A stretch of 64,000 bases of DNA from Nodularia sp. LEGE 06071 (GTDB lineage: Bacteria > Cyanobacteriota > Cyanobacteriia > Cyanobacteriales > Nostocaceae), in contig NZ_JADEWH010000014.1 of the NCBI RefSeq assembly GCF_015207755.1, forward strand, positions 62,001 to 126,000, in the 5' to 3' direction. The notes beneath the pieces were generated by a model, which was not told the DNA's origin, ran no database searches, and was given only the letters and a program-made list of their open reading frames with translations. The translations under genes were made by a program, and so were the position numbers. The first letter of the stretch is position 1; each line of letters begins with the position of its first letter. Shown here piece after piece: positions 1 to 64,000 of this stretch.

Positions 1-195
1 ATTCAGGATATTGATAATGGTCAATATTTTCCCGTAGGAATAGAACCCACAGATGTCTACCCTAATATTAACTGTGGCGGTTCTAACACCAATGGGGCTA
101 TAGTTGTGAATTTAGGCAATGTGCCTAATAGTACAAGTTCAGGTGATCCCACTAATTCTTATGGGTTTATCCGGTTTCGGGTAAGAGTAAATTGA
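1..195 (+). CDS. C-terminal end of an unidentified, probably secreted protein (partial)
   Basis: The frame is open from the first base to a TGA at 193-195, giving 64 residues; the start lies outside the window. The segment is rich in Gly, Asn, Ser and Thr and ends in GFIRFRVRVN, an alternating pattern like the last strand of a beta-sandwich. Cyanobacterial surface proteins with DUF11-like repeats often look like this, but no diagnostic motif is present, so the family is a guess. No Cys-rich, membrane or catalytic signature is visible. Confidence 0.55.
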   Translation: MQDIDNGQYFPVGIEPTDVYPNINCGGSNTNGAIVVNLGNVPNSTSSGDPTNSYGFIRFRVRVN

Positions 196-620
196 GTATA
201 GTACAACTTCATAGGGGCGTGAACCTAAGAACTGTTTTTTGAGAGTGCAAACCCAGGAATCAGAGGCGCGATGCTATCAAACATCGACTAAACTCAAATA
301 TGCGCCTGAAAACAACCTTGTAGGAATCGCTATATTAATCCATGACCTGATATTTTTTGCCAAAAGATATTAAATGAAACTTAAAATGAAGATGAAAACT
401 TGTTTAATGGGATAGTAAATTTGTTAGCCTTTCATGGAAACATCATAGGCATTACTCAATTACTTATTTTCAATTGAGTCACAGTAATTATGCATAATTA
501 TGCCTAATATTTCCGCAACACCTGGAACAATTAGTCATAAGTCAGATGGACTGCTGACCACAAACCACTAAACTGGCATACTGACGACCTGATCAAAATA
601 ATTTTGGAATAGAGGCTAAT
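196..620. other. Intergenic region upstream of phosphoketolase
   Basis: This 425 bp stretch is A+T-rich and has no convincing ORF. It holds a hairpin-like pair CTCAATT...AATTGAG near 454-480 and a perfect 16-bp palindrome at 485-500. The start codon at 621 is preceded only by a weak purine run (AGAGG). It probably contains the phosphoketolase promoter, but no -35/-10 pair could be assigned. Confidence 0.5.
485..500. promoter_or_regulatory. Perfect 16-bp palindrome, possible operator
   Basis: TAATTATGCATAATTA reads the same on both strands and lies 120 bp before the phosphoketolase start. A dimeric regulator could bind it; chance occurrence in A+T-rich DNA is also possible. Confidence 0.25.
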
Positions 621-3002
621 ATGACTTTAACAAGTACTCCACAAACAAAGCCTTTAGCAGATGAAGAACTGCATAAAATCAATGCTTACTGGCGTGCGGC
701 TAACTATCTTTCAGTTGGGCAAATATATCTCTTCGACAATCCCCTACTGAGAGAACCGTTAAGACCGGAACACATTAAACCCCGACTTCTGGGACATTGG
801 GGAACCACACCAGGGCTGAACTTTATCTATGTTCACCTCAACCGAGTAATTAAAAAGTATGACCTCAATGCAATTTACATTGCAGGCCCTGGTCATGGCG
901 GCCCTGGATTAGTAGCTAATACTTACCTAGAAGGTACTTACAGCGAATATTATCCCAATATTTCCCAGGATGCTGAGGGAATGAAGAAACTCTTCAAACA
1001 GTTCTCTTTCCCAGGTGGTATTCCTAGTCACGTTGCACCAGAAACTCCTGGTTCGATTCATGAAGGTGGTGAACTAGGTTATGCTCTGGTTCATGCCTAT
1101 GGTGCGGCTTTTGATAACCCAGACTTAATTGTGGCGGCTGTTGTGGGTGATGGTGAAGCGGAAACCGGGGCTTTAGCTACAAGTTGGCATTCCAACAAAT
1201 TTCTCAATCCTGTCCATGATGGTGCAGTGCTGCCGATATTACACCTGAATGGCTATAAAATTGCTAACCCCACCCTATTAGCCAGGTTGAGTTATGAGGA
1301 ATTGGAAAACCTCTTTTTAGGTTATGGTTACAAACCTTACTTTGTCGAAGGTGTCGAACCCTCAGATGTTCACCAGCAAATGGCGGGAATTTTAGATATT
1401 GCGATCGCCGAAATTCAAAGTATCCAAAGAGAAGCCCGTGTACATGGTTTCAGCAAGCGTCCCCAGTGGCCGATGATTATCCTCAGAACCCCCAAAGGTT
1501 GGACAGGGCCGAAGGAAGTTAATGGCAAAAAAACTGAAGGTTCCTGGCGATCGCATCAAGTACCATTTGGTAATGTCATCGACCACCCAGAAAACCTGAA
1601 ATTACTCGAAGACTGGATGAAGAGTTACAAACCAGAAGAACTCTTCGATGCTAACGGTACACTAATTCCCGAACTAGCAGAACTAGCGCCCCTCGGACAT
1701 CGACGCATGGGCGACAATCCTCACACCAACGGCGGTATGCTGTTGCGTGATCTGAAAATGCCTGATTTTCCAGACTATGCTGTTGATGTTAGCCACCCAG
1801 GGACAACTTACGCCGAAGCTACCAAAGTAATGGGACAGCTTCTGCGGGATGTGATGAAACTCAACGAAGAAAGCAGCAACTTTCGCATCTTTGGCCCTGA
1901 CGAAACAGCCTCAAATCGCATCGGGGCTGTTTTAGAAGTTACAGACCGGACTTGGGTAGCCGACATTCTCCCAGAAGACGAAAATCTTTCCCCCAATGGT
2001 CGGGTGATGGAAGTCCTGAGTGAAACCAATTGTCAAGGCTGGTTAGAAGGCTATCTACTTACAGGTCGTCATGGCTTCTTCTCCTGCTATGAGGCGTTTA
2101 TCCACATCATTGACTCGATGTTCAACCAGCACGCCAAATGGTTAAAAACCACCCGTGATATACCTTGGCGGCGACCCATAGCATCCCTCAACTACCTACT
2201 CACTTCACACGTTTGGCGACAAGACCACAACGGTTTCTCTCACCAAGACCCTGGTTTTATCGACCATGTACTCAACAAAAAAGCCGAGATTATCCGCGTC
2301 TATCTACCACCCGATGCGAATACTTTGCTATCAGTCACAGACCATTGCTTGAGAAGTCGTCACTATGTAAACGTCATCGTTGCAGGTAAGCAACCATCAT
2401 TACAATACCTAGATATGGATGCCGCTATCAAGCACTGCACCAAAGGACTGAGTATTTGGGAATGGGCTAGTAACGATAAAGGTAGCGAACCAGATGTAGT
2501 CATGGCTTGTGCTGGAGACGTTCCCACCTTAGAAACATTAGCAGCCGTAGATATTCTCCGCCAGCACTTCCCAGAATTAAAGGTGCGGGTAGTAAACGTA
2601 GTCAATTTGATGAAACTACAGCCCCAAAGTGAGCATCCCCACGGTTTAAGCAGTAAAGAATTTGATACCATCTTTACCACAGATAAACCGATCATCTTTG
2701 CTTTTCATGGTTATCCTTGGCTGATTCATCGCCTAACTTATCGCCAAACCAACCACAAAAACTTACACGTGCGTGGTTATAAAGAAGAAGGAACTACCAC
2801 TACTCCCTTTGATATGGTTGTACTGAATGATCTTGATCGCTTTCACCTAGTAATGGACGTAATTGACCGCGTACCACAACTAGGTTCTAGAGCTGCTTAT
2901 GTCAAGCAGATGTTAGAAGATAAGCTGATTGAACACAAGCATTACATTCAGAAATACGGTGATGATATGCCAGATATTCGCGATTGGAAATGGCCGTATT
3001 AG
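621..3002 (+). CDS. xfp: Xylulose-5-phosphate / fructose-6-phosphate phosphoketolase
   Basis: A 793-residue protein of the usual phosphoketolase length. The enzyme is thiamine-diphosphate dependent and cleaves xylulose 5-phosphate or fructose 6-phosphate to acetyl phosphate plus an aldose phosphate in the cytosol. Visible marks are [10 protein letters not shown] near residue 59, the AGPGHGGPG loop near 88, and the ThDP/Mg motif [10 protein letters not shown] beginning near 176, followed by the central and C-terminal domains in the normal order. The ATG at 621 is the first in frame and gives the family N-terminus. It stands alone, with a hairpin terminator just after it. In cyanobacteria the enzyme feeds acetyl phosphate from the Calvin cycle or sugar catabolism, by family knowledge. 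It looks intact. Confidence 0.95.
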
Positions 3003-3035
3003 TTAATAATTTTTGAATTGCTTATTTAGCTAATC

Positions 3036-3070
3036 AGCTCCCCGATTTATTGAAGAAGTCGGGGAGCTTT
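3036..3070 (+). terminator. Rho-independent terminator after phosphoketolase
   Basis: A 10-bp perfect stem, AGCTCCCCGA pairing with TCGGGGAGCT, has a loop of about 13 nt and is followed by a short T-rich tract. It begins 34 bp after the phosphoketolase stop. A similar hairpin (CCCGGA...TCGGGGAT) occurs near 17800, so this may be a dispersed element reused as a terminator. Confidence 0.65.
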
Positions 3071-3112
3071 GTGTTTGGGAATCATTTTTTTGGTTGTTTT
3101 TAGTGCTGAATC

Positions 3113-4318
3113 CTACTGGATGACAAAGTTAGACGGGTCTTGATCTCGTCGATGCTGAGTGGGAATAGGGTCTGGCTGCCCATTACCTGCAAGGGCTGCG
3201 GTTTTCTCCAGGGATTCCCTCAATCGCTTGGCTGCGTAGATGGACATATCTCGTGGTACATTAATGCGATCGCGCAAATATCGTAGAGCAACATCAGATC
3301 CCGATGGAGGTACACAGTCTTCACCAGTCATCATCTGAGTTAAAGCACAACGTAGCGCTTGATCAAACAAATTATCATCTAAGGGGTTGACTCGGATAAT
3401 ATTGATGCGGTGTTTGATAGTTCGTTGAAGAGCTTCCATGCGGGAGTTTTCCGGTTCTGGATAAGAAACATCTGGTAGTCCAAACCAGGGACCGTTATCC
3501 ACCCGCGCTTTATTGAGAAGCATCTGGGGTTCGCCGTTTTCCCAACAGCCCCCCATCTGGGGCGGTAAATCATGTGCGTGGGTGTGAAAATCGCTCTGAG
3601 TACCGCAGTAAGTAGGTCGGCTTTCCATTGCCGCAAACCATGCGCTTAAGCGAGGGTTTTCCTCTCGCAGGGAGTAGCCTTTGTAGTAGTAAAGGCTCGC
3701 ATTCATCCGTTCCAGATATGGCGTAAAAATCACATCAACAATACCGAAGCTATCCAGAAAGTAAGGGCTTGAGGTGCTACCCAAAGCCTCCTCGACCTTA
3801 GCCACCACTGTGATAAATTGTTCTCGGTGGCGTTGTTCTTGTTGAGAGGAAGCAGCTTTAGAACACAGCCACATACACCAAGCTCTAAATAAAAGTCGTT
3901 CTAATTGACGTAGAGTCAGCACGCTGCGGTCTTCCATCCCTTGGTTCAATGGAGCAAAAACTTTTTCCAAAGCGATCAAAATATCATCGCTTTCCTTAAT
4001 AATCCGTCCATCTAGCTCAATCGCCGGGAGCATTCCTGATGGAACCTTACGTTTGTACCAACTTTCTTTTTCCCCATAGCAGAACATTGTCACTTTTTCA
4101 ATACGGTAGGGGATCTGTTTTTCCTCTAGCCATAACCAAACTTTTTGACAGTAAGGACACCAGGCGTGGTTATCACGGTACAGCGTTACCCGCACATCGG
4201 ATTCGGGCTGACCAAACAAGCGTAACCTGGCTCTAGCGTTGGTGATACCATTAACAGTATCTATTTGATAGTCCGTGAGGGTTTCTAGTTCTTGCCAGCT
4301 TAAGGGTGCGGTAGTCAT
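3113..4318 (-). CDS. Glutathione S-transferase-like protein with glutaredoxin-type CPYC motif
   Basis: The protein is about 401 residues from the ATG at 4318; a TTG seven codons upstream (4339) is less likely. An N-terminal thioredoxin-fold domain begins near residue 42 (VRVTLYRDN) and carries WCPYC at 53-57, the Cys-x-x-Cys of glutaredoxins and CPYC-type transferases. A helical GST C-terminal part follows ([20 protein letters not shown]). A further C-terminal region of about 150 residues exceeds the classic GST length of 200-250. It probably reduces or conjugates glutathione-linked substrates in the cytosol; the substrate is unknown. It lies 57 bp after the DUF937-like gene on the same strand. 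Confidence 0.75.
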
Positions 4319-4375
4319 AGGGGGAGTTGAGTAGGGCAATACTTAGGACTTTTCTTGACTCTACAATTTTCCCGA

Positions 4376-4906
4376 CTACTTGCCAACATATTTACTAAAT
4401 AATTGAATAGCGTCGGCAACATTGACATCTCCATCCCCATTGGCATCCAAGAAAGAATTCAAGACAGAATTTCCACTAGTTTGAGGATTTTGGGTATTAG
4501 CACCAGATTGCAATAAATTTAATACTAGAGGCACAATCACAGGTAACAATTGCACAATTGTACCAGCATCTAATCCTGTATGTTGGGAAGCTATCTGTGC
4601 TACCTGCTGTTGGATTTGCGGAGGAAACAGGGAACTGACGGCTTGAGGGTTAGAAGAAGTCCCAGCATATTGATTAACCAATGCTTGGGTTGCTTCATTA
4701 CCTTCTGAGGCTTGTTTCTGTTGTAAAGCAGAACGTACATGGTTACCAACTACACCAATAACCGATTGTATCGTTGAAGGATTTGTACCAGTGGTATTAC
4801 TCAGCTGATTAACAGTGTTAATAATACTGCCGAGTTGACCTAAACTAGCTTGTTGATTGGGATTGCTCACAGCACCGATAATTTGATCAAACAGACCCAT
4901 AATCAT
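4376..4906 (-). CDS. DUF937-like protein with C-terminal Ca-binding-type loop
   Basis: 176 residues, rich in Gln, Asn and Ser. The N-terminus (MGLFDQIIGAVSNP) and the repeated helical QLGSIINTVNQL pattern resemble DUF937 proteins, whose function is unknown. The tail from residue 154 contains DANGDGDVNVADAIQLF, an EF-hand/dockerin-type D-x-N-x-D-x-D loop that could bind Ca2+. A hydrophobic stretch (TIVQLLPVIVPLVLNLL) precedes it. AGGAG stands 4 nt before the first ATG (4906) and 10 nt before a second in-frame ATG (4900), so MGLFDQ may be the true start. No function is proposed. Confidence 0.75.
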   Translation of the reverse strand: MIMGLFDQIIGAVSNPNQQASLGQLGSIINTVNQLSNTTGTNPSTIQSVIGVVGNHVRSALQQKQASEGNEATQALVNQYAGTSSNPQAVSSLFPPQIQQQVAQIASQHTGLDAGTIVQLLPVIVPLVLNLLQSGANTQNPQTSGNSVLNSFLDANGDGDVNVADAIQLFSKYVGK

Positions 4907-5012
4907 CTTTCTCCTAATGTTCTGATTCGTTGACTGTAGAACAGCTGTTGCTATTATGAAACAATTAACTCCGCAAAACCAGACACTTAAGGATGAAAAA
5001 TTTGGTAAACAA

Positions 5013-6617
5013 TTATCTCTTTAAAAATCGCTGACGCATCCGCACCACAAAGGTATTAACCTCTGGTATTTTCAGGAATGACACAATAATTGCAAACACC
5101 AAAATCCCCACTAAGCCTGATACACACAACTGCAACAGTTGAATGATTAACCCCTGCGTACCTAACAACTGCTGCAAACCGACCAAAGTTCCAAAACTGG
5201 CTAACCCAGCGACCACACTACCCCCAGTCAAGCCCAAAATTGGCAAACTCCACTCACGCCAAGGTAAACCATTGAGTTTGCGGTCAAGTAACCATAACAG
5301 CATTAATATCGAACTGCAATTTACGCCTACTGTTGCTAACACAATACCAGTCGCGCCAAAGGGTTTCACCAAAATCGCATCTAGGAAAATGTTAAGGAAA
5401 ATGTTAAAAATACTAATGCGAAAGGGTGTCTGTCCATCGCCCAGGGCGTAAAACACCCGTACTAAAACATCACGCCCCAAATAAACAAACATCCCAATTC
5501 CGTAAGCAATCAGCAGGGATGAAACCAACTGTGTAGCCTCTTGTTTAAAAGCACCTCGTTCATATACTATCTGCACAATTGGCACAGATAACACGATCAT
5601 CAGCGCCCCTAAAGGTAGCATAGTCACGGCGGTGAGCAATATTCCTTGGCGAATGCGTAATTTCAGGTCTGGCCAATGTTCTGGTTCAGCCAATTTTGCA
5701 AACATTGGTAACAGAGGTAGCAGAATAATATTAGAAATTATCCCTAAAGGAGTCTGCACAAGGAGATTGGCATAATTAAAGCCAGCCGCCGCACCGGGGA
5801 TCGGACTAGCAAAATATAGGTCAGTGGCGACATTAATGGGCATCATTCCAGAGGAAATTGTCGCCGGTGTCATGATTCTAATGACTTCTTGCACCCCAGG
5901 GGATTTAAAATCAAACCGCAGGCGTAATGTACCCAGTCCTAAGCGCCACTGCACAATTAGCTGTGCTAACCACTGGAGAATTGCCCCGGCTAGGGTTCCC
6001 CAAGCTAAGACCATACCACCGATGAGGGCGTATTTTGGCTGAATAATATCTTTACCTAGTTGCCCTGTTAAGATGGCAATCCCAGCAATTACAGTAATAC
6101 TGGATAATAAGGGACTAATTGAAAGTAACCAATATTGATTGGCGGCGTTGAGTGTACCGAAACCAATGCCAATTAAACCTGCAAATAAAGCCATTGGGGC
6201 CATGATGCGGATTTGTTGAATAGCGATCGCTCTTGTAGTCGGTTCTAAGCCATAACCGACAATATCAATAATCGTATCAGCAAAGAAAATCTGAGCAAAC
6301 GTCACAAGCAACAGTAATCCACCCACCAGAGTTGTGACTGTTTCTACCAGTGGCGCGCCTTCTTCCCGTTTGCGCTTGGCTAAAACACTGACCACTGCAC
6401 TGTGTAATGGTCCATTCACACCACCTAGTAGAATTAATAAAAAACCCGGAATAATGTAAGCGTAACTATAAGCAGTAGCCGCAGCACCAACACCAAAAGC
6501 AGCTGCGATCGCTTGTTGTCGCACTAAACCAAATACTTTACTAATTAATGTAGCCGCCGCTACAATGCCAGCAATTCCCGCAAAAGAACGAGAAGGTTTC
6601 GGATCTTCTTGTGTCAC
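5013..6617 (-). CDS. murJ: MurJ/MviN-family lipid II flippase
   Basis: 534 residues of strongly hydrophobic sequence with about 14 predicted membrane helices, the normal size for MurJ. The N-terminal segment SFAGIAGIVAAATLISKVFGLVRQ is the conserved first helix of the MviN/MurJ family (MOP superfamily), and the polar basic loops between helices fit the fold. MurJ moves lipid-linked peptidoglycan precursor across the plasma membrane. The start ATG at 6617 is directly followed by the conserved N-terminus. The gene is followed by the DUF937-like gene with a gap of about 106 bp. A heptamer repeat tract lies immediately upstream (6625-6660), so the promoter must overlap or lie beyond it. Confidence 0.93.
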   Translation of the reverse strand: MTQEDPKPSRSFAGIAGIVAAATLISKVFGLVRQQAIAAAFGVGAAATAYSYAYIIPGFLLILLGGVNGPLHSAVVSVLAKRKREEGAPLVETVTTLVGGLLLLVTFAQIFFADTIIDIVGYGLEPTTRAIAIQQIRIMAPMALFAGLIGIGFGTLNAANQYWLLSISPLLSSITVIAGIAILTGQLGKDIIQPKYALIGGMVLAWGTLAGAILQWLAQLIVQWRLGLGTLRLRFDFKSPGVQEVIRIMTPATISSGMMPINVATDLYFASPIPGAAAGFNYANLLVQTPLGIISNIILLPLLPMFAKLAEPEHWPDLKLRIRQGILLTAVTMLPLGALMIVLSVPIVQIVYERGAFKQEATQLVSSLLIAYGIGMFVYLGRDVLVRVFYALGDGQTPFRISIFNIFLNIFLDAILVKPFGATGIVLATVGVNCSSILMLLWLLDRKLNGLPWREWSLPILGLTGGSVVAGLASFGTLVGLQQLLGTQGLIIQLLQLCVSGLVGILVFAIIVSFLKIPEVNTFVVRMRQRFLKR

Positions 6618-6624
6618 TAAGTTT

Positions 6625-6660
6625 TTAATTCGTAATTCGTAATTCTTAATTCGTAATTCG
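6625..6660. repeat. Heptanucleotide tandem repeat (STRR, TAATTCG units)
   Basis: About five TAATTCG units, one imperfect (TAATTCT), directly upstream of murJ. Such 7-nt tandem repeats are typical of heterocystous cyanobacteria. Confidence 0.85.
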
Positions 6661-6787
6661 TTGGTGTTTCACTTCCCAGCTAAGATTATGGAAATGAAGC
6701 GCCTTGGTGCAAAGAGCGCGAAGAAAGATGGTGTTACTAGCCCAAAGTCTTCCCCCCTGCTCCCTGCTCCCTGCTCCCCTGCTTCTT

Positions 6788-7294
6788 CTACCGACATCCC
6801 AAACTATCCCGTGTCGCCACCCCGGTAACTGGATTTACGCCATCAGCGCGATCGCACATCAACGCCACTTGATAACGGTCTATCAAAGCATCAGTAAAAT
6901 CCGCACCAGTAATGTCCGCATCAAAAAACCGACTCCGGGTCATAGTCGCTTCCGTAAAAATAGCATTTTTTAAATTTGCCCCATCCATCGTCACACTATC
7001 CACTAAAGCGCCTTCAAGATTGGCATTTTCCAAATTAGCATTGAGTAAAACACCCTTAGTCAGAATCGCATTTTTTAAATTTGCGCCTTGAAAATTTGCC
7101 CCCCGCATTTCCGCCGCCACAAAAGTTACCCCAGCTAAATCTGTGTTAGAAAAATCACGATTTTGGAGACTAGCATTGCTGTAATTGATGGTGTTGATTT
7201 GAGCAAAAGCCGGTTGAGGATTGATCATCACCCATAACCAAGCCAAAACCAAAATCACAAACAAACTTAATAATCGCAGTAAAAACTTTTTCAT
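6788..7294 (-). CDS. Secreted (thylakoid-lumen type) pentapeptide-repeat protein
   Basis: From the ATG at 7294 the protein is 168 residues and starts with a clear Sec signal: MKK, a long hydrophobic stretch, then PAFAQ as a signal peptidase site near residue 31. The mature part consists of pentapeptide repeats of the A(D/N)Lxx type ([22 protein letters not shown]), which form a right-handed beta-helix, and a C-terminal segment with two Cys (LMCDRADG ... DSLGCR) that could form a disulfide. The upstream in-frame ATG at 7321 would put charged residues before the signal and is less likely. The architecture resembles lumenal pentapeptide proteins of plants and cyanobacteria; the role is unknown. 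Confidence 0.82.
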
Positions 7295-7343
7295 AACTTT
7301 ATCAACTTGATTGATGATCATTAGCCAATAGTCTCATAGACTA

Positions 7344-7412
7344 TCACCGCTACGCGGAAACCAAAATCAAATAATCACCAATGACTAATGACTAATGACC
7401 AATGACCAATGA
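7344..7412. repeat. Short dispersed element (CCGCTACGCGG) and STRR heptamers
   Basis: CACCGCTACGCGGAA at 7344-7358 recurs at 14515-14529 after gifA. It is followed at 7378-7412 by five heptamers of the form AATGACT/AATGACC ending at the LCP stop codon. Confidence 0.7.
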
Positions 7413-8921
7413 CTATTTCCAATCTTTACCAATACGAATTGTCAGATCAGATCCTAAATCCCCAGTTGCCAACACATCAATTTTACCCAAGCCTATGACT
7501 TCATGTAGTTCAACTCCTGTTTGTCGATTGCCTTTCTGGACGAGAATCTGAGTTTCCCTTTGGGTATCAGGCCAATCCGACATCGCATAAACATTTGTAA
7601 AACCTTTTTGTTTGAGATAGCGAATAACTTTTTCTGTGAGTTGAGGTTGATTGGAAGCATTTTGAATAGCAATTGTGCGTTGATGAACTGGACGTAAATC
7701 AGACTTTAGACCAGGTACATCTACCCCAACATAATTATTCAATAGTAACTGTTGTCCATTCAAATTCAGCCAATAACTATTGGGATCTTGACTGAATCGG
7801 CTGAAATTACCAGGCAAAATAGTCATTTGTAAATTATCCCGTTCCAAGTTGACAGAATAATTGACTAAAGCCATCATTTCTTCTATTTTGAGATTTGTGT
7901 CAAAATATTTCCGCATCAGGCGGGTTAATTGCGGTAATCTGGGTAAGACAGTCGGACTATTAAGACGTTGAAGTAACGCTGTCATTAGGGCTTGCTGTCG
8001 TTGTACCCGTGGTAGATCCCCTAGTCCTGGCTCACGGAACCGGGCAAACATTTGAGCCTTTTCACCGTCGAGGGTTTGCCAACCAGTAGCTAAATTCATA
8101 GATAACTGACTGCTGGTGTTTTGATATTCCATTTCTTGGGGTACAAAAACATCAACCCCACCCAATTGATCAACTAACTGCCTTAAACCACTAGTAGATA
8201 TGCGGATATAGCGATGAATAGGGGCATTGTTTAAAGTCCGGCTAACTACCCGTGCTGCCAAAACCGGCCCGCCTTGAGCATTGGCATCAGATACCTTAGT
8301 CAATCCCTTTTCGGGGATAGCAATCATCGTATCCCTGGGAATTGAGAGTACCCGCATAGTGCGATCGCTGGGGTTAAGCCTGACCAGTAACATGGTATCG
8401 CTGGTGCCAGCAAAACTTTCCGGTGAGCCATCAACAGCACCTTGAATGGGATCAACTCCCATAATCAAAATATTCATTGGCCGTGATAGTTTATACTGGG
8501 AAATATTGCCCCATAATTCCCCAGGTAATGGCACTTTCTGGTCATCTTTGCCAGAAAATCCCAATTCTTCATCTGTTCGATCAAGATTGCTCCACAGTGG
8601 AGTCCACAGCGCCAATGTCGATACCAGCAGACCGGATAGAACTATCCCCACGACTACTGTCAATGTCCACAGTAGCCATCGAGGCATGGTCAATCCTAAT
8701 CTGTCGTAAAGCTCATTGGGAATTGCACCCACAGACTCCACAACACTACGGGAAATGTTTCCTGGCTCATGAGGGACTATCTCCAGATTTGAGGCTGATG
8801 GCTGTTCAATTCCTAGCTCATTTTCTGCCCATTGTACTTGTTGAGGTCTTTCCTCTAGCTCTAATTCTGGTACTTGTTGAGACGGCACCTGATTTTCTGA
8901 CCATTGAAATTGTTTAATCAC
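7413..8921 (-). CDS. LytR-CpsA-Psr (LCP) family cell-wall glycopolymer ligase
   Basis: 502 residues. A Gln/Glu-rich cytoplasmic N-terminus of about 80 residues precedes one membrane helix (LLWTLTVVVGIVLSGLLVS). The extracytoplasmic LCP domain follows, with NILIMGVDPIQG, SDTMLLVRLNP and VLSIPRDTM, and further on RVQRQQALM; these contain the conserved Asp and Arg residues that bind the polyprenyl-phosphate substrate. A C-terminal LytR_C-like domain (residues about 400-495) is present. LCP enzymes attach glycopolymers to peptidoglycan. The gene is divergent from the GDP-mannose-forming manC with 116 bp between starts, which fits a role in surface polysaccharide assembly. Confidence 0.9.
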   Translation of the reverse strand: MIKQFQWSENQVPSQQVPELELEERPQQVQWAENELGIEQPSASNLEIVPHEPGNISRSVVESVGAIPNELYDRLGLTMPRWLLWTLTVVVGIVLSGLLVSTLALWTPLWSNLDRTDEELGFSGKDDQKVPLPGELWGNISQYKLSRPMNILIMGVDPIQGAVDGSPESFAGTSDTMLLVRLNPSDRTMRVLSIPRDTMIAIPEKGLTKVSDANAQGGPVLAARVVSRTLNNAPIHRYIRISTSGLRQLVDQLGGVDVFVPQEMEYQNTSSQLSMNLATGWQTLDGEKAQMFARFREPGLGDLPRVQRQQALMTALLQRLNSPTVLPRLPQLTRLMRKYFDTNLKIEEMMALVNYSVNLERDNLQMTILPGNFSRFSQDPNSYWLNLNGQQLLLNNYVGVDVPGLKSDLRPVHQRTIAIQNASNQPQLTEKVIRYLKQKGFTNVYAMSDWPDTQRETQILVQKGNRQTGVELHEVIGLGKIDVLATGDLGSDLTIRIGKDWK

Positions 8922-9037
8922 AAATTATCTCCCCACTCAACCACTCCCTAAAGGTATGTTAATCGCAGCCACAAATCTGTCCAGGGCAAAAGCTCACTGT
9001 ACACTGATAGTGATCTGAGCTAAGTCTGTATGACAAC

Positions 9038-10102
9038 ATGAGTAATCTACTGTTCCCTGTAATTCTTGCCGGTGGCAAAGGTGAGCGTTTTTGGCCCCTG
9101 AGTCGCAAAGACCGACCCAAACAATTTTTAAGTCTTGATGGTAGCTCTAGAAGTCTATTACAAGCAACTGCCGATAGACTAATTACAGTTACAAGCGGTT
9201 GGAATAACCTCTGGGTCATTACTTCTAGTCAGGTAGCCGCAGGTGTGAGACAACAACTACCTGAACTGCCAGATCAAAATTTATTAATTGAGTCACAAGG
9301 GCGAGACACTGCCGCAGCCGTGGCCTGGGCAAGTTTGGAAATTAAGCAGCGTTACGGAGAAGACGCGATCATTGGCTTTTTTCCCTCTGACCACTGGATA
9401 GATGACCAAGAAGCGTTTAAACGCACCTTAGATGCTGCTACCCAGTTAGCGGCAAGCACAGAGGCGATTGTCACTTTGGGGATCAAGCCTACTTTCCCAT
9501 CAACCGGTTACGGCTACATCGAACAAGGCGAAAAGATTGGTAGATTTAATGATTTGCCAGCCTATCACGTCAACCGCTTTACTGAAAAGCCCAACCGAGA
9601 AACAGCCGAAACTTTTTTATCTACGGGGCGTTTTAGCTGGAATAGTGGAATGTTCGTGTTTCGGGCTGGGGTGGTTCTCAAGGAACTATATACCCATGCG
9701 CCAGAAATAATCGAACCATTAGAACAACAAGGCCCTGATATATATCCTGAGTTGCTTAAACAGAGTATAGACTATGCACTCATGGAAAAGACAAATTTAG
9801 CATACGTCTTGCCAGTTGAATTTGGTTGGGATGATTTGGGAGACTGGAATGCACTGGAGCGCTTACTGAAAAAACCAGAGAATCCTAATGTAGAACTTGC
9901 TACCCATGTGGGCTTAGATACGCAGGGAGCTATTGTTTATGCTACTAATTCCGAAGATGTGATTGTTACAATTGGTTTAGAGGACGTGGTGATTGTGCGC
10001 GATCGCAACGTCACTCTTGTGGTCAACAAAAACCGCACTCAAGAAATTAAGCAGATTCTCAAAACCCTCGCAAATGATCCCCGATTCACTGAACTGTTGT
10101 AG
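9038..10102 (+). CDS. manC: Mannose-1-phosphate guanylyltransferase
   Basis: 354 residues, the size of the single-domain GDP-mannose pyrophosphorylase without a fused isomerase domain. The nucleotide-binding signature GGKGERFWPLSRKDRPKQF lies near residues 11-29. Other family blocks visible are FFPSDHWI, FTEKPN and NSGMFVFRAGV, and the sugar-binding loop FGWDDLGDWNAL. The reaction is mannose 1-phosphate plus GTP to GDP-mannose and pyrophosphate, feeding exopolysaccharide and glycolipid synthesis in the cytosol. ATG at 9038 is the natural start. It faces the LCP ligase gene across a shared intergenic region. Confidence 0.94.
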   Translation: MSNLLFPVILAGGKGERFWPLSRKDRPKQFLSLDGSSRSLLQATADRLITVTSGWNNLWVITSSQVAAGVRQQLPELPDQNLLIESQGRDTAAAVAWASLEIKQRYGEDAIIGFFPSDHWIDDQEAFKRTLDAATQLAASTEAIVTLGIKPTFPSTGYGYIEQGEKIGRFNDLPAYHVNRFTEKPNRETAETFLSTGRFSWNSGMFVFRAGVVLKELYTHAPEIIEPLEQQGPDIYPELLKQSIDYALMEKTNLAYVLPVEFGWDDLGDWNALERLLKKPENPNVELATHVGLDTQGAIVYATNSEDVIVTIGLEDVVIVRDRNVTLVVNKNRTQEIKQILKTLANDPRFTELL

Positions 10103-10118
10103 TTGTTAAGCTTTAAGA

Positions 10119-10144
10119 GTTAAAACCCTCAGCAGAGGTTTAAC
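10119..10144 (+). terminator. Possible terminator hairpin after manC
   Basis: GTTAAAACCCTC and GAGGTTTAAC pair with a small bulge around an AGCA loop, 17 bp after the manC stop. The following T-tract is weak, so factor-independent termination is uncertain. Confidence 0.35.
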
Positions 10145-10292
10145 ATTTGTTGCCTCTATTATAACTGAAATGTCTGTTTGAAGAACTAGGGACTAGGGAC
10201 TAGGAGCTAGAGACCAAAAGATACAGCATATTCTTCTCCATTCCCTAATCTCCCCATCTCTCTCATTTCCCTGATCTCCCCATCTCCCTACA

Positions 10293-11939
10293 ATGTTCCT
10301 CACCCAAACCGTTCCCCGTCAAAGAGAAATCATCGAAGTAGTCCTCCGCAATGGCTGGGACTATATGCGAAGGCTGCTGACTGGTGGTAAAGCTGATCAA
10401 CCCCAGCTACCCACACCTGCGGTGCTAAAAAATATCCTGGTAGACTTGGGGCCAGTTTATGTCAAACTTGGTCAGCTACTTTCTACCCGTCCAGACTTAC
10501 TGAACGCCGCCTACATTGAGGAACTTTCCACTCTCCAAGACGAAGTACCCCCAGTTCCCTGGTCAGAAGTAGAAGTATTCATCCGCAAGCACCTCAAACG
10601 CCCCCTAGAAGAAACCTTCAGTACAATTAATCCTGTCCCCGTAGCGGCGGGATCAATCGCCCAGACTCATCGCGCCACATTGGTAGATGGTCGAGAAGTA
10701 GCTTTGAAAGTGCAACGTCCGGGAATTGCTCTCACCGTTGCTCAAGATATCGCTCTCATTCAAGGTATTGCTGATTTAGTAGCCCGTACAGATTTTGGGC
10801 AAACCTACGACATCAAATCCGTCGCTCAAGAATTTACGAAAGCTTTAGAAGACGAGTTAGATTTTACCCTAGAAGCTGGTTTTACCGATGAGCTGCGACG
10901 GAATTTATCGCGTAGTCGCTGGTTTGATCCCACACAACTGGTAGTTGCAGAAATTTTCTGGGACATAACCACCGAAAAATTATTGGTCATGGAATGGCTG
11001 GATGGAGTCCCGTTGCTCTCAGCGAATTTGGTCAGCATTGAAAACGGTAAAAACGCTGATACACAAAGGCAAGAAATTACTACTTTGCTATTTCGAGCTT
11101 TTTTCCAGCAACTATATATTGATGGTTTCTTTCATGCTGATCCCCATCCTGGGAATTTATTTTATCTCGCAGATGGTCGCATTGCGCTTTTAGACTGTGG
11201 AATGGTGGGCAGGCTTGATCCCCGCACCCAGCAGATATTAACAGAAATGCTCTTAGCCATCATTGATTTAGATGCAGGTCGCTGCGCTCAATTAACTTTG
11301 CAGTTAGCAGATTCTTCTCAGCCAGTGATTTTGTCACGGTTAGAAAATGATTACGACCGGATGTTGCGGAAGTATCATAATGTCAGCTTGACTGAAATGA
11401 ATTTTAGTCAGGTAATTTATGAAATTTTGCAAGTCGCCCGTAACAATAAAATTCGCTTACCCAGCAATATGGGCTTATATGCCAAAACCCTGGCTAACTT
11501 AGAAGGTGTAGCCCGGACATTCAACCCAGAAGTAAATTTATTTGATGAAATCAAGCCATTAATTACAGACTTGTTTCGGCGGCAATTATTGGGCGATAAT
11601 CCAGTGCGATCGCTTTTAAGAACTGCCCTAGACATTAAGAGTTTATCATTACAATCTCCCCGGCAAATTGAACTGTTATTAGATCGAGTTACCTCGGAAA
11701 CCCTACAGTGGAATCTCTCCCTGAATGGTTTAGATGGTATGCGGCGCACTCTGGATGATGCGGCTAACAGATTATCTTTTAGCATTTTGGTAGGTTCTCT
11801 GATTATGGGAGCCGCGATTATTTCCACCAAAGCCCAAACAACTCAACTTTCTTTTTTAAGTAGTGTCCTCTTTGCTGCTGCCAGTTTATTAGGTTTGTGG
11901 CTAGTTTTTAGTATTCTGCGGTCTGGGCGGTTAAAGTAA
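10293..11939 (+). CDS. ABC1/UbiB-family atypical kinase
   Basis: 548 residues, the usual UbiB/ABC1K length. The N-terminal KxGQ-type motif KLGQLLSTRPDLL lies near residue 56, with the Ala-rich nucleotide loop AAGSIAQTHRA near 112. The catalytic segment FHADPHPGNLFYL near 280 and LLDCGMVGRL (DFG-like) near 300 follow. A pair of C-terminal hydrophobic helices (about 500-540) suggests membrane attachment. Family members support quinone or isoprenoid-lipid metabolism; cyanobacteria carry several paralogues, so the exact pathway is unknown. The ATG at 10293 directly follows a C/T-rich repeated stretch, so no clear Shine-Dalgarno is seen. Confidence 0.9.
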   Translation: MFLTQTVPRQREIIEVVLRNGWDYMRRLLTGGKADQPQLPTPAVLKNILVDLGPVYVKLGQLLSTRPDLLNAAYIEELSTLQDEVPPVPWSEVEVFIRKHLKRPLEETFSTINPVPVAAGSIAQTHRATLVDGREVALKVQRPGIALTVAQDIALIQGIADLVARTDFGQTYDIKSVAQEFTKALEDELDFTLEAGFTDELRRNLSRSRWFDPTQLVVAEIFWDITTEKLLVMEWLDGVPLLSANLVSIENGKNADTQRQEITTLLFRAFFQQLYIDGFFHADPHPGNLFYLADGRIALLDCGMVGRLDPRTQQILTEMLLAIIDLDAGRCAQLTLQLADSSQPVILSRLENDYDRMLRKYHNVSLTEMNFSQVIYEILQVARNNKIRLPSNMGLYAKTLANLEGVARTFNPEVNLFDEIKPLITDLFRRQLLGDNPVRSLLRTALDIKSLSLQSPRQIELLLDRVTSETLQWNLSLNGLDGMRRTLDDAANRLSFSILVGSLIMGAAIISTKAQTTQLSFLSSVLFAAASLLGLWLVFSILRSGRLK

Positions 11940-12367
11940 TACCAATTTAAGATAAAGATGCATAAATAGAATTTAACCAGACATCCAGTTCCCCTCCTCG
12001 CTTGCCTACGGTGTACACACAAGTCCTACCTGTCTGCTTTTGAGCTTGTTCTGCCCCCTAAATCCCCCAAACTTGGGGGACTTTGAAAATTCTTGTTCCC
12101 CCAGAATTGGGGGTTAGGGGGCGATTCGATCACTTGTGTGTACACGGTAGCCTCGCTTGCGGGGAGGGGTTAGGGGTGGGGTCGAAATAATATGCAGCCT
12201 CACAAATAATTGGTATAACCCTTGTATTTATTAACTGGGTAATTCCCAGCCAAAGCAATCATGACATCTGTGAAAAAAAACTGGGCTTCATTCTTGATAA
12301 CAGTAGATGAACACAGATAAATCATGGGTGTGCATCTGTATTTATCTGTGGTTAGAATATCAAATTT
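11940..12367. other. Intergenic region holding a 190-bp palindromic repeat
   Basis: There is no ORF here. Most of the interval is the dispersed element at 11990-12181. After it an inverted repeat CACAGATAAA...TTTATCTGTG (12312-12350) sits 17 bp before the ABC ATPase start; it could act as a hairpin or operator. Confidence 0.6.
11990..12181 (+). repeat. MITE-like palindromic dispersed repeat, copy 1
   Basis: About 190 bp with long imperfect terminal inverted repeats. The left end contains TCGCTTGCC then GTGTACACACAAGT; the right end, read backwards, contains CGCAAGCGAGG then GTGTACACACAAGT. The interior has two GGGGGA/TCCCCC hairpins. Related copies lie at 46134-46358 and 49148-49331, both in the opposite orientation. 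No transposase is encoded. Confidence 0.85.
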
Positions 12368-13348
12368 ATGTCAATTATCTCTGTTAAAAATCTGTCTAAA
12401 TTTTACCCAGTTGCTGTTAAAGAACCGGGGATAAAAGGCACGCTCAACCACTTTTTCCGGCGCACCTACCGTTCAATTAAAGCAGTTCAAGATGTTTCCT
12501 TTGAAATAGCACCTGGTGAAGTAGTAGGTTTTTTAGGCCCCAATGGTGCAGGTAAAACCACCACCCTGAAAATGCTCACAGGGCTGATTCATCCTTCTGA
12601 TGGTACAGTCAGAGTTGCTGGACAAGTGCCATTTCTTCGCCAAGAGGCATTTCTGCAAAAAATTACCTTAGTCATGGGGCAGAAACAGCAGTTACTTTGG
12701 GACTTACCCGCACTAGATTCTTTGAGAATTAACGCTGCTGTGTATAACATCTCTCATAAAGAATTTCAAAAGCGAGTCGGGGAATTAACAGAGATGCTGA
12801 CACTGGAAGGTAAGCTTACCCAACCAGTGCGGAAATTGTCTTTAGGTGAACGGATGAAAGCAGAACTGTTAGCCGCACTTTTACATCATCCTCATGTATT
12901 ATTTCTGGATGAACCGACACTAGGACTAGATGTGAATGCACAGGTAGCTGTGCGCGATTTTCTGCGCGAGTACAATCAGCGTTATCAAGCCACTGTATTA
13001 TTAACTAGCCATTACATGGCTGATATTACTGCCTTATGTGAGCGTGTGCTGTTGATTCACCAGGGAAAGCTGATGTATGACGGTAGTCTAGATGGACTGC
13101 TGCAAAATTTTGCCCCTTACCGGGAAATTAATCTTGAGTTAGCCCAGCCCCTACCCAGAGAAAAACTGATGTTTTATGGTGATGTCAAACTCTTAGAGGG
13201 GCGTGCAGTCAGTTTTATGGTCCCACAAGAGGCGCTGACTCGGACAGTATCTCAGATTTTGAATGATTTAGAAGTAATCGACTTAACAGTGACTGAACCG
13301 CCAATAGAAGAAGTCATTGGCAAGGTTTTTCAGGCGGGAGTAGTTTAA
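12368..13348 (+). CDS. ABC transporter ATP-binding protein (ABC-2 / NatA type)
   Basis: 326 residues with one nucleotide-binding domain: Walker A GPNGAGKTTTLKML near 57, Q-loop MGQKQQL, a signature variant LSLGERMKAEL, Walker B VLFLDEPTLGLD and the switch His in LTSHYM. The extra N-terminus (about 30 residues, with KGTLNHFFRRTY) and a C-terminal extension of about 80 residues match the subgroup that pairs with ABC-2/DUF990-type permeases. A permease gene follows after 19 bp. The cargo is unknown. Confidence 0.9.
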   Translation: MSIISVKNLSKFYPVAVKEPGIKGTLNHFFRRTYRSIKAVQDVSFEIAPGEVVGFLGPNGAGKTTTLKMLTGLIHPSDGTVRVAGQVPFLRQEAFLQKITLVMGQKQQLLWDLPALDSLRINAAVYNISHKEFQKRVGELTEMLTLEGKLTQPVRKLSLGERMKAELLAALLHHPHVLFLDEPTLGLDVNAQVAVRDFLREYNQRYQATVLLTSHYMADITALCERVLLIHQGKLMYDGSLDGLLQNFAPYREINLELAQPLPREKLMFYGDVKLLEGRAVSFMVPQEALTRTVSQILNDLEVIDLTVTEPPIEEVIGKVFQAGVV

Positions 13349-13367
13349 TTTTTAACTCGTAATTTAA

Positions 13368-14156
13368 GTGAACAAAAGTATTAGGAAAATCTTCACATTT
13401 CTTGCTGTTTACTACGCCTATATGGTTGAGTATCGGGCAGAACTGATTTTATGGGTTTTGTCCGGGGCTTTGCCAATTATCCTGATGGGTGTGTGGATAC
13501 AGGCGGCGCAAGGTGGCCAGTTTGGTTTAACACCTGTAGACTTTGCCCGTTATTTTATCACGGTGTTCTTTGTTAGGCAACTTACTGTTGTCTGGGTAAT
13601 TTGGGATTTTGAAAGGGAAGTAGTAGAGGGTAAGCTGTCATTCCGGTTATTACAACCCATAGACCCAGTATGGCATCATGTTGCGGCTCATGTTTCTGAA
13701 AGATTTGCCCGCATACCTTTTGCACTGCTACTGGTTGTATTGTTTTTCATCCTCTATCCTCAAGCTGTTTGGTTACCGAATTTGGGGCAATTCTTACTGT
13801 TTGGGTTAGCCGCGATGCTAGCTTTTGTGTTGCGGTTTGTAATTCAGTACACTTTTGCTTTGTTTGCCTTTTGGACAGAACGTGCTAGCGCTTTGGAAAC
13901 TTTCTGGCTGTTGTTTTATTTATTTTTGTCGGGGTTAATTGCGCCTTTAGATGTGTTTCCTGAGACTGTGCGAACAATAGTCATGTTTACGCCTTTTCCC
14001 TATTTGATTGATTTCCCTGTCAGTCTTTTGGTGGGGCTACCAGTGGATATAGGGCGAGGGTTTTTATCAATTCTCGGTTGGATATTGCTATTTTTGGGTG
14101 CAAATCGGCTGCTGTGGCGTGCAGGATTAAAACGATATTCGGGTATGGGTGCTTGA
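13368..14156 (+). CDS. ABC-2 type transporter permease
   Basis: 262 residues with about six membrane helices, starting at a GTG (13368) 19 bp after the ATPase gene. The sequence pattern (YYAYMVEYRAELILWVLSG near the N-terminus, LSFRLLQPIDPVWHHVAAH in the first large loop, GLIAPLDVFPETVRTI near the end) fits ABC-2 permeases of the DUF990-like group. Such systems usually have two different permease subunits. The second is not found here, so it is encoded elsewhere or this one forms a homodimer. Substrate unknown. Confidence 0.85.
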   Translation: MNKSIRKIFTFLAVYYAYMVEYRAELILWVLSGALPIILMGVWIQAAQGGQFGLTPVDFARYFITVFFVRQLTVVWVIWDFEREVVEGKLSFRLLQPIDPVWHHVAAHVSERFARIPFALLLVVLFFILYPQAVWLPNLGQFLLFGLAAMLAFVLRFVIQYTFALFAFWTERASALETFWLLFYLFLSGLIAPLDVFPETVRTIVMFTPFPYLIDFPVSLLVGLPVDIGRGFLSILGWILLFLGANRLLWRAGLKRYSGMGA

Positions 14157-14220
14157 TTGACCAGAAAATAGTCATGACCAGCTACCTAAATATAAATTTT
14201 TGTTACGAAAACGCTATTCT

Positions 14221-14234
14221 GTAACTTAGGCTAC
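14221..14234 (+). promoter_or_regulatory. NtcA box upstream of gifA
   Basis: GTAACTTAGGCTAC matches the NtcA consensus GTA-N8-TAC exactly. It lies 79 bp before the gifA ATG and covers the -35 area of a possible promoter with TAATAT at 14246-14251. No TAN3T box stands 22-23 bp downstream, so the geometry fits repression rather than activation. NtcA represses inactivating-factor genes in other cyanobacteria. Confidence 0.75.
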
Positions 14235-14312
14235 AGAAATTTAGTTAATATAAGAATCGAAGGGATAAATAGCTAATAATTTATAACTAAAACCATAAGG
14301 AGGACTGTGATT

Positions 14313-14513
14313 ATGTCTATTCAAGATAGAACTCGTGCGTTAGCGATGCGTCAATATCAGCAAGTGAAAAATCGTCAACAATCAATGCTGATGCGTGCGG
14401 CACAGGAACTCGGTCTTCCTGAAGAATTATCCGACTACTGGAGTCCTCTTCAAGGGAAAATTGATCCAACCACTCGGTCAATTTATGAAAGCAGCCACGC
14501 TTCAATGAGCTAG
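14313..14513 (+). CDS. gifA: Glutamine synthetase inactivating factor IF7
   Basis: 66 residues. It is recognised by its basic, disordered character and conserved segments TRALAMRQYQQ, KNRQQSMLMRAA and a C-terminal YESSHASMS. IF7 binds glutamine synthetase through Arg residues and inhibits it when ammonium is plentiful. The ATG at 14313 has AAGGAGG 9 nt upstream; a GTG six nt earlier is too close to it. The gene converges with glnA, its target, and shares its terminator. An NtcA box lies in the promoter. Recognition is by sequence memory, supported strongly by the context. Confidence 0.88.
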   Translation: MSIQDRTRALAMRQYQQVKNRQQSMLMRAAQELGLPEELSDYWSPLQGKIDPTTRSIYESSHASMS

Positions 14514-14617
14514 CACCGCTACGCGGAAGTCAAAAGTCAAAAGAGGGTTTATAGACAAAAAGTCTAGGTGACTGGATTTAAAATGGCAATAAACCCGGTT
14601 TGTGATCGTGATAAGTC

Positions 14618-14650
14618 AAAAAAAGCCACCCTTTGAGGGTGGCTAAAAAT
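14618..14650. terminator. Bidirectional terminator between gifA and glnA
   Basis: A perfect stem AGCCACCCT/AGGGTGGCT with a TTG loop at 14624-14644 is flanked by an A-run on the left and TAAAAAT on the right. It therefore gives a T-tract for transcripts from both directions and serves the two convergent genes. Confidence 0.8.
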
Positions 14651-14666
14651 TCACTACTAATCGCAA

Positions 14667-16082
14667 TTAGCAATCGTAATAGAGGTAAAACTCATAAGGG
14701 TGAGGACGCATCTGCATCTGCTTAACGTCGTTAGCCAGTTTGTAGTCAATCCAGTTTTGGATGAAGTCTTCTGAGAACACGCCTGATTCTGTTAAGAAAG
14801 CATGATCATTTTCTAGTGCTTCCAATGCCAATTCTAGAGAACCCGGTGTTGAAGGAACCTTCGCCAGTTCTTCTGGAGAGAGTTCATAGATATTTTTATC
14901 TAGGGGTTCACCAGGATGGATTTTGTTCTTGATGCCATCAATACCAGCACACAGCATGGCTGCAAATGCTAAGTAGGGGTTAGCAGTAGCATCAGGACAA
15001 CGGAACTCTAAGCGCTTGGCTTTGGGGTTATCGCCAGATAAAGGAATCCGCACAGAAGCAGAACGGTTACCTTGGGAGTAAGCCAAGTTCACAGGTGCTT
15101 CATAACCAGGTACTAGGCGTTTGTAAGAGTTAGTTGTGGGGTTGGTGATGGCCAAAAGTGCTGGTGCGTGCTTCAGGATACCACCAATGTAGTACAATCC
15201 CATGTCACTCATCCCAGCATACTTATCACCAGCAAATAGAGGTTTGCCATCTCTCCAGATGGACTGGTGACAGTGCATACCTGAACCGTTATCGCCAAAA
15301 ATTGGTTTTGGCATGAAGGTTACAGTTTTACCGTATTTTTTGGCAACATTTTTGATGACATATTTGTAAGTCATCAGCCAATCAGCAGCTTCAATCAATT
15401 TACCAAAGCGGAAACCCAGTTCACACTGACCACCGGTAGCAACTTCGTGGTGTTGTTTCTCAATTGGTACGCCGCAATCTTTCATTGTCAGCAGCATTTC
15501 GGTACGGATATCTTGGAAGCTATCCGCTGGCGATACTGGGAAGTAGCCTTCTTTGAAGCGTGTTTTGTAACCCAAGTTGGGGCTTTCTTTCCTACCAGAA
15601 TTCCAACCACCTTCTACAGAATCTACATGGTAGTAGCCTTCATGGGCATTTTGGTCATAGCGGACATCATCAAAGATAAAAAATTCAGCTTCAGGGCCAA
15701 AAAATGCTGTATCACCAAGACCAGTAGAAACTAGGTAGTCTATTGCTCGTTGAGCAATAACACGGGGACAACGGCTGTACCATTCACCTGTGCGGGGTTC
15801 TTTAATACTACAAACTATACTTAACGTTGGTTCTTTCATGAAGGGGTCGATCCAAGCAGTGTTGGGATCGAGTACCATCATCATGTCCGATTCGTTAATG
15901 TTTTTCCAACCCCGAATGCTGGAACCGTCGAAAGGTACGCCATCAGAGAAGGAACTTTCATCGATCTGGTCTTGGTACAAGGTGAGATGCTGCCAAGTTC
16001 CTGGTGTATCGATGAATTTCAGATCAATCATCTGAATGTTTTGGTCTTGGATCAATTTCAAGACTTCTTTTGGGGTTGTCAT
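14667..16082 (-). CDS. glnA: Type I glutamine synthetase
   Basis: 471 residues, the standard dodecameric GSI-beta length. It catalyses ATP-dependent formation of glutamine from glutamate and ammonium, the entry point of nitrogen into metabolism. Visible marks are the N-terminal [14 protein letters not shown], the active-site segments [35 protein letters not shown] and RVPGYEAP-like [13 protein letters not shown], and the C-terminal [13 protein letters not shown]. The ATG at 16082 has GGAG 5 nt upstream. The promoter carries an NtcA-activated arrangement at 16184-16226, and the inhibitor gene gifA lies just downstream in the opposite direction. Confidence 0.98.
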
Positions 16083-16452
16083 TGTTACTCCTTCTCTACC
16101 TATTTCCTAAAATCAAACCAGAATCTTCCAAAGCATCCTAACCCAGATGATTTGAACCAAGTTGTAGATGACACACCTGAAATATCATAAATCCTGGACA
16201 TTAGAAGATTTTGTAGTTTTTGTTACAGCTTATCTGGATTACAGCTTATATTAACCTTTTGTCTCACATCTGCACAAAACGTAAAGTTCATCTCATAGGG
16301 GTCAACTTTGGCATAGAATCCTTAGATAGCGGATGAATTGTTTTTGTGCCGCATAAATTTTAAATAAAATAAATGGCACAAAAATTTACTGGTGCATAAG
16401 TGCAGCCAAATTAATATCAAACCATAGATAGCATTGATTGGGAGAAGTTAGA
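16083..16452. other. Divergent promoter region glnA / apcF
   Basis: A 370 bp control region. The glnA-proximal half contains the NtcA box and -10 described separately. The apcF-proximal half is A+T-rich (AAATAAAATAAAT near 16360) and must hold the apcF promoter, which I cannot assign precisely. No ORF is supported. Confidence 0.6.
16184..16226 (-). promoter_or_regulatory. NtcA-activated promoter of glnA
   Basis: On the minus strand GTAACAAAAACTAC (16226-16213) fits GTA-N8-TAC perfectly. After 23 nt comes TATGAT (16189-16184), a TAN3T -10 box. This spacing is the canonical class II NtcA activation geometry and places the transcript start near 16177, about 95 bp before the glnA ATG. Confidence 0.88.
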
Positions 16453-16962
16453 ATGCGTGATGCAGTTACAAGCTTGATTAAGAATTATGACGTTGCTGGA
16501 CGTTATTTTGATCGGAATGCGATTGACAGCCTGAAAATTTATTTTGAAAGTGGCACAGCACGGGTAAAAGCGGCGGCGGCGATTAACTCGAATGCAGCTT
16601 CGCTGGTCAAACAGGCTAGTGTTAAGTTATTTGAAGAACAGCCTGAGTTGATTCGTCCTGGCGGAAATGCCTACACAACTCGTCGTTATGCGGCTTGTCT
16701 CCGGGATATGGATTACTACCTCCGCTATGCTACCTATGCTTTGGTGGCGGGTAATATGAATGTGTTGGATGAGCGTGTACTCCAAGGATTGCGGGAAACT
16801 TACAATTCTTTGGGTGTACCTATTAGCCCGACGGTTTATGGTATCCAAATTCTCAAGAATATGGTAAAGGAACAAGTTGCAGCCGCAGGGATTGCTGATA
16901 CTGCTTTTGTGGATGAACCTTTTGATTACATGACTCGTGAGTTGAGCGAGAAGGATATTTAG
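16453..16962 (+). CDS. apcF: Allophycocyanin beta-18 subunit (phycobilisome core)
   Basis: 169 residues from the ATG at 16453; a TTG five codons upstream is rejected because phycobiliproteins of this type start with MRDAVTSLI. The bilin-binding Cys is C82 in RRYAACLRDMDYYLRYATYA, and N72 in PGGNAYTTRR is the Asn that is methylated in beta-type subunits. The C-terminus FDYMTRELSEKDI separates ApcF from ApcB. ApcF replaces one beta subunit in the core disc next to the ApcE linker and helps pass energy to photosystem II. It is monocistronic here. Confidence 0.95.
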   Translation: MRDAVTSLIKNYDVAGRYFDRNAIDSLKIYFESGTARVKAAAAINSNAASLVKQASVKLFEEQPELIRPGGNAYTTRRYAACLRDMDYYLRYATYALVAGNMNVLDERVLQGLRETYNSLGVPISPTVYGIQILKNMVKEQVAAAGIADTAFVDEPFDYMTRELSEKDI

Positions 16963-17229
16963 TATTTAGCCCTAGCGATGGGAAATCGCAGGAGAATAAA
17001 TTAAATCCGTATCGGCGGATAATATACACATCGCACTTTGGCTTTTTTGACAAGGTGCGTTTACTTTTTTTAATAATAAAAGCAGGGTAGGTTTGAGAGG
17101 ATGTTTAAAATTAATCTATAGAACCCATTTGACATCTTTTAGAAGATATGATGCGATCGCACTGGGGATAACCCCTATTATTCCGTTTCTTTTTGATCAC
17201 CGCCAACAAAATCAGCGCACCGGAAGTAA

Positions 17230-17733
17230 TTATTGCCAAATACTAGGTGCGATCGCCGCTATGATCAACAGAAAGAAAATCTCTAGGATGTAGCTAATGA
17301 AAACACTACGATTGAGCAGACCATCCCACAGGTAGCCTTGACGTTTAGAAATTTGCTGACGCTTGTGGGTTTTCGACCAACTGCCATAGATACCAGGGCT
17401 TTTCAACTTGTATGTATTGGTGAGAATATACTCAATTTCGGCAACACGGGGATAGAAACCGCGCTGAAAGTGTTTCCATTGACTTTCGAGAATCCAGAAA
17501 AATAAGGGAATAGAGCAACCTATTAAGGCGATCGCACTGGCGATGGGTTTTTGCTGTAACATCAATGCTAAGACTCCCCCAGTCCCCGTAATTCCCAGGG
17601 CTTTAATCACCCAAATCTGCTTGTTATAGTCTTCAATCGTATTTTGCAGAAAAAAGTATTCCTGTTTGAGTAAGTCTAATTCAAAATCATCGAGAGATTT
17701 AGGCTGGGGTTCAGTTGGTAATAGGTTAGACAT
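17230..17733 (-). CDS. Unidentified membrane protein divergent to the NACHT gene
   Basis: About 167 residues from the ATG at 17733 (another ATG four codons upstream at 17745). Two adjacent hydrophobic helices lie near residues 46-85 (VIKALGITGTGGVLALML and IASAIALIGCSIPLFFWIL) and a third at the C-terminus (ISYILEIFFLLIIAAIAP). A conserved-looking cytoplasmic stretch between them contains QWKHFQRGFYPRVAEIEYIL and WSKTHKRQQISKRQGYLW. The layout resembles small SLATT-like membrane proteins, but I cannot assign the family. Its start is 265 bp from the NACHT gene, which reads the other way, so a functional link is possible but unproven. Confidence 0.7.
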   Translation of the reverse strand: MSNLLPTEPQPKSLDDFELDLLKQEYFFLQNTIEDYNKQIWVIKALGITGTGGVLALMLQQKPIASAIALIGCSIPLFFWILESQWKHFQRGFYPRVAEIEYILTNTYKLKSPGIYGSWSKTHKRQQISKRQGYLWDGLLNRSVFISYILEIFFLLIIAAIAPSIWQ

Positions 17734-17998
17734 GGGTGATAGCAAACTTCACTGAGATGAAATTAGCACAATTCGTAGTTCGTGAACAAAAAAGAAAAAA
17801 TATCCCGGATTTTTCAAAGAAGTCGGGGATCTGAGCCTCTCTGAAGTGCTGTTACTTATTTAAGAGAATCTCAACACAGATAATAAGTTACAATTTCACT
17901 CAGTAAGTTAAACCTTGTCAAAAAAACACCGTTACCAGGGGTTAGGCAAGCAACATTTAACCTTTCCCTAACGGCAACATCTCACTATTCCACACACC

Positions 17999-20900
17999 AT
18001 GAGCATCTGGAATGACTATCTCCAATCACTCCGCAATGATTATGCCCAATGGTGGAATGCTTACACGCTGACGGATGTAGTGGGACAGCAGCGAGTTGAG
18101 CAGAAACAGTCGCCCCTAATGCTAAATTTTATGGTGGAGAGGGTATTGCCCACCAAAGAGGAACGGAGCGAAACCCAGGAGAAAACCGAGCGTTTAGATG
18201 TATTGGCCGGGTTGCGGAAATATGCTCAAGAACACGTCTTATTGGTAGGGCGGCCAGGTTCGGGGAAATCAACGGCGTTGGTGCGGTTGTTGTTGGAAGA
18301 AGCGGAGAAACCCCTCCCCCAACCCCTCCCCGAAACGGAGAGGGGAGTTAATTCTCCCCCTTCCCTCGCAGGGAAGGGGGTCGGGGGGTTAGGTAAAATT
18401 CCCGTGCTAGTAGAGTTGCGCTATTACCAAACCTCAGTGCTGGATTTAATTCGGGATTTCTTAAAGCGCCATCGCCTGTTGTTGGACACTGCAACCATAG
18501 AAAAACTGTTATTTAACGGGCAATTCCTCCTGTTGGTAGATGGTATCAACGAATTACCCTCAGAGAAAGCGCGACAAGATTTATATAAATTCCGGCAAGA
18601 CTACCAAAAAACCAAGCCGATGATATTCACCACGCGGGATTTAGGCGTGGGGGGCGATTTGGGCATTACCAAGAAGCTGGAAATGCAACCCCTGACACCA
18701 GAACAGATGCAGCAGTTTGTCCGCGCCTATTTGCCAGAACAGGGTGAGCAGATGTTGCAGAACTTAGGCGACAGGTTGCGTGAGTTTGGAGAAACGCCGT
18801 TGCTGCTGTGGATGCTGTGTTCATTGTTTCAAGCCACAGGAGACATCCCGCCTAACTTGGGTTTGGTGTTTCGTCAGTTTACCCAGCAATATGTATTTAG
18901 TGAGCAAAATGTCAATAAAAACCAAAGATTTAAAGGAGATGTACCAGATCCTCATGAATCACGAAAATTCTGGCAGGATTTGCTTCAAGAGTTAGCGTTT
19001 GTAATGGCTACTGAAACCGAAAAAGAAATTCAAGTCGCTATTAAAAAAGAAAAAGCAGAGAAAATTATAGAAAAATTCTTGCAGAGAAAAGGTTCTCCTG
19101 ATGCTTTCAGAACAGCACGTTTCTGGTTAGATGATTTACTCAAACATCACTTAATTCAAATTGCTGCAAATGACCAAATTGAATTTCACCACCAACTAAT
19201 TCAGGAATATTACACCGCCGAATGTTTGCTCAAGCAATTATCAAAACTCGATGATGGCTGCCTCCAGCGAGAGTATTTAAATTATTTAAAATGGACTGAA
19301 CCCCTGAAATTGATGCTGGAATTGCTTGATGATGGGGCGCAGGCGGTGCAAGTGGTGAACTTAGCCTTAGAGATAGATTTGCAGTTAGGGGCAAAGTTAG
19401 CAGGTGCAGTTAAGTCAGAATTGCAGCAGCAGACAGTTCATTTAATCGCTAGGTTAGAAATTCCTCAGCTATTCAAAACCCAGCTTTTAGGTTTAACAAA
19501 ATCTAAGCGAGCAATTTCTCATCTCAATCTATTACTAGAAGATGAAGACTCCGATGTGCGCTGGATGACAGCAGATGCCCTGGGAAAAATCAAACCAGAA
19601 GCGGCGATTCCTGGGCTGATTCAATTACTAGAAGATAAAGACTCCTATGTGCGTGGGAGGGCGGCAGATGCCCTGGGGAAAATCAAATCAGAAGCGGCGA
19701 TTCCTGGGCTGATTCAATTACTAGAAGATGAAGACTCCTATGTGCGTAGGAGGGCGGCAGAAGCTCTAGCAGAAATCAAATCAGAAGCGGCGATTCCTGC
19801 GCTAATTCAATTACTACAAGATGAAGACTCCTATGTGCGTGGGAGGGCGGCAGAAGTCCTGGGTGAAATGAAATCAGAGGCGGCGATTCCTGAGCTAATT
19901 CAATTATTAGAAGATCAAGAGTATCATGTAATTTCCACAGTTGTCAAAGCCTTGATTGGCATGAAATCAGAGACAGTAGTTTCTGGATTAATTAGTCTTC
20001 TCAAACATGAAAAACCTCATGTCCGTTCTAATGCTGTAAAAGCCCTGGTAGACATTAAATCAGAAGCGGCGATTCCTGGGCTAATTCAATTACTACAAGA
20101 TGAAGACTCCCATGTGCGTATGAGTGCGGCATATGCCCTGGGTGAAATGAAATCAGAAGTGGCGATTCCTGGGCTAATTCAATTACTACAAGATGAAGAC
20201 TATCGTGTAATTTCCACAGTTGTCAAAGCCTTGATTGGCATGAAATCAGAGACAGTAATTTCTGGATTAATTAATCTTCTCAAACATGAAAAACCTCATG
20301 TCCGTTCTAATGCTGTAAAAGCCCTGGTAGACATTAAATCAGAAGCGACAATTCCTGAGCTAATTCAATTATTAGAAGACCAAGAGTATCATGTAATTTA
20401 CACAGTTATAAAAGCCTTGATTGGCATGAAATCAGAGACAGTAGTCTCTGGATTAATTAGTCTTCTCAAACATGAAAAACCTCATGCCCGTTCTAATGCT
20501 GTAAAAGCTCTGGGTGAAATGAAATCAGAAGCAGCGATTCCTGAGCTAATTAAATTATTAAAAGATGAAGACTCCTCTGTGCGTAGGAGTGCGGCAGATG
20601 CCCTGGGAGAAATAAAATCAGAAGCGGCGATTCCTGGGCTAATTCAATTACTAGAAGATGAAGACTCCTCTGTGCGTAGGAGTGCGGTATATGCTCTAGG
20701 TAATCTGAAATCAGAGGCAGCAATTCCTGGCTTAATTAAATTACTAGAACATGAAGATCATGAAGTGAATTTAAATGCTGCAAATACCCTATCCGCAATT
20801 AGATCAGAGTCTGTAACTTCTGAAATTTTTAAACTTCTCCAACCTAGAATTGATGATGTGCGTACTTGGTCGCAAAGGGCTGGTTTACGTTCTTTGGTAG

Positions 20901-22840
20901 CAGATATTTTAGGAAAAATAGAATCTGAAGTTGGTATTATTACGCTGATGAATTTTCTTAAAGATCAAGCCTATTATGTGCGTAGAAGTGCAGCAGATGC
21001 ACTGGGTGAAATTCAATATAATGAGGCAATTTCCGGATTAATACAACTTCTTAAAGATGAATACTGTGATGTGCGTTATAGTGCTGCAAATGCTCTGATA
21101 AAAATAAACTTAGAGGAAGTAATTCCTTGGTTTATTGAACTTCTCCAAGATCAATGGTGTTTTGTCCGTAATCTTGTGGCAAATGCCCTGATTAAAGCTA
21201 AATCAGAACAGGCGATCCCTGGACTAATTCAAATTATCCAGAATGGAGAATCTGATTTGCGTTATGATGCAGCAAAAGCTCTGAGTGAAATTAAATCGGA
21301 TACAGCAATTACTAATCTGATTAATCTTCTTAAAGATGAAAAATCTCATGTGCGTTCTACTGCGGCAGAAGTCCTGGGTGAAATTAAATCAAATGCAGCA
21401 ATTCCTGGACTAATCGAAATATTTGATGTTTGTTATGAGGCGGCAGATGCTTTGTGTGAAATCAAATCAGATGCAGCAGTTCCTGGATTAATTAATCTTC
21501 TCAAACATAAAGAAATTCATGTACGTTCTACTGCGGCAAAAGTTCTGGGTGAAATTAAATCAGATGCAGCAATTCCTGGACTAATTGAACTTATTCAAAA
21601 TGCAGAATCTGATGTGTTTCATGAGGGAGTAAAAGCACTTGGTAAAATCCAACCAGAACTAGCGTTATCCCAACTTATAAAAATTATAAAAAATGAAGGA
21701 TTTTTTATCATAGATAGTAAATATATACTTACTTCTATAATTACAGAACTTGAAGAAATACAAAAAGACTGTCGATATTATAGCCCTATAAATCAAGCAA
21801 TCTCTGAAGCAACACCTCAACGAGTTAAAACTTCCCTAATGTATATTCTCCATCTTTCAGACCTGCACTTTGGCACACCTGACCAAGCCAAACTCTGGTC
21901 TAACCAACTAGCAACTGACTTGCAACAAGAACTCGATATTCCTCACCTTGATGCCCTCATTTTCTCCGGCGACATCGCCAACAAATCAACCCCAGCAGAA
22001 TACGAAGCAGCCCAACAATTTTTTGACGAACTCCGCCAAGATTTTGCCCTCCAACCTGAGCAAATTATCATCGTTCCCGGTAATCATGACCTCAACTGGT
22101 CACTAGCAAAACAAGCTTACCAATTAATTGACCGTGACGACTATGAGGGAGAATTGAAAGAAGGTGAATATATAGAAGAAAGTGCCAGCGTCATTCGTGT
22201 GCGAGACGAGGAAAAATATCAACAACGCTTTGAATACTTCAGCAACTTCTACCAAACCATCAAAAACCAACCCTATCCTCTAGACTATGACCAGCAATAC
22301 ACCCTAGACCATTTCCCCAACCAAAACCTGCTCATTCTAGGGTTAAACTCCGCTTGGCAATTGGATCATCATTACAAATTCCGTGCCAGCATTAATATTA
22401 ATACATTCACCAACGCCCTCACAAAAATTCGCCGCCAGCAAGAATATAAAGACTGCATCAAAATAGCAGTATGGCATCATCCCCTAGATAGCGCCTGGGA
22501 TGACCGCATCAAAGACCAAAGCTTTATGGAACAGTTAGCCGTCGCAGATGGTTTCCGCTTCTTCCTCCACGGACACGTCCACCAAGCACAACAAGGCGTT
22601 TATAAATACGACGAAAAACGAAAACTACATCGCATCTGCGCGGGAACATTCGGCGCACCTACCCACGAACTCACAACTGCCGAAGGTTGGCAATATAACC
22701 TACTGAAGTTGGAAAATAACACCCTCACCGTCCGCAGCCGCAAACGCAAGACAGAAAACGGCGCATGGGAAGCGGATAATGGTTGGCGACAAGGTAAGGG
22801 TAAAGGTTCGTTAGATTCTTATACAATTACATGGGAATAG
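17999..22840 (+). CDS. NACHT NTPase - HEAT repeats - metallophosphoesterase fusion
   Basis: 1613 residues in three parts. (1) A STAND-type NACHT module: Walker A GRPGSGKST at 84-92, Walker B LLLVDGINELP with D181, a TTRD sensor-like motif and the typical FHHQLIQEYYTAE end near 395. (2) From about 503 to 1245, PBS-lyase/HEAT-type repeats of 31 residues, each with a core like EAAIPGLIQLLEDEDSYV. (3) A C-terminal calcineurin-like phosphoesterase with every metal ligand: DLHFG (D1288, H1290), GDIAN (D1325), GNHD (N1362, H1363), WHHP (H1494) and GHVH (H1526, H1528). NACHT-repeat proteins are ATP-driven switches, often in antiphage immunity or programmed death. Here the enzyme could be the effector, cutting a nucleotide or nucleic acid. 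A palindromic repeat is inserted in frame at residues 104-132. The start ATG at 17999 lacks a strong Shine-Dalgarno. Confidence 0.88.
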   Translation: MSIWNDYLQSLRNDYAQWWNAYTLTDVVGQQRVEQKQSPLMLNFMVERVLPTKEERSETQEKTERLDVLAGLRKYAQEHVLLVGRPGSGKSTALVRLLLEEAEKPLPQPLPETERGVNSPPSLAGKGVGGLGKIPVLVELRYYQTSVLDLIRDFLKRHRLLLDTATIEKLLFNGQFLLLVDGINELPSEKARQDLYKFRQDYQKTKPMIFTTRDLGVGGDLGITKKLEMQPLTPEQMQQFVRAYLPEQGEQMLQNLGDRLREFGETPLLLWMLCSLFQATGDIPPNLGLVFRQFTQQYVFSEQNVNKNQRFKGDVPDPHESRKFWQDLLQELAFVMATETEKEIQVAIKKEKAEKIIEKFLQRKGSPDAFRTARFWLDDLLKHHLIQIAANDQIEFHHQLIQEYYTAECLLKQLSKLDDGCLQREYLNYLKWTEPLKLMLELLDDGAQAVQVVNLALEIDLQLGAKLAGAVKSELQQQTVHLIARLEIPQLFKTQLLGLTKSKRAISHLNLLLEDEDSDVRWMTADALGKIKPEAAIPGLIQLLEDKDSYVRGRAADALGKIKSEAAIPGLIQLLEDEDSYVRRRAAEALAEIKSEAAIPALIQLLQDEDSYVRGRAAEVLGEMKSEAAIPELIQLLEDQEYHVISTVVKALIGMKSETVVSGLISLLKHEKPHVRSNAVKALVDIKSEAAIPGLIQLLQDEDSHVRMSAAYALGEMKSEVAIPGLIQLLQDEDYRVISTVVKALIGMKSETVISGLINLLKHEKPHVRSNAVKALVDIKSEATIPELIQLLEDQEYHVIYTVIKALIGMKSETVVSGLISLLKHEKPHARSNAVKALGEMKSEAAIPELIKLLKDEDSSVRRSAADALGEIKSEAAIPGLIQLLEDEDSSVRRSAVYALGNLKSEAAIPGLIKLLEHEDHEVNLNAANTLSAIRSESVTSEIFKLLQPRIDDVRTWSQRAGLRSLVADILGKIESEVGIITLMNFLKDQAYYVRRSAADALGEIQYNEAISGLIQLLKDEYCDVRYSAANALIKINLEEVIPWFIELLQDQWCFVRNLVANALIKAKSEQAIPGLIQIIQNGESDLRYDAAKALSEIKSDTAITNLINLLKDEKSHVRSTAAEVLGEIKSNAAIPGLIEIFDVCYEAADALCEIKSDAAVPGLINLLKHKEIHVRSTAAKVLGEIKSDAAIPGLIELIQNAESDVFHEGVKALGKIQPELALSQLIKIIKNEGFFIIDSKYILTSIITELEEIQKDCRYYSPINQAISEATPQRVKTSLMYILHLSDLHFGTPDQAKLWSNQLATDLQQELDIPHLDALIFSGDIANKSTPAEYEAAQQFFDELRQDFALQPEQIIIVPGNHDLNWSLAKQAYQLIDRDDYEGELKEGEYIEESASVIRVRDEEKYQQRFEYFSNFYQTIKNQPYPLDYDQQYTLDHFPNQNLLILGLNSAWQLDHHYKFRASININTFTNALTKIRRQQEYKDCIKIAVWHHPLDSAWDDRIKDQSFMEQLAVADGFRFFLHGHVHQAQQGVYKYDEKRKLHRICAGTFGAPTHELTTAEGWQYNLLKLENNTLTVRSRKRKTENGAWEADNGWRQGKGKGSLDSYTITWE
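18308..18394 (+). repeat. Palindromic repeat inserted in frame in the NACHT domain
   Basis: 87 bp, equal to 29 codons, built from nested inverted repeats: CCCCTCCC...GAGAGGGG, then CCCCCTTCCC...GGGAAGGGGG, with outer arms AACCCCTCCCC and GGGGGGTTAGGT. It encodes the low-complexity segment KPLPQPLPETERGV...SLAGKGVGGLG between Walker A and the next beta strand (KIPVLVEL). Such segments are common as dispersed, usually intergenic, cyanobacterial repeats. Here the length keeps the frame open. Confidence 0.85.
19540..20760 (+). repeat. 93-bp DNA repeats encoding HEAT units
   Basis: The HEAT-coding DNA repeats with a period of 93 bp and near-identical copies. The block around TGTAATTTCCACAGTTGTC starts at 19927 and 20206, with a close copy at 20392; the distances are exactly 279 and 186 bp, three and two periods. 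Copies later in the gene (after about 20760) are much more diverged. Confidence 0.9.
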
Positions 22841-22911
22841 AAAATTTGGTTAACCGTGAAGAAATTATTCATTTTGCTTTAGATTTGATATTACCAGGAG
22901 AATCAAGTTAA
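22831..22911 (+). CDS. Possible 26-residue ORF bridging the NACHT gene and tlyA
   Basis: ATG at 22831 overlaps the last codons of the NACHT gene in another frame. The ORF encodes a 26-residue acidic peptide beginning MGIENLVNREEI and ends with TAA at 22909-22911, immediately before the TTG start of tlyA. It could couple translation or be the remnant of a lost gene; chance is equally possible. No Shine-Dalgarno is seen. Confidence 0.25.
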   Translation: MGIENLVNREEIIHFALDLILPGESS

Positions 22912-23730
22912 TTGGTGAAGCAGCGACTCGATACTTTATTAGTAGAATTAAATTTATGCACTTCTCGCGCCTTAGCACAGCGCTTAATTCAAGCGGGAGA
23001 GGTGACTGTCAATCAGCAGGTGGTGGATAAAGCGGGGACAGAAGTTGATATTGCGGCTCAAATTAAGGTGAAAGTGCGATCGCGCTTTGTGTCTCGCGGA
23101 GGTGAGAAACTGATAAAGGCTTTGGATGCTTTCCCGATCACCACAACCGGACGCATTTGTTTAGATGGGGGAATTTCTACAGGCGGTTTTACTGATTGCT
23201 TGCTACAAGCGGGAGCAAAACAAGTTTACGGTATTGATGTGGGTTATGGACAAGTTGACTGGGGTTTAAGAAATGATCCACGGGTGATTTTAAGAGAACG
23301 TACCAATTTACGGAATCTCACACCCGAAGATTTGTATAGTGAAGGTGACGAGATACCTGATTTGGCGGTGGTGGATGTATCGTTTATTTCCTTAACTAAG
23401 ATTTTGCCGGCTTTGTGGCGATTAACCAAAACTCCCAGGGATGCAGTCTTGCTAGTTAAGCCACAGTTTGAAGTGGGAAAATCCCGTGTCGGCAAAAAAG
23501 GCGTTGTTCGCGATCCTCATGACCAAGCTGATGCTATTTTCCAAGTTTTGCAAGTGGCTTGTCAATTAGGATGGAAATACAAGGGTTTAACTTGGTCGCC
23601 GATTACTGGCCCGGCTGGGAATATTGAGTATCTTCTATGGCTAGGAATGGAAAGTGACTCACCACCGCCTGATTTAGATGCGATTAAGCAAATGACGCAA
23701 TCTGCAATTGCTAATTTACGAGCCAGTTAA
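22912..23730 (+). CDS. tlyA: TlyA family rRNA 2'-O-methyltransferase (hemolysin A-like)
   Basis: 272 residues. An N-terminal S4 RNA-binding domain (KQRLDTLLVELNLCTSRALAQRLIQAGEVTVN) is followed by an FtsJ/RrmJ-like Rossmann methyltransferase: SRGGEKLIKAL, LDGGISTGGFTDCLLQAGA as the SAM motif, VDVSFISLTKILP and LLVKPQFEVGK, with the K-D-K-type catalytic residues. TlyA enzymes methylate ribosomal RNA; the name hemolysin is historical. TTG at 22912 is chosen because AGGAG stands 11 nt upstream; GTG at 22915 would remove only one residue. The 3' end overlaps the convergent cp12 gene by 4 bp. Confidence 0.9.
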   Translation: MVKQRLDTLLVELNLCTSRALAQRLIQAGEVTVNQQVVDKAGTEVDIAAQIKVKVRSRFVSRGGEKLIKALDAFPITTTGRICLDGGISTGGFTDCLLQAGAKQVYGIDVGYGQVDWGLRNDPRVILRERTNLRNLTPEDLYSEGDEIPDLAVVDVSFISLTKILPALWRLTKTPRDAVLLVKPQFEVGKSRVGKKGVVRDPHDQADAIFQVLQVACQLGWKYKGLTWSPITGPAGNIEYLLWLGMESDSPPPDLDAIKQMTQSAIANLRAS

Positions 23731-23996
23731 ACGTCATAGATTAAGCATTCTATGGCTTCTGGATGTGACTCACAGTAAGTTTCCAAAGCAGTTTTACGGT
23801 GTTTTGCTTGCTGCTGGTGAGCTTTTTCAGCTTGTAATTCTTCGACGATATCCCAAGCTACAGCACAGTTAGCTGAATTGTCTCCGTCTACGTTGCAGGT
23901 TTCACGAGCTTCCACAATAGATTCTAGGATAGCTTCATCAATGGTTGTAGTCCCGGAGTTAACAGCAGATTGGACGGCTTCTAGGGTTTTTGTCAT
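23727..23996 (-). CDS. cp12: CP12, redox switch of the Calvin cycle
   Basis: 89 residues from the ATG at 23996; the frame stays open for 31 codons upstream, but only this start gives a CP12-like N-terminus. CP12 ties glyceraldehyde-3-phosphate dehydrogenase and phosphoribulokinase into an inactive complex in the dark. Both redox Cys pairs are present: ETCNVDGDNSANC and YCESHPEAIEC. The signature AWDIVEELQAEKAHQ and the C-terminal IYDV that inserts in GAPDH are also present. The N-terminal part is somewhat longer than the 75-residue standard form. It converges with tlyA, sharing 4 bp. Confidence 0.93.
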   Translation of the reverse strand: MTKTLEAVQSAVNSGTTTIDEAILESIVEARETCNVDGDNSANCAVAWDIVEELQAEKAHQQQAKHRKTALETYCESHPEAIECLIYDV

Positions 23997-24271
23997 GATA
24001 TTTTCACCTGTGTTGAGTGAGATGAACTTTGACTGTGAGCTTCTGATTTCCTCAAAAGCTGATACTTCTAGTGTAGATAGGCTGATCAAAAGCGTCTGGT
24101 AGTGAACACCGACAAATGAAGCTACAAAATCAGAAAAATCAAATTTCAGGCTGAGTTTTTGCCTTGATTTTTATTTCGATCATTTTCTCAATTTTGCATC
24201 TAAATTTGGTAATTTAGACCTGTTGTCATCAAAATTTGATGGAAAATCATTTAACCAATATTTTCGATTGA

Positions 24272-25639
24272 TTATTGATACTTTGCGCCTAATTCCTGTT
24301 GCAAGCGATACAGAATTGTTTTGTGGTCAACCTGAGCTAAAATCTCTTGAATGACTGTACTAGCTCCCAATTGTCCCCAAGTACAACCTTTTTCTAAATA
24401 TACTTGGGCGGCTTTCCCGACTGTGTATGCACCATAACCTGCAATCCCAGATTGCGCGATCGCAGTCCCAGCGTAAGCAGTGATATTCAGCGGATTTTCA
24501 CCACTGGCGATCGCCGCCGTACTTTTACCTAAACCCAGCATCACACTACTACCTATTTCTCCTAACAACAAACCACCAGAACTAAAGAAAATCGTCTTTA
24601 AAATTTTGCTGGCTTCATAGCTAGTCATCGGTAAACCATATAACCGGGCTAGAGAACGAATCAAAGCTAAATCGGCGATCGTACCACAGATCACATCTAA
24701 AACAGGTACAGGATTTAATCCTACTGCCAAGGCTTTGTATTTAGTAAATTTCCAAATAATCTCTTCAGCTTCTTTGTCGCGGAAGTCCATAGTCTTTTGC
24801 GCGATCGCCTCTTCCGCATCCCGTGCTTGAATCAGTGCATTTAAAGCTAGAAGCGATCGCCCTTCCCGATTCAGAATATTTAAAATTGTTTGCTGAAGTT
24901 CCTCAACCTGGGGCTGTGGTGTCTCCCATTCATAGCTAACGCGACCATCAGGCCACTCCACCCGGACTTCCATCGGTGCTGGTTCCGCCGCCACCATGAC
25001 AATTTCATCAGGTAATAAAGGCTGGGCTTGGGGATGTCCAGCACCTAGTTGTTGCAAATTATCATAAATCGCCGAACGGTCTGTTTCTGGGTATAAATCG
25101 ATTTTGTTAAATACTAAAATCAGTGGCTTTTGGGCTTGTCGTAATTCCAGCAAGGCTCGATACTCAGTCCGAGTGATATCACCTGAAACCACAAACAAAA
25201 TTAAATCAGCCTGACGCGTCACTTCTCGCGCCATTTTTGCCCGTGTCTCCCCCTCAATTTCATCCAATCCAGGGGTATCAATTAACTCTACTAATACTTT
25301 ACCTCCTGGTTGCCAACGCACAGAACGCGGCCATTGAGTGACACCGTTCAGGGGGCCAGTTTGGAGAATTTTCTCTCCCAGCAAAGCATTTAATACTGCT
25401 GATTTTCCCCGACTCACCAAACCAAAAGCCGCAATTCTAATTACATTGGAGTCTAGTTTGTTGAGTGTCGAGTTCAACGCGTCTAATTCCGGTTTCAGCA
25501 AGCCGACCAATTCTGAGTTTGAGGAAAACTTTCCTGACTTGCGGAGATATCCATACCAAGACAGCGCTTGTCTGAGACTAGCACGGGCGCGGTTTAAGTG
25601 AGTTTCTTGGAGATTACGCACGAAGTTAGATTGATTCAA
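24272..25639 (-). CDS. Dynamin/Era-like GTPase with DUF697 domain
   Basis: 455 residues. The GTPase domain has G1 GLVSRGKS at 73-80, G3 DTPGLDE near 118 and G4 NKIDLYP near 183. The C-terminal half fits DUF697: the helical lead-in RDKEAEEIIWKFTKYKALAVGLNPVPVLDVICG, then a hydrophobic hairpin (FFSSGGLLLGEIGSSVMLGLG) and a Gly/Ala-rich AYAGTAIAQSGIAGYGAYTVGKAAQVYLEKG. This combination is widespread in cyanobacteria and probably acts at a membrane; the cellular role is not established. ATG 25639 is the only suitable start. Confidence 0.85.
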   Translation of the reverse strand: MNQSNFVRNLQETHLNRARASLRQALSWYGYLRKSGKFSSNSELVGLLKPELDALNSTLNKLDSNVIRIAAFGLVSRGKSAVLNALLGEKILQTGPLNGVTQWPRSVRWQPGGKVLVELIDTPGLDEIEGETRAKMAREVTRQADLILFVVSGDITRTEYRALLELRQAQKPLILVFNKIDLYPETDRSAIYDNLQQLGAGHPQAQPLLPDEIVMVAAEPAPMEVRVEWPDGRVSYEWETPQPQVEELQQTILNILNREGRSLLALNALIQARDAEEAIAQKTMDFRDKEAEEIIWKFTKYKALAVGLNPVPVLDVICGTIADLALIRSLARLYGLPMTSYEASKILKTIFFSSGGLLLGEIGSSVMLGLGKSTAAIASGENPLNITAYAGTAIAQSGIAGYGAYTVGKAAQVYLEKGCTWGQLGASTVIQEILAQVDHKTILYRLQQELGAKYQ

Positions 25640-26621
25640 GGTTGAACAAACAACAGGCTACATCTCCATTGTGAACTAATTTCCCGGCTTTTAAAGTTAC
25701 ATCAGTTTTCGTGCTTCTGGAATCCATTGGGCTATTAGCCCGGAGTTACGGTAGAATCGACCTTTGCTACAGGATTTTCTCTGAATATTGCCTTTAGCGA
25801 TCGCCTGTACCGCATTTGGGGTTGAAATCACCAAGGCGAAAACTTCAACCAGCTAAAAAATTTTAGATCATCACGCAGATATGTGAATTTTCGCTGAAAT
25901 ATTCACTTCTCAAACTCCACTTTCAAAGCTTTAAATGAGAAGATTTTGTTTCCCATGAAAATTCACTATCTGACTAAAATACTTACCCATTATTTGTCAG
26001 AAAGTCCCATAAGTAGATGGGTATGGAAAAACCAAATTATATTACGACTCGTAAACACCCATGAAACCCTTACCAATGATCAATGATTTACCCTGCTTGC
26101 CCTGAGCGTAAGCCGAAGGGAGCGTAGCCGAAGGGCTAAGGACAAATGACGACCCCCACCAGTTAACTTTATTTACGCCCACATTAATTATATTTTTATT
26201 GCAAATTGTAACAACTTCGTGATATGCTTGCAATAAAGTAATAAACAACATTGTAATTGTTCAGTAGTAATCAGGTTCGGGTAATGTCACAGGTAACTAT
26301 CTCTTCGGTAGCCTTGAATAGTGGGGATTTTCCACCTTAAAGTGCCGCCTGAGCCTTGCAGTAATCAGAAGTATTTCAGCTAGTCTTGCCGGAAACCAAG
26401 TAAACTATAATTCAGTTTTGGAGCTATTCGCATCCAACTACTTTAGTCTGTGGATTTGGTTTTTAATAGTTGTGTGAGCTATTTACCTACTAAGCGTTCC
26501 GCATACTGTATTACTCTGCAAACCAGTATGCTTTATTACCTCAATCTTATTGACAGGTCGGCTATTTGGAGTGTGCCAAATCGCTGCCTATTTTATCTGA
26601 ATAAAGACGCTAGGAGGAAAC
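25640..26621. other. Long intergenic region / 5' leader of the sulP operon
   Basis: 982 bp without a supported protein gene. 25640-26040 shows nothing clear. 26100-26140 has a short repeated motif (GCCGAAGGGAGCGTAGCCGAAGGG). 26270-26410 is less A+T-rich and can form several hairpins (separate entry). An ORF at 26450-26659 is open but has no coding look and overlaps the transporter start. Confidence 0.6.
26285..26400 (+). ncRNA. Candidate structured leader RNA upstream of sulP
   Basis: Pairable elements stand in order: CAGGT (26290-26294) with GCCTG (26347-26351) as a closing stem; inside it CTATC (26297-26301) with GGTAG (26307-26311); then GTGG (26321-26324) with CCAC (26332-26335). After the closing stem CTTG and CAAG enclose CCGGAAAC. 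This three-way-junction look resembles a riboswitch or cis-RNA about 220 bp before the transporter start. I could not match it to a known riboswitch class. Confidence 0.3.
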
Positions 26622-28094
26622 TTGAACGGAACAATTTTGAGGCGAGAGTGGTTTTCTAACACTCAGCGAGACATTATGGCGGGTGCAGTCGTGGGACTGG
26701 CGCTGATTCCCGAAGCGATCGCCTTTTCAATCATAGCCGGAGTTGATCCCAAAGTTGGGCTTTACGCCTCATTTATTATTGCCGTCATCACAGCCTTTCT
26801 AGGAGGCAGACCGGGATCAATTTCCGCCGCTACAGGCGCAATGGCGCTGCTAATGATTGATTTGGTCAAAGATCATGGTTTGCAGTATTTATTCGCCGCC
26901 ACCTTCTTAACCGGAGTCTTTCAAGTGTTGTTTGGGGTGCTAAAACTCGGCCGCCAAATGAGATTTGTCCCCAGGGCGGTAATGATTGGCTATATCAACG
27001 CCTTGGCGGTGTTAATTTTCCTGGCTCAATTACCCCAACTTACCAATAAGCCGCCCGCAGTATATATACTGACTATCCTTTCTTTAGGGATTATTTATAT
27101 ACTACCTCGCTTTACCAAAATAGTCCCCTCTCCCTTGGTGGCTTTAGCTGTGATGACTATAGCAGCGATCGCTCTCAAACTAGAAGTTCCCACAGTTGGA
27201 GATATGGGAGAGCTACCCACTAGTTTACCCTTCTTTGCTCTGCCCCAAGTGCCATTCAGCCTAGAGACACTCAGGATTATCCTGCCCTATTCCCTGACTT
27301 TAGCGCTCGTTGGTTTGTTGGCATCTTTATTAACCGCAGCCTTGGTGGATGAACTCACAGATACACCCAGCGATAAAAACCAAGAAGCCAAAGGACAAGG
27401 CATTGCTAATATTGTAACTGCCTTCTTTGGAGGTATGGCAGGGTGTGGGATGATTGGGCAATCGGTGATTAATGTGCAGTCTGGTGGACGGGGGAGACTG
27501 TCAACCCTGGCGGCTGGGATTTTCCTGTTATTTGCCATTTTGTTTTTACAGGATTGGGTGAAGCAAATGCCGATGGCTGCATTAGTAGCCGTAATGATTA
27601 TGGTGTCAATCGGGACATTTCGCTGGTCATCCTTAAAAAATATGCCTCGCATCCCCCGCACGGAAACCGCAGTCATGTTAACAACGATGTTTGTGACGAT
27701 TTTTACCCGAAACTTTGCCCTCGGTGTAATCACAGGCATTGTTATGAGTACTGTGTTCTTCTCCCGCAATATTGCCCAGTTGGTATTTGTGGATAAAGTG
27801 CTGAGTGAAGATGGCGGACATCGGATTTACAAAGTAGCCGGACAAATTTTCTTTTTGTCGAGAGATGAATTTCTCGCGTCTTTTGATTTTACCGAACTCG
27901 TCGAGCGCGTCACCATTGATTTAACTCATGCTCACCTCTGGGATCAAGGTGCAGTGGAAGTCCTTGATAAAGCAGTCATGAAATTTCGCCGGAATGGGGT
28001 AGATGTAGAACTCATCGGACTAAATGAAGCTAGTGCTACCTTGCTGGATAAATTAGCAATTTCTCAAAATGCGGATGCTCTGAAAAAGCCGTAG
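26622..28094 (+). CDS. SulP-family anion transporter
   Basis: 490 residues with about 10-12 membrane helices. The N-terminal [37 protein letters not shown] is the SulP consensus, and [17 protein letters not shown] matches the helix-3 region that holds the anion. The C-terminal ~100 residues ([38 protein letters not shown]) form a STAS domain. The substrate may be bicarbonate, sulfate or another anion; its place in one cluster with bicA suggests inorganic carbon. The start TTG at 26622 has a perfect AGGAGG four nt upstream. A universal stress protein follows after 45 bp. Confidence 0.88.
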
Positions 28095-28139
28095 TATGTT
28101 TACTTTTTAATCTTTCCACATCTAGGGACTCAAGCCAGA

Positions 28140-29003
28140 ATGAAAAATATTTTACTTTGTACCGATGGTTCAGCTTTTGCAGAAAATGTTTATAAATATG
28201 GAGCTTGGTTTGCAACTCAATTTCATGCCCACATTAATGTTTTGTTTGTCACAGATATTCGCAGCCAACAAGTAGCTTCTACGGGAAATTTAAGCGGTAG
28301 CATTGGGCTTGGTGCTTCCGAAAATTTGCTCCATGAATTGGTGGAGTTAGAACATAAAAAAGCCAAGCTAAATAATCAACGAGCGCGTTTAATTTTGCAA
28401 AATGCGGGGGAAATTCTCAAAACCCAGGGAATTAGAGATGTTCAGTTAACCAATAAAACCGGATTTCTAGTAGATTGTTTTCATGAATTTGAACAAAATT
28501 CAGATTTAATTGTTTTAGGTAAACGGGGAGAAGCAGCAGATTTTGCATCTAGACATTTAGGAGCAAATGTAGAGCGAATTGTTCGTATTACAAAAAAACC
28601 ATGTTTAGTTACCCCGCTTGAATATAAACCAGTTGAAAAAGTTTTAGTTGCTTATGACGGCAGTTTAACAGGGAAGAAAACACTACAATTTTTAGTAAAT
28701 TCTTCTTGCTTCCAAAATTTAGAAATACATCTGTTAAAAGTAACTAAAAAGGAAACATATCCCAGGGCGGAGAATAGAATTAATGAGGGTAAAGATATTT
28801 TAGAAGCAGCAGGTTTTAATCTCATTTCTACCATTAGAGAAGGTGAACCAGAAGAAGTTATTAATCAATATATTACTGAGCAAAATATCAGCTTTTTACT
28901 TATAGGAGCGCATGGACATAGCCGCATCCGTGATTTAGTAATTGGTAGTACAACAATTCAACTTCTGAGAAGTAGTAATATTCCTGTCTTGCTGTTCTGT
29001 TAA
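28140..29003 (+). CDS. Tandem universal stress protein (UspA fold)
   Basis: 287 residues formed by two Usp domains. The first begins KNILLCTDGSAFAENVYKYG and ends around VRITKKPCLVTP; the second begins KVLVAYDGSLTGKKTLQFL and contains GAHGHSRIRDLVIGSTTIQLL, the G-2x-G-9x-G(S/T) ATP-binding motif. The first domain keeps a similar but less regular version (GKRGEAADFASRHLGANVERI). Usp proteins bind nucleotides and modulate partners; being placed between sulP and bicA suggests it regulates one of these transporters. This is inference from position. Confidence 0.88.
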   Translation: MKNILLCTDGSAFAENVYKYGAWFATQFHAHINVLFVTDIRSQQVASTGNLSGSIGLGASENLLHELVELEHKKAKLNNQRARLILQNAGEILKTQGIRDVQLTNKTGFLVDCFHEFEQNSDLIVLGKRGEAADFASRHLGANVERIVRITKKPCLVTPLEYKPVEKVLVAYDGSLTGKKTLQFLVNSSCFQNLEIHLLKVTKKETYPRAENRINEGKDILEAAGFNLISTIREGEPEEVINQYITEQNISFLLIGAHGHSRIRDLVIGSTTIQLLRSSNIPVLLFC

Positions 29004-29184
29004 GAGGTTGTTAATCAAAGTGATTTTTCATAATTTTAGGTTTCCATTAATTCCCTTAATTCCCCCTTAAATAGACGATGTATACATAAAATTTCTTTTT
29101 TTAGGGGTATCTGGAGTTTTAGAAATAAATTCTGACTCCGTTGAGATGAATTAATTGCAATTGTTTAACAGAGGAAAATCTTTC

Positions 29185-30858
29185 GTGCAAATAATTAACG
29201 AAATCCATTTTCGTAACGTCCAAGGAGATATTCTTGGCGGTTTAACGGCGGCGGTGGTAGCCTTACCGATGTCATTAGCATTTGGGATTGCTTCTGGAGC
29301 GGGGGCTGCTGCTGGGTTATGGGGAGCAATATTAGTGGGATTCTTTGCCGCTTTGTTTGGTGGTACACCCAGCCTGATCTCTGAACCCACAGGTCCGATG
29401 ACCGTAATTGTCACTGCCGTGATTGCTGGATTAACAGCTAATAATCCGGAAAATGGTATGGCGATGGCCTTTACTGTGGTGATGATGGCCGGAGTAGTTC
29501 AAATCCTGTTTGGGGTATTGCGATTGGGGCGGTATATTACCATGCTGCCCTATAACGTGATTTCTGGATTTATGACCGGAATTGGCGTAATTCTGATCTT
29601 TCTGCAAATCGCACCCTTCTTGGGGCAAGCAACTCCTAAAGGTGGTGTGATTGGTGTCCTGCGGAATCTCCCGGAATTAATTGCTAATATCAGTCCTACG
29701 GAAACTCTTTTAGGGGTAATAACTTTAGTAATTCTGTTTTTGTACCCGGCTCGCTGGAAAAAGGTTGTCCCCTCGCAACTGGTAGCTTTAGTCATCGGTA
29801 CGGCAATTTCTTTGATTTTTTTTAGTAATGTTGAGATTCGCACTATTGCCACTATTGGCGAAATTACTCCGGGTTTGCCTAACTTCCAGATGCCCACTTT
29901 TACCCCGCAAAATTTGCAGTTAATGTTTGTTAACTCCGTGGTATTGGGAGTGGTGGGTTCCATTGATTGTTTGTTAACTTGTCTGGTATCTGACAGTCTC
30001 ACCCGTACCGAACACAAATCTAACAAAGAATTAATCGGGCAAGGTATTGCTAATGTGATTACCGGTTTATGTGGTGGGATTGCAGGTTCTGGAGCGACAA
30101 CGGCGACTGTGGTTAATATCCAAGCTGGTGGACGCACTGCGTTATCTGGTATCAGTCGGGCTGTAGTGCTGTTAATTGTGGTTTTGTGGGCGGCTCCTTT
30201 AACTTCTGGGATTCCTCTGGCTGTGTTAGCTGGGATTGTCTTAAAAGTAGGGCTTAATATTATTGATTGGGGCTTTCTCAAACGGGTTCACAAAATCTCT
30301 TGGAAGGCAGCCGGAATTGTCTACAGTGTGGTATTGCTAACGGTATTTGTCGATTTAATGATTGCCGTAGCCGTAGGGGTATTTATTGCGAATATCTTGA
30401 CAATCGAGCGCCTTGACCAGCTGCAAACCAATTCTGTGAAAGCGATTACTGACGCTGATGACCAAATTGTCCTGACTAACGAAGAAAAAGAACTTTTAGA
30501 TTCAGCTAATGGACGAGTTTTGCTGTTCCATCTTAGTGGACCGATGATTTTCGGTGTTGCCAAAGCTATTGAGAGAGAACATCGTGCGATCGCTAATTAT
30601 GATGTTTTAATTGTCGATTTAGGTGAAGTTCCTGTCTTGGGGGTAACTTCTTCATTGGCGATTGAAAGTGCCATTCAAGAGGTTATTGATGCTGGACGGG
30701 ACGTGATCATTGTCGGTGCCACAGGAAAGGTCAGAAATCGCTTAGAAAAGTTGGATATTGCTGGTTTAATTCCGGGACAGTACTGGATGAGCGATCGCTT
30801 GAATGCACTCAAAGAAGGGTTAGATTTAGTTCAGTCACGAATAGGGGGTAGGGTGTAG
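29185..30858 (+). CDS. bicA: BicA-type sodium-dependent bicarbonate transporter (SulP)
   Basis: 557 residues from a GTG at 29185, which has AGAGGA nine nt upstream and gives MQIINEIHFRNVQGDILGGL, the usual BicA start; the frame is open upstream to a TTG at 29155. Marks are ALPMSLAFGIASGAGAAAGLWGA, LISEPTGPMTVIVTAVIAGL and DSLTRTEHKSNKELIGQGIAN, plus a C-terminal STAS domain (VLLFHLSGPMIFGVAKAI to the end). BicA takes up HCO3- at low affinity and high flux across the plasma membrane as part of the CO2-concentrating mechanism. It follows the Usp gene by 181 bp. Sequence memory of BicA supports the name. Confidence 0.9.
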   Translation: MQIINEIHFRNVQGDILGGLTAAVVALPMSLAFGIASGAGAAAGLWGAILVGFFAALFGGTPSLISEPTGPMTVIVTAVIAGLTANNPENGMAMAFTVVMMAGVVQILFGVLRLGRYITMLPYNVISGFMTGIGVILIFLQIAPFLGQATPKGGVIGVLRNLPELIANISPTETLLGVITLVILFLYPARWKKVVPSQLVALVIGTAISLIFFSNVEIRTIATIGEITPGLPNFQMPTFTPQNLQLMFVNSVVLGVVGSIDCLLTCLVSDSLTRTEHKSNKELIGQGIANVITGLCGGIAGSGATTATVVNIQAGGRTALSGISRAVVLLIVVLWAAPLTSGIPLAVLAGIVLKVGLNIIDWGFLKRVHKISWKAAGIVYSVVLLTVFVDLMIAVAVGVFIANILTIERLDQLQTNSVKAITDADDQIVLTNEEKELLDSANGRVLLFHLSGPMIFGVAKAIEREHRAIANYDVLIVDLGEVPVLGVTSSLAIESAIQEVIDAGRDVIIVGATGKVRNRLEKLDIAGLIPGQYWMSDRLNALKEGLDLVQSRIGGRV

Positions 30859-30860
30859 GT

Positions 30861-31248
30861 GCGAATCGTTGGTTTGTCCGTCGTCGGGGTTTAGCCATCA
30901 GCTGATCGGGAATTGGCTTTGCTTTCGGGGCGGCGATGTTTCCCTTACTGATGGAATTTCTGATTTCTGATGCAGGGGATGAGTGGAGTGCGGCAAGCTG
31001 GAGTTTATGCCTATTACTTTGGGCGATGTCTACGACGGGCTTCGCCTACGTATCTAGGGGCGATTAGCGGTTTAGCCACGACTATCGCTGTTGCTGGTAC
31101 AGCCTTTGTCCCAGTTTTATTTGCTACCGGATTTGACCAGGTTGGTAGTTATGCGCCGATTTTGGGATTTTCGATGATCGTGCCTTTCGCGATCGCCTTT
31201 ACCGCACATTGGGTTGAGCCAACCAAGCGGAGAAATTCAACCATCTGA
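30861..31248 (+). pseudogene. Decayed MFS transporter remnant
   Basis: Pieces of one MFS permease appear in different frames. NRWFVRRRGLAIS (a loop typical of oxalate/formate-type MFS members) is stopped by TGA near 30905. FGAAMFPLLMEFLISDAGDEW and the following helix lie in frame with it after the stop. Then, in another frame after a 25-bp repeat-like insert (GTCTACGACGGGCTTCGCC), comes GAISGLATTIAVAGTAF and the C-terminal helix ending AHWVEPTKRR. The N-terminal half and the middle helices are missing. It lies directly after bicA. Confidence 0.7.
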
Positions 31249-31486
31249 AAAGTGAGATTTATGATCACCCCAAACCGCACTCTTGTGCGAGCTTCTAGTC
31301 ATTAGTTAGGCGCGACCTATTTCTCTATTGAGAATAGTATCTTGTTGCATATTCTGGTAAGATTATTTGAACGAAATTGTCAGTTCTGGAGTTATCCAGG
31401 CAGATATCGTTGAAGCACCGAATCACAAGACTTCAAGTCATGTGAGCTTCAAACTAATAATCATGTGCCTACTCAAGGAGAATAAA

Positions 31487-31678
31487 ATGCAGTCTGATTA
31501 TAAAAAAGGGGAGTTTATCTCTGCTCTCACACCTGACGGAAATTTAGAAAGATTTCAAATTATCAGCGTCGGAACTAAGTTGATATATTTAGTTTCTGCT
31601 GAATACGTTAATGACGGCACTTGGATATGTGATAAAACTATTACTCCTCTTGCCGCTTCTCGCTTAAAATCACAGTGA
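31487..31678 (+). CDS. Small protein of unknown function
   Basis: 63 residues from the ATG at 31487, which has AAGGAG six nt upstream; the frame is open for 40 codons before it but without coding character. The sequence is soluble and mixed alpha/beta (KKGEFISALTPDGNLERFQIISVGTKLIYLVSAEYV), resembling a small beta-barrel domain. No motif points to a function. It is bracketed by a pseudogene and a gene of unknown function, so the neighbourhood gives no help. Confidence 0.55.
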   Translation: MQSDYKKGEFISALTPDGNLERFQIISVGTKLIYLVSAEYVNDGTWICDKTITPLAASRLKSQ

Positions 31679-32004
31679 AAATGCGACAAATCAGAGCAAC
31701 CGAGCGCGATATTGGCTTAAAATTATGAGAAAATTTTAATATGAACTAGGACTTGAAACTCTTGTTATTTCATTAATGATGTCGGCAAGCGGGGAAACCC
31801 TGATGAGATAACAGGAGATTTCAATTTACATGAGACGTGATCAGCAACAAAAGGCCGAAAACCCCTGATAAACAGCAACGCAGTTGCGCTTTTATGACTT
31901 TAGGCAGGGGGAGAAGGCTAATTTTTCAATTTTTTAAAGGACAGCACTGGCATTTTTGCAAGTTTCTTAGTTCAAGACAGCCACTCAATTCACAGAACGA
32001 GAAC
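31679..32004. other. Intergenic region without recognisable features
   Basis: 326 bp. An ORF on the plus strand from 31837 runs into the antisense of the next gene and lacks coding features. I see no promoter or repeat that can be defended. Confidence 0.4.
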
Positions 32005-32331
32005 CTACCACCAAATACGATTTCCGTTTTCGTCTACTCGTGCTTGGCGAATTACATCAGAAATTTCTTCTGCATCTTTCACATGGTGGAGTGCCTTTTT
32101 TGTCCCATCAGGATATTCCACAACGAAGTAAGTCGGGACTGTAATGTGGTCACCTGTGATATCCGGTGCATCCACAGCTACTTGTTTCGCTTTCTCTTCC
32201 AGTGATTTTGCGTCATCAATCACATCTCCCGGATTTGCTGTTAAGTTTCTTTCCTTGGCTGTTGGCTCTTGTCGTGAATGCCAGTCTTGACTGACTGGTT
32301 GATTAATTTGATTTTCTAGTTCCTTAGCCAT
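32005..32331 (-). CDS. Conserved-looking soluble protein of unknown function
   Basis: 108 residues, hydrophilic. The N-terminal half is polar and probably disordered (NQINQPVSQDWHSRQEPTAKERN). The C-terminal half contains VPTYFVVEYPDGTKKALHHVKDAEEI and ends DENGNRIWW. ATG 32331 follows a purine-rich stretch (AGGAAAAATATC). I do not recognise the family and no membrane or catalytic signature is visible. The gene lies beside the TnpB element, whose insertion may have separated it from former neighbours. Confidence 0.6.
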   Translation of the reverse strand: MAKELENQINQPVSQDWHSRQEPTAKERNLTANPGDVIDDAKSLEEKAKQVAVDAPDITGDHITVPTYFVVEYPDGTKKALHHVKDAEEISDVIRQARVDENGNRIWW

Positions 32332-32414
32332 GATATTTTTCCTAATGAAAATTTATACATCTACTAAGAACAATCTAAAAAATAAAAGACATAATGAGTT
32401 CCTTCTTCAGAGAG

Positions 32415-32600
32415 AGTTTTTGACACTCCCCGGCGTGAACGCACGGGGATTCTTGGATCTAAGACATAACTTGCTCATGCAGGTTTTCACCAACAAGAGT
32501 AGAGGTTTCATCTCCCCAAGCGTTGCTTGCATCTAGTGCAAAGGTTCCGGTATGCCCTACCGTACCCAACCCTCGACTCAGGATTATTCTGGCTGCGTTT
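32415..32600 (-). ncRNA. Predicted omega RNA overlapping the 3' end of tnpB
   Basis: In this superfamily the guide RNA is made from the 3' end of tnpB and the adjacent right end, ending at the element boundary. The right-end hairpin here is in the expected position. The exact 5' end cannot be read from sequence; existence is inferred from the family. Confidence 0.4.
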
Positions 32601-33649
32601 TCATCTCTATCCATGACACATCCACATTTACAAACGTGTGTCCTAGTGGATAGTGTTTTCTTCACAACTTCACCGCAGCTAGAGCATTCTTGGCTACTGT
32701 ATTGCGGATTAACCGCCACCGTGACCCGTTTAAATACCTTACCAAAATATTCAACCCAGACACGGAACTGATACCAAGATGCGTCATTAATAGACTTAGC
32801 AAGACAATGATTTTTCACCAAATTTTTAATCCTCAAATCTTCATAGGCTATCAAGTCGTGAGACTGAACTACGCACCTTGCTAACTTCACAGCATGGTCT
32901 TTACGTTGCCTACTTATTTTGAGGTGGCGTTTTCCTAAAACAAGTCTTGCCTTGCCTCTGTTCTTTGAACCTTTTACCTTTCTGGAAACACGACGTTGTG
33001 AGCGCTTGAGAACTTTTTCACCAACACGAAGAAACTTAGGGTTTTCAACCATTGTGCCATCAGAATCAGTGTAGTATTCTTTCAGCCCAACGTCTAACCC
33101 AACCGTATTACCCGTAGGTTCTATGTTCTGGGAACGGTTTACATCAATGCAAAACTGAACATAAACGCCATCCGCACGTTTTACCAATCTCACCCGTTTA
33201 ATTTGGTTGACTTGGTAGAAATGCAAATCACGAGTACCTTTGAGTTTTAATCGCCCAATACCTTTTTTATCGGTGAAAGTTATTGATTTACGGTCGCTGG
33301 CAATCCGCCATCCTGAAGTTTTGTACTCAACCGAGCGGCACTCCTTCTGAAATTGAGGATACCCCTTTAATCCTGAAACACTCTTCTTGCAGTTGTCATA
33401 AAACCTAGAGATAGAAGACCAAGCTCTTTCCGCAGAAGCTTGACGAGCCATTGAGTTGAGTTCATTAGCAAAGGGAAAGTTCGCCGCCAGTACAGCACAG
33501 TATTTCTGCAAGTCGTTTTTACCCGTGCCTTTAACATCCATCCATAGCCGAATGCAGCTATTACGAATGAACTTGGCAGTACGAATTGCTTCATCTACCG
33601 CAATGAATTGCGCTGGCTTTCCATAAGCTTTGAACTCAAAAACAAGCAT
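32459..33649 (-). CDS. tnpB: RNA-guided endonuclease TnpB
   Basis: 396 residues, full length. The RuvC-like catalytic triad is intact: D186 in GLDVGLKEY, E270 in AYEDLRIKN and D349 in DRDENAARI. A zinc ribbon has C322/C325 (ECSSCGE) and C340/C342 (HVCKCGC). The N-terminal helical part with FIRNSCIRLW fits the OrfB HTH-like domain. TnpB cuts DNA guided by an RNA from its own element end and helps the element persist. The ATG at 33649 is followed by the typical start and preceded by GAGGAGG. No frameshift, so it may be active. Confidence 0.93.
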   Translation of the reverse strand: MLVFEFKAYGKPAQFIAVDEAIRTAKFIRNSCIRLWMDVKGTGKNDLQKYCAVLAANFPFANELNSMARQASAERAWSSISRFYDNCKKSVSGLKGYPQFQKECRSVEYKTSGWRIASDRKSITFTDKKGIGRLKLKGTRDLHFYQVNQIKRVRLVKRADGVYVQFCIDVNRSQNIEPTGNTVGLDVGLKEYYTDSDGTMVENPKFLRVGEKVLKRSQRRVSRKVKGSKNRGKARLVLGKRHLKISRQRKDHAVKLARCVVQSHDLIAYEDLRIKNLVKNHCLAKSINDASWYQFRVWVEYFGKVFKRVTVAVNPQYSSQECSSCGEVVKKTLSTRTHVCKCGCVMDRDENAARIILSRGLGTVGHTGTFALDASNAWGDETSTLVGENLHEQVMS

Positions 33650-33740
33650 CTTTCTACCTCCTCGCTTATACTACCACGTTTGGTATAAGATTAATTAAAA
33701 TACCATAAAAAGCTGTCGTAGAACGCGATGCACTGAGCAG

Positions 33741-33770
33741 TTCGACAGGCTCACTGTATCACCTGTCGAA
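33741..33770. repeat. Hairpin repeat TTCGACAGG / CCTGTCGAA
   Basis: A perfect 9-bp inverted repeat with a 12-nt loop between tnpB and the TetR gene. The motif is a common dispersed bacterial repeat; here it may mark the old left edge of the insertion. Confidence 0.6.
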
Positions 33771-33820
33771 GTGACGGGGCTTTAAACCCATTTCTTCGGT
33801 AAGGTTACGAGAAGATGGAC

Positions 33821-34438
33821 TTATTCAGCACAATTAACAATTAAGTGTGTCAAGGCATCTATCAAGCGATCGCTTTCCATTGGTATAATGTCTTTACCAT
33901 GCATAATTTCTTGAGTAATCACGAAATGCACTAATGAGCCAATGAGAATTCTGGCTGTGGCCTCTGGGTCAGGTATTTTTAATTCCGGGTGAGCCGTTAA
34001 ATATTTGGTGATCGTCTCAATGGCTGGTTTCGCAATGCTGTAAATAAACACCTGCGCTAACTCCGGAAAACGTGCCGATTCTCCCATTAACAAGCGCTCA
34101 AATGACTGATATTCCTGATCGTTGACCATCTGATCCAATGCTGTTGCGGCTAATCGGCGCAATACAACATAAGGTTCTCCCTTCAGGGGTTGTGACCCCA
34201 ATATGGAATGAAACCGCTTTCTGGCAAGTTTCTCGATTAATGCCTTAAATAATCCTTTTTTATCTTGAAAGTGGCTGTATACTGTGGCCTTAGAAACCCC
34301 AGCCGCTTCTGCTACCCGATCCATGCTAGTGGAAGCATAACCATGAGCTAAAAATTCCTGCATCGCCCCTTGCAGAATTTTTTCCATTTTATCTGTTGAA
34401 TTTGAGCGGTCTATTTCTCCCACTTTTGGGCGTGCCAT
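33821..34438 (-). CDS. TetR-family transcriptional repressor
   Basis: 205 residues from ATG 34438 (MARPKVG); another ATG two codons upstream is possible. The N-terminal helix-turn-helix is clear: KILQGAMQEFLAHGYASTSMDRVAEAAGVSKATVYSHFQDKKGLFKAL. The C-terminal ligand domain contains LLMGESARFPELAQVFI. It is divergent from the devBCA-type exporter, and two palindromes in the shared promoter fit a dimeric TetR operator. The likely model is repression of the exporter, and of itself, relieved by a small ligand; the ligand is unknown. Confidence 0.88.
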   Translation of the reverse strand: MARPKVGEIDRSNSTDKMEKILQGAMQEFLAHGYASTSMDRVAEAAGVSKATVYSHFQDKKGLFKALIEKLARKRFHSILGSQPLKGEPYVVLRRLAATALDQMVNDQEYQSFERLLMGESARFPELAQVFIYSIAKPAIETITKYLTAHPELKIPDPEATARILIGSLVHFVITQEIMHGKDIIPMESDRLIDALTHLIVNCAE

Positions 34439-34515
34439 GTTCAAATAGTCCTTATTTTAGCAAAATTCTCTGACGCATTAGTCTCTGGGCATTGATTATT
34501 CTTTTGATCAGGCGC

Positions 34516-34569
34516 TTGACTAAACTAGTCGGTTTAGTATAATTCTATTATAGAACTAAACGGTTTAGT
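34516..34569 (+). promoter_or_regulatory. devB promoter with two TetR-type operators
   Basis: A sigma-70 promoter TTGACT (34516-34521), 16 nt, TATAAT (34538-34543) reads toward devB. Operator 1, ACTAAAC-N6-GTTTAGT (34519-34538), fills the spacer. Operator 2, ACTAAAC-G-GTTTAGT (34555-34569), lies just after the expected start site. The half-sites are identical. Binding would block both polymerase entry and clearance. Confidence 0.75.
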
Positions 34570-34777
34570 TTTATATCCTACAGATCATTTTGCTGGGGAC
34601 TGGGACATCTCATCTATATGTCTTGAAACCACCCATGATTATGTCCAAAATTCAGGGTTAGCATGATATTTTTTTCTCTGGTGAGTGATAAAAGAGAGTT
34701 AGGCGGGACATTTACCAAAATTTGATTTTTTCTCATTTGAATCAGTGTATTTGGAATTGCTTCAAAGGTATGCTATC

Positions 34778-35980
34778 GTGCAAAACTCAAAGCTAGATCG
34801 ATCAATATCATCCCCATCAATTTTACGTCCGCCCTTTTTTATCGCTATCCTTGTATCTTTAACTGTAATTGGTAGTAGTGTTTATACGGTATTAAAATTT
34901 CGGGATACAGTAAATCAGAAAACCCCAGCGCCAGCAGCACTACTACCTGAGCTAAAAACGGTAACAGCTCTAGGACGTATTGAACCAAAAGGAAAAGTGA
35001 TTAAACTCTCTGCTACCACGTCAACCGAAGGCAGTCGGGTAGAGGAGCTTTTAGTGAGAGAGGGGGATAGGATCAAAGCAGGGCAGGTGATAGCGATTTT
35101 AGACAGTCGCGATCGCTTGTCAGCGGCCTTGAAAGAGGCTGAGGAACAAGTGAAAGTGGAACAGGCAAACTTAAACCGCATCAAAGCAGGTGCTAAACGT
35201 GGAGAAGTTTTAGCACAAGCAGCCACAATTGCACGGTTGCAGGCAGAACGCCAAGGTGATATTGCTGCCCAAAAAACCACTGTAGCTCGATTGCAAGCCG
35301 AAGTGCGTAACGCCGCAGCCGAAGACCAACGCTATCAGGAGCTGTATCAAGCAGGAGCAATATCTGCCTCCCAAAGAGACAGCAAGCGCTTAACACTGGA
35401 AACAGCCCAACAAAATCTGCAAGAGGCACAAACACAGTTAACTCGCACCCAGTCAACTAGCCAGCAACAAATTAAAGCAGCCACAGCCACACTGGATCAA
35501 ATTGCTGAAGTGCCGCAAGTCGATATCGCAGCAGCCACGGCAGAAGTAAATCGTGCCATAGCAGCCATGAAACGGACACAAGCAAATCTGCAACAAGCTT
35601 ATGTGCGATCGCCTCAAGATGGTCAAATATTCGAGATCCACTCCCGCCCTGGGGAATTAATCTCAAATGATGGTATTGCTGAGATTGGGCAAACCAACGA
35701 GATGTATGTAGTTGCTGAAGTTTACGAAAGCGATATCGGCAAAGTTTATCCAGGACAGAAAGTGCAAGTATTTGGTGATTTCCTTCCTCTGGAATTGCAG
35801 GGAACAGTAGACCGTAAAGGTTTACAAGTGCGGCGGCAAAATGTGATCAACACTGACCCAGCTAGCAATATTGATAACAGAGTCGTGGAAGTTTATATCC
35901 GACTAAATGAAATTTCCACTGAGAAAGCTGCCAACTTAACCAATATGCAAGTTAGAGCGGTCATTCAATTGTCTTCGTAA
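34778..35980 (+). CDS. devB: HlyD/DevB-type membrane fusion protein of an ABC exporter
   Basis: 400 residues from a GTG at 34778 with AAAGG upstream; an earlier GTG at 34745 adds 11 residues. One N-terminal membrane anchor (FFIAILVSLTVIGSSVYTV) is followed by a split lipoyl domain (LGRIEPKGKVIKLS ... RVEELLVREGDRIKAGQVIAILDS). A long coiled coil of Ala/Gln/Glu/Leu repeats (about 105-250) comes next, then the second lipoyl half (AYVRSPQDGQIFEIHSRPGELI) and a beta-barrel. It links the inner-membrane pump DevCA to an outer-membrane channel. In heterocystous cyanobacteria such systems export envelope glycolipids; several paralogues exist, so the cargo is not certain. The stop codon lies in a heptamer repeat. 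Confidence 0.88.
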   Translation: MQNSKLDRSISSPSILRPPFFIAILVSLTVIGSSVYTVLKFRDTVNQKTPAPAALLPELKTVTALGRIEPKGKVIKLSATTSTEGSRVEELLVREGDRIKAGQVIAILDSRDRLSAALKEAEEQVKVEQANLNRIKAGAKRGEVLAQAATIARLQAERQGDIAAQKTTVARLQAEVRNAAAEDQRYQELYQAGAISASQRDSKRLTLETAQQNLQEAQTQLTRTQSTSQQQIKAATATLDQIAEVPQVDIAAATAEVNRAIAAMKRTQANLQQAYVRSPQDGQIFEIHSRPGELISNDGIAEIGQTNEMYVVAEVYESDIGKVYPGQKVQVFGDFLPLELQGTVDRKGLQVRRQNVINTDPASNIDNRVVEVYIRLNEISTEKAANLTNMQVRAVIQLSS

Positions 35981-36010
35981 TTCGTAATTCGTAATTCGTA
36001 ATTCGTAATT
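35974..36010. repeat. Heptamer tandem repeat (TTCGTAA) at the devB stop codon
   Basis: Five TTCGTAA units; the first unit supplies the TAA stop of devB (35978-35980). Same unit as the STRR before murJ. Confidence 0.85.
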
Positions 36011-36057
36011 AGGAACACATTGTTTTTTCACATCCCCACTTAGCATTTAGCACTTTT

Positions 36058-37233
36058 ATGATGGGACTAATCAAACAACTGCGGCGACGCACACCTTTAG
36101 GATGGCTGCAACTGAGTCACGAAAAAAGCCGTTTGCTGGTAGCATTGTCAGGCATTGCCTTTGCGGATGTGTTGATGTTCATGCAGTTGGGCTTTCAGAC
36201 TGCGCTATACGACAGTAACACTAGACTACATCGCAGTTTGCAAGCAGACATTGTTTTAACTAGTCCCCAAGCCCGAAGCCTGCAAAATATGCCCCCATTT
36301 TCGCGTCGGCGGCTTTACCAGGCAATGGATATTCCGGGAGTGTCCTCAGCACAAGCAATGTATGTCAACAACATCATTTGGAAGAATCCCCAAACACGCC
36401 GCCAGACATCAGTGCAAGTCATTGGTTTTAATCCAGATCAGCCAGCCTTTGATTTACCAGATGTGAATGGGCAGTTACAGTCAATTAAGCTACCGGATAC
36501 CGTTTTGTTTGACCGCAGTGCTAGGGGCGAATACCAACAGGCGATCGCTGAAATTGACCAAGGTAAAAAACTGACCACCGAAATCGAAGGGCGGACAATT
36601 ACCATTAGTGGTTTATTCACAGTGGGGGCTTCTTTTGGTTCTGATGGTAGCTTGATGACCAGCGATCAAAACTTTTTACGCTTATTTTCCCAACGCCCAG
36701 CCAGCAGTATCAGTTTAGGTTTAATCAAGGTAAAACCCGGTTATGACCCAAAACAGGTAGCGATCGCCTTGCAAGCCTACCTCAGAGATGATATTAGCGT
36801 CATGACCCGCGCCGAATTTATTGAATTTGAGAACAACTTCTGGAGAAACAACTCCCCCATTGGGTTTATTTTTAGCCTGGGTGTCTCAATGGGGTTTGCA
36901 GTGGGAGTCATTCTGGTTTATCAAGTTCTTTCCACCGATGTGAATGCCCATGTCCGGGAATACGCGACCTTTAAAGCCTTGGGATATCGCAACTACTACT
37001 TGCTCAGTGTCGTCTTTGAACAGACTTTAATTTTAGCAGCATTGGGCTTTATTCCCGGAGTAGCCGTATCCTTGGGACTTTACCAAATGACTCGCACGGC
37101 GACAAATTTGCCGATGTATATGACAGCAATCCGGGGTTTACACGTACTAATTTTAACCATAATCATGTGTTCAATTTCTGGTGCGATCGCCACCCGGAAA
37201 CTGCGATCTGCTGACCCGGCTGATATGTTTTAG
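36058..37233 (+). CDS. devC: DevC-type ABC exporter permease
   Basis: 391 residues with the MacB/FtsX-like layout: one N-terminal helix (LLVALSGIAFADVLMFMQLGF), a periplasmic domain of about 200 residues, then three C-terminal helices (FIFSLGVSMGFAVGVILVY, LILAALGFIPGVAVSLGLY, LHVLILTIIMCSISGAIA). GYRNYYLLSVVFEQ is the coupling helix region and the end ATRKLRSADPADMF is characteristic of DevC. It lies 77 bp after devB. With DevA it forms the energy-dependent pump. Confidence 0.92.
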   Translation: MMGLIKQLRRRTPLGWLQLSHEKSRLLVALSGIAFADVLMFMQLGFQTALYDSNTRLHRSLQADIVLTSPQARSLQNMPPFSRRRLYQAMDIPGVSSAQAMYVNNIIWKNPQTRRQTSVQVIGFNPDQPAFDLPDVNGQLQSIKLPDTVLFDRSARGEYQQAIAEIDQGKKLTTEIEGRTITISGLFTVGASFGSDGSLMTSDQNFLRLFSQRPASSISLGLIKVKPGYDPKQVAIALQAYLRDDISVMTRAEFIEFENNFWRNNSPIGFIFSLGVSMGFAVGVILVYQVLSTDVNAHVREYATFKALGYRNYYLLSVVFEQTLILAALGFIPGVAVSLGLYQMTRTATNLPMYMTAIRGLHVLILTIIMCSISGAIATRKLRSADPADMF

Positions 37234-37239
37234 GGAAAT

Positions 37240-37418
37240 GGGGGGAAGAGGCAGGGGGGCAGGGAGCAGGGAGCAGGGGGGAGAAGACGGTAATTTCCCA
37301 ATGACTAATGACTAATGAATTTTGCATTGGTGTTAGCGAAGCGTACGCAGCGCAGCGAGTATTTTAGATTGCAGTCTAATCCAAAATCCAAAATCCAAAA
37401 TCTAAAATTGATTGACTA
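37240..37418. repeat. Cluster of short tandem repeats between devC and devA
   Basis: Several heptamer families follow one another: GGGAGCA units (37260-37275), AATGACT units (37299-37318), AGCGAAGCGTACGCAGCGCAGCGAG (shown only as a mosaic of GCAGCG motifs, 37333-37358) and CAAAATC units (37379-37405). They lengthen an otherwise tight operon spacing. Confidence 0.7.
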
Positions 37419-38180
37419 ATGACCTTTATTTACACCCACCTACTTATGGTTCCAGTCATTTCCATCCAGAATCTCGACCACTACTTTGGTCTAGGTTCAC
37501 TGCGTAGGCAAGTTTTATTTAACATTAACTTGGAGATTAAATCTGGCGAAATTATTATTTTGACTGGGCCTTCTGGCTCTGGTAAAACTACTCTCCTCAC
37601 CTTAGTTGGGGCGTTGCGTTCTCCCCAGTTTGGGAGTTTGCAGGTTTTGTCAAGGGAACTTTGCGGTGCTGCTACAGAACAATTAGTGCAGGCGCGACAG
37701 CATAATGGTTATATTTTCCAAGCCCACAATCTGCATGGTAGTTTGACAGCACTCCAGAATGTGAGAATGGGTTTAGAACTGCACCAGCATATTGGCTTAC
37801 CAGAGATGCAAAACCGTTCCGCCCTGATGCTAGAACAGGTAGGCTTAGGAAATCACCTTGATTATTATCCTGATAAATTGTCAGGAGGACAAAAACAACG
37901 AGTTGCGATCGCTCGCGCCTTGGTTAGCCATCCTCCCCTGGTTTTAGCAGATGAACCGACCGCAGCCCTTGACAGTCAGTCAGGTCGAGATGTGGTCAAC
38001 TTGATGCAAAAACTGGCTAAAGAACAAGGTTGTACAATTCTCATGGTGACTCATGACAATCGCATTTTAGATATTGCTGATCGGATTGTTCACATGGAAG
38101 ATGGCAAACTAGTACCGCAAGGCGGAAGTCAAAAGTCAAAAGTCAAAAGTCAAAAAGCTTATAAAATGGGCTTTTCATAG
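37419..38180 (+). CDS. devA: DevA-type ABC exporter ATPase
   Basis: 253 residues from ATG 37419; ATG 37446 ([10 protein letters not shown]) gives a more typical start. Walker [13 protein letters not shown]-loop [12 protein letters not shown], signature [15 protein letters not shown], Walker [13 protein letters not shown] and switch His in VTHDNRI are all present, of the MacB/LolD type. It powers export through DevC and DevB. The last ~20 residues (from about VPQGG to KMGFS) are encoded by a miniature repeat element that begins at 38109, so the native C-terminus has been replaced or extended. Confidence 0.92.
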
Positions 38181-38219
38181 ATTTTGAATGGTCTGTTTAT
38201 TTACGCCAACTTGTACTAG
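38109..38219 (+). repeat. CTAGTAC-ended miniature element, copy 1 (overlaps devA end)
   Basis: 111 bp bounded by CTAGTACCGCAAGGCG and, inverted, CTAGTACAAGTTGGCG (11-12 of 16 positions match), with internal AAAAGTC heptamers. A second copy of the same length lies inverted at 60571-60681 and differs at only a few positions. It has no coding capacity of its own and looks like a MITE. Confidence 0.85.
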
Positions 38220-38421
38220 TCAATGCTTCTCCCATGAAAGTTAACATTTAAATATACTGCCTGTTGTTCGTGCTGCTGCAAAAGATACCTTAAAATAGAT
38301 TTGCACTGAGGTATGAAAACATACTCCATGCTGATTTAAAAAATCTGCCTCGGTGAAGACACACCAGCGTCTATGAGTTAGTCTGTTTGTGAACAGAAGT
38401 AAGGGATTGTTTTGTAGCTCC

Positions 38422-39360
38422 ATGACTATCGATCATCACACTAGAGAATCTGAGCAGAAACTGCCATATTTTGATTTTAAAGGCTGGAAAACCCACCGCC
38501 AGACCAAAAACGTATTCATCGGCATATTTGCCTCTGTGTTTGTTGTCCTCTTGGCTTTGCCTGTAAACGCTTTGCAAGCCCAAGTGACTCCCAGTAATCC
38601 TCAGTTGGGAGATACCCTATCTGTGCTGATTAACGTAGATAATCCAGCAAATGGTAGTAATCCCACCGTGACTGTCGGTGACAAATTTTATCCAGCATTT
38701 GCGATCGCCCCCAATAAATATCGGGCTTTAATTCCGACAACTCCACTGAATAAACCTGGAACCATCACACTGAAAATTTCCGGGGATAATCAAGTGCAGA
38801 ACTTGGCAGTGAACTTGCGTAATCGCACCTTTCCCACGCAACGGATTAATTTACCACCGGGAAGAGCTGGGGTGAGCGCCACAGAACACGAACTCCAGCG
38901 CGTAGCAGCTTTCAAAGAAATTCAAACACAGCAAAAGCATTGGAATGGCCCACTCCTCAAACCAAATCAAGGGCGGATTACAACAATCTATGGTGTACGT
39001 CGCTACTATAATGGTAAATTTGCAGAAAGTTATTACCATCGTGGCGTTGACTACGCTGGTGCTACAGGTTCACCCGTAGTCGCCCCAGCTGCTGGCACTG
39101 TAGCCTTAGTAGGTAAAGTATCCGCAGGATTTCGGGTTCACGGCAACACCATTGGCATTGACCACGGGCAAGGAATAACAAGTATTTTAATGCACCTGAA
39201 TAGTATTAATGTTAAAGAAGGCGATTTCGTCAAAGCCGGTCAATTAGTTGGCACAGTCGGTTCCACAGGCGCTTCCACAGGGCCGCATTTGCACTGGGGT
39301 TTATATGTCAACGGGCAATCTGTTGATCCAGTACCTTGGAGAGTTGATGGAGTCGATTAG
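38422..39360 (+). CDS. M23-family (LytM-like) peptidoglycan endopeptidase
   Basis: 312 residues from ATG 38422 (MTIDHHTRE); a GTG 33 bp upstream is possible. One N-terminal membrane anchor or signal (VFIGIFASVFVVLLALPVNALQA) precedes a beta-rich domain (about 60-150). The M23 metallopeptidase domain has YYHRGVDYAG (first His and Asp ligands) and GPHLHWGLY (HxH), so zinc binding appears intact. It probably cuts peptide cross-links of the cell wall in the periplasm, for example at septa. It follows the devBCA cluster but has its own leader. Confidence 0.9.
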   Translation: MTIDHHTRESEQKLPYFDFKGWKTHRQTKNVFIGIFASVFVVLLALPVNALQAQVTPSNPQLGDTLSVLINVDNPANGSNPTVTVGDKFYPAFAIAPNKYRALIPTTPLNKPGTITLKISGDNQVQNLAVNLRNRTFPTQRINLPPGRAGVSATEHELQRVAAFKEIQTQQKHWNGPLLKPNQGRITTIYGVRRYYNGKFAESYYHRGVDYAGATGSPVVAPAAGTVALVGKVSAGFRVHGNTIGIDHGQGITSILMHLNSINVKEGDFVKAGQLVGTVGSTGASTGPHLHWGLYVNGQSVDPVPWRVDGVD

Positions 39361-39641
39361 TCAAAAGAAGCAGGGGAGCAAGGGAGAAGACCCAGACTGA
39401 GCTTGTACTCCGCCCCAGTTCAAGCGCCCTAAAAGGGCTGGGAAGAGTACCCATGCTCTGCTTTGCTCCACCTAGAGGGTTTGGGCTTCTTCTTCCCTGC
39501 TCTCTGCCCCCTTCCCCTCTGCCTCTTCGGTAAAGACGAAGTTGATAGCGTTTGTCCATAATTTGTATACATTTGGTCGATAATTAGGCAAAATGAATTG
39601 GATTGATACTGTCCCTAACCTGCTTGACTAGCCTAAAGATA

Positions 39642-40193
39642 ATGAGCGTTATGAGTATTGAAAAAATTGTAGAACAAGCTCTCCAGGATGGTTATTTGAC
39701 ACCAGTAATGGAAGCAGAAGTTGGAAGAATCTGTGATAACGCATCGGAACTCTCAATTGAGGAGTACATGGCGCTGGATCGACTGATGGGGGCATTATTA
39801 ATCGGTGAGGTAGTGGCCGTACCTCGCAAACAATTCATTAACGTCATGGAAGAATTAGTACTGACTGAGGCGATCGCCAGAGCCGCAGAAATTGAAGCCA
39901 CCAGCGAAAGATGCTTGGATGTGGGAGATATAGCTGCTTACGCCCTCAACCGCTTACCACCCTTGTATGCGACTACAGAAGAAGGTGCGAGCTACCAACG
40001 TCTACGTGCAAAGGCGGAACTGCAAGAATTAATTTCCCAGCAAATTACTGAGTCCATAGGGCGTAACCTTGACCAACCCAACGACAAGAGAACACCAGTC
40101 TTTGGCAAAAATACTGGTAATGAAGTTCTGCGCCAAGTCAGTACTTTACTCCAGGTCTACGCACCAAACTTTGAGCAAAAATCTCAGTTTTAA
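39642..40193 (+). CDS. ComFB-like late competence protein
   Basis: 183 residues from ATG 39642 (MSVMSIEK), with another ATG nine bp on; the frame upstream is open without coding character. The central part, NVMEELVLTEAIARAAEI ... DVGDIAAYALNRLPPLYATTEEGASYQRLRAKAELQELI, is the ComFB-domain pattern seen in many cyanobacterial proteins. These include c-di-AMP-binding members linked to natural competence. It is soluble. The preceding 70 residues (EQALQDGYLTPVMEAEVGRICDNASEL) look like a helical addition common to cyanobacterial versions. Confidence 0.8.
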   Translation: MSVMSIEKIVEQALQDGYLTPVMEAEVGRICDNASELSIEEYMALDRLMGALLIGEVVAVPRKQFINVMEELVLTEAIARAAEIEATSERCLDVGDIAAYALNRLPPLYATTEEGASYQRLRAKAELQELISQQITESIGRNLDQPNDKRTPVFGKNTGNEVLRQVSTLLQVYAPNFEQKSQF

Positions 40194-40338
40194 TAGCCAT
40201 TAGTCATTAGTCCCTAGTCTTTAGTTAAGCACACCTACGATAGCTAGCGTTGTGTAGCCAGGGATACGCTTTGAATAACAGTCCTTAGTCTGTGAGTTTT
40301 TCCTCTGACAAAGGGTGGGGTATGCACCCTCAACAACT

Positions 40339-40401
40339 AATGACCAATGACCAATGACCAATGACCAATGACCAATGACCAATGACCAATGACCAATGAC
40401 T
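40339..40401. repeat. Heptamer tandem repeat, nine AATGACC units
   Basis: Eight perfect AATGACC units and one AATGACT, 63 bp in all, just before the stop codon of the L,D-transpeptidase gene. This is the longest STRR run in the window. Confidence 0.95.
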
Positions 40402-40407
40402 AATTAA

Positions 40408-41172
40408 TCAATCGCGCACTGATACAAGTGTGCCAACATTTACCTGCTCATATAATAAACGGACATCATCATTACGCATTCTTAAGCAGCCATGAGAAAT
40501 AGCAGATCCTAACAAGTGTGTATCTGGCGTGCCATGAAAGCCAATTGCATTGCGTCCATCTGACCAAAATCCAATCCATCGTTCACCCAAAGGACTATCA
40601 GCACCTGATGGAAATATTTTGTTCGTGATGGGGTGCTGCCAAATCGGATACTGCTGCATATCCGTGACGCGGAAAGAACCTGTAGGGGTTTCCCAACCTT
40701 CCTTACCTATAGCAATGGGGTAACTGGCGATAACTTCACCACCCTTGTAAACATAGGTACGGCGATCGCTTAAATTCACCACCACTTCCGTCTGAGTTGA
40801 TTTTGGTGCAGATAAACCCTGAGAATTCTGCCTTTGTCTTTGAAACAGCGATACCCTAGGGCGCGGCTTTGCCGATCGCAACTGAATAGACCCGGTTGAA
40901 TTGGAGCTGACTCCACCCGACAGATGGGATACAGAACTCTTCTGGATATCTGGCTGGTGAGTCGGTTGAGCCGCAGGTGTAGACGCGCCACGAACAGTTT
41001 CACCTAGACCCCCATCAGCCATCTCAGTCCGGTTTCCGGCGGCGGAAGCTGGCTGCTCAAACTGCCCTTGAGTTGTCGTAATCCGCCAATGGACAGCTAG
41101 CGATAAGATAGCTGTGCCAAAACAGAGAAACATGACTATACGCGCTACAGATTCATTTCTTACCATTGCCAT
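40408..41172 (-). CDS. L,D-transpeptidase (YkuD family)
   Basis: 254 residues. An N-terminal helix (RIVMFLCFGTAILSLAVHW) anchors or exports the protein; a Ser/Pro-rich linker (about 30-125) leads to the YkuD domain with VVNLSDRRTYVYKGGEVIASYPIAIGKEG and the catalytic motif HGTPDTHLLGSAISHGCLRM (Cys in SHGCLRM). Such enzymes form 3-3 cross-links in peptidoglycan or attach proteins to it. The start is ATG 41172, with a second ATG two codons later. It converges with the ComFB-like gene. Confidence 0.9.
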   Translation of the reverse strand: MAMVRNESVARIVMFLCFGTAILSLAVHWRITTTQGQFEQPASAAGNRTEMADGGLGETVRGASTPAAQPTHQPDIQKSSVSHLSGGVSSNSTGSIQLRSAKPRPRVSLFQRQRQNSQGLSAPKSTQTEVVVNLSDRRTYVYKGGEVIASYPIAIGKEGWETPTGSFRVTDMQQYPIWQHPITNKIFPSGADSPLGERWIGFWSDGRNAIGFHGTPDTHLLGSAISHGCLRMRNDDVRLLYEQVNVGTLVSVRD

Positions 41173-41409
41173 CGCCTATTGTTTATCCCTGACATATCCA
41201 GTTGACTAATTGGTTCATACATCCAAAATTATCAATAATTTATATTTACTTATCTGTTCTCTTATAACTCTGCCGATAGTTTTGGGCAAACTAAGACAAG
41301 ACGATCAGCAGACCCCTGCACAAAATTCTTCCTTTAAAAAAAAATTTTATTCACAGGAACACTCACAGGGTAGCAATCCATCATTAATGGTGTGGGTGAG
41401 AGCAAAATC

Positions 41410-41562
41410 ATGTTGGAAAAACTATTCCTCGCAGTCATAATTACATTTTCCCTAAATTTCTTTTTTCAAGTCCGTGTACTCAATTCAACTCAAGCTGGTG
41501 TTCATGAGCCACAACCCACAGAAACACCAACCACAATTATGGTAAAAAGCCCGAAAAAATAA
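41410..41562 (+). CDS. Small single-pass membrane protein of unknown function
   Basis: A 50-residue ORF: MLEKLFLAVIITFSLNFFF forms a membrane helix or signal, followed by a short polar tail rich in Pro and Thr (EPQPTETPTT) ending in KSPKK. It is too short for usual ORF cut-offs. The hydrophobic N-terminus and clean stop give it a coding look, but there is no strong Shine-Dalgarno. Confidence 0.45.
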   Translation: MLEKLFLAVIITFSLNFFFQVRVLNSTQAGVHEPQPTETPTTIMVKSPKK

Positions 41563-41970
41563 GCTTTTTAGGCGCGACATCTGCCTATATTAACAGAAGT
41601 TAAAATTTCGCAACTTTTGGTGCAACCGCTACCCATCGACAAAACTATTTCCACATGAAGGCTGAATTTTGGTGTTTGAAAACAACAGGCACTTAACGCC
41701 TCTGAACCCACATATTTGAAAACATATGTTGTGAATTTTGTCAAATGTATATGGTCACAGAGTGCTGATTGCACAAGTATACGTAAAAATACTAGATTTT
41801 CCCAAGTGAGCAATCATCGCTAAAAGCACAGCTATAGTATGATTAGCAGTAAAAACAAACTTTGACAGTAGCGATTAATGTCTCTAACTTTATATACCAC
41901 CATGTACCAATCATTAATCCGTCACTACTTGTAGGAACATTGCGCTCATTAGCTTGTCTAATAGATAGGG
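41563..41970. other. Intergenic region with the sigG promoter candidate
   Basis: 408 bp, A+T-rich, no supported gene. Apart from the promoter at 41862-41890 it has a small hairpin-like ACATATTTGAAAACATATGT near 41709-41728. Confidence 0.5.
41862..41890 (+). promoter_or_regulatory. Candidate sigma-70 promoter for sigG
   Basis: TTGACA (41862-41867), 17 nt, TAACTT (41885-41890). The -35 is perfect, the -10 is weak. The start site would be near 41897, about 75 bp before the first ATG of sigG. Confidence 0.4.
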
Positions 41971-42651
41971 ATGATTCACAATTCAGTACGATCTATGAGC
42001 CAATCGATTACTGTATCCTGGTCAACGGTGGATGCAAGATACCCAGAAGCATCGGTGCAAGTTGACAAACTATCTAATCACGATCTGATTTTACGCTGTC
42101 AAGTCGGACTGCGCCCAGACCGTGCTGCGTTTGCTGAACTATTGCGCCGCTATCAAAGTCAAGTTGATCGAGTTCTATACCACTTGGCTCCAGATTGGCC
42201 AGACAGAGCTGATTTGGCTCAAGAAGTGTGGATTCGAGTGTATCGAAATGTCAACCGATTACAAGAACCAGTCAAGTTTCGAGGCTGGTTAAGCCGGATT
42301 GCTACCAACTTGTTTTATGACGAGTTGCGTAAACGTAAGCGCGTCGCTAGTCCCTTGTCACTGGATGCTCCCCGCACACTAGAAGACGGCGAGATGGATT
42401 GGGAAATTGCTGGCGATACTCCCGGACCAGAAGAAGAACTGACAACTAGAGAATTTTACGAGCAATTGCGAGTGGCGATCGCCGATTTACCAGAAGTGTT
42501 TCGGACTACAATTGTTCTCAGAGAAATCGAAGGTATGGCATACGAAGAAATTGCCGAAATTACCGGTGTTTCTTTAGGAACAGTGAAATCGAGAATCGCC
42601 AGAGCTAGATCCAGATTGCAAACTCAGTTGCAAAATTATCTAGATTCCTAG
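41971..42651 (+). CDS. sigG: ECF-type RNA polymerase sigma factor (SigG group)
   Basis: 226 residues from ATG 41971; ATG 41995 (MSQSITVSW) is equally possible. Region 2: LLRRYQSQVDRVLYHLAPDWPDRADLAQEVWIRVYRN with the following FRGWLSRIATNLFYDELRKRKR. Region 4: LPEVFRTTIVLREIEGMAYEEIAEITGVSLGTVKSRIARARSRL. Regions 1 and 3 are absent, as in extracytoplasmic-function sigma factors. The cyanobacterial SigG group answers envelope or heat stress. A probable anti-sigma gene follows 157 bp downstream. Confidence 0.9.
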   Translation: MIHNSVRSMSQSITVSWSTVDARYPEASVQVDKLSNHDLILRCQVGLRPDRAAFAELLRRYQSQVDRVLYHLAPDWPDRADLAQEVWIRVYRNVNRLQEPVKFRGWLSRIATNLFYDELRKRKRVASPLSLDAPRTLEDGEMDWEIAGDTPGPEEELTTREFYEQLRVAIADLPEVFRTTIVLREIEGMAYEEIAEITGVSLGTVKSRIARARSRLQTQLQNYLDS

Positions 42652-42808
42652 TTTCCCCAATCTGGCAATTGCCTAATGGTAAGATTTAACGATTGTTTAA
42701 GAATTTTGATGTCAATTTAGACTCATGCTCCCATCGGGAGAGGATTTAAGAAATTTATCAGGATTTCTCGCTATCTTTACCCGCATATGAATTGGTCATA
42801 ATGCTACA

Positions 42809-43426
42809 ATGAATACTAATTCTCCATTTGATGACTGTTCCCCTTGGCTAGATCCTGAAGATTTGTCAGGTGAGAATGGTCAGCATACCAATGAATCAAC
42901 GGGTGCTATGGATATGGTGAAGCGCGATCGCTTCGAGTTATTAAGTGCTTACCTCGATGGAGAGGTAACAGCCGCCGAAAGCAGGCAAGTGGAAGAATGG
43001 CTAAAAAACGATGCCTCAGTTCAACGCCTGTATAGCCGACTACTAAATCTACGGCGAGGTTTGCGGACTTTCCCAGTACCAGCAGCCCAAGAACCACCAG
43101 AAGTAACAGCCCAGCAAGTTTTAAAGCGTGTACACCGCCGTTTTCGTCCCGTTTGGGCATTTGGAGGAGCCGCTTTAGCCGCTTGTGTGATCGGTGCTGT
43201 ATCAGGCTGGCTACCAGGTGGTGGATTCAAAACACTGCAACTGGCGCAACAACCACCAGTAGAGCCTACACAAAGCACGACAAAGCCTGTAGTTTCAAGT
43301 TCTCCCCTAATGGTGGCCTTAAATAACCCAGTAATAGAAATTCCCAAAGCGGCAATAGCCTCTCCGGAACAGTCTGTGAATCTGGAGCAGCCTATATTAG
43401 GGGAAATCGAACCCAACATCAATTAA
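42809..43426 (+). CDS. Probable membrane anti-sigma factor for SigG
   Basis: 205 residues. Residues 38-90 (KRDRFELLSAYLDGEVTAAESRQVEEWLKNDASVQRLYSRLLNLR) match the anti-sigma domain fold, but the zinc-binding His-x3-Cys-x2-Cys is missing. A single helix near 117-137 (AFGGAALAACVIGAVSGWLP) follows a basic stretch (KRVHRRFRPV), and the rest is Pro/Ser/Thr-rich and probably periplasmic. Its position after sigG supports the role: it would hold SigG at the membrane until a signal triggers release. Confidence 0.8.
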   Translation: MNTNSPFDDCSPWLDPEDLSGENGQHTNESTGAMDMVKRDRFELLSAYLDGEVTAAESRQVEEWLKNDASVQRLYSRLLNLRRGLRTFPVPAAQEPPEVTAQQVLKRVHRRFRPVWAFGGAALAACVIGAVSGWLPGGGFKTLQLAQQPPVEPTQSTTKPVVSSSPLMVALNNPVIEIPKAAIASPEQSVNLEQPILGEIEPNIN

Positions 43427-43623
43427 TCGCCATTCCATGAGCGGGTTAACTAGATTTGCTCCTCCATCCATCTGGTTGGGCGAAAACTCCTAGTTGGTAA
43501 ACTCGCTCTAAATTCATTTATTTCGGAAAATCACAGCAACTATGACAAGATGTCTTTTGACACCATTGTGTTGTAGGAGCAAAAATACTACTGAGTAATT
43601 TTTACTAAAAGTAAGAACACGAA

Positions 43624-45699
43624 GTGAGCAAGTATTTTTTTCTCCTACCAGTTGCCTTACCGAGTTTATTTATAGCTTTTCCTGCCCTTGCTACTGAGAC
43701 AGAACAGGTAAATTCCACTATTTTTAACTTAAGTGAAATTGAGTTACCTGTTACTAAAGCTGAATTATTAACTCAAGAATCTATACCGATTGAAGTTAGC
43801 CCGGAAACTCAGCCAGAAATAGAATCAATTCCCCCAGACAATCCAGATATTTTTATAGAAGTCACAGGTGAAAAAGACCCCTTACCTGAGTCTACCCCTG
43901 TTTATGTGATCGATAAAGAAGAAATTCAAGAACAAGGCGCTACAAGTGTAGCAGATGTATTAAAAAGAATGCCTGGTTTCACCATCAATAATGTTGGACC
44001 TGGTGCAGATATTCACACAGGGACATACTATCGGGGAGCTTCAATTGAACAGTCTGTATTTTTAATTAATGGTAGACCAATTAATAATAATATCAACACC
44101 TATCATGGCGGCACTGATTTAAATAGCATTCCTGTAGAAGCTATTGAACGAGTCGAACTATATAGTGGTGTAACCTCCGCTTTGTATGGTTCATCAGCCT
44201 TTGGTGGTGTGGTGAACATCATTACCAAAGCAGGTTATGGTCAACCGAAATTAACTGGGAGTACAGAATTTGGCTCACTAAATTTAAATAATCAACAGGT
44301 AAGTTATAGTGGAGCAGTTGGTGATGCTCAGTATAATTTCAGCTTTGAAAGATATTTTATAGATAATCGTTATCGTGTTCCCGTTGGTGCAGCCAATCGT
44401 GATCCTGAAGGATTTTTAGCGAATGCAGACACAGCCACCAGTACTTACTTTGGCAGCATTGGTCTGGATTTAGATAGTAAAAACTCTTTAAATTTTGATG
44501 TTAAAACACTCAGCAGTCGTCGTGGCTTAGTCTATTTCGGTTTTCCACTGCAAAGAGATAGATTAGACCATGATGGCTTAAATGTGGGCTTATCTTGGAA
44601 AACTCGCTTGGGTGAAGGCGAAAGTTCCAATCTCACCACTACACTCGGTTACAACCAAGATTATTTTAGCACTTATGGCCCCACAGCATTTGCGGGGCAA
44701 GAATTTAACCGTACAGGTGTTTTAGATACACAACAGATCACAGCTAGGGTAGATCATGCATGGAAATTAACGCCCAGTTATCAATTACGCTGGGGTTTAG
44801 ATTTCAAGAACACTGACTTAAATAGTGATACTTTTAGTACAAGACCTGATAGAATTGCCAATAACGGCACGGAAAATAGAAGTTTATCAAATACAGCTTT
44901 ATTTGCTGTTAACACTTTAAATATCAGCAACAATTTTCAGGTTGATTTAGGACTCAGACAAAGCTTTGATGGGGAGTTTGGTAATTATCTCAACCCTAGT
45001 GCTGGCTTACGTTATGCGCTCTCTCCCACAGTAGCAATGCGCGGAAGTTGGGCTGGGGGACAGCGTAATCCTGGGTTAGATCAATTATATGTTTATGATA
45101 CTGTTCACGGTTGGGAACCTAATCGGGATTTAACACCAGAAACAGGCTCATCTTGGACTGCGGGCGTGGATGTTAAACTGACAAATAATTTAATTGGACA
45201 GTTTACTTATTTCGGCAGTAGTTTAGATAATCGCCTGGGAATCATTGCCGGCAGATGGGAAAATATTGGTTTAGTCAATACTAATGGTTTAGAAGCTGCA
45301 TTACGATTACAAATTGCTCAGGGCTGGTCAACTTTTCTTAACTATACTTATACAGATGCTCAAATCAAAACAGGCACAGAAGCAGGTTTACAGTTAGGTT
45401 TTATTCCTTATTCTGTAGCTCAAGCTGGTGTAGGTTATCAAAATTCCGGCTGGAACGCTAATTTGTATCTTACCTATAACAGTGGCACTCGCCGAGCCTT
45501 TTTTAATGTCCCTGGTGAAACCAGCCGAGATTTTGCGCCTGCTTTCTTAAATTTAGATTTGAGTGGTCGGATTCCTGTCACGCCCAATTTGGGACTGACG
45601 GTTTATGTGGAAAATTTACTCGGTGAGCAATATGAACGAGTGAATCGCATCTACAGTCCTGGCTTGACTTTCCGTGTGGGTTTAACTTCAAATTTTTAA
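43624..45699 (+). CDS. TonB-dependent outer-membrane receptor
   Basis: 691 residues from GTG 43624. Signal peptide MSKYFFLLPVALPSLFIAFPALA, then a linker, a plug domain (VYVIDKEEIQEQGATSVADVLKRMPGF to VVNIITKAG, about 95-195) and a beta-barrel of about 490 residues ending in the usual terminal Phe (RVGLTSNF). It imports a scarce nutrient such as a metal chelate or vitamin B12 with energy from TonB. It lacks the AMIN domain of many cyanobacterial siderophore receptors. No Fur box or riboswitch was recognised upstream, and no transport partner is nearby, so the ligand is unknown. Confidence 0.92.
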   Translation: MSKYFFLLPVALPSLFIAFPALATETEQVNSTIFNLSEIELPVTKAELLTQESIPIEVSPETQPEIESIPPDNPDIFIEVTGEKDPLPESTPVYVIDKEEIQEQGATSVADVLKRMPGFTINNVGPGADIHTGTYYRGASIEQSVFLINGRPINNNINTYHGGTDLNSIPVEAIERVELYSGVTSALYGSSAFGGVVNIITKAGYGQPKLTGSTEFGSLNLNNQQVSYSGAVGDAQYNFSFERYFIDNRYRVPVGAANRDPEGFLANADTATSTYFGSIGLDLDSKNSLNFDVKTLSSRRGLVYFGFPLQRDRLDHDGLNVGLSWKTRLGEGESSNLTTTLGYNQDYFSTYGPTAFAGQEFNRTGVLDTQQITARVDHAWKLTPSYQLRWGLDFKNTDLNSDTFSTRPDRIANNGTENRSLSNTALFAVNTLNISNNFQVDLGLRQSFDGEFGNYLNPSAGLRYALSPTVAMRGSWAGGQRNPGLDQLYVYDTVHGWEPNRDLTPETGSSWTAGVDVKLTNNLIGQFTYFGSSLDNRLGIIAGRWENIGLVNTNGLEAALRLQIAQGWSTFLNYTYTDAQIKTGTEAGLQLGFIPYSVAQAGVGYQNSGWNANLYLTYNSGTRRAFFNVPGETSRDFAPAFLNLDLSGRIPVTPNLGLTVYVENLLGEQYERVNRIYSPGLTFRVGLTSNF

Positions 45700-45781
45700 T
45701 GGTTTGTAGTGAAGACTTTAGTCCTCTCTCTCCGTAAAATTGGTATGTCGTTAATTAACCCCAATCAATTATAATGGCTGA

Positions 45782-46078
45782 ATGAGAGCCAGAATTGAAA
45801 ATACAATCCTTTTTGTCAACCACGAGGACTTACCCGCATTTAAAAAAGGTGGGTCTGTGGTGAGAAATTCTTATTTTTGGGCGCTACGTTCAATTGCTGG
45901 TCGAGCTTCCCGTGATCGTGATTGGGAATATGAGCCAGAGGTATGGTTGGCGCTGGGGCGAATGCTGTTATCTTTCGCTGAGTCGGGATATTTGGGTTAT
46001 AAGGAAACTTTGTTAGAGTTTCCCTTATCTCAAGGGGAAATTCCGGCTGTATTACGAGATGCGGCGACTTGGGAGTAA
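45782..46078 (+). CDS. Small soluble protein of unknown function
   Basis: 98 residues from ATG 45782. The sequence is well balanced with many aromatic and charged residues (VVRNSYFWALRSIAGRASRDRDWEYEPEVWLALGRMLLSF). It lacks membrane segments, Cys pairs or a recognised motif. The lack of low complexity and the size suggest a real gene. It starts 82 bp after the TonB receptor and could be co-transcribed, although the receptor is probably monocistronic. Confidence 0.6.
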   Translation: MRARIENTILFVNHEDLPAFKKGGSVVRNSYFWALRSIAGRASRDRDWEYEPEVWLALGRMLLSFAESGYLGYKETLLEFPLSQGEIPAVLRDAATWE

Positions 46079-46133
46079 GCCGGCGGGGAAAATTTTCTCT
46101 ATTACAGCACTTCGCGGTGTTATGAGGTATAAG

Positions 46134-46358
46134 AACCCCACCCCTAGCTCTTCCCCGCAAGCGAGGCTACGGTGTACACACAAGTGATCTGATCCCCCTA
46201 AATCCCCCTAAACCCCTTCGGGGATGCGCCTTCGGCGTAGAAAAAGGGGGACTTTAAGAAATTTTCCCCCCTTCTCAAGGGGGGTTAGGGGGGATCGAAA
46301 CGCTGTTAGGCAACTTGATAAGACTTGTGTGTACACCGTAGCAAGCGAGGAGGGGAAC
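46134..46358 (-). repeat. MITE-like palindromic dispersed repeat, copy 2
   Basis: Same family as 11990-12181, in opposite orientation. The ends contain CGCAAGCGAGG/GTGTACACACAAGT and, inverted, GTGTACACCGTAGCAAGCGAGG. It is longer because of a small extra palindromic insert (CCCCTTCGGGGATGCGCC, near 46215). A partial third end (GTGTACACGATAGGCAAGCG) lies at 46415-46437. Confidence 0.85.
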
Positions 46359-46480
46359 CGGATTTACAGTGAAATTCGGTTTTTAGGGATGGAAAACCTT
46401 TTTGGCTCAAGATGTGTGTACACGATAGGCAAGCGATGAGGGGGCTAAGATGTACCTTATATAATTGGAAATCGCTGTAA

Positions 46481-46783
46481 TCAAAGCCTCTCTGTATCCA
46501 AATCATCTGCAATTTTGTCCAAACGGTTATTTGCGTCTTTGGCAATCTGCATATAGCCCATACTAGCTACGAGTCCAATAGCAGTGGTAACAGCCCCTTC
46601 TGATGCTTTGTCGGCAATCAAGTACCCAGCACCTACAAGACTGATGCCGAAAGATAGGGCGGTGGCAATTAAGGCAAAATTGAAGCTGTAACGTGCTTGA
46701 CGAATACGCTCTTGGACAATACTTAGTCTTGCTGTTAACAAAGGGTTAGATTCAGAGCTAGAAAGCATGATATTTTTAGACAT
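46481..46783 (-). CDS. Two-TM protein, TRADD-N-associated membrane type
   Basis: 100 residues. Two adjacent membrane helices (FNFALIATALSFGISLVGAGYLI and GAVTTAIGLVASMGYMQI) are framed by ARLSIVQERIRQARYS and a C-terminal KDANNRLDKIADDLDTERL. This pattern recalls the cyanobacterial two-TM domain described next to or fused with TRADD-N domains (CyanoTRADDas_TM) in predicted immune and death-effector systems. A TRADD-N-like protein is encoded divergently 152 bp away, which supports the call. Start ATG 46783, with another five codons in. It may be a membrane-acting effector. Confidence 0.7.
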   Translation of the reverse strand: MSKNIMLSSSESNPLLTARLSIVQERIRQARYSFNFALIATALSFGISLVGAGYLIADKASEGAVTTAIGLVASMGYMQIAKDANNRLDKIADDLDTERL

Positions 46784-46935
46784 AATACTGGGGATTTCAG
46801 AAATTTCCTTTGATTACCTCTTTATTAACCCCTGTATTTTGTTGGCTGTGGTCTATTTTATGTACAACTTGTATGTAAAACTTATGTCAAATTTATATCA
46901 TGTAAAACTTTTGTAAAAGTTATTGTGAGTAAGTA

Positions 46936-48015
46936 ATGGGGCGATCGCATCGAGTATCAGCAGCAGGAATTGAAAAGGTCAATAAAGCATTTGATAGATA
47001 TGGTACAACGCAGGAGTGTCTAGGAGGCTTGGCAGGGTGTACTCGACAGACTGTAATCAAATTTTTTGCGGGAAGACCTGTTGAGAAGCGCTTATTTAAA
47101 ACTCTGTGTGATACGTTAGAGTTGGAGTGGGCAGATATTGCGGAACTAGAGTCAGAGGAAGTTGTAACTTCCAAGGCTGTTATTATGAATAAACTCAGAA
47201 GTGTTGAATCTGAAACTGAAGTAAATAGCTCAACAGCAACAGTTCTGCAAGAAGAACTATGTAGTCCCCAAATTATTGTTACATCTAATGCCAGGACTGG
47301 GAAATTTGTTATTAAAATACCAGGCGATTTAAATAAATTTTTACAAAATACTGAAGAACAAAAGACTCTGCTAGAGGCGGTGAAAAAACTTGCAGGGGAT
47401 GAAAACGCAAAAATAGATAAAATCGAAAGAGGCAGTATAAAAATAACCTTCAATGTTTCTCCATCTGGTATTAAAAGGCTAGAGGAACTGATTAAATCAG
47501 GCAAACTTGAAGACAATCTAAAGGAAGAACAAAATAAAATTTATCTAGTTCAAAGGATTACTCACAGAGCTAAAGGCACAGAACTAGACCTAAGTGACAC
47601 TAATTTGAGCGGCACTGATTTACGTGGCATTGATTTGAGTGGGATTGATTTGAGTTGTGCTGACCTGAGCAATGCCAATTTAGAAAATGCCAATTTAGAA
47701 AATGCTGACTTGAATTGTGCAGACGTGAGTGGTGCAAACTTGAGCGGTGCTAACCTCAATAATGCTGACTTTAGTGATGCAATAGTTAAAAATGCTGCTA
47801 ATTTAAGTGGTGCTAATTTAAGTGGTGCTAATTTAGATCGTACTGATTTAAGTGGTGCTAATTTAAGTGGTGCTAATTTAAGTGGTGCTACAGTTAAAAA
47901 TGCTCAATTCGGAGATAATCCAGGAATTACTGAAGATAAAAAGCGTGAACTAAAACAACGAGGTGCAATTTTTGAAGATTCACACGGCGATCGCGCTGAA
48001 GTTTTTGCTCGCTAA
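46936..48015 (+). CDS. HTH - TRADD-N-like - pentapeptide repeat protein
   Basis: 359 residues in three parts. (1) Residues 10-70, GIEKVNKAFDRYGTTQECL ... KFFAGRPVEKRLFKTLCDTLEL, is the helix-turn-helix-like N-terminal domain often found before NACHT, TIR or similar modules in cyanobacteria. (2) Residues about 120-200, with GKFVIKIPGDLNKFL and ERGSIKITFNVSPSGIKRLEELIKSGKL, resembles the TRADD-N adaptor fold. (3) Residues 216-330 are pentapeptide repeats (ANLSG/ADLSN type). It is soluble. It may be the sensor or adaptor of a conflict system with the divergent two-TM protein as partner; this is inference. The repetitive 3' DNA (GGTGCTAATTTAAGT units) suggests repeat expansion. Confidence 0.75.
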   Translation: MGRSHRVSAAGIEKVNKAFDRYGTTQECLGGLAGCTRQTVIKFFAGRPVEKRLFKTLCDTLELEWADIAELESEEVVTSKAVIMNKLRSVESETEVNSSTATVLQEELCSPQIIVTSNARTGKFVIKIPGDLNKFLQNTEEQKTLLEAVKKLAGDENAKIDKIERGSIKITFNVSPSGIKRLEELIKSGKLEDNLKEEQNKIYLVQRITHRAKGTELDLSDTNLSGTDLRGIDLSGIDLSCADLSNANLENANLENADLNCADVSGANLSGANLNNADFSDAIVKNAANLSGANLSGANLDRTDLSGANLSGANLSGATVKNAQFGDNPGITEDKKRELKQRGAIFEDSHGDRAEVFAR

Positions 48016-48198
48016 ACTGAATACCCTGTAACTTAATAAAGCGATCGCTCTTTTTTCAGCCCTCCCCATCAGAAGAATTAGCCAAACCTGCTGGTCGGAG
48101 TGTAGCTCTAAAAATTGTTGAATTTGTGGATCTAAGATATCAAGCCAGATGATGACGTTTTTGGTGTAAATGAAAGTGCCAATAGTAACAAATCAAGG

Positions 48199-48236
48199 TG
48201 CGTTACGCTCAGGCGATAACACACCCTACATTTAAA
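48199..48236. repeat. Partial GGTGCGTTACGC dispersed repeat
   Basis: AGGTGCGTTACGCTCAGGCG followed by a CACCCTACA end. It belongs to the same family as 63256-63344, where the palindromic form is complete. Confidence 0.6.
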
Positions 48237-48266
48237 TTTTCTTGCGTACCGACTTACAGTGCTTTG

Positions 48267-48971
48267 TTATTTCACTTCTTCATACCAGATTCCTACTCTT
48301 TCAAAGGAAGAATAAGCAAGTTTGAGAAATTGGATAACTCGCTGTTTACCAAGCACCCCAAATTCTTTATACTCTCGCGCTTCCGCAAAAGTCAGGCGAT
48401 TTTGGTCAATGATATTTCTCTCTTTGTATGCCAGTTTGGGAAAATCTACTACCTTAATGTTATATTGCGTAACTAAATTTTGAATGGCAACATCAGACTC
48501 TACGTGTTCCCAATCATCGCACAGCCCTAAATTTCTGACTAAAATATGCGGGATATGAACACCGTAGGTATTTACTGACTGCACAAACAGGTTGAGGCTG
48601 TCATATCCGCCGGTGGATACAAACCACTTGCAAAAACTCACTCCCTCAGAACGTCCCAATTCAATTAACAGATTTTTCTCAATCCAGCTTTTGACAGAGC
48701 GATGGGATTGAGCTGCTAAATTGACAATGACTGGTTTTGACATAGCCATCTCGAAGATTTTATCGGCTTTATCGGCGTGGCGTTCATCTTCGGTAAATAC
48801 AGCATACTGGCATATTCCTTTATACACACCAGCTACATCAGGATTAGACCTATCAGTTTCTACTGGTACAAATGGTATTCTTTTATCGAGACAATACTGA
48901 ATCATTGTCCTGGTGAGCAGAGATTTTCCTACTCCACCCTTTTCACCATCCACTAAATGAATTGTCGGCAT
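48267..48971 (-). CDS. ParA/MinD-like P-loop NTPase (mobilisation-protein type)
   Basis: 234 residues. It starts MPTIHLVDGEKGGVGKSLLTR, a deviant Walker A (KGGVGKS, 11-17) with the signature Lys of the ParA/MinD class. PVETDRSNPDV follows as the switch-like region, and the middle VIVNLAAQSHRSVKSW is a Walker-B-like strand. No ParB or centromere-like repeats are visible, so it is an orphan. Such proteins on chromosomes often come from mobile elements or plasmids. It closes the accessory island and faces the TRADD-N gene. ATG 48971. Confidence 0.82.
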   Translation of the reverse strand: MPTIHLVDGEKGGVGKSLLTRTMIQYCLDKRIPFVPVETDRSNPDVAGVYKGICQYAVFTEDERHADKADKIFEMAMSKPVIVNLAAQSHRSVKSWIEKNLLIELGRSEGVSFCKWFVSTGGYDSLNLFVQSVNTYGVHIPHILVRNLGLCDDWEHVESDVAIQNLVTQYNIKVVDFPKLAYKERNIIDQNRLTFAEAREYKEFGVLGKQRVIQFLKLAYSSFERVGIWYEEVK

Positions 48972-49404
48972 AGCAGCTACTCCTAATCCTGATTGCAGTC
49001 ATGTCAACTATCTGCAATTAGCTTAGAAGCTTTTGGCGTTTTACGCTTAGTTACTTTGATAACTTTTTTTAGATGTAGCCTTAGTCACAGCGGTTAAGAC
49101 GGTATTAATCAAGTCAGGTTAATTATTTACGATTACCACAATCTAGCACCCCACCCCCAACCCCTCCCCGCAAGCGAGGCTACGGTGTACACACAAGTGA
49201 TCGAATCGCCCCCTAACCCCCAATTATGGGGGAACAAGAATTTTCCAAGTCCCCCAAATTTAGGGGGCAAAACAGGCTCAAACGCAGACAGGAAGGACTT
49301 GTGTGTATACGATAGGCAAGCGAGGAGGGGAGACAAAGCATAGAAGTTTAATAAATGATCCAATGATTGCTCAAAACCCTGAAATTCAGCAGGATGCTTG
49401 TGGA
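48972..49404. other. Intergenic region dominated by a palindromic repeat
   Basis: 433 bp. Copy 3 of the palindromic repeat occupies 49148-49331; the remainder shows no supported gene. The truB stop follows at 49405. Confidence 0.6.
49148..49331 (-). repeat. MITE-like palindromic dispersed repeat, copy 3
   Basis: About 184 bp; same family and nearly the exact reverse complement of the copy at 11990-12181, including the interior AAACGCAGACAGGAAGGACT segment. Ends carry CGCAAGCGAGG and GGCAAGCGAGGAGGGG. Confidence 0.85.
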
Positions 49405-50277
49405 TTAATTTTTCAATACTGTTGTGGGGATTAGCACACCGTCTTGGAGTTTTCCTATACCTAGAAGGCAAGTTTCTTGGTCGTAAACTCTGGTTATCCC
49501 AGAAAAATCGAGAGTTAGTGGCATTTTTTGCCCCTGACACCATTTTTGAGCAGATATGGCGGGTAATGTCACGGATGGTAAATGTTGTAAGGCGATATCG
49601 AGAACGCTGGGTTGAAATGTCCCTGCTTGTAATTGTGTTTCTAAGTCAGTGAGGGTGAGACTATCTGTGAGGTTGAAACCACTACTGGCTGTGCGGATTA
49701 AGGCGGCGAGAGTACCACCAGTTTGGAGGGTTGCGCCTAAGTCACGGGCGATCGCTCTAATATATGTACCACTTCCACAGGCGATCGCCACATCCAATTC
49801 CGGAAAATCTCCGGCTCGCCAATCTAAAATCTCTGTATGAAAAATCTCCACTGTGCGTTTGGGAACTTCTACTATTTCCCCTCTGCGTGCTAAGTCGTAG
49901 AGGCGTTTTCCATCTACTTGAATGGCGCTGTAAATTGGGGGGATTTGCTCAATTTTGCCGTTAAATTGTGCCATTGCAGTTTTCACGTCGGCAAAATTCA
50001 ATTCTGGACAAGGTTGAGAACTAATGATTTCTCCTTGCAAATCGTCGGTTGTCGTCTGCACACCTAAGCGGATAGTGGCTTTGTAGGCTTTGTTTTCTGG
50101 CAGATATTGTAATAATCTCGTAGCTCTCCCCAGGGCGATGGGTAAGACTCCGGTAGCGGCTGGGTCTAAGGTTCCGGCGTGTCCTACACGTTTGAGGCGC
50201 AAGAGCTTTCGCACCCGCGCCACGCAGTCGTGAGATGTCCAGTCAAAGGGTTTGTTTAAGTTAAGAAAACCTTCCAC
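49405..50277 (-). CDS. truB: tRNA pseudouridine-55 synthase TruB
   Basis: 290 residues from a GTG at 50277 ([21 protein letters not shown]), the family start; the frame is open upstream to a TTG at 50319 but would add non-conserved residues. The catalytic Asp is in [28 protein letters not shown]. Other family blocks are [43 protein letters not shown] and [13 protein letters not shown]. It converts U55 of tRNAs to pseudouridine. The C-terminus includes a shortened PUA-like extension. It ends next to a dispersed repeat and has no operon partner. Confidence 0.95.
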
Positions 50278-50579
50278 AGTAAAATTTGGTAATTTAACGA
50301 ATAATTCCACTTTAATCAATTAGGGATGTCCAAAGATGAATCTAGGGATTTTTGAGCTTTGGCTGTTTCCCCGGACTGAATGGTGGAGGGGCTTTGACGC
50401 TCATCCTACAAAGAAATTTTGGATATCTTTTGATTGCAAAGCCTGAAAAAGCCCGAAATAAATTTGTACGGAATCGTACCGACTTTTTCGGCTGAGTCTT
50501 TTACTGTGAAGTAAAAAACAAATGTCAGCAGTCTCCTTTTATTCAGGAGTGAAAGCGTAGATTTTACTATTTATTGACA

Positions 50580-51221
50580 ATGAATCTAGAGACATTTGTC
50601 CAGCAGGTAAAGTTACTGCATGGACGTTTAGCTAACTTATGCCAATATGAGACCGCAGCACTACAGCCGGGATCTGATTTACTGACGGAACTGGCAATGG
50701 GGGCGCAAATGCTAGAGATAGCTACAGAGAAACTATACCAGCAAACTCAAAAATTGGCGATCGCTCAAGCACGAGTCAGAACAGAATTTCAGCGCTACCA
50801 AGACCTGTTTGAGTTTATGCCCAGTGCTTACTTAGTCACTGATACACAAGGAAAAATTGCCGAAGCCAATCGTGCTGCTAGCAAACTTTTCAATCTTCAA
50901 CAGCCATTTTTGGTCAACAAATTGCTAGTCTGTTTTATCTCAGTAGAAGACCGCCAGAAATTTCGTTTGAAATTTAGCGAGTTGGGAAAGAGTGAGTTTA
51001 AGTACGTGCAGGAGTGGAGATTCCGCATACAGCCCCGTCACAGTCAGCCTTTTGATGCGGCTCTAACTGTAGCACCTCTTTGCGACGTTAAAGGCAATTT
51101 TATCGCCTGGCGATGGCTCCTACGTGATATTACTGAAGATAAAAGTAATAAGCATGACTCCAAACAAGCGGGCATCGCATCCGCCAAGCATACTTCAAGT
51201 ATAAATTTAACCCCCACCTAA
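50580..51221 (+). CDS. PAS-domain protein
   Basis: 213 residues from ATG 50580, six bp after a TTG. Residues 1-75 are helical, probably coiled coil (QMLEIATEKLYQQTQKLAIAQARVRTEFQRYQDLFEF). The PAS domain follows (FMPSAYLVTDTQGKIAEANRAASKLFNLQQPFLVNKLLVCFI ... WRWLLRDITEDKS). There is no kinase, GGDEF or other output domain, so it may sense a signal for a partner. The upstream region 50320-50579 has a Pro-rich-codon stretch but no clear promoter. It converges with the Crp-type regulator. Confidence 0.82.
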   Translation: MNLETFVQQVKLLHGRLANLCQYETAALQPGSDLLTELAMGAQMLEIATEKLYQQTQKLAIAQARVRTEFQRYQDLFEFMPSAYLVTDTQGKIAEANRAASKLFNLQQPFLVNKLLVCFISVEDRQKFRLKFSELGKSEFKYVQEWRFRIQPRHSQPFDAALTVAPLCDVKGNFIAWRWLLRDITEDKSNKHDSKQAGIASAKHTSSINLTPT

Positions 51222-51254
51222 AAGTTTTCTCATTCCGAATTACGAATTAAAAAA

Positions 51255-51968
51255 TCATCGGTTTTCTCTAAGATTAAACTTTAGCAAGCGGTTGTATTCA
51301 TCTTTGAGTGTCTCATAACACTCGCAGGAAACTTGTTCCAATCCTTGCCGGTCAACGATTTTGATTTTCTTGCGGCTGTATGTGATCGGGCCTTTCTCTT
51401 GCAGGTGGCGAGCAGTCTCGGTGACACCAGAGCGGCGCACACCCAGCATATGGGAGATAAATTCCTGGGACAGGTCGAGTTCATCCGATTGAATACGGTC
51501 ACTGGACTCCAGCAGCCAGCGAGCCAAGCGCTTTTGTATAGTATGGAGGCGGTTACAAGCGACGTTCTGCGAAATTTGGGCGATAAAAGCCTGCGTGTAT
51601 TTTAACATCACGTCCCGCAGCAGCTTGTTTTGGTCGAATTCCTTTCGCAGAGGCTCCGCCTTCATTTTCACAGCATCACCGGCCACCTGTACAATGTACT
51701 CGGTCTGTGTTGTCTCAGTCCCACCCATGAAAGCGTTGATTCCTACCATCTCGCGGTTACCAATCACTCCGGCTTCGACTGTGCTGCCATCTTTCATCGT
51801 AATTGTCACCGAGATCAGGCAGTTGAGAGGGAAATAGACTTGCTCAATTGTATCACCGGGGTGGTGAAGTATCTTGTTTGCTGGCAGCGAGACCTGTTCC
51901 ATATATTCGTCGAGCTGCTCGTACACTTCACGGGGTAAGGCAGCTAACAGAAGGTTTTCTGTAGGCAT
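51255..51968 (-). CDS. Crp/Fnr-family transcriptional regulator
   Basis: 237 residues. The cyclic-nucleotide-binding-like beta-barrel (NKILHHPGDTIEQVYFPLNCLISVTITMKDGSTVEAGVIGNREMVG) lacks the classic arginine motif for cAMP, so the ligand is unclear. A long helix (FIAQISQNVACNRLHTIQKRLARWLLESSDRI) and a winged HTH follow (LSQEFISHMLGVRRSGVTETARHLQEKGPITYSRKKIKIVDRQGLEQ). This subgroup is common in cyanobacteria and other environmental bacteria; its targets are unknown. It is not NtcA. ATG 51968. Confidence 0.88.
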   Translation of the reverse strand: MPTENLLLAALPREVYEQLDEYMEQVSLPANKILHHPGDTIEQVYFPLNCLISVTITMKDGSTVEAGVIGNREMVGINAFMGGTETTQTEYIVQVAGDAVKMKAEPLRKEFDQNKLLRDVMLKYTQAFIAQISQNVACNRLHTIQKRLARWLLESSDRIQSDELDLSQEFISHMLGVRRSGVTETARHLQEKGPITYSRKKIKIVDRQGLEQVSCECYETLKDEYNRLLKFNLRENR

Positions 51969-52233
51969 ATAATTGAGTTCTTCCGCGAGGTGTGTATAAT
52001 CTCTGCGGCGAGTGTATTTAAAATCAATTGATCAAAAAAAAGTATATTCAATAACTCAAGTTTAACAATTGAATATGAATGACCGTCAGATTATGTTGGT
52101 AACTCAAATTAGGAAATCAGTCCAAAAATAACCATAAAAAAACATATTATTGGACTTTTTTACTTATATTTTGCGGATATGCTTTTGAGATCAAATATTT
52201 ATGTTTTTTTATATTTTTGTATCTATTTAACTC

Positions 52234-54006
52234 TCATAGAGAAATTGTTCCACGTAGCATTGCAATACCAACAGCTAACATCCAGAAGCCAAAATCTACT
52301 ATGGCGTTGGCAGACTGTTGTTTTAAGGAATTACGACCAAGGGCTTGTGCTAATTCAGTTTGGCTGAAGGATTTCACGAGACTCAAGCCTAGAGATGCAC
52401 GGGAAATAGTTTTAGTATAAGCTGCATTCAGATAGGGAAGGTATTGTGACTTGCCGGCAACATAAGTTTTGAAGAAAGGTAAACTCAAAACATTCATGTA
52501 GTATCGTGCTTGGGAAGCATCGCCAACTAAATCTGTGGGTAATGATATTTGCTGGCTGGCGGGGTTTCCGTCACCAATGGTAGAAAAGTGGGTTCCACCT
52601 AAAAGCATAACGAGGTACTTTTGGGAAGTCGTCAACCAGGAAAAAGGTTGAATTTGCTCGTATAATGCGGGTGCTACAGTATCATCACTACTACCGATAA
52701 TCATTACAGGAGTTTTGATTTGGCTTAAACCAGCCGACCCAAAAATGGAGCTAGTAATGGGGTTAACTGCGATCGCCGCTTTGATTCTGTTATCCTGCAA
52801 GTTATACTCTGGACTGGATTTGGGATTCAAGGCTAAAGCACTGCATTGGAAGAGTAAAGACATATTCCAGGATTTTTGCAGCGCCTTTGGTGTACAGTCT
52901 TGTGCTAATTGGGGAAAGTTAATTTGAGCGCCAACCAAAGCTAAGGCTGTGTAACCTCCTAAAGATTGACCAAAGACTCCCACTTGTTGCAGATTTAGCT
53001 GACTCTCAAACCGGGAATCAGACTGGTTAATCTTTTCCAGTTGATTCAAGACATATTTGATATCCAAAGGTTGGTCGATAAATTCATCTGGTTCGATGAG
53101 TTGACTGGTTTGTTGATGCAATGATGTTTGCAATTGTTTCGCACTGCTACCCGGATGATTGGGAACCACTACGGCTAATCCGTGGGAAGCTAGATGTGTG
53201 GCTAAATATTCAAAGTTGCTGCTGTCTGTACCCAAACCATGAGAAATCACAATCACAGGTGCTGGACTCTGGACATGGGGAATGTAAACATCAGTCAGCA
53301 AGAGGCGATCGCGTTTGGAGTCAAAAAATCTCAGTGTGTGTTTTTGCGATTGAAACTTTCCCTGACTACGTAAATCTGCTAAGGGTAAAAAATTTCGCAG
53401 TTTGGGGATGGTAGCAGCTTCTAGATTAGACTGTTTTGTCACGGCGGCGATCGCGCCTTGAGTCTGATTAATGACTGTTTCTAGTTGTTTAGCTATGGTG
53501 AAGCTACGCCTTAAATCAATATGAATACTGCTATAGGGATATTTGCGTAACAGATTTAATAGTGTTAAACCGCCTGGTTCAGCAGAGGCGGAAATTAATG
53601 CTGACCTTAAAGCCTGAAATCTGCCTTGTGCTTGACCAGATTCGGGTTGAATCACTTGCGCCAAGCGATTTAGCAGAAATTCGCCTTCAGGTGTGTAGAG
53701 AAATTGAGAAACCACCACTGGACTCACTTTCACCGGTGTGAGTAAAATTCCCTGCAATTCTTGAGACTGTTTTGGTGGCAGATATTGCTGATAAAATGCT
53801 AATTCATGAGCAATTATGCCATCCTCGGCGTATTTTTCTAAAGCCGTGACTGAAATCGACGTTTCTATGGCGGAAAAGGTCGTATAAATTCGCTCGGCTG
53901 CAAGCATAGAAATATTAATTCCAAATGTTGACAGCAGTATTGCTAGAACCAGCCAGAGCGAATTTCTTCTGAGGGTGCTTGTCCAATTATCCAACAAACT
54001 ATTCAT
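52234..54006 (-). CDS. DUF1400 - alpha/beta hydrolase
   Basis: 590 residues. An N-terminal membrane helix or signal (LWLVLAILLSTFGINISMLAA) is followed by a DUF1400 region (residues about 38-165, AERIYTTFSAIETSISVTALEKYAEDG), a domain typical of cyanobacterial hydrolases. The alpha/beta hydrolase part has the oxyanion loop VISHGLGTDSSNF, nucleophile GQSLGGYTALA, acid in GSSDDTVAP and His in GGTHFST. It therefore looks like a catalytic periplasmic or membrane-bound esterase or lipase of unknown substrate. ATG 54006. No operon partner. Confidence 0.87.
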   Translation of the reverse strand: MNSLLDNWTSTLRRNSLWLVLAILLSTFGINISMLAAERIYTTFSAIETSISVTALEKYAEDGIIAHELAFYQQYLPPKQSQELQGILLTPVKVSPVVVSQFLYTPEGEFLLNRLAQVIQPESGQAQGRFQALRSALISASAEPGGLTLLNLLRKYPYSSIHIDLRRSFTIAKQLETVINQTQGAIAAVTKQSNLEAATIPKLRNFLPLADLRSQGKFQSQKHTLRFFDSKRDRLLLTDVYIPHVQSPAPVIVISHGLGTDSSNFEYLATHLASHGLAVVVPNHPGSSAKQLQTSLHQQTSQLIEPDEFIDQPLDIKYVLNQLEKINQSDSRFESQLNLQQVGVFGQSLGGYTALALVGAQINFPQLAQDCTPKALQKSWNMSLLFQCSALALNPKSSPEYNLQDNRIKAAIAVNPITSSIFGSAGLSQIKTPVMIIGSSDDTVAPALYEQIQPFSWLTTSQKYLVMLLGGTHFSTIGDGNPASQQISLPTDLVGDASQARYYMNVLSLPFFKTYVAGKSQYLPYLNAAYTKTISRASLGLSLVKSFSQTELAQALGRNSLKQQSANAIVDFGFWMLAVGIAMLRGTISL

Positions 54007-54589
54007 CGCTCAACTGTTTCGGTGATCTTGTTTCACTAGGCGTTGGCTGTAGTAGTTATTTAGACACCCTGGAAAATTAACTTAATATTATTTACCTTCG
54101 TTTTAGAGACTTTTCGGGATTTATCTTGATGACAAACTGAAACTTTAAATATGATTAACATACATAGGTAGAGCCAAGTTTCACTTTGTCAAAGATTCAC
54201 CATAGCAATTTCCATTCAAGTGAGGTATTAACAGTAATAATTAAACGCAGATGGACGCAGATAAACGCAGATAATTTTGTACTGTCTTAGACTAGGAAAT
54301 GCTATATCCCAATTTTACAGCAGATTTTATCTGAGTAGCTACTATGGGAGCATGATTTGGCTTGAGTGTACTTTGGCGAGCTTCAGTTACCGTGTAATTC
54401 ATTTACTTGTAAAGGGCTGTATCTGAAGTAACTGTGTATTCAACCGCAGTTTAATTATGTGCATATTCATCCAGGAATCGTATTAGTAATGTATCCAAAA
54501 CTTGTAGATTCTCATTTGTCACCCATTATGAAATGATAACAAATAAAAATTTTGCCCACCTCAGTATTTTAATGTAAATTTGAAGATAA
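54007..54589. other. Intergenic region with one dispersed repeat
   Basis: 583 bp. The segment 54221-54306 is a repeat also found inverted at 60473-60560. The rest is A+T-rich with no supported ORF, RNA gene or clear promoter. Confidence 0.5.
54221..54306 (+). repeat. Dispersed repeat with CGCAGAT units, copy A
   Basis: TGAGGTATT...GTAATAATTAAACGCAG continues through ACGCAGATAAACGCAGATAA and ends ACTAGGAAATGCTAT. The reverse complement lies at 60473-60560 with few differences. Confidence 0.8.
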
Positions 54590-55507
54590 TCAATTAGCTT
54601 TTCCCAACGTGATTGCTACTGAACCAGTTACGACTAAAGATGCGCCTAATATGCCAATTAAACTTAAGTGTTCTGTAGGAATTAGAGAAGGGGAGATTAC
54701 GGATACTAGGGCAATTGAAGTTAAAGTAATAATAGGAGCTAAAGCTAATACTGCACTTACTTTTGATGCTTCCCAATGTTCTAATGATTCGGCAAAAGCA
54801 CCATAGGCAATTAGAGTATTAAAAGCACAAAATAGCAAGATTCCTAAATGGAAACTATTCAATGTCAAAATGACTTGAGGTTGAGCAAATGGGGTGAATA
54901 ATAAAGCACATCCGCCGTAAATAATCAGCATGATGTTAGTGGAAGATAAAGATTGTAATAATTGCTTTTGGGACAAGGCATAAATAGCCCAAGCTGCGGC
55001 GCTGAAGACAATCAAACCACTACCGAAAACATAAGTAGTCTGGGCTGTAATTAAATTTTCGAGTTGTTCACGAAAAAATACAATATAACCAGAGATGAGT
55101 ATACTGACACCAATCCATTGACGCAGTGTATAACGTTCTTGAAAAATCACTAAACCACCGAAACTTAATAACAGGGGCGCTAATTGAATTAAAACTTCAG
55201 CGTTAGCGGGTGATGTTAAGGCTAGACCTTGCATAAATAGGAAGTAATTGAATGCTAAAAATAAAGTGGCGATCGCTAATAATTTCCCCGAACTAGAACG
55301 CAATTGTGGTAAGTTAGGTAATTTACCCCGCATTCCTAAAAACGCAGCTAGTAGCGCAAATGACACCAAAAAGCGAAACCAAATAATCGTATAGACATCA
55401 ATAACTTGTAAACTTACTGCCAGCGCAATCGGTAAAATTCCCCACAAAAAAACCGTCAACAGCGATAATGCTAAACCCAAACGCCAGCGACCGGAACTAT
55501 GATGCAT
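54590..55507 (-). CDS. EamA-type (DMT family) transporter
   Basis: 305 residues with ten membrane helices formed by two EamA repeats (LGLALSLLTVFLWGILPIALAVSL at the start; GLIVFSAAAWAIYALSQKQLL opening the second half). The TSPANAEVLIQLAPLLLSFGG segment is typical. Members export amino acids or other metabolites; nothing here gives the substrate. ATG 55507 lies right after a TAATTCG heptamer tract. An Eis-like gene lies upstream on the same strand, 71 bp away, so the two could be co-transcribed. Confidence 0.88.
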   Translation of the reverse strand: MHHSSGRWRLGLALSLLTVFLWGILPIALAVSLQVIDVYTIIWFRFLVSFALLAAFLGMRGKLPNLPQLRSSSGKLLAIATLFLAFNYFLFMQGLALTSPANAEVLIQLAPLLLSFGGLVIFQERYTLRQWIGVSILISGYIVFFREQLENLITAQTTYVFGSGLIVFSAAAWAIYALSQKQLLQSLSSTNIMLIIYGGCALLFTPFAQPQVILTLNSFHLGILLFCAFNTLIAYGAFAESLEHWEASKVSAVLALAPIITLTSIALVSVISPSLIPTEHLSLIGILGASLVVTGSVAITLGKAN

Positions 55508-55575
55508 AATTTGTAATTCGTAATTCGTAATTCGTAATGGGCTAACGCCCCGCTCCGCTAACGTAATTCGTAATA
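55508..55575. repeat. STRR heptamers and GCTAACG palindrome between eis-like and eamA genes
   Basis: Three TAATTCG units (55513-55536), the palindromic GGGCTAACGCCCCGCTCCGC at 55538-55557, then one more unit. Confidence 0.7.
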
Positions 55576-55578
55576 ATA

Positions 55579-56760
55579 TTAGAAGAAATCAACCATCCCA
55601 GGAGAGGGGGCGGCAAATATTTGTGTGGCTGCTAATAGAGATGTTTCTGTAGCATGGAGTTTTCCTGTTAGCTGTAATTGTTGGGGAGTAAAAAGGCTGG
55701 TATATAGAGGTGCTAATCCGCCAATGTCTAACTGCAACTCACCTTTGCCGCCTTTGGTAACTTCACCACGTCCATCAGCCACAGATAAGATAAATTTACC
55801 ATTATTGGCAGTTAGCAACTCATCTTTAACTTGCAGGTGTAGTTCAGCTGAGACTCCTGGTGGATAACCCCGCATTTCTAAGGCTTTGACCAAATTTGTT
55901 ATCCGCAGCATCCAGCGGTCATTACGGGTAATTTTGGCAGTTTGCTCTGGTAGCAGCAATGTCAGAGAATCAACTACAGCACTCTTCCATTGCACCTGGT
56001 CAATTTGGGAGCGATGATTGGCAATAAAAGCCCAAAAAGTTTTTACAGATGCATTTGTGAGCATTGTCCAATCTCTCACCCGTAACATTGTGCCATTCTG
56101 AGTGCGTTCTTGAGTACAGATGATGTAGCCTTGGGGTTGGTCTTGGTCACCAATCAAATAACCATAAACTGTTTCTTGACCATCTGGTTGAGTTAATCCT
56201 TGCCAAATTGCTGAATGTCGGTTCAAATAACCATGAGTGAGTTTTGCTTGCTGCTGATATAAGTCGTGAAATATGAGATGATTTTTTGGATCTACAGGTT
56301 GTAAAAGTAAAGATGGTTCTTTTACCTGGATGTTGTCAGTAGAAATTTCCCAAGTGCAATAACTTCCCGCTTGTTCGTATCCAGCTTTGCGATAAAGACG
56401 TTGAGTTGCGGGATAAAGCACCGAAATCGGAACTTCCTGCTGTTCAAGCTCCTGAAGAGTATTTTTGATTAATGCGATCGCAGCGCCACTGCCACGATAT
56501 TCTGGAGCAATACCCACCGCAGCGATTCCAGTCATCGGGACACACTGACCATACCACCACTGACCCATCGGGATAATTCCTAGTCCACCGACAACTTGCT
56601 GGTCTTGATGGATAACGCGAAACTTCTCCACACCAAGGCGCTTCATGTAGATTTCGCTATCACCAGAAGACATGATAAAACATTGCTCAAGGATAGATCC
56701 CAGTTGCTGAATATCCTCTATATGGGTAAGAGTGCTGTATTTAAATTTAGGTATGTTCAT
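55579..56760 (-). CDS. Eis-like GNAT acetyltransferase with sterol-carrier-type C-terminus
   Basis: 393 residues. The N-terminal GNAT domain carries the acetyl-CoA loop VGIAPEYRGSGAAIALIKNTL (Q/R-x-x-G-x-G/A type). A second GNAT-like domain spans about 150-280 and a C-terminal SCP2-like domain (QLQLTGKLHATETSLLAATQIF) closes the protein; this three-domain layout is that of Eis proteins. The end VDFF provides the C-terminal carboxylate used in catalysis in that family. Known Eis enzymes acetylate amines on aminoglycosides or peptides; the cyanobacterial substrate is unknown. ATG 56760. Confidence 0.85.
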   Translation of the reverse strand: MNIPKFKYSTLTHIEDIQQLGSILEQCFIMSSGDSEIYMKRLGVEKFRVIHQDQQVVGGLGIIPMGQWWYGQCVPMTGIAAVGIAPEYRGSGAAIALIKNTLQELEQQEVPISVLYPATQRLYRKAGYEQAGSYCTWEISTDNIQVKEPSLLLQPVDPKNHLIFHDLYQQQAKLTHGYLNRHSAIWQGLTQPDGQETVYGYLIGDQDQPQGYIICTQERTQNGTMLRVRDWTMLTNASVKTFWAFIANHRSQIDQVQWKSAVVDSLTLLLPEQTAKITRNDRWMLRITNLVKALEMRGYPPGVSAELHLQVKDELLTANNGKFILSVADGRGEVTKGGKGELQLDIGGLAPLYTSLFTPQQLQLTGKLHATETSLLAATQIFAAPSPGMVDFF

Positions 56761-56947
56761 CTATGTTCATCTGTGGTTAATTAAATATTCCCTTATACAG
56801 CACATCTCATCTGAATGAGGTACACAAGGGCGGGCAAAGATGCCCACCCCACAAGATTTATAATATTAGAATGTGTAGTTCATTTACTTGCAACGTACAT
56901 ACAGACGCGATATCTTCTCTCCGCGTCCTCTGCGCCTCTGCGGTTCG

Positions 56948-58999
<2,052 letters not shown>

Positions 59000-59189
59000 T
59001 TACCTAGCAGATAGACAGACTTGATTTTCCCAGATTACTCGCTTTTATGCGAGTCGGGCTTCTATCAGCAGAATTAAAATTTACAATTGCAATAGAAGCT
59101 GAAGAAACCTACTTTAATTTTACTAGCTTATTCCTCATATTTCTTCTCTTGCGTCTCTGCGCCTCTGCGTGAGAAAAAAATTCATGTAA

Positions 59190-60302
59190 CTATTGATTTG
59201 GTGAATTGTATTTAGCTTTTAACTCTTCTAACTCTTTATCTTCTGAGATGTTATTAGCAGGCGGAGAAATTGGTTTTGGTGGTTGTGCGGGATTTGCTTG
59301 AGGTTTACCACCACCCAAAAAATGAGTTTTCAATTCTTCCAGTTCCAAATCAGGTTGACTAGAAGATTTACTCACAAAAGTAGGTGTTGATTTAGGTTTT
59401 GCGGTGGGCGCTGGAGTGGCGACTGCTGGCGATTGATTTAAATCTTTGAGGACTGCATCTGCTGTTTGATAACGGCGAACAGGGATACTGACTAGCATCT
59501 TTTCCAGGATGCGATTTAACCCAGGACTGAGGGGAGTTTGGAGGAGTTGCTGCCAAATCCAAGTATCATGATTAATATCATAGGAATCGAAAGGCGATCG
59601 CGCAGTTAATAAACGAATACAAGTAGCGCCTAAACTATAGATATCGCTGGCAAAAATCGCCCTACCCCTCATTTGTTCCGGGGCGACATATTCCGGAGTC
59701 CCAATACTTGTGCCTGTTTGATTTAAAGCCGTGCCAGTGGTAGACTTGGAAGCACCAAAATCGACCAAGACTAATTTAGCATGGCGATCGCGTAAAATAT
59801 TTTCCGGCTTAATATCCCGATGAATCACACCTCTAGAATGGCAAAATTGTAACACCGGCAATAAATCATTCAGTAATTGCCATATCTGCGCTTCATTAAA
59901 AGCCCCATTTTGCGCCAATTCCTCAGCTAAATTCTGCCCATCGATAAATTCCTGTACCAGATACTGTCTGTCATCTTGGGTAAAATACGCCAGAAGTGCA
60001 GGAATTTGGGGATGTTGTCCCAAATCATCTAACTGCACAGCTTCTAGAGTAAATAACTCCACAGCCTTCTGCACAGAGTTAGTACCTTGGGCTTGGGGGT
60101 AAAATTGCTTAATCACGCAGGGCGGTTTAGAAGGTTTATCCTCATCCACCGCCAAAAAGGTTTTACCAAAACCACCTTGTCCGATAGGTTTAATGGCGCG
60201 GTAGCGTTCTTTCAGCAGTAACTTGGAACCACAACTCAAGCAAAACTTGACATCATCAGCATTTTCCGGCTGGGGACAATGGGAATTTAGGCAATAACTC
60301 AT
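59190..60302 (-). CDS. Ser/Thr protein kinase with N-terminal zinc ribbon
   Basis: 370 residues. Four Cys near the N-terminus (C4, C9, C21, C24 in MSYCLNSHCPQ ... FCLSCGSKL) form a zinc ribbon. The kinase domain follows at once: IGQGGFGKTFLA (Gly loop), CVIKQFY (Lys), CHSRGVIHRDIKPENIL (catalytic loop), LVDFGAS (DFG) and GTPEYVAPEQMRG (APE). After residue about 290 the sequence is Pro/Lys/Ser-rich with two short repeats (LEELKTHFL, LEELKAKYN). No membrane helix is present, so it is cytosolic. This family is abundant in filamentous cyanobacteria; targets are unknown. Confidence 0.92.
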   Translation of the reverse strand: MSYCLNSHCPQPENADDVKFCLSCGSKLLLKERYRAIKPIGQGGFGKTFLAVDEDKPSKPPCVIKQFYPQAQGTNSVQKAVELFTLEAVQLDDLGQHPQIPALLAYFTQDDRQYLVQEFIDGQNLAEELAQNGAFNEAQIWQLLNDLLPVLQFCHSRGVIHRDIKPENILRDRHAKLVLVDFGASKSTTGTALNQTGTSIGTPEYVAPEQMRGRAIFASDIYSLGATCIRLLTARSPFDSYDINHDTWIWQQLLQTPLSPGLNRILEKMLVSIPVRRYQTADAVLKDLNQSPAVATPAPTAKPKSTPTFVSKSSSQPDLELEELKTHFLGGGKPQANPAQPPKPISPPANNISEDKELEELKAKYNSPNQ

Positions 60303-60472
60303 GGAAGTTTAGCACTCTTACTATCTTTATTCTGCCTTGTCTGAGGCATAAGGGTGATGATATGGGTTAATTATCTGGCGTTGCTGATTTTAAATATGAA
60401 TTAGGTTCGCGCAAAGGCGCATTCGTTGAAAACGTTCCCGTAGGGTAGGCGCAAAGGTAGGAAGAAAAAAAA

Positions 60473-60560
60473 GGTATAGCATTTCCTAGTCTAGTAAAGT
60501 AAAAAATTATCTGCGTTTATCTGCGTCCATCTGCGTTTAATTATTACTGCTTGTACCTCA
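60473..60560 (-). repeat. Dispersed repeat with CGCAGAT units, copy B
   Basis: Reverse complement of 54221-54306, with ATAGCATTTCCTAGTCTAG at its left and TTGTACCTCA at its right. Confidence 0.8.
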
Positions 60561-60570
60561 CGTCAATTAT

Positions 60571-60681
60571 CTAGTACAAGTTGGCGTAAATAAACAGACC
60601 ATTCAAAATCCATGAAAAGCCCATTTTATAAGCTTTTTGACTTTTGACTTTTGACTTTTAACTTCCGCCTTGCGGTACTAG
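60571..60681 (-). repeat. CTAGTAC-ended miniature element, copy 2
   Basis: 111 bp with the same ends as 38109-38219 but inverted; only a few base differences and one fewer AAAAGTC-type match. It sits between another repeat and the CRISPR leader. Confidence 0.85.
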
Positions 60682-60779
60682 GTTCAGACTGTAATCTAGT
60701 CCTTATCGCCTAAATAGTTGCAGAAGACAACTTGACAATTTCAGGTAATATATTTTACATTTTATCAGGTGAGTTAAAA

Positions 60780-60975
60780 CTCATCGACACCACTCCCCCG
60801 AACCTTGAAAACCGCATAATTTCGTTAACTGGTGTCGATTGCTTGCACAGTAAGCTTTCCAGCCTGTAAAGTTCACGAGTTATTGAGAATTTTTTGGGAG
60901 TTATTGACACTGCAAAAACTGGTGTCGATTCGGGTATCTCAAACCCTCTCCTAGCAAGGCTTCCAGAAGTGAACT
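60780..60975 (+). promoter_or_regulatory. Putative CRISPR leader
   Basis: About 200 bp directly before the first repeat. Internal motifs recur: AACTGGTGTCGATT at 60827-60840 and 60917-60930 (90 bp apart), its inverted core TCGACACCA at 60784-60792, and GAGTTATTGA at 60877-60886 and 60898-60907. The leader side is inferred from the degenerate last repeat at the other end and from the GGAAAC 3' end of the repeat. Confidence 0.5.
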
Positions 60976-62465
60976 CTTTCCATAACCTCTTCCCCTAACG
61001 GGGATGGAAACGCTAACACTTCTGGCGCCATACCTGAAGGATTTACATAATCTTTCCATAACCTCTTCCCCTAACGGGGATGGAAACAGTTGATTACCTT
61101 GGGTTTCCATATTTGGAGTAATTCTTTCCATAACCTCTTCCCCTAACGGGGATGGAAACACAATCACTACACTTGTAAGTATATATAGTCATGTTACTTT
61201 CCATAACCTCTTCCCCTAACGGGGATGGAAACTTTCTGTTAAGACTCATAGGTACACCTTCTTTCTTTCCATAACCTCTTCCCCTAACGGGGATGGAAAC
61301 TTTAAAGCTCCTTGAGGAACGACTTCTCTTCCTCCACTTTCCATAACCTCTTCCCCTAACGGGGATGGAAACTTTCTCGACCTCCTGAATTGTCTTCAAC
61401 CAGTGATTGTCTTTCCATAACCTCTTCCCCTAACGGGGATGGAAACCATTCTTTTACGCTGATTGTCATCTCTAAATACTGACATCTTTCCATAACCTCT
61501 TCCCCTAACGGGGATGGAAACGTTGTTACTCACTGGATTTAATAAATTAATCAGATGCTTTCCATAACCTCTTCCCCTAACGGGGATGGAAACGTTTCGG
61601 TTTTGTCTACCCATGGATAATTACCTTTTGTCTTTCCATAACCTCTTCCCCTAACGGGGATGGAAACTTTGGAGGCAATGACTTAACCAGCTCCACCGTA
61701 TCGACTTTCCATAAACTCTTCCCCTAACGGGGATGGAAACGAAAGTGTGAATTTCCCAGGTTCCACCGGATGACTTTCCATAAACTCTTCCCCTAACGGG
61801 GATGGAAACCACCTTCGGTGCTAGTTTGTTTGGGAAATGGAAACCTTTCCATAAACTCTTCCCCTAACGGGGATGGAAACACTATCGAACTTCATTCCAA
61901 ATTCAATGTTACGAAACTCTTTCCATAAACTCTTCCCCTAACGGGGATGGAAACTACAACTGCAAGTTATATATCTTTTACCCAGGTCAAACTTTCCATA
62001 AACTCTTCCCCTAACGGGGATGGAAACGTTTCTACCAAAACACCAACATTTCCTTTTACGATGCTTTCCATAAACTCTTCCCCTAACGGGGATGGAAACT
62101 GTAGGCGAGTCTTGCCATTCAAAGAACTGGCGTTTCTTCTTTCCATAAACTCTTCCCCTAACGGGGATGGAAACACATTGTTTCCTTTCAGGCTGGGGTG
62201 GGGTTCACTTTCCATAAACTCTTCCCCTAACGGGGATGGAAACACTAAGAAGAATAGCTCTTCAACTCTTTCAGGCGAACCTTTCCATAAACTCTTCCCC
62301 TAACGGGGATGGAAACGCGTTTCCACCAGTTGCAACCGCTTTGTTAGCGATTTCGCTTTCCATAACCTCTTCCCCTAACGGGGATGGAAACTTGCAAACT
62401 GCGACGGTTGGGCAGTGGGCGTACGCCAACTTTCCATAACCTCTTCCCCTAACGGGGACGGAAAC
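60976..62465 (+). CRISPR. CRISPR array, 21 repeats of 36 nt and 20 spacers
   Basis: Repeats start CTTTCCATAA and end GGGGATGGAAAC, with an internal CCCC/GGGG hairpin (CCCCTAACGGGG). Starts are at 60976, 61052, 61124, 61197, 61265, 61337, 61411, 61486, 61558, 61632, 61705, 61774, 61845, 61919, 61992, 62064, 62139, 62208, 62281, 62356 and 62430. Spacers are 32-40 nt and all differ. Position 11 is C in repeats 1-10, A in 11-19, and C again in 20-21; repeat 21 also has T to C (GGGGACGG). Transcription is predicted on the plus strand. No cas gene lies in the window, so a type cannot be assigned; the repeat resembles those used by type I-D or III systems in cyanobacteria. Confidence 0.97.
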
Positions 62466-62539
62466 TGTGAGAAATCCGGGTATAAACCGAACTTTAGTTA
62501 TCATAGAAGTCGGGAATATTGAACCCACCAAAACTAACC

Positions 62540-63115
62540 ATGACTCAACTAAAAACCAAACTCACTCTCGACGAATTTCTTGCACTTCCCGAAAGTGAAC
62601 TTGCTTATGAGTTTGTTGACGGTGAAGCTGTACCGAAATATAAAAATGAGCAAATGTCTCCTAAATTTTTTCATGGCGCAACCACAGGAGCATTATTTAT
62701 CCTATTATCCACATGGGCGCAAGAAAAAGGTCGCGTTGTCGTGGAATGGGGGATAAAATTAACAAGAAATCAAGAAAATTGGATACCTGTCCCTGATTTA
62801 ACATACATTTCTTATAACCGTCTTCCTGCTGACTGGCTTAAAGATGAAGCTTGTCCTGTTATACCAGAATTAGTTATCGAAATTATTTCTCCTGGTCAAA
62901 CTTTTGGAGACATGATCGAAAAAGCTACTGATTATCTTCAAGCTGGGATTTCTCTAGTTTGGATAGTAGATACAATATCTCAAACTATCACTCTGTTTAC
63001 AGCATCTTCTCTTCCTCTCACATTTCGAGATAATCAAATCATTAGTCATGAAGCATTACCAGAATTAGAAATTACTCCCCATACTATCTTTCAACGTGCT
63101 GGTTTAATACGTTAG
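62540..63115 (+). CDS. Uma2-family (DUF820) putative endonuclease
   Basis: 191 residues from ATG 62540 (MTQLKTKLTLDEFLALPE); an in-frame upstream codon at 62519 is unlikely. The typical Uma2 layout is visible: YEFVDGEAV near the start, VPDLTYISYNR, then IPELVIEIISPGQTFGDMIEKATDYLQAGISLVWIVD, which supplies the Asp, Glu and Lys-like residues of a PD-(D/E)xK fold. Cyanobacteria have dozens of these genes with unknown biology. It begins 75 bp after the last CRISPR repeat but is not a known cas gene. Confidence 0.88.
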   Translation: MTQLKTKLTLDEFLALPESELAYEFVDGEAVPKYKNEQMSPKFFHGATTGALFILLSTWAQEKGRVVVEWGIKLTRNQENWIPVPDLTYISYNRLPADWLKDEACPVIPELVIEIISPGQTFGDMIEKATDYLQAGISLVWIVDTISQTITLFTASSLPLTFRDNQIISHEALPELEITPHTIFQRAGLIR

Positions 63116-63466
63116 TTTTCGGCTTTTTCGCTTTCATATACAAAATTTATTTATTTCACAGTCTCCCCGATTCTGTCATTATAAATATCTTCCTCTGGGT
63201 CGTTCCATTCCTGAAATCCAGTTTCTGCCAGTTGCATCATTGTCACGGTTTCCAGCCACGTAGGGTGTGTTAGCGGTAGCGTAACGCACCAAAGCTTTAA
63301 TGATGGTGCGTTACGGATTTCATCCTAACGCACCCTACAATATTTAATTTTTTCATAAATCAAACCGGATTCCTATAGAGTTTTTGTCATCATGAATAAT
63401 CCTGATTTTGAGGTAATTTAAATGTTTGCTGATCAGCAAATAGTTTATAGAGATGAACCTTCAGCC
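63116..63466. other. Intergenic region with a GGTGCGTTA repeat
   Basis: 351 bp. The palindromic repeat at 63256-63344 is the only clear feature. Confidence 0.5.
63256..63344. repeat. GTAGGGTG...CACCCTAC palindromic dispersed repeat
   Basis: Outer arms GTAGGGTGTGTTAGCGG and CTAACGCACCCTAC, inner arms GTAACGCACCA and TGGTGCGTTAC, so the whole can fold into one hairpin. This is a very common cyanobacterial intergenic repeat; a partial copy lies at 48199-48236. Confidence 0.8.
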
Positions 63467-63781
63467 TCATGATTTATCTCTGACCTCTAGTTTAAATCCC
63501 AAAGCATCTAATAAACCTACCAAACTGTATATTTCAGCCCCACTACTCTTTAACAGCATCTGATTTAATTCTTCCCACTTCAGTTTTGCTTGTGCAGAAA
63601 GATTGTTCATCTTCAACTGTGCATCAATGACATCTTTTAAGGCTGAGGTTAACAGTCCAGTCTCAGGATTTTCTGCTTCTAATATTGCCTCAATATAAGC
63701 AGCCGCCTCTTCAGGGTCTTGAAGAGATTCAATTAAATAGTCCTGGTAGCTATCACTGGTCGGCATTTTCACTTTCTTCAT
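63467..63781 (-). CDS. Antitoxin of a RelE-type toxin-antitoxin pair
   Basis: 104 residues from ATG 63781 (MKKVKMPTSDSYQDYLIES); ATG 63766 is also possible. The N-terminal SYQDYLIESLQDPEEAAAYIEAILEAENPETGLLTSALKDVI is a hallmark of addiction-module antidote proteins paired with RelE/HigB-like toxins. The usual C-terminal Xre-type HTH is poorly preserved: residues after 60 (NLSAQAKLKWEELNQMLLKSSGAEIYSLVGLLDALGFKLEV) keep only its last part. It overlaps the toxin gene by 14-29 bp, which indicates translational coupling. Confidence 0.82.
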   Translation of the reverse strand: MKKVKMPTSDSYQDYLIESLQDPEEAAAYIEAILEAENPETGLLTSALKDVIDAQLKMNNLSAQAKLKWEELNQMLLKSSGAEIYSLVGLLDALGFKLEVRDKS

Positions 63782-64000
63782 ATTCTGCCCAATACTCCTG
63801 TGCTTGACAAATATCTTTTTCTTGACTGCTTTTATCTCCACCCAATAGCAGAAGCACAATTGTTGTCCCTATTTGTCCAAAGTAGACTCGGTAGCCAGAA
63901 CCATAATTAATCCTGAGTTCAAAAACACCCTCTCCTACTGACTTATAATCTCCCAGATTACCAAGACTAACTCGTTTTAGCCTCTCCTTAATTTTAGCTT
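63753..64000 (-). CDS. RelE/HigB-like toxin (5' end cut by the window)
   Basis: The frame is open from the right edge to a TGA at 63753-63755 and shows about 80 residues: ERLKRVSLGNLGDYKSVGEGVFELRINYGSGYRVYFGQIG, then VLLLLGGDKSSQEKDICQAQEYW. This is the core and end of phage-derived Gp49/HigB-type RelE toxins, with the conserved ELRI...GYRVYF and LLLGGDKSSQ blocks. Such toxins cut mRNA at ribosomes. The start codon lies beyond 64000. The overlap with the antitoxin gene confirms a pair. Confidence 0.85.
   Translation of the reverse strand, partial: AKIKERLKRVSLGNLGDYKSVGEGVFELRINYGSGYRVYFGQIGTTIVLLLLGGDKSSQEKDICQAQEYWAEYEESENADQ

Follow-up and report, generated by a model that had tools for sequence, protein, structure and literature searches.

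A single long gene in the cyanobacterium Nodularia sp. LEGE 06071 joins a NACHT domain, a series of HEAT repeats and, at its C-terminus, a calcineurin-like metallophosphoesterase (MPE). The question raised by this locus is whether such a protein serves as an immune receptor and, if so, what its terminal enzyme would do. We studied the gene within a window of 64,000 nucleotides (the whole stretch of DNA analyzed) and compared it with related genomes and with known systems. Our analyses favor, with a probability of about 0.66, a two-gene conflict cassette, most likely antiphage, whose main protein would be an NLR-like receptor of reversed layout, sensing through variable HEAT repeats, assembling through NACHT and firing through the C-terminal MPE.

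The gene, its domains and its active sites

The features of the locus are collected in Table 1. The reading frame is intact, and a Pfam scan of the 1613-aa protein matched all three parts of the chain given in the preliminary description, namely NACHT (6.6e-6), about 24 HEAT repeats (HEAT_2, 4.3e-179) and MPE (Metallophos, 3e-12, residues 1281-1529). This domain and motif content is far beyond chance. The NACHT score of 26.5 bits is marginally below the Pfam cut-off of 26.7, and the cut-off was passed by all three scanned relatives of the same architecture (48.1, 32.8 and 31.4 bits). Both Walker motifs were found where they had been described (84-92 and D181), and the assignment to NLR-like STAND proteins stands. 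We take FHHQLIQE (residues 396-403) to be the NACHT winged-helix signature. The 83 residues preceding Walker A matched no Pfam family (E up to 0.001). The HEAT span measures 796 aa, and part of it shows a 93-bp period at the DNA level (19531-20757). The hinge that follows was read by eye, as was an IQxxCxxY-like motif after the HEAT part in many relatives.

Table 1. Features of the NACHT-HEAT-MPE locus (window positions)
Feature	Position	Strand	Basis or remark
SL, membrane-protein gene, cassette partner	17230..17745	-	TTG ORF; ATG at 17733 gives 167 aa
NACHT-HEAT-MPE gene	17999..22840	+	ATG start, 1613 aa, no internal stop
Walker A, GRPGSGKS(T), residues 84-92 including K90	18248..18274	+	motif reading
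Dispersed repeat element, ~90 bp, in frame within NACHT domain (~residues 103-132), just past Walker A	18305..18394	+	genome matches
Walker B, LLLVDGINE, residues 177-185 including D181	18527..18553	+	motif reading
HEAT solenoid, ~residues 505-1265, ~24 repeats of 31 aa	19511..21793	+	Pfam, DNA period, span
Hinge IQKDCRYY, residues 1254-1261	21758..21781	+	read by eye
C-terminal calcineurin-like MPE, residues 1281-1613, presumed effector	21839..22837	+	Pfam, NCBIfam, ligands
Scar, remnant of a DUF29 gene (its final 29 codons)	22822..22908	+	79% identical to the L127 ORF (144 aa) over residues 116-144

The MPE belongs to the calcineurin-like superfamily, with a Metallophos score of 47.8 bits against a Pfam cut-off of 21.5. 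Its motifs are D1288-L-H1290, G-D1325-I-A-N, G-N1362-H1363-D, H1493-H-P and G-H1526-V-H1528. All eight metal-ligand positions are present, as had been reported for the window protein, and they are likewise intact in 20 of 22 aligned MPEs (L041, with a stop in its translation, was left out of the alignment). The two MPEs that have lost some ligands, L129 and L140, both lack a NACHT match.

The repeat element inside the NACHT domain has 32 matches in its own genome, counting itself, and many of these are partial. In L122, L123 and L032 it sits at the same NACHT position, with 93-98% identity in two pieces; it is present in Nostocaceae relatives too. The element may lower the NACHT score of the window protein, although a Trichormus copy that carries it (L046) is nonetheless above the cut-off (31.4 bits). 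This element, the divergent gene SL, the insertion scar and the exchange of C-terminal enzymes described below were all beyond the preliminary description.

Arrival of the cassette and its membrane-protein gene

Three of the five genomes of the genus contain the MPE, as do 24 of the 291 from the order (E up to 1e-20); incomplete copies and MPEs borne by other proteins are included in these counts. The preliminary description had proposed looking for a patchy distribution and named universal conservation in cyanobacteria as the outcome against a defence role; the distribution is patchy. A scan of named genomes gave 16 MPE loci, all cyanobacterial judging by their titles. In the two congeners without the MPE (G002 and G003), the flanks align to the window from 16001 to ~17070-17094 and resume at ~22835, so the absent block comprises the MPE gene and its divergent neighbor SL. 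A whole-genome search placed SL in the same three genomes of the genus as the MPE.

The downstream edge of the block carries a scar. The 144-aa L127 ORF is a DUF29 protein (Pfam 4.9e-8) that is complete in cassette-free G003, while G002 retains residues 19-144. In the window, and likewise in the two congeners with the cassette, a 29-codon remnant of this gene separates the cassette from tlyA. We interpret this as a DUF29 gene having given way to the two-gene cassette, rather than as loss of the cassette from the congeners. An apparent frameshift in the congener copy L025 (G001) was rejected, the split coinciding with a run of N within the gene.

NCBIfam and PADLOC scans of the neighbors gave glnA, an apcB-type gene, tlyA, bicA and, with a score under the model cut-off, an slr1306-like protein. 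These are housekeeping genes, and the idea that the locus might lie in a defence island was dropped. Near the cassette, the slr1306-like protein (24272-25639, minus strand) has weak PADLOC matches to LeoA/LeoBC (1e-13), and congeners of both kinds, cassette-bearing and cassette-free, have an ORF that begins in the same way. The dN/dS values of 0.45 for NACHT and 0.32-0.37 for the MPE, against 0.09 for the neighboring tlyA, indicate faster protein change in both domains. Three copies (L138, L141 and L142, from two genomes of a Moorena-type genus) have an in-frame stop or frameshift inside the HEAT part, which fits genes under changing selection. On the conjugative Nostoc sp. C057 plasmid p057_H, an MPE of 45% identity is encoded in a 4.3-kb gene amid NACHT- and HEAT-annotated genes, and the plasmid cluster (L218, 93-10461) is annotated NACHT, HEAT, metallophosphoesterase, NACHT. 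An E. coli plasmid MPE (25% identity) adjoins a hypothetical protein and a MazG gene with no annotated NACHT, and a phage collection gave one MPE match of 22% identity.

SL encodes a protein of 167-171 aa. Its hydrophobic stretches cover approximately residues 39-86, which leaves space for two helices, and 138-167. The mean column identity of 19 aligned copies is 70%, and dN/dS is 0.15-0.23. At E up to 1e-20, SL was found in 19 of the 291 genomes, a count that leaves out the weaker matches in G006, G086, G178, G190, G271 and G287 (E from 1e-3 to 1e-20). In 14 of the 19, SL has a NACHT ORF of the family, in some cases cut or broken, no more than 4.0 kb away. The two genes are divergent in ten of these and convergent across one gene in the other four, all from one Moorena-type genus; in G156 SL is a fragment. 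The five SL genomes without a nearby NACHT are G169, G209 and G251 (none within the fetched stretch), G221 (where SL is 265 bp from the end of the contig) and G241 (where SL is broken). Thirteen of the 19 SL genomes are among the 24 MPE genomes, compared to 1.6 by chance if kinship is ignored. The cassette is not obligate, since no SL lies near many MPE members (L035, L036, L044, L135-L139 and L141-L143). SL is thus an associated but optional partner of the NACHT-HEAT-MPE protein, perhaps with a role in membrane anchoring or gating. A fragment of SL is also present on a Nostoc plasmid, with no NACHT annotated in the stretch examined, where annotation is incomplete.

The window SL had no Pfam match at E up to 10, a range in which HMMER discards most weak matches. 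Neither it nor four homologues matched Pfam SLATT models at E up to 10, and its PADLOC match was to PDC-M50A (5e-4). As neither Pfam nor the PDB offered a relative (best E 0.56 in the latter), we rejected the identification of SL as a SLATT protein.

A NACHT-HEAT core with exchanged ends

At E up to 1e-40, 71 of the 291 genomes contain relatives of the NACHT part (residues 1-480), more than contain the MPE. Forty further NACHT regions were taken, representing most but not all matches down to about E 1e-87, with at most five candidates scored per genome. Seventy-three NACHT-bearing ORFs were sorted by C-terminal part into MPE (24), MPE* (6), caspase (7), TIR (4), PNP (1), nuclease-like (1), unassigned helical tail (10), none or other (14) and cut (6). 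MPE* denotes L025, L111, L112, L138, L141 and L142, which we judged to be masked, split or broken; L111 was so labelled by orthology alone, with no MPE visible there. Pfam scans of representatives recovered caspase in four of four (best 6e-25), TIR_2 in two of two (1.5e-14) and PNP in one of one (5e-27), and the remaining rows were labelled by BLAST to these representatives. On the 73-row NACHT tree, the 43 enzyme-labelled rows require six enzyme changes when MPE* is treated as MPE. The nine labels together require 28 changes, versus 44 in shuffles, indicating that enzyme type is mostly inherited. Of the inner branches, 34/70 are well supported, and the caspase form may have arisen only once.

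The clearest enzyme exchange is found in G015. The tail of its NACHT-HEAT protein (L174, ~4013-5100) matches PADLOC PDC-S54 at 6e-89, while Pfam gives nothing beyond HEAT; from a D...E-x-K motif, we read the tail as nuclease-like. The PDC-S54 domain stands where the larger part of an MPE used to be, a frame just downstream encodes the end of an MPE from the GHIH region onward, and the protein is the starred sister of the MPE protein L121 on the tree (96/83).

Domains are found at the other end as well. A trypsin-like domain lies N-terminal to NACHT in L194, L196 and L204 (2e-17, 4e-19 and 3e-14). L194 and L196 are without a recognized C-terminal enzyme and L204 stops within the HEAT part; with few independent cases, mutual exclusivity of the two enzyme ends is only suggested. 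L189 has a weak EAD8 match ahead of NACHT (0.0017, below the cut-off). The HEAT span ranges from ~145 to 900 aa across the 24 MPE members, and the same MPE also occurs behind other cores, EAD1-VMAP-M1 in L039 and AAA-TPR in L040. Around the former (L039, 8198-12581, Moorena), neighboring ORFs start similarly, as if they were EAD1 partners.

Taken together, this comparison shows a NACHT-HEAT core that acts as a chassis with its presumed effector exchanged at the C-terminus. We are inclined, by a small margin over even odds, to go further and regard one NACHT-HEAT subfamily as an ambidextrous immune chassis, with a trypsin-like domain in front or an MPE, caspase, TIR, PNP or nuclease-like domain behind, swapped just past the conserved hinge and often accompanied by a dedicated membrane protein. 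The helical tail that recurs on this core (L180, L186, L188, L197, L202 and others) could be a further effector type; Pfam gave no effector match in the three tails tested (L180, L197 and L202). L120 (7661-17833) contains a 3390-aa ORF running NACHT-HEAT-MPE-PNP-nSTAND-TPR in frame into RelA/SpoT, TGS and ACT, which could be either a genuine giant protein or the product of fusion to a housekeeping gene.

Known systems, rival explanations and proposed function

The NCBIfam models nearest to the MPE are those of antiphage proteins, DS9_1 (3.4e-27) and DS8 (NF053861, 2.6e-25), followed by TIGR00619 SbcD (8.9e-9). All scores are under the family cut-offs, which indicates kinship with DS-8 and DS-9 and not membership. 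According to the available portion of the report, DS-8, identified in E. coli with DefensePredictor, is a single protein in which a metallophosphatase and NACHT occur together, and mutating either one abolishes defence (PMC13092281). The window protein likewise combines a homologous MPE with NACHT; however, its MPE aligns to positions 1-285 of the 994-position DS8 model, placing the enzyme at the N-terminus in DS-8 and here at the C-terminus after ~24 HEAT repeats, and the whole protein scores 82.8 bits against a DS8 cut-off of 790. DS-9A provides the best MPE match of all, but the same portion of that report pairs the DS-9 MPE protein with a HAD phosphatase gene, whereas SL and tlyA are adjacent here. 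We file the window protein as a variant of the NACHT plus MPE (DS-8) kind, distinct from DS-8 itself.

The order of the domains departs from the layout described for its class. In the excerpts consulted, one paper states for all STAND NTPases that the N-terminus is the effector and the C-terminus the sensor (PMC12169576), and another words this layout as 'usually' (PMC10907252). The window protein shares with bNACHT and Avs proteins an STAND NTPase with intact Walker motifs together with effector and repeat or sensor parts. In contrast to their N-terminal effector, central NACHT and C-terminal sensor (PMC12169576), it runs NACHT, HEAT, enzyme; neither an N-terminal effector nor a C-terminal sensor is seen, the repeats being central. 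The placing of its presumed effector at the unusual end was thus correctly described. A C-terminal enzyme was not unknown before, given that a NACHT-HEAT-metacaspase protein with the same domain order was reported from Trichodesmium erythraeum in 2012 (PMC3501461); that report, so far as its excerpt goes, concerns one caspase protein and describes no MPE form or exchangeable C-terminus. Calcineurin, TIR and PNPase were treated as exchangeable conflict-system effectors by Kaur et al. in 2020 (PMC7159879), and caspase was added in a 2021 companion (PMC8195603). As excerpted, these papers place them N-terminally in TRADD-N and some STAND proteins, and C-terminally on EAD or vWA proteins. The resemblance extends to the Moorena protein L039, which bears the same MPE, but the window protein has no vWA, MoxR, EAD or VMAP part (Pfam, E up to 0.001). 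VMAP ternary components were not found among the neighbors covered by the NCBIfam and PADLOC scans, a weak test. In the open-licence literature searched, we found no NACHT-HEAT protein described as ending in an MPE or as having an exchangeable C-terminus, and no experiment on a cyanobacterial member.

Based on these observations, we predict that the NACHT-HEAT-MPE protein probably defends cyanobacteria against phages. The variable HEAT solenoid, presumed by analogy to be the sensor, would recognize an infection cue, and the N-terminal NACHT domain, like others of the STAND class, would assemble with ATP. Assembly would cluster and switch on the C-terminal MPEs, which would hydrolyze the phosphodiester bonds of either a nucleotide or a nucleic acid and thereby stop phage growth or the cell. 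In this scheme the NACHT-HEAT core is the chassis, with the effector swapped behind it. A conflict function is suggested by the nearness of the MPE to enzymes of antiphage DS-9 and DS-8, the latter requiring both MPE and NACHT for defence, by the patchy distribution (3/5 and 24/291), and by joint acquisition with SL that left a scar. It is also suggested by the exchange of C-terminal enzymes, including PDC-S54 in the place of the MPE, by the N-terminal trypsin-like domains of relatives, by the same MPE on other cores (L039, L040), by the variable HEAT span and by NACHT and MPE dN/dS values above that of tlyA. Counting against it are the lack of a defence island at the locus, the optional nature of SL and the mostly inherited enzyme type on the NACHT tree. 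The defence interpretation of the preliminary description is in part supported, by patchiness and by kinship to validated antiphage enzymes, and not by its neighborhood.

The strongest competitor to part of this reading concerns the substrate. The MPE might be an SbcD/Mre11-type nuclease that cuts phage or host DNA after NACHT assembly, not a nucleotide phosphodiesterase, in keeping with the TIGR00619 match, the SbcD structure 4lty (3.7e-5) in a PDB profile search and the label Endonuclease on PADLOC model PDLC00736. However, among solved structures Lmo2642 is the nearest in sequence (2xmo, 2.1e-8), phosphohydrolase 2dxl (4e-5) is nearly equal to SbcD, all these matches span only about the first 100 residues and are not decisive, and the DS-8 authors, in the portion of their report available, prefer a cyclic-nucleotide substrate (PMC13092281). 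TAL-effector entries in the same search were judged to be repeat artefacts. We consider a nucleotide-type substrate slightly favored over DNA or RNA, and the nuclease alternative rather unlikely.

The other alternatives would shift the killing role or remove it. SL could itself be the killing part, as a membrane pore or gate, with the MPE merely making or removing a nucleotide signal that controls it. SL does stand beside NACHT-HEAT genes in several genera with differing flanking genes, and GAP1-N1 systems, as excerpted from Kaur et al. (PMC7159879), pair 2TM SLATT genes with nucleotide-related effectors including calcineurin. This appears improbable, though, as many NACHT-HEAT-MPE genes have no SL close by, the C-terminus may also bear caspase, TIR or nuclease-like domains, and SL has no Pfam SLATT match. 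It is more doubtful still, to the point of being highly unlikely, that the protein is a non-immune regulatory phosphatase or phycobilisome-related factor. Its HEAT repeats match CpcE and NblB models and an allophycocyanin beta-type gene is close by, but the scores are under the model cut-offs (290 vs 330 bits and 177 vs 300, respectively), unrelated genes flank the relatives, and patchiness and effector exchange are unlike housekeeping.

The conflict cassette remains the preferred reading, and it extends the newly validated MPE class of DS-8 and DS-9 to cyanobacteria. If the ambidextrous chassis is true, it breaks with the published rule of an N-terminal effector and a C-terminal sensor in STAND immune proteins. 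An enzyme-last family with enzyme-first relatives would offer a test of whether NLR activation depends on mere proximity through oligomerisation or on a fixed geometry, and cyanobacteria permit comparison of one core with MPE, caspase, TIR and PNP ends.
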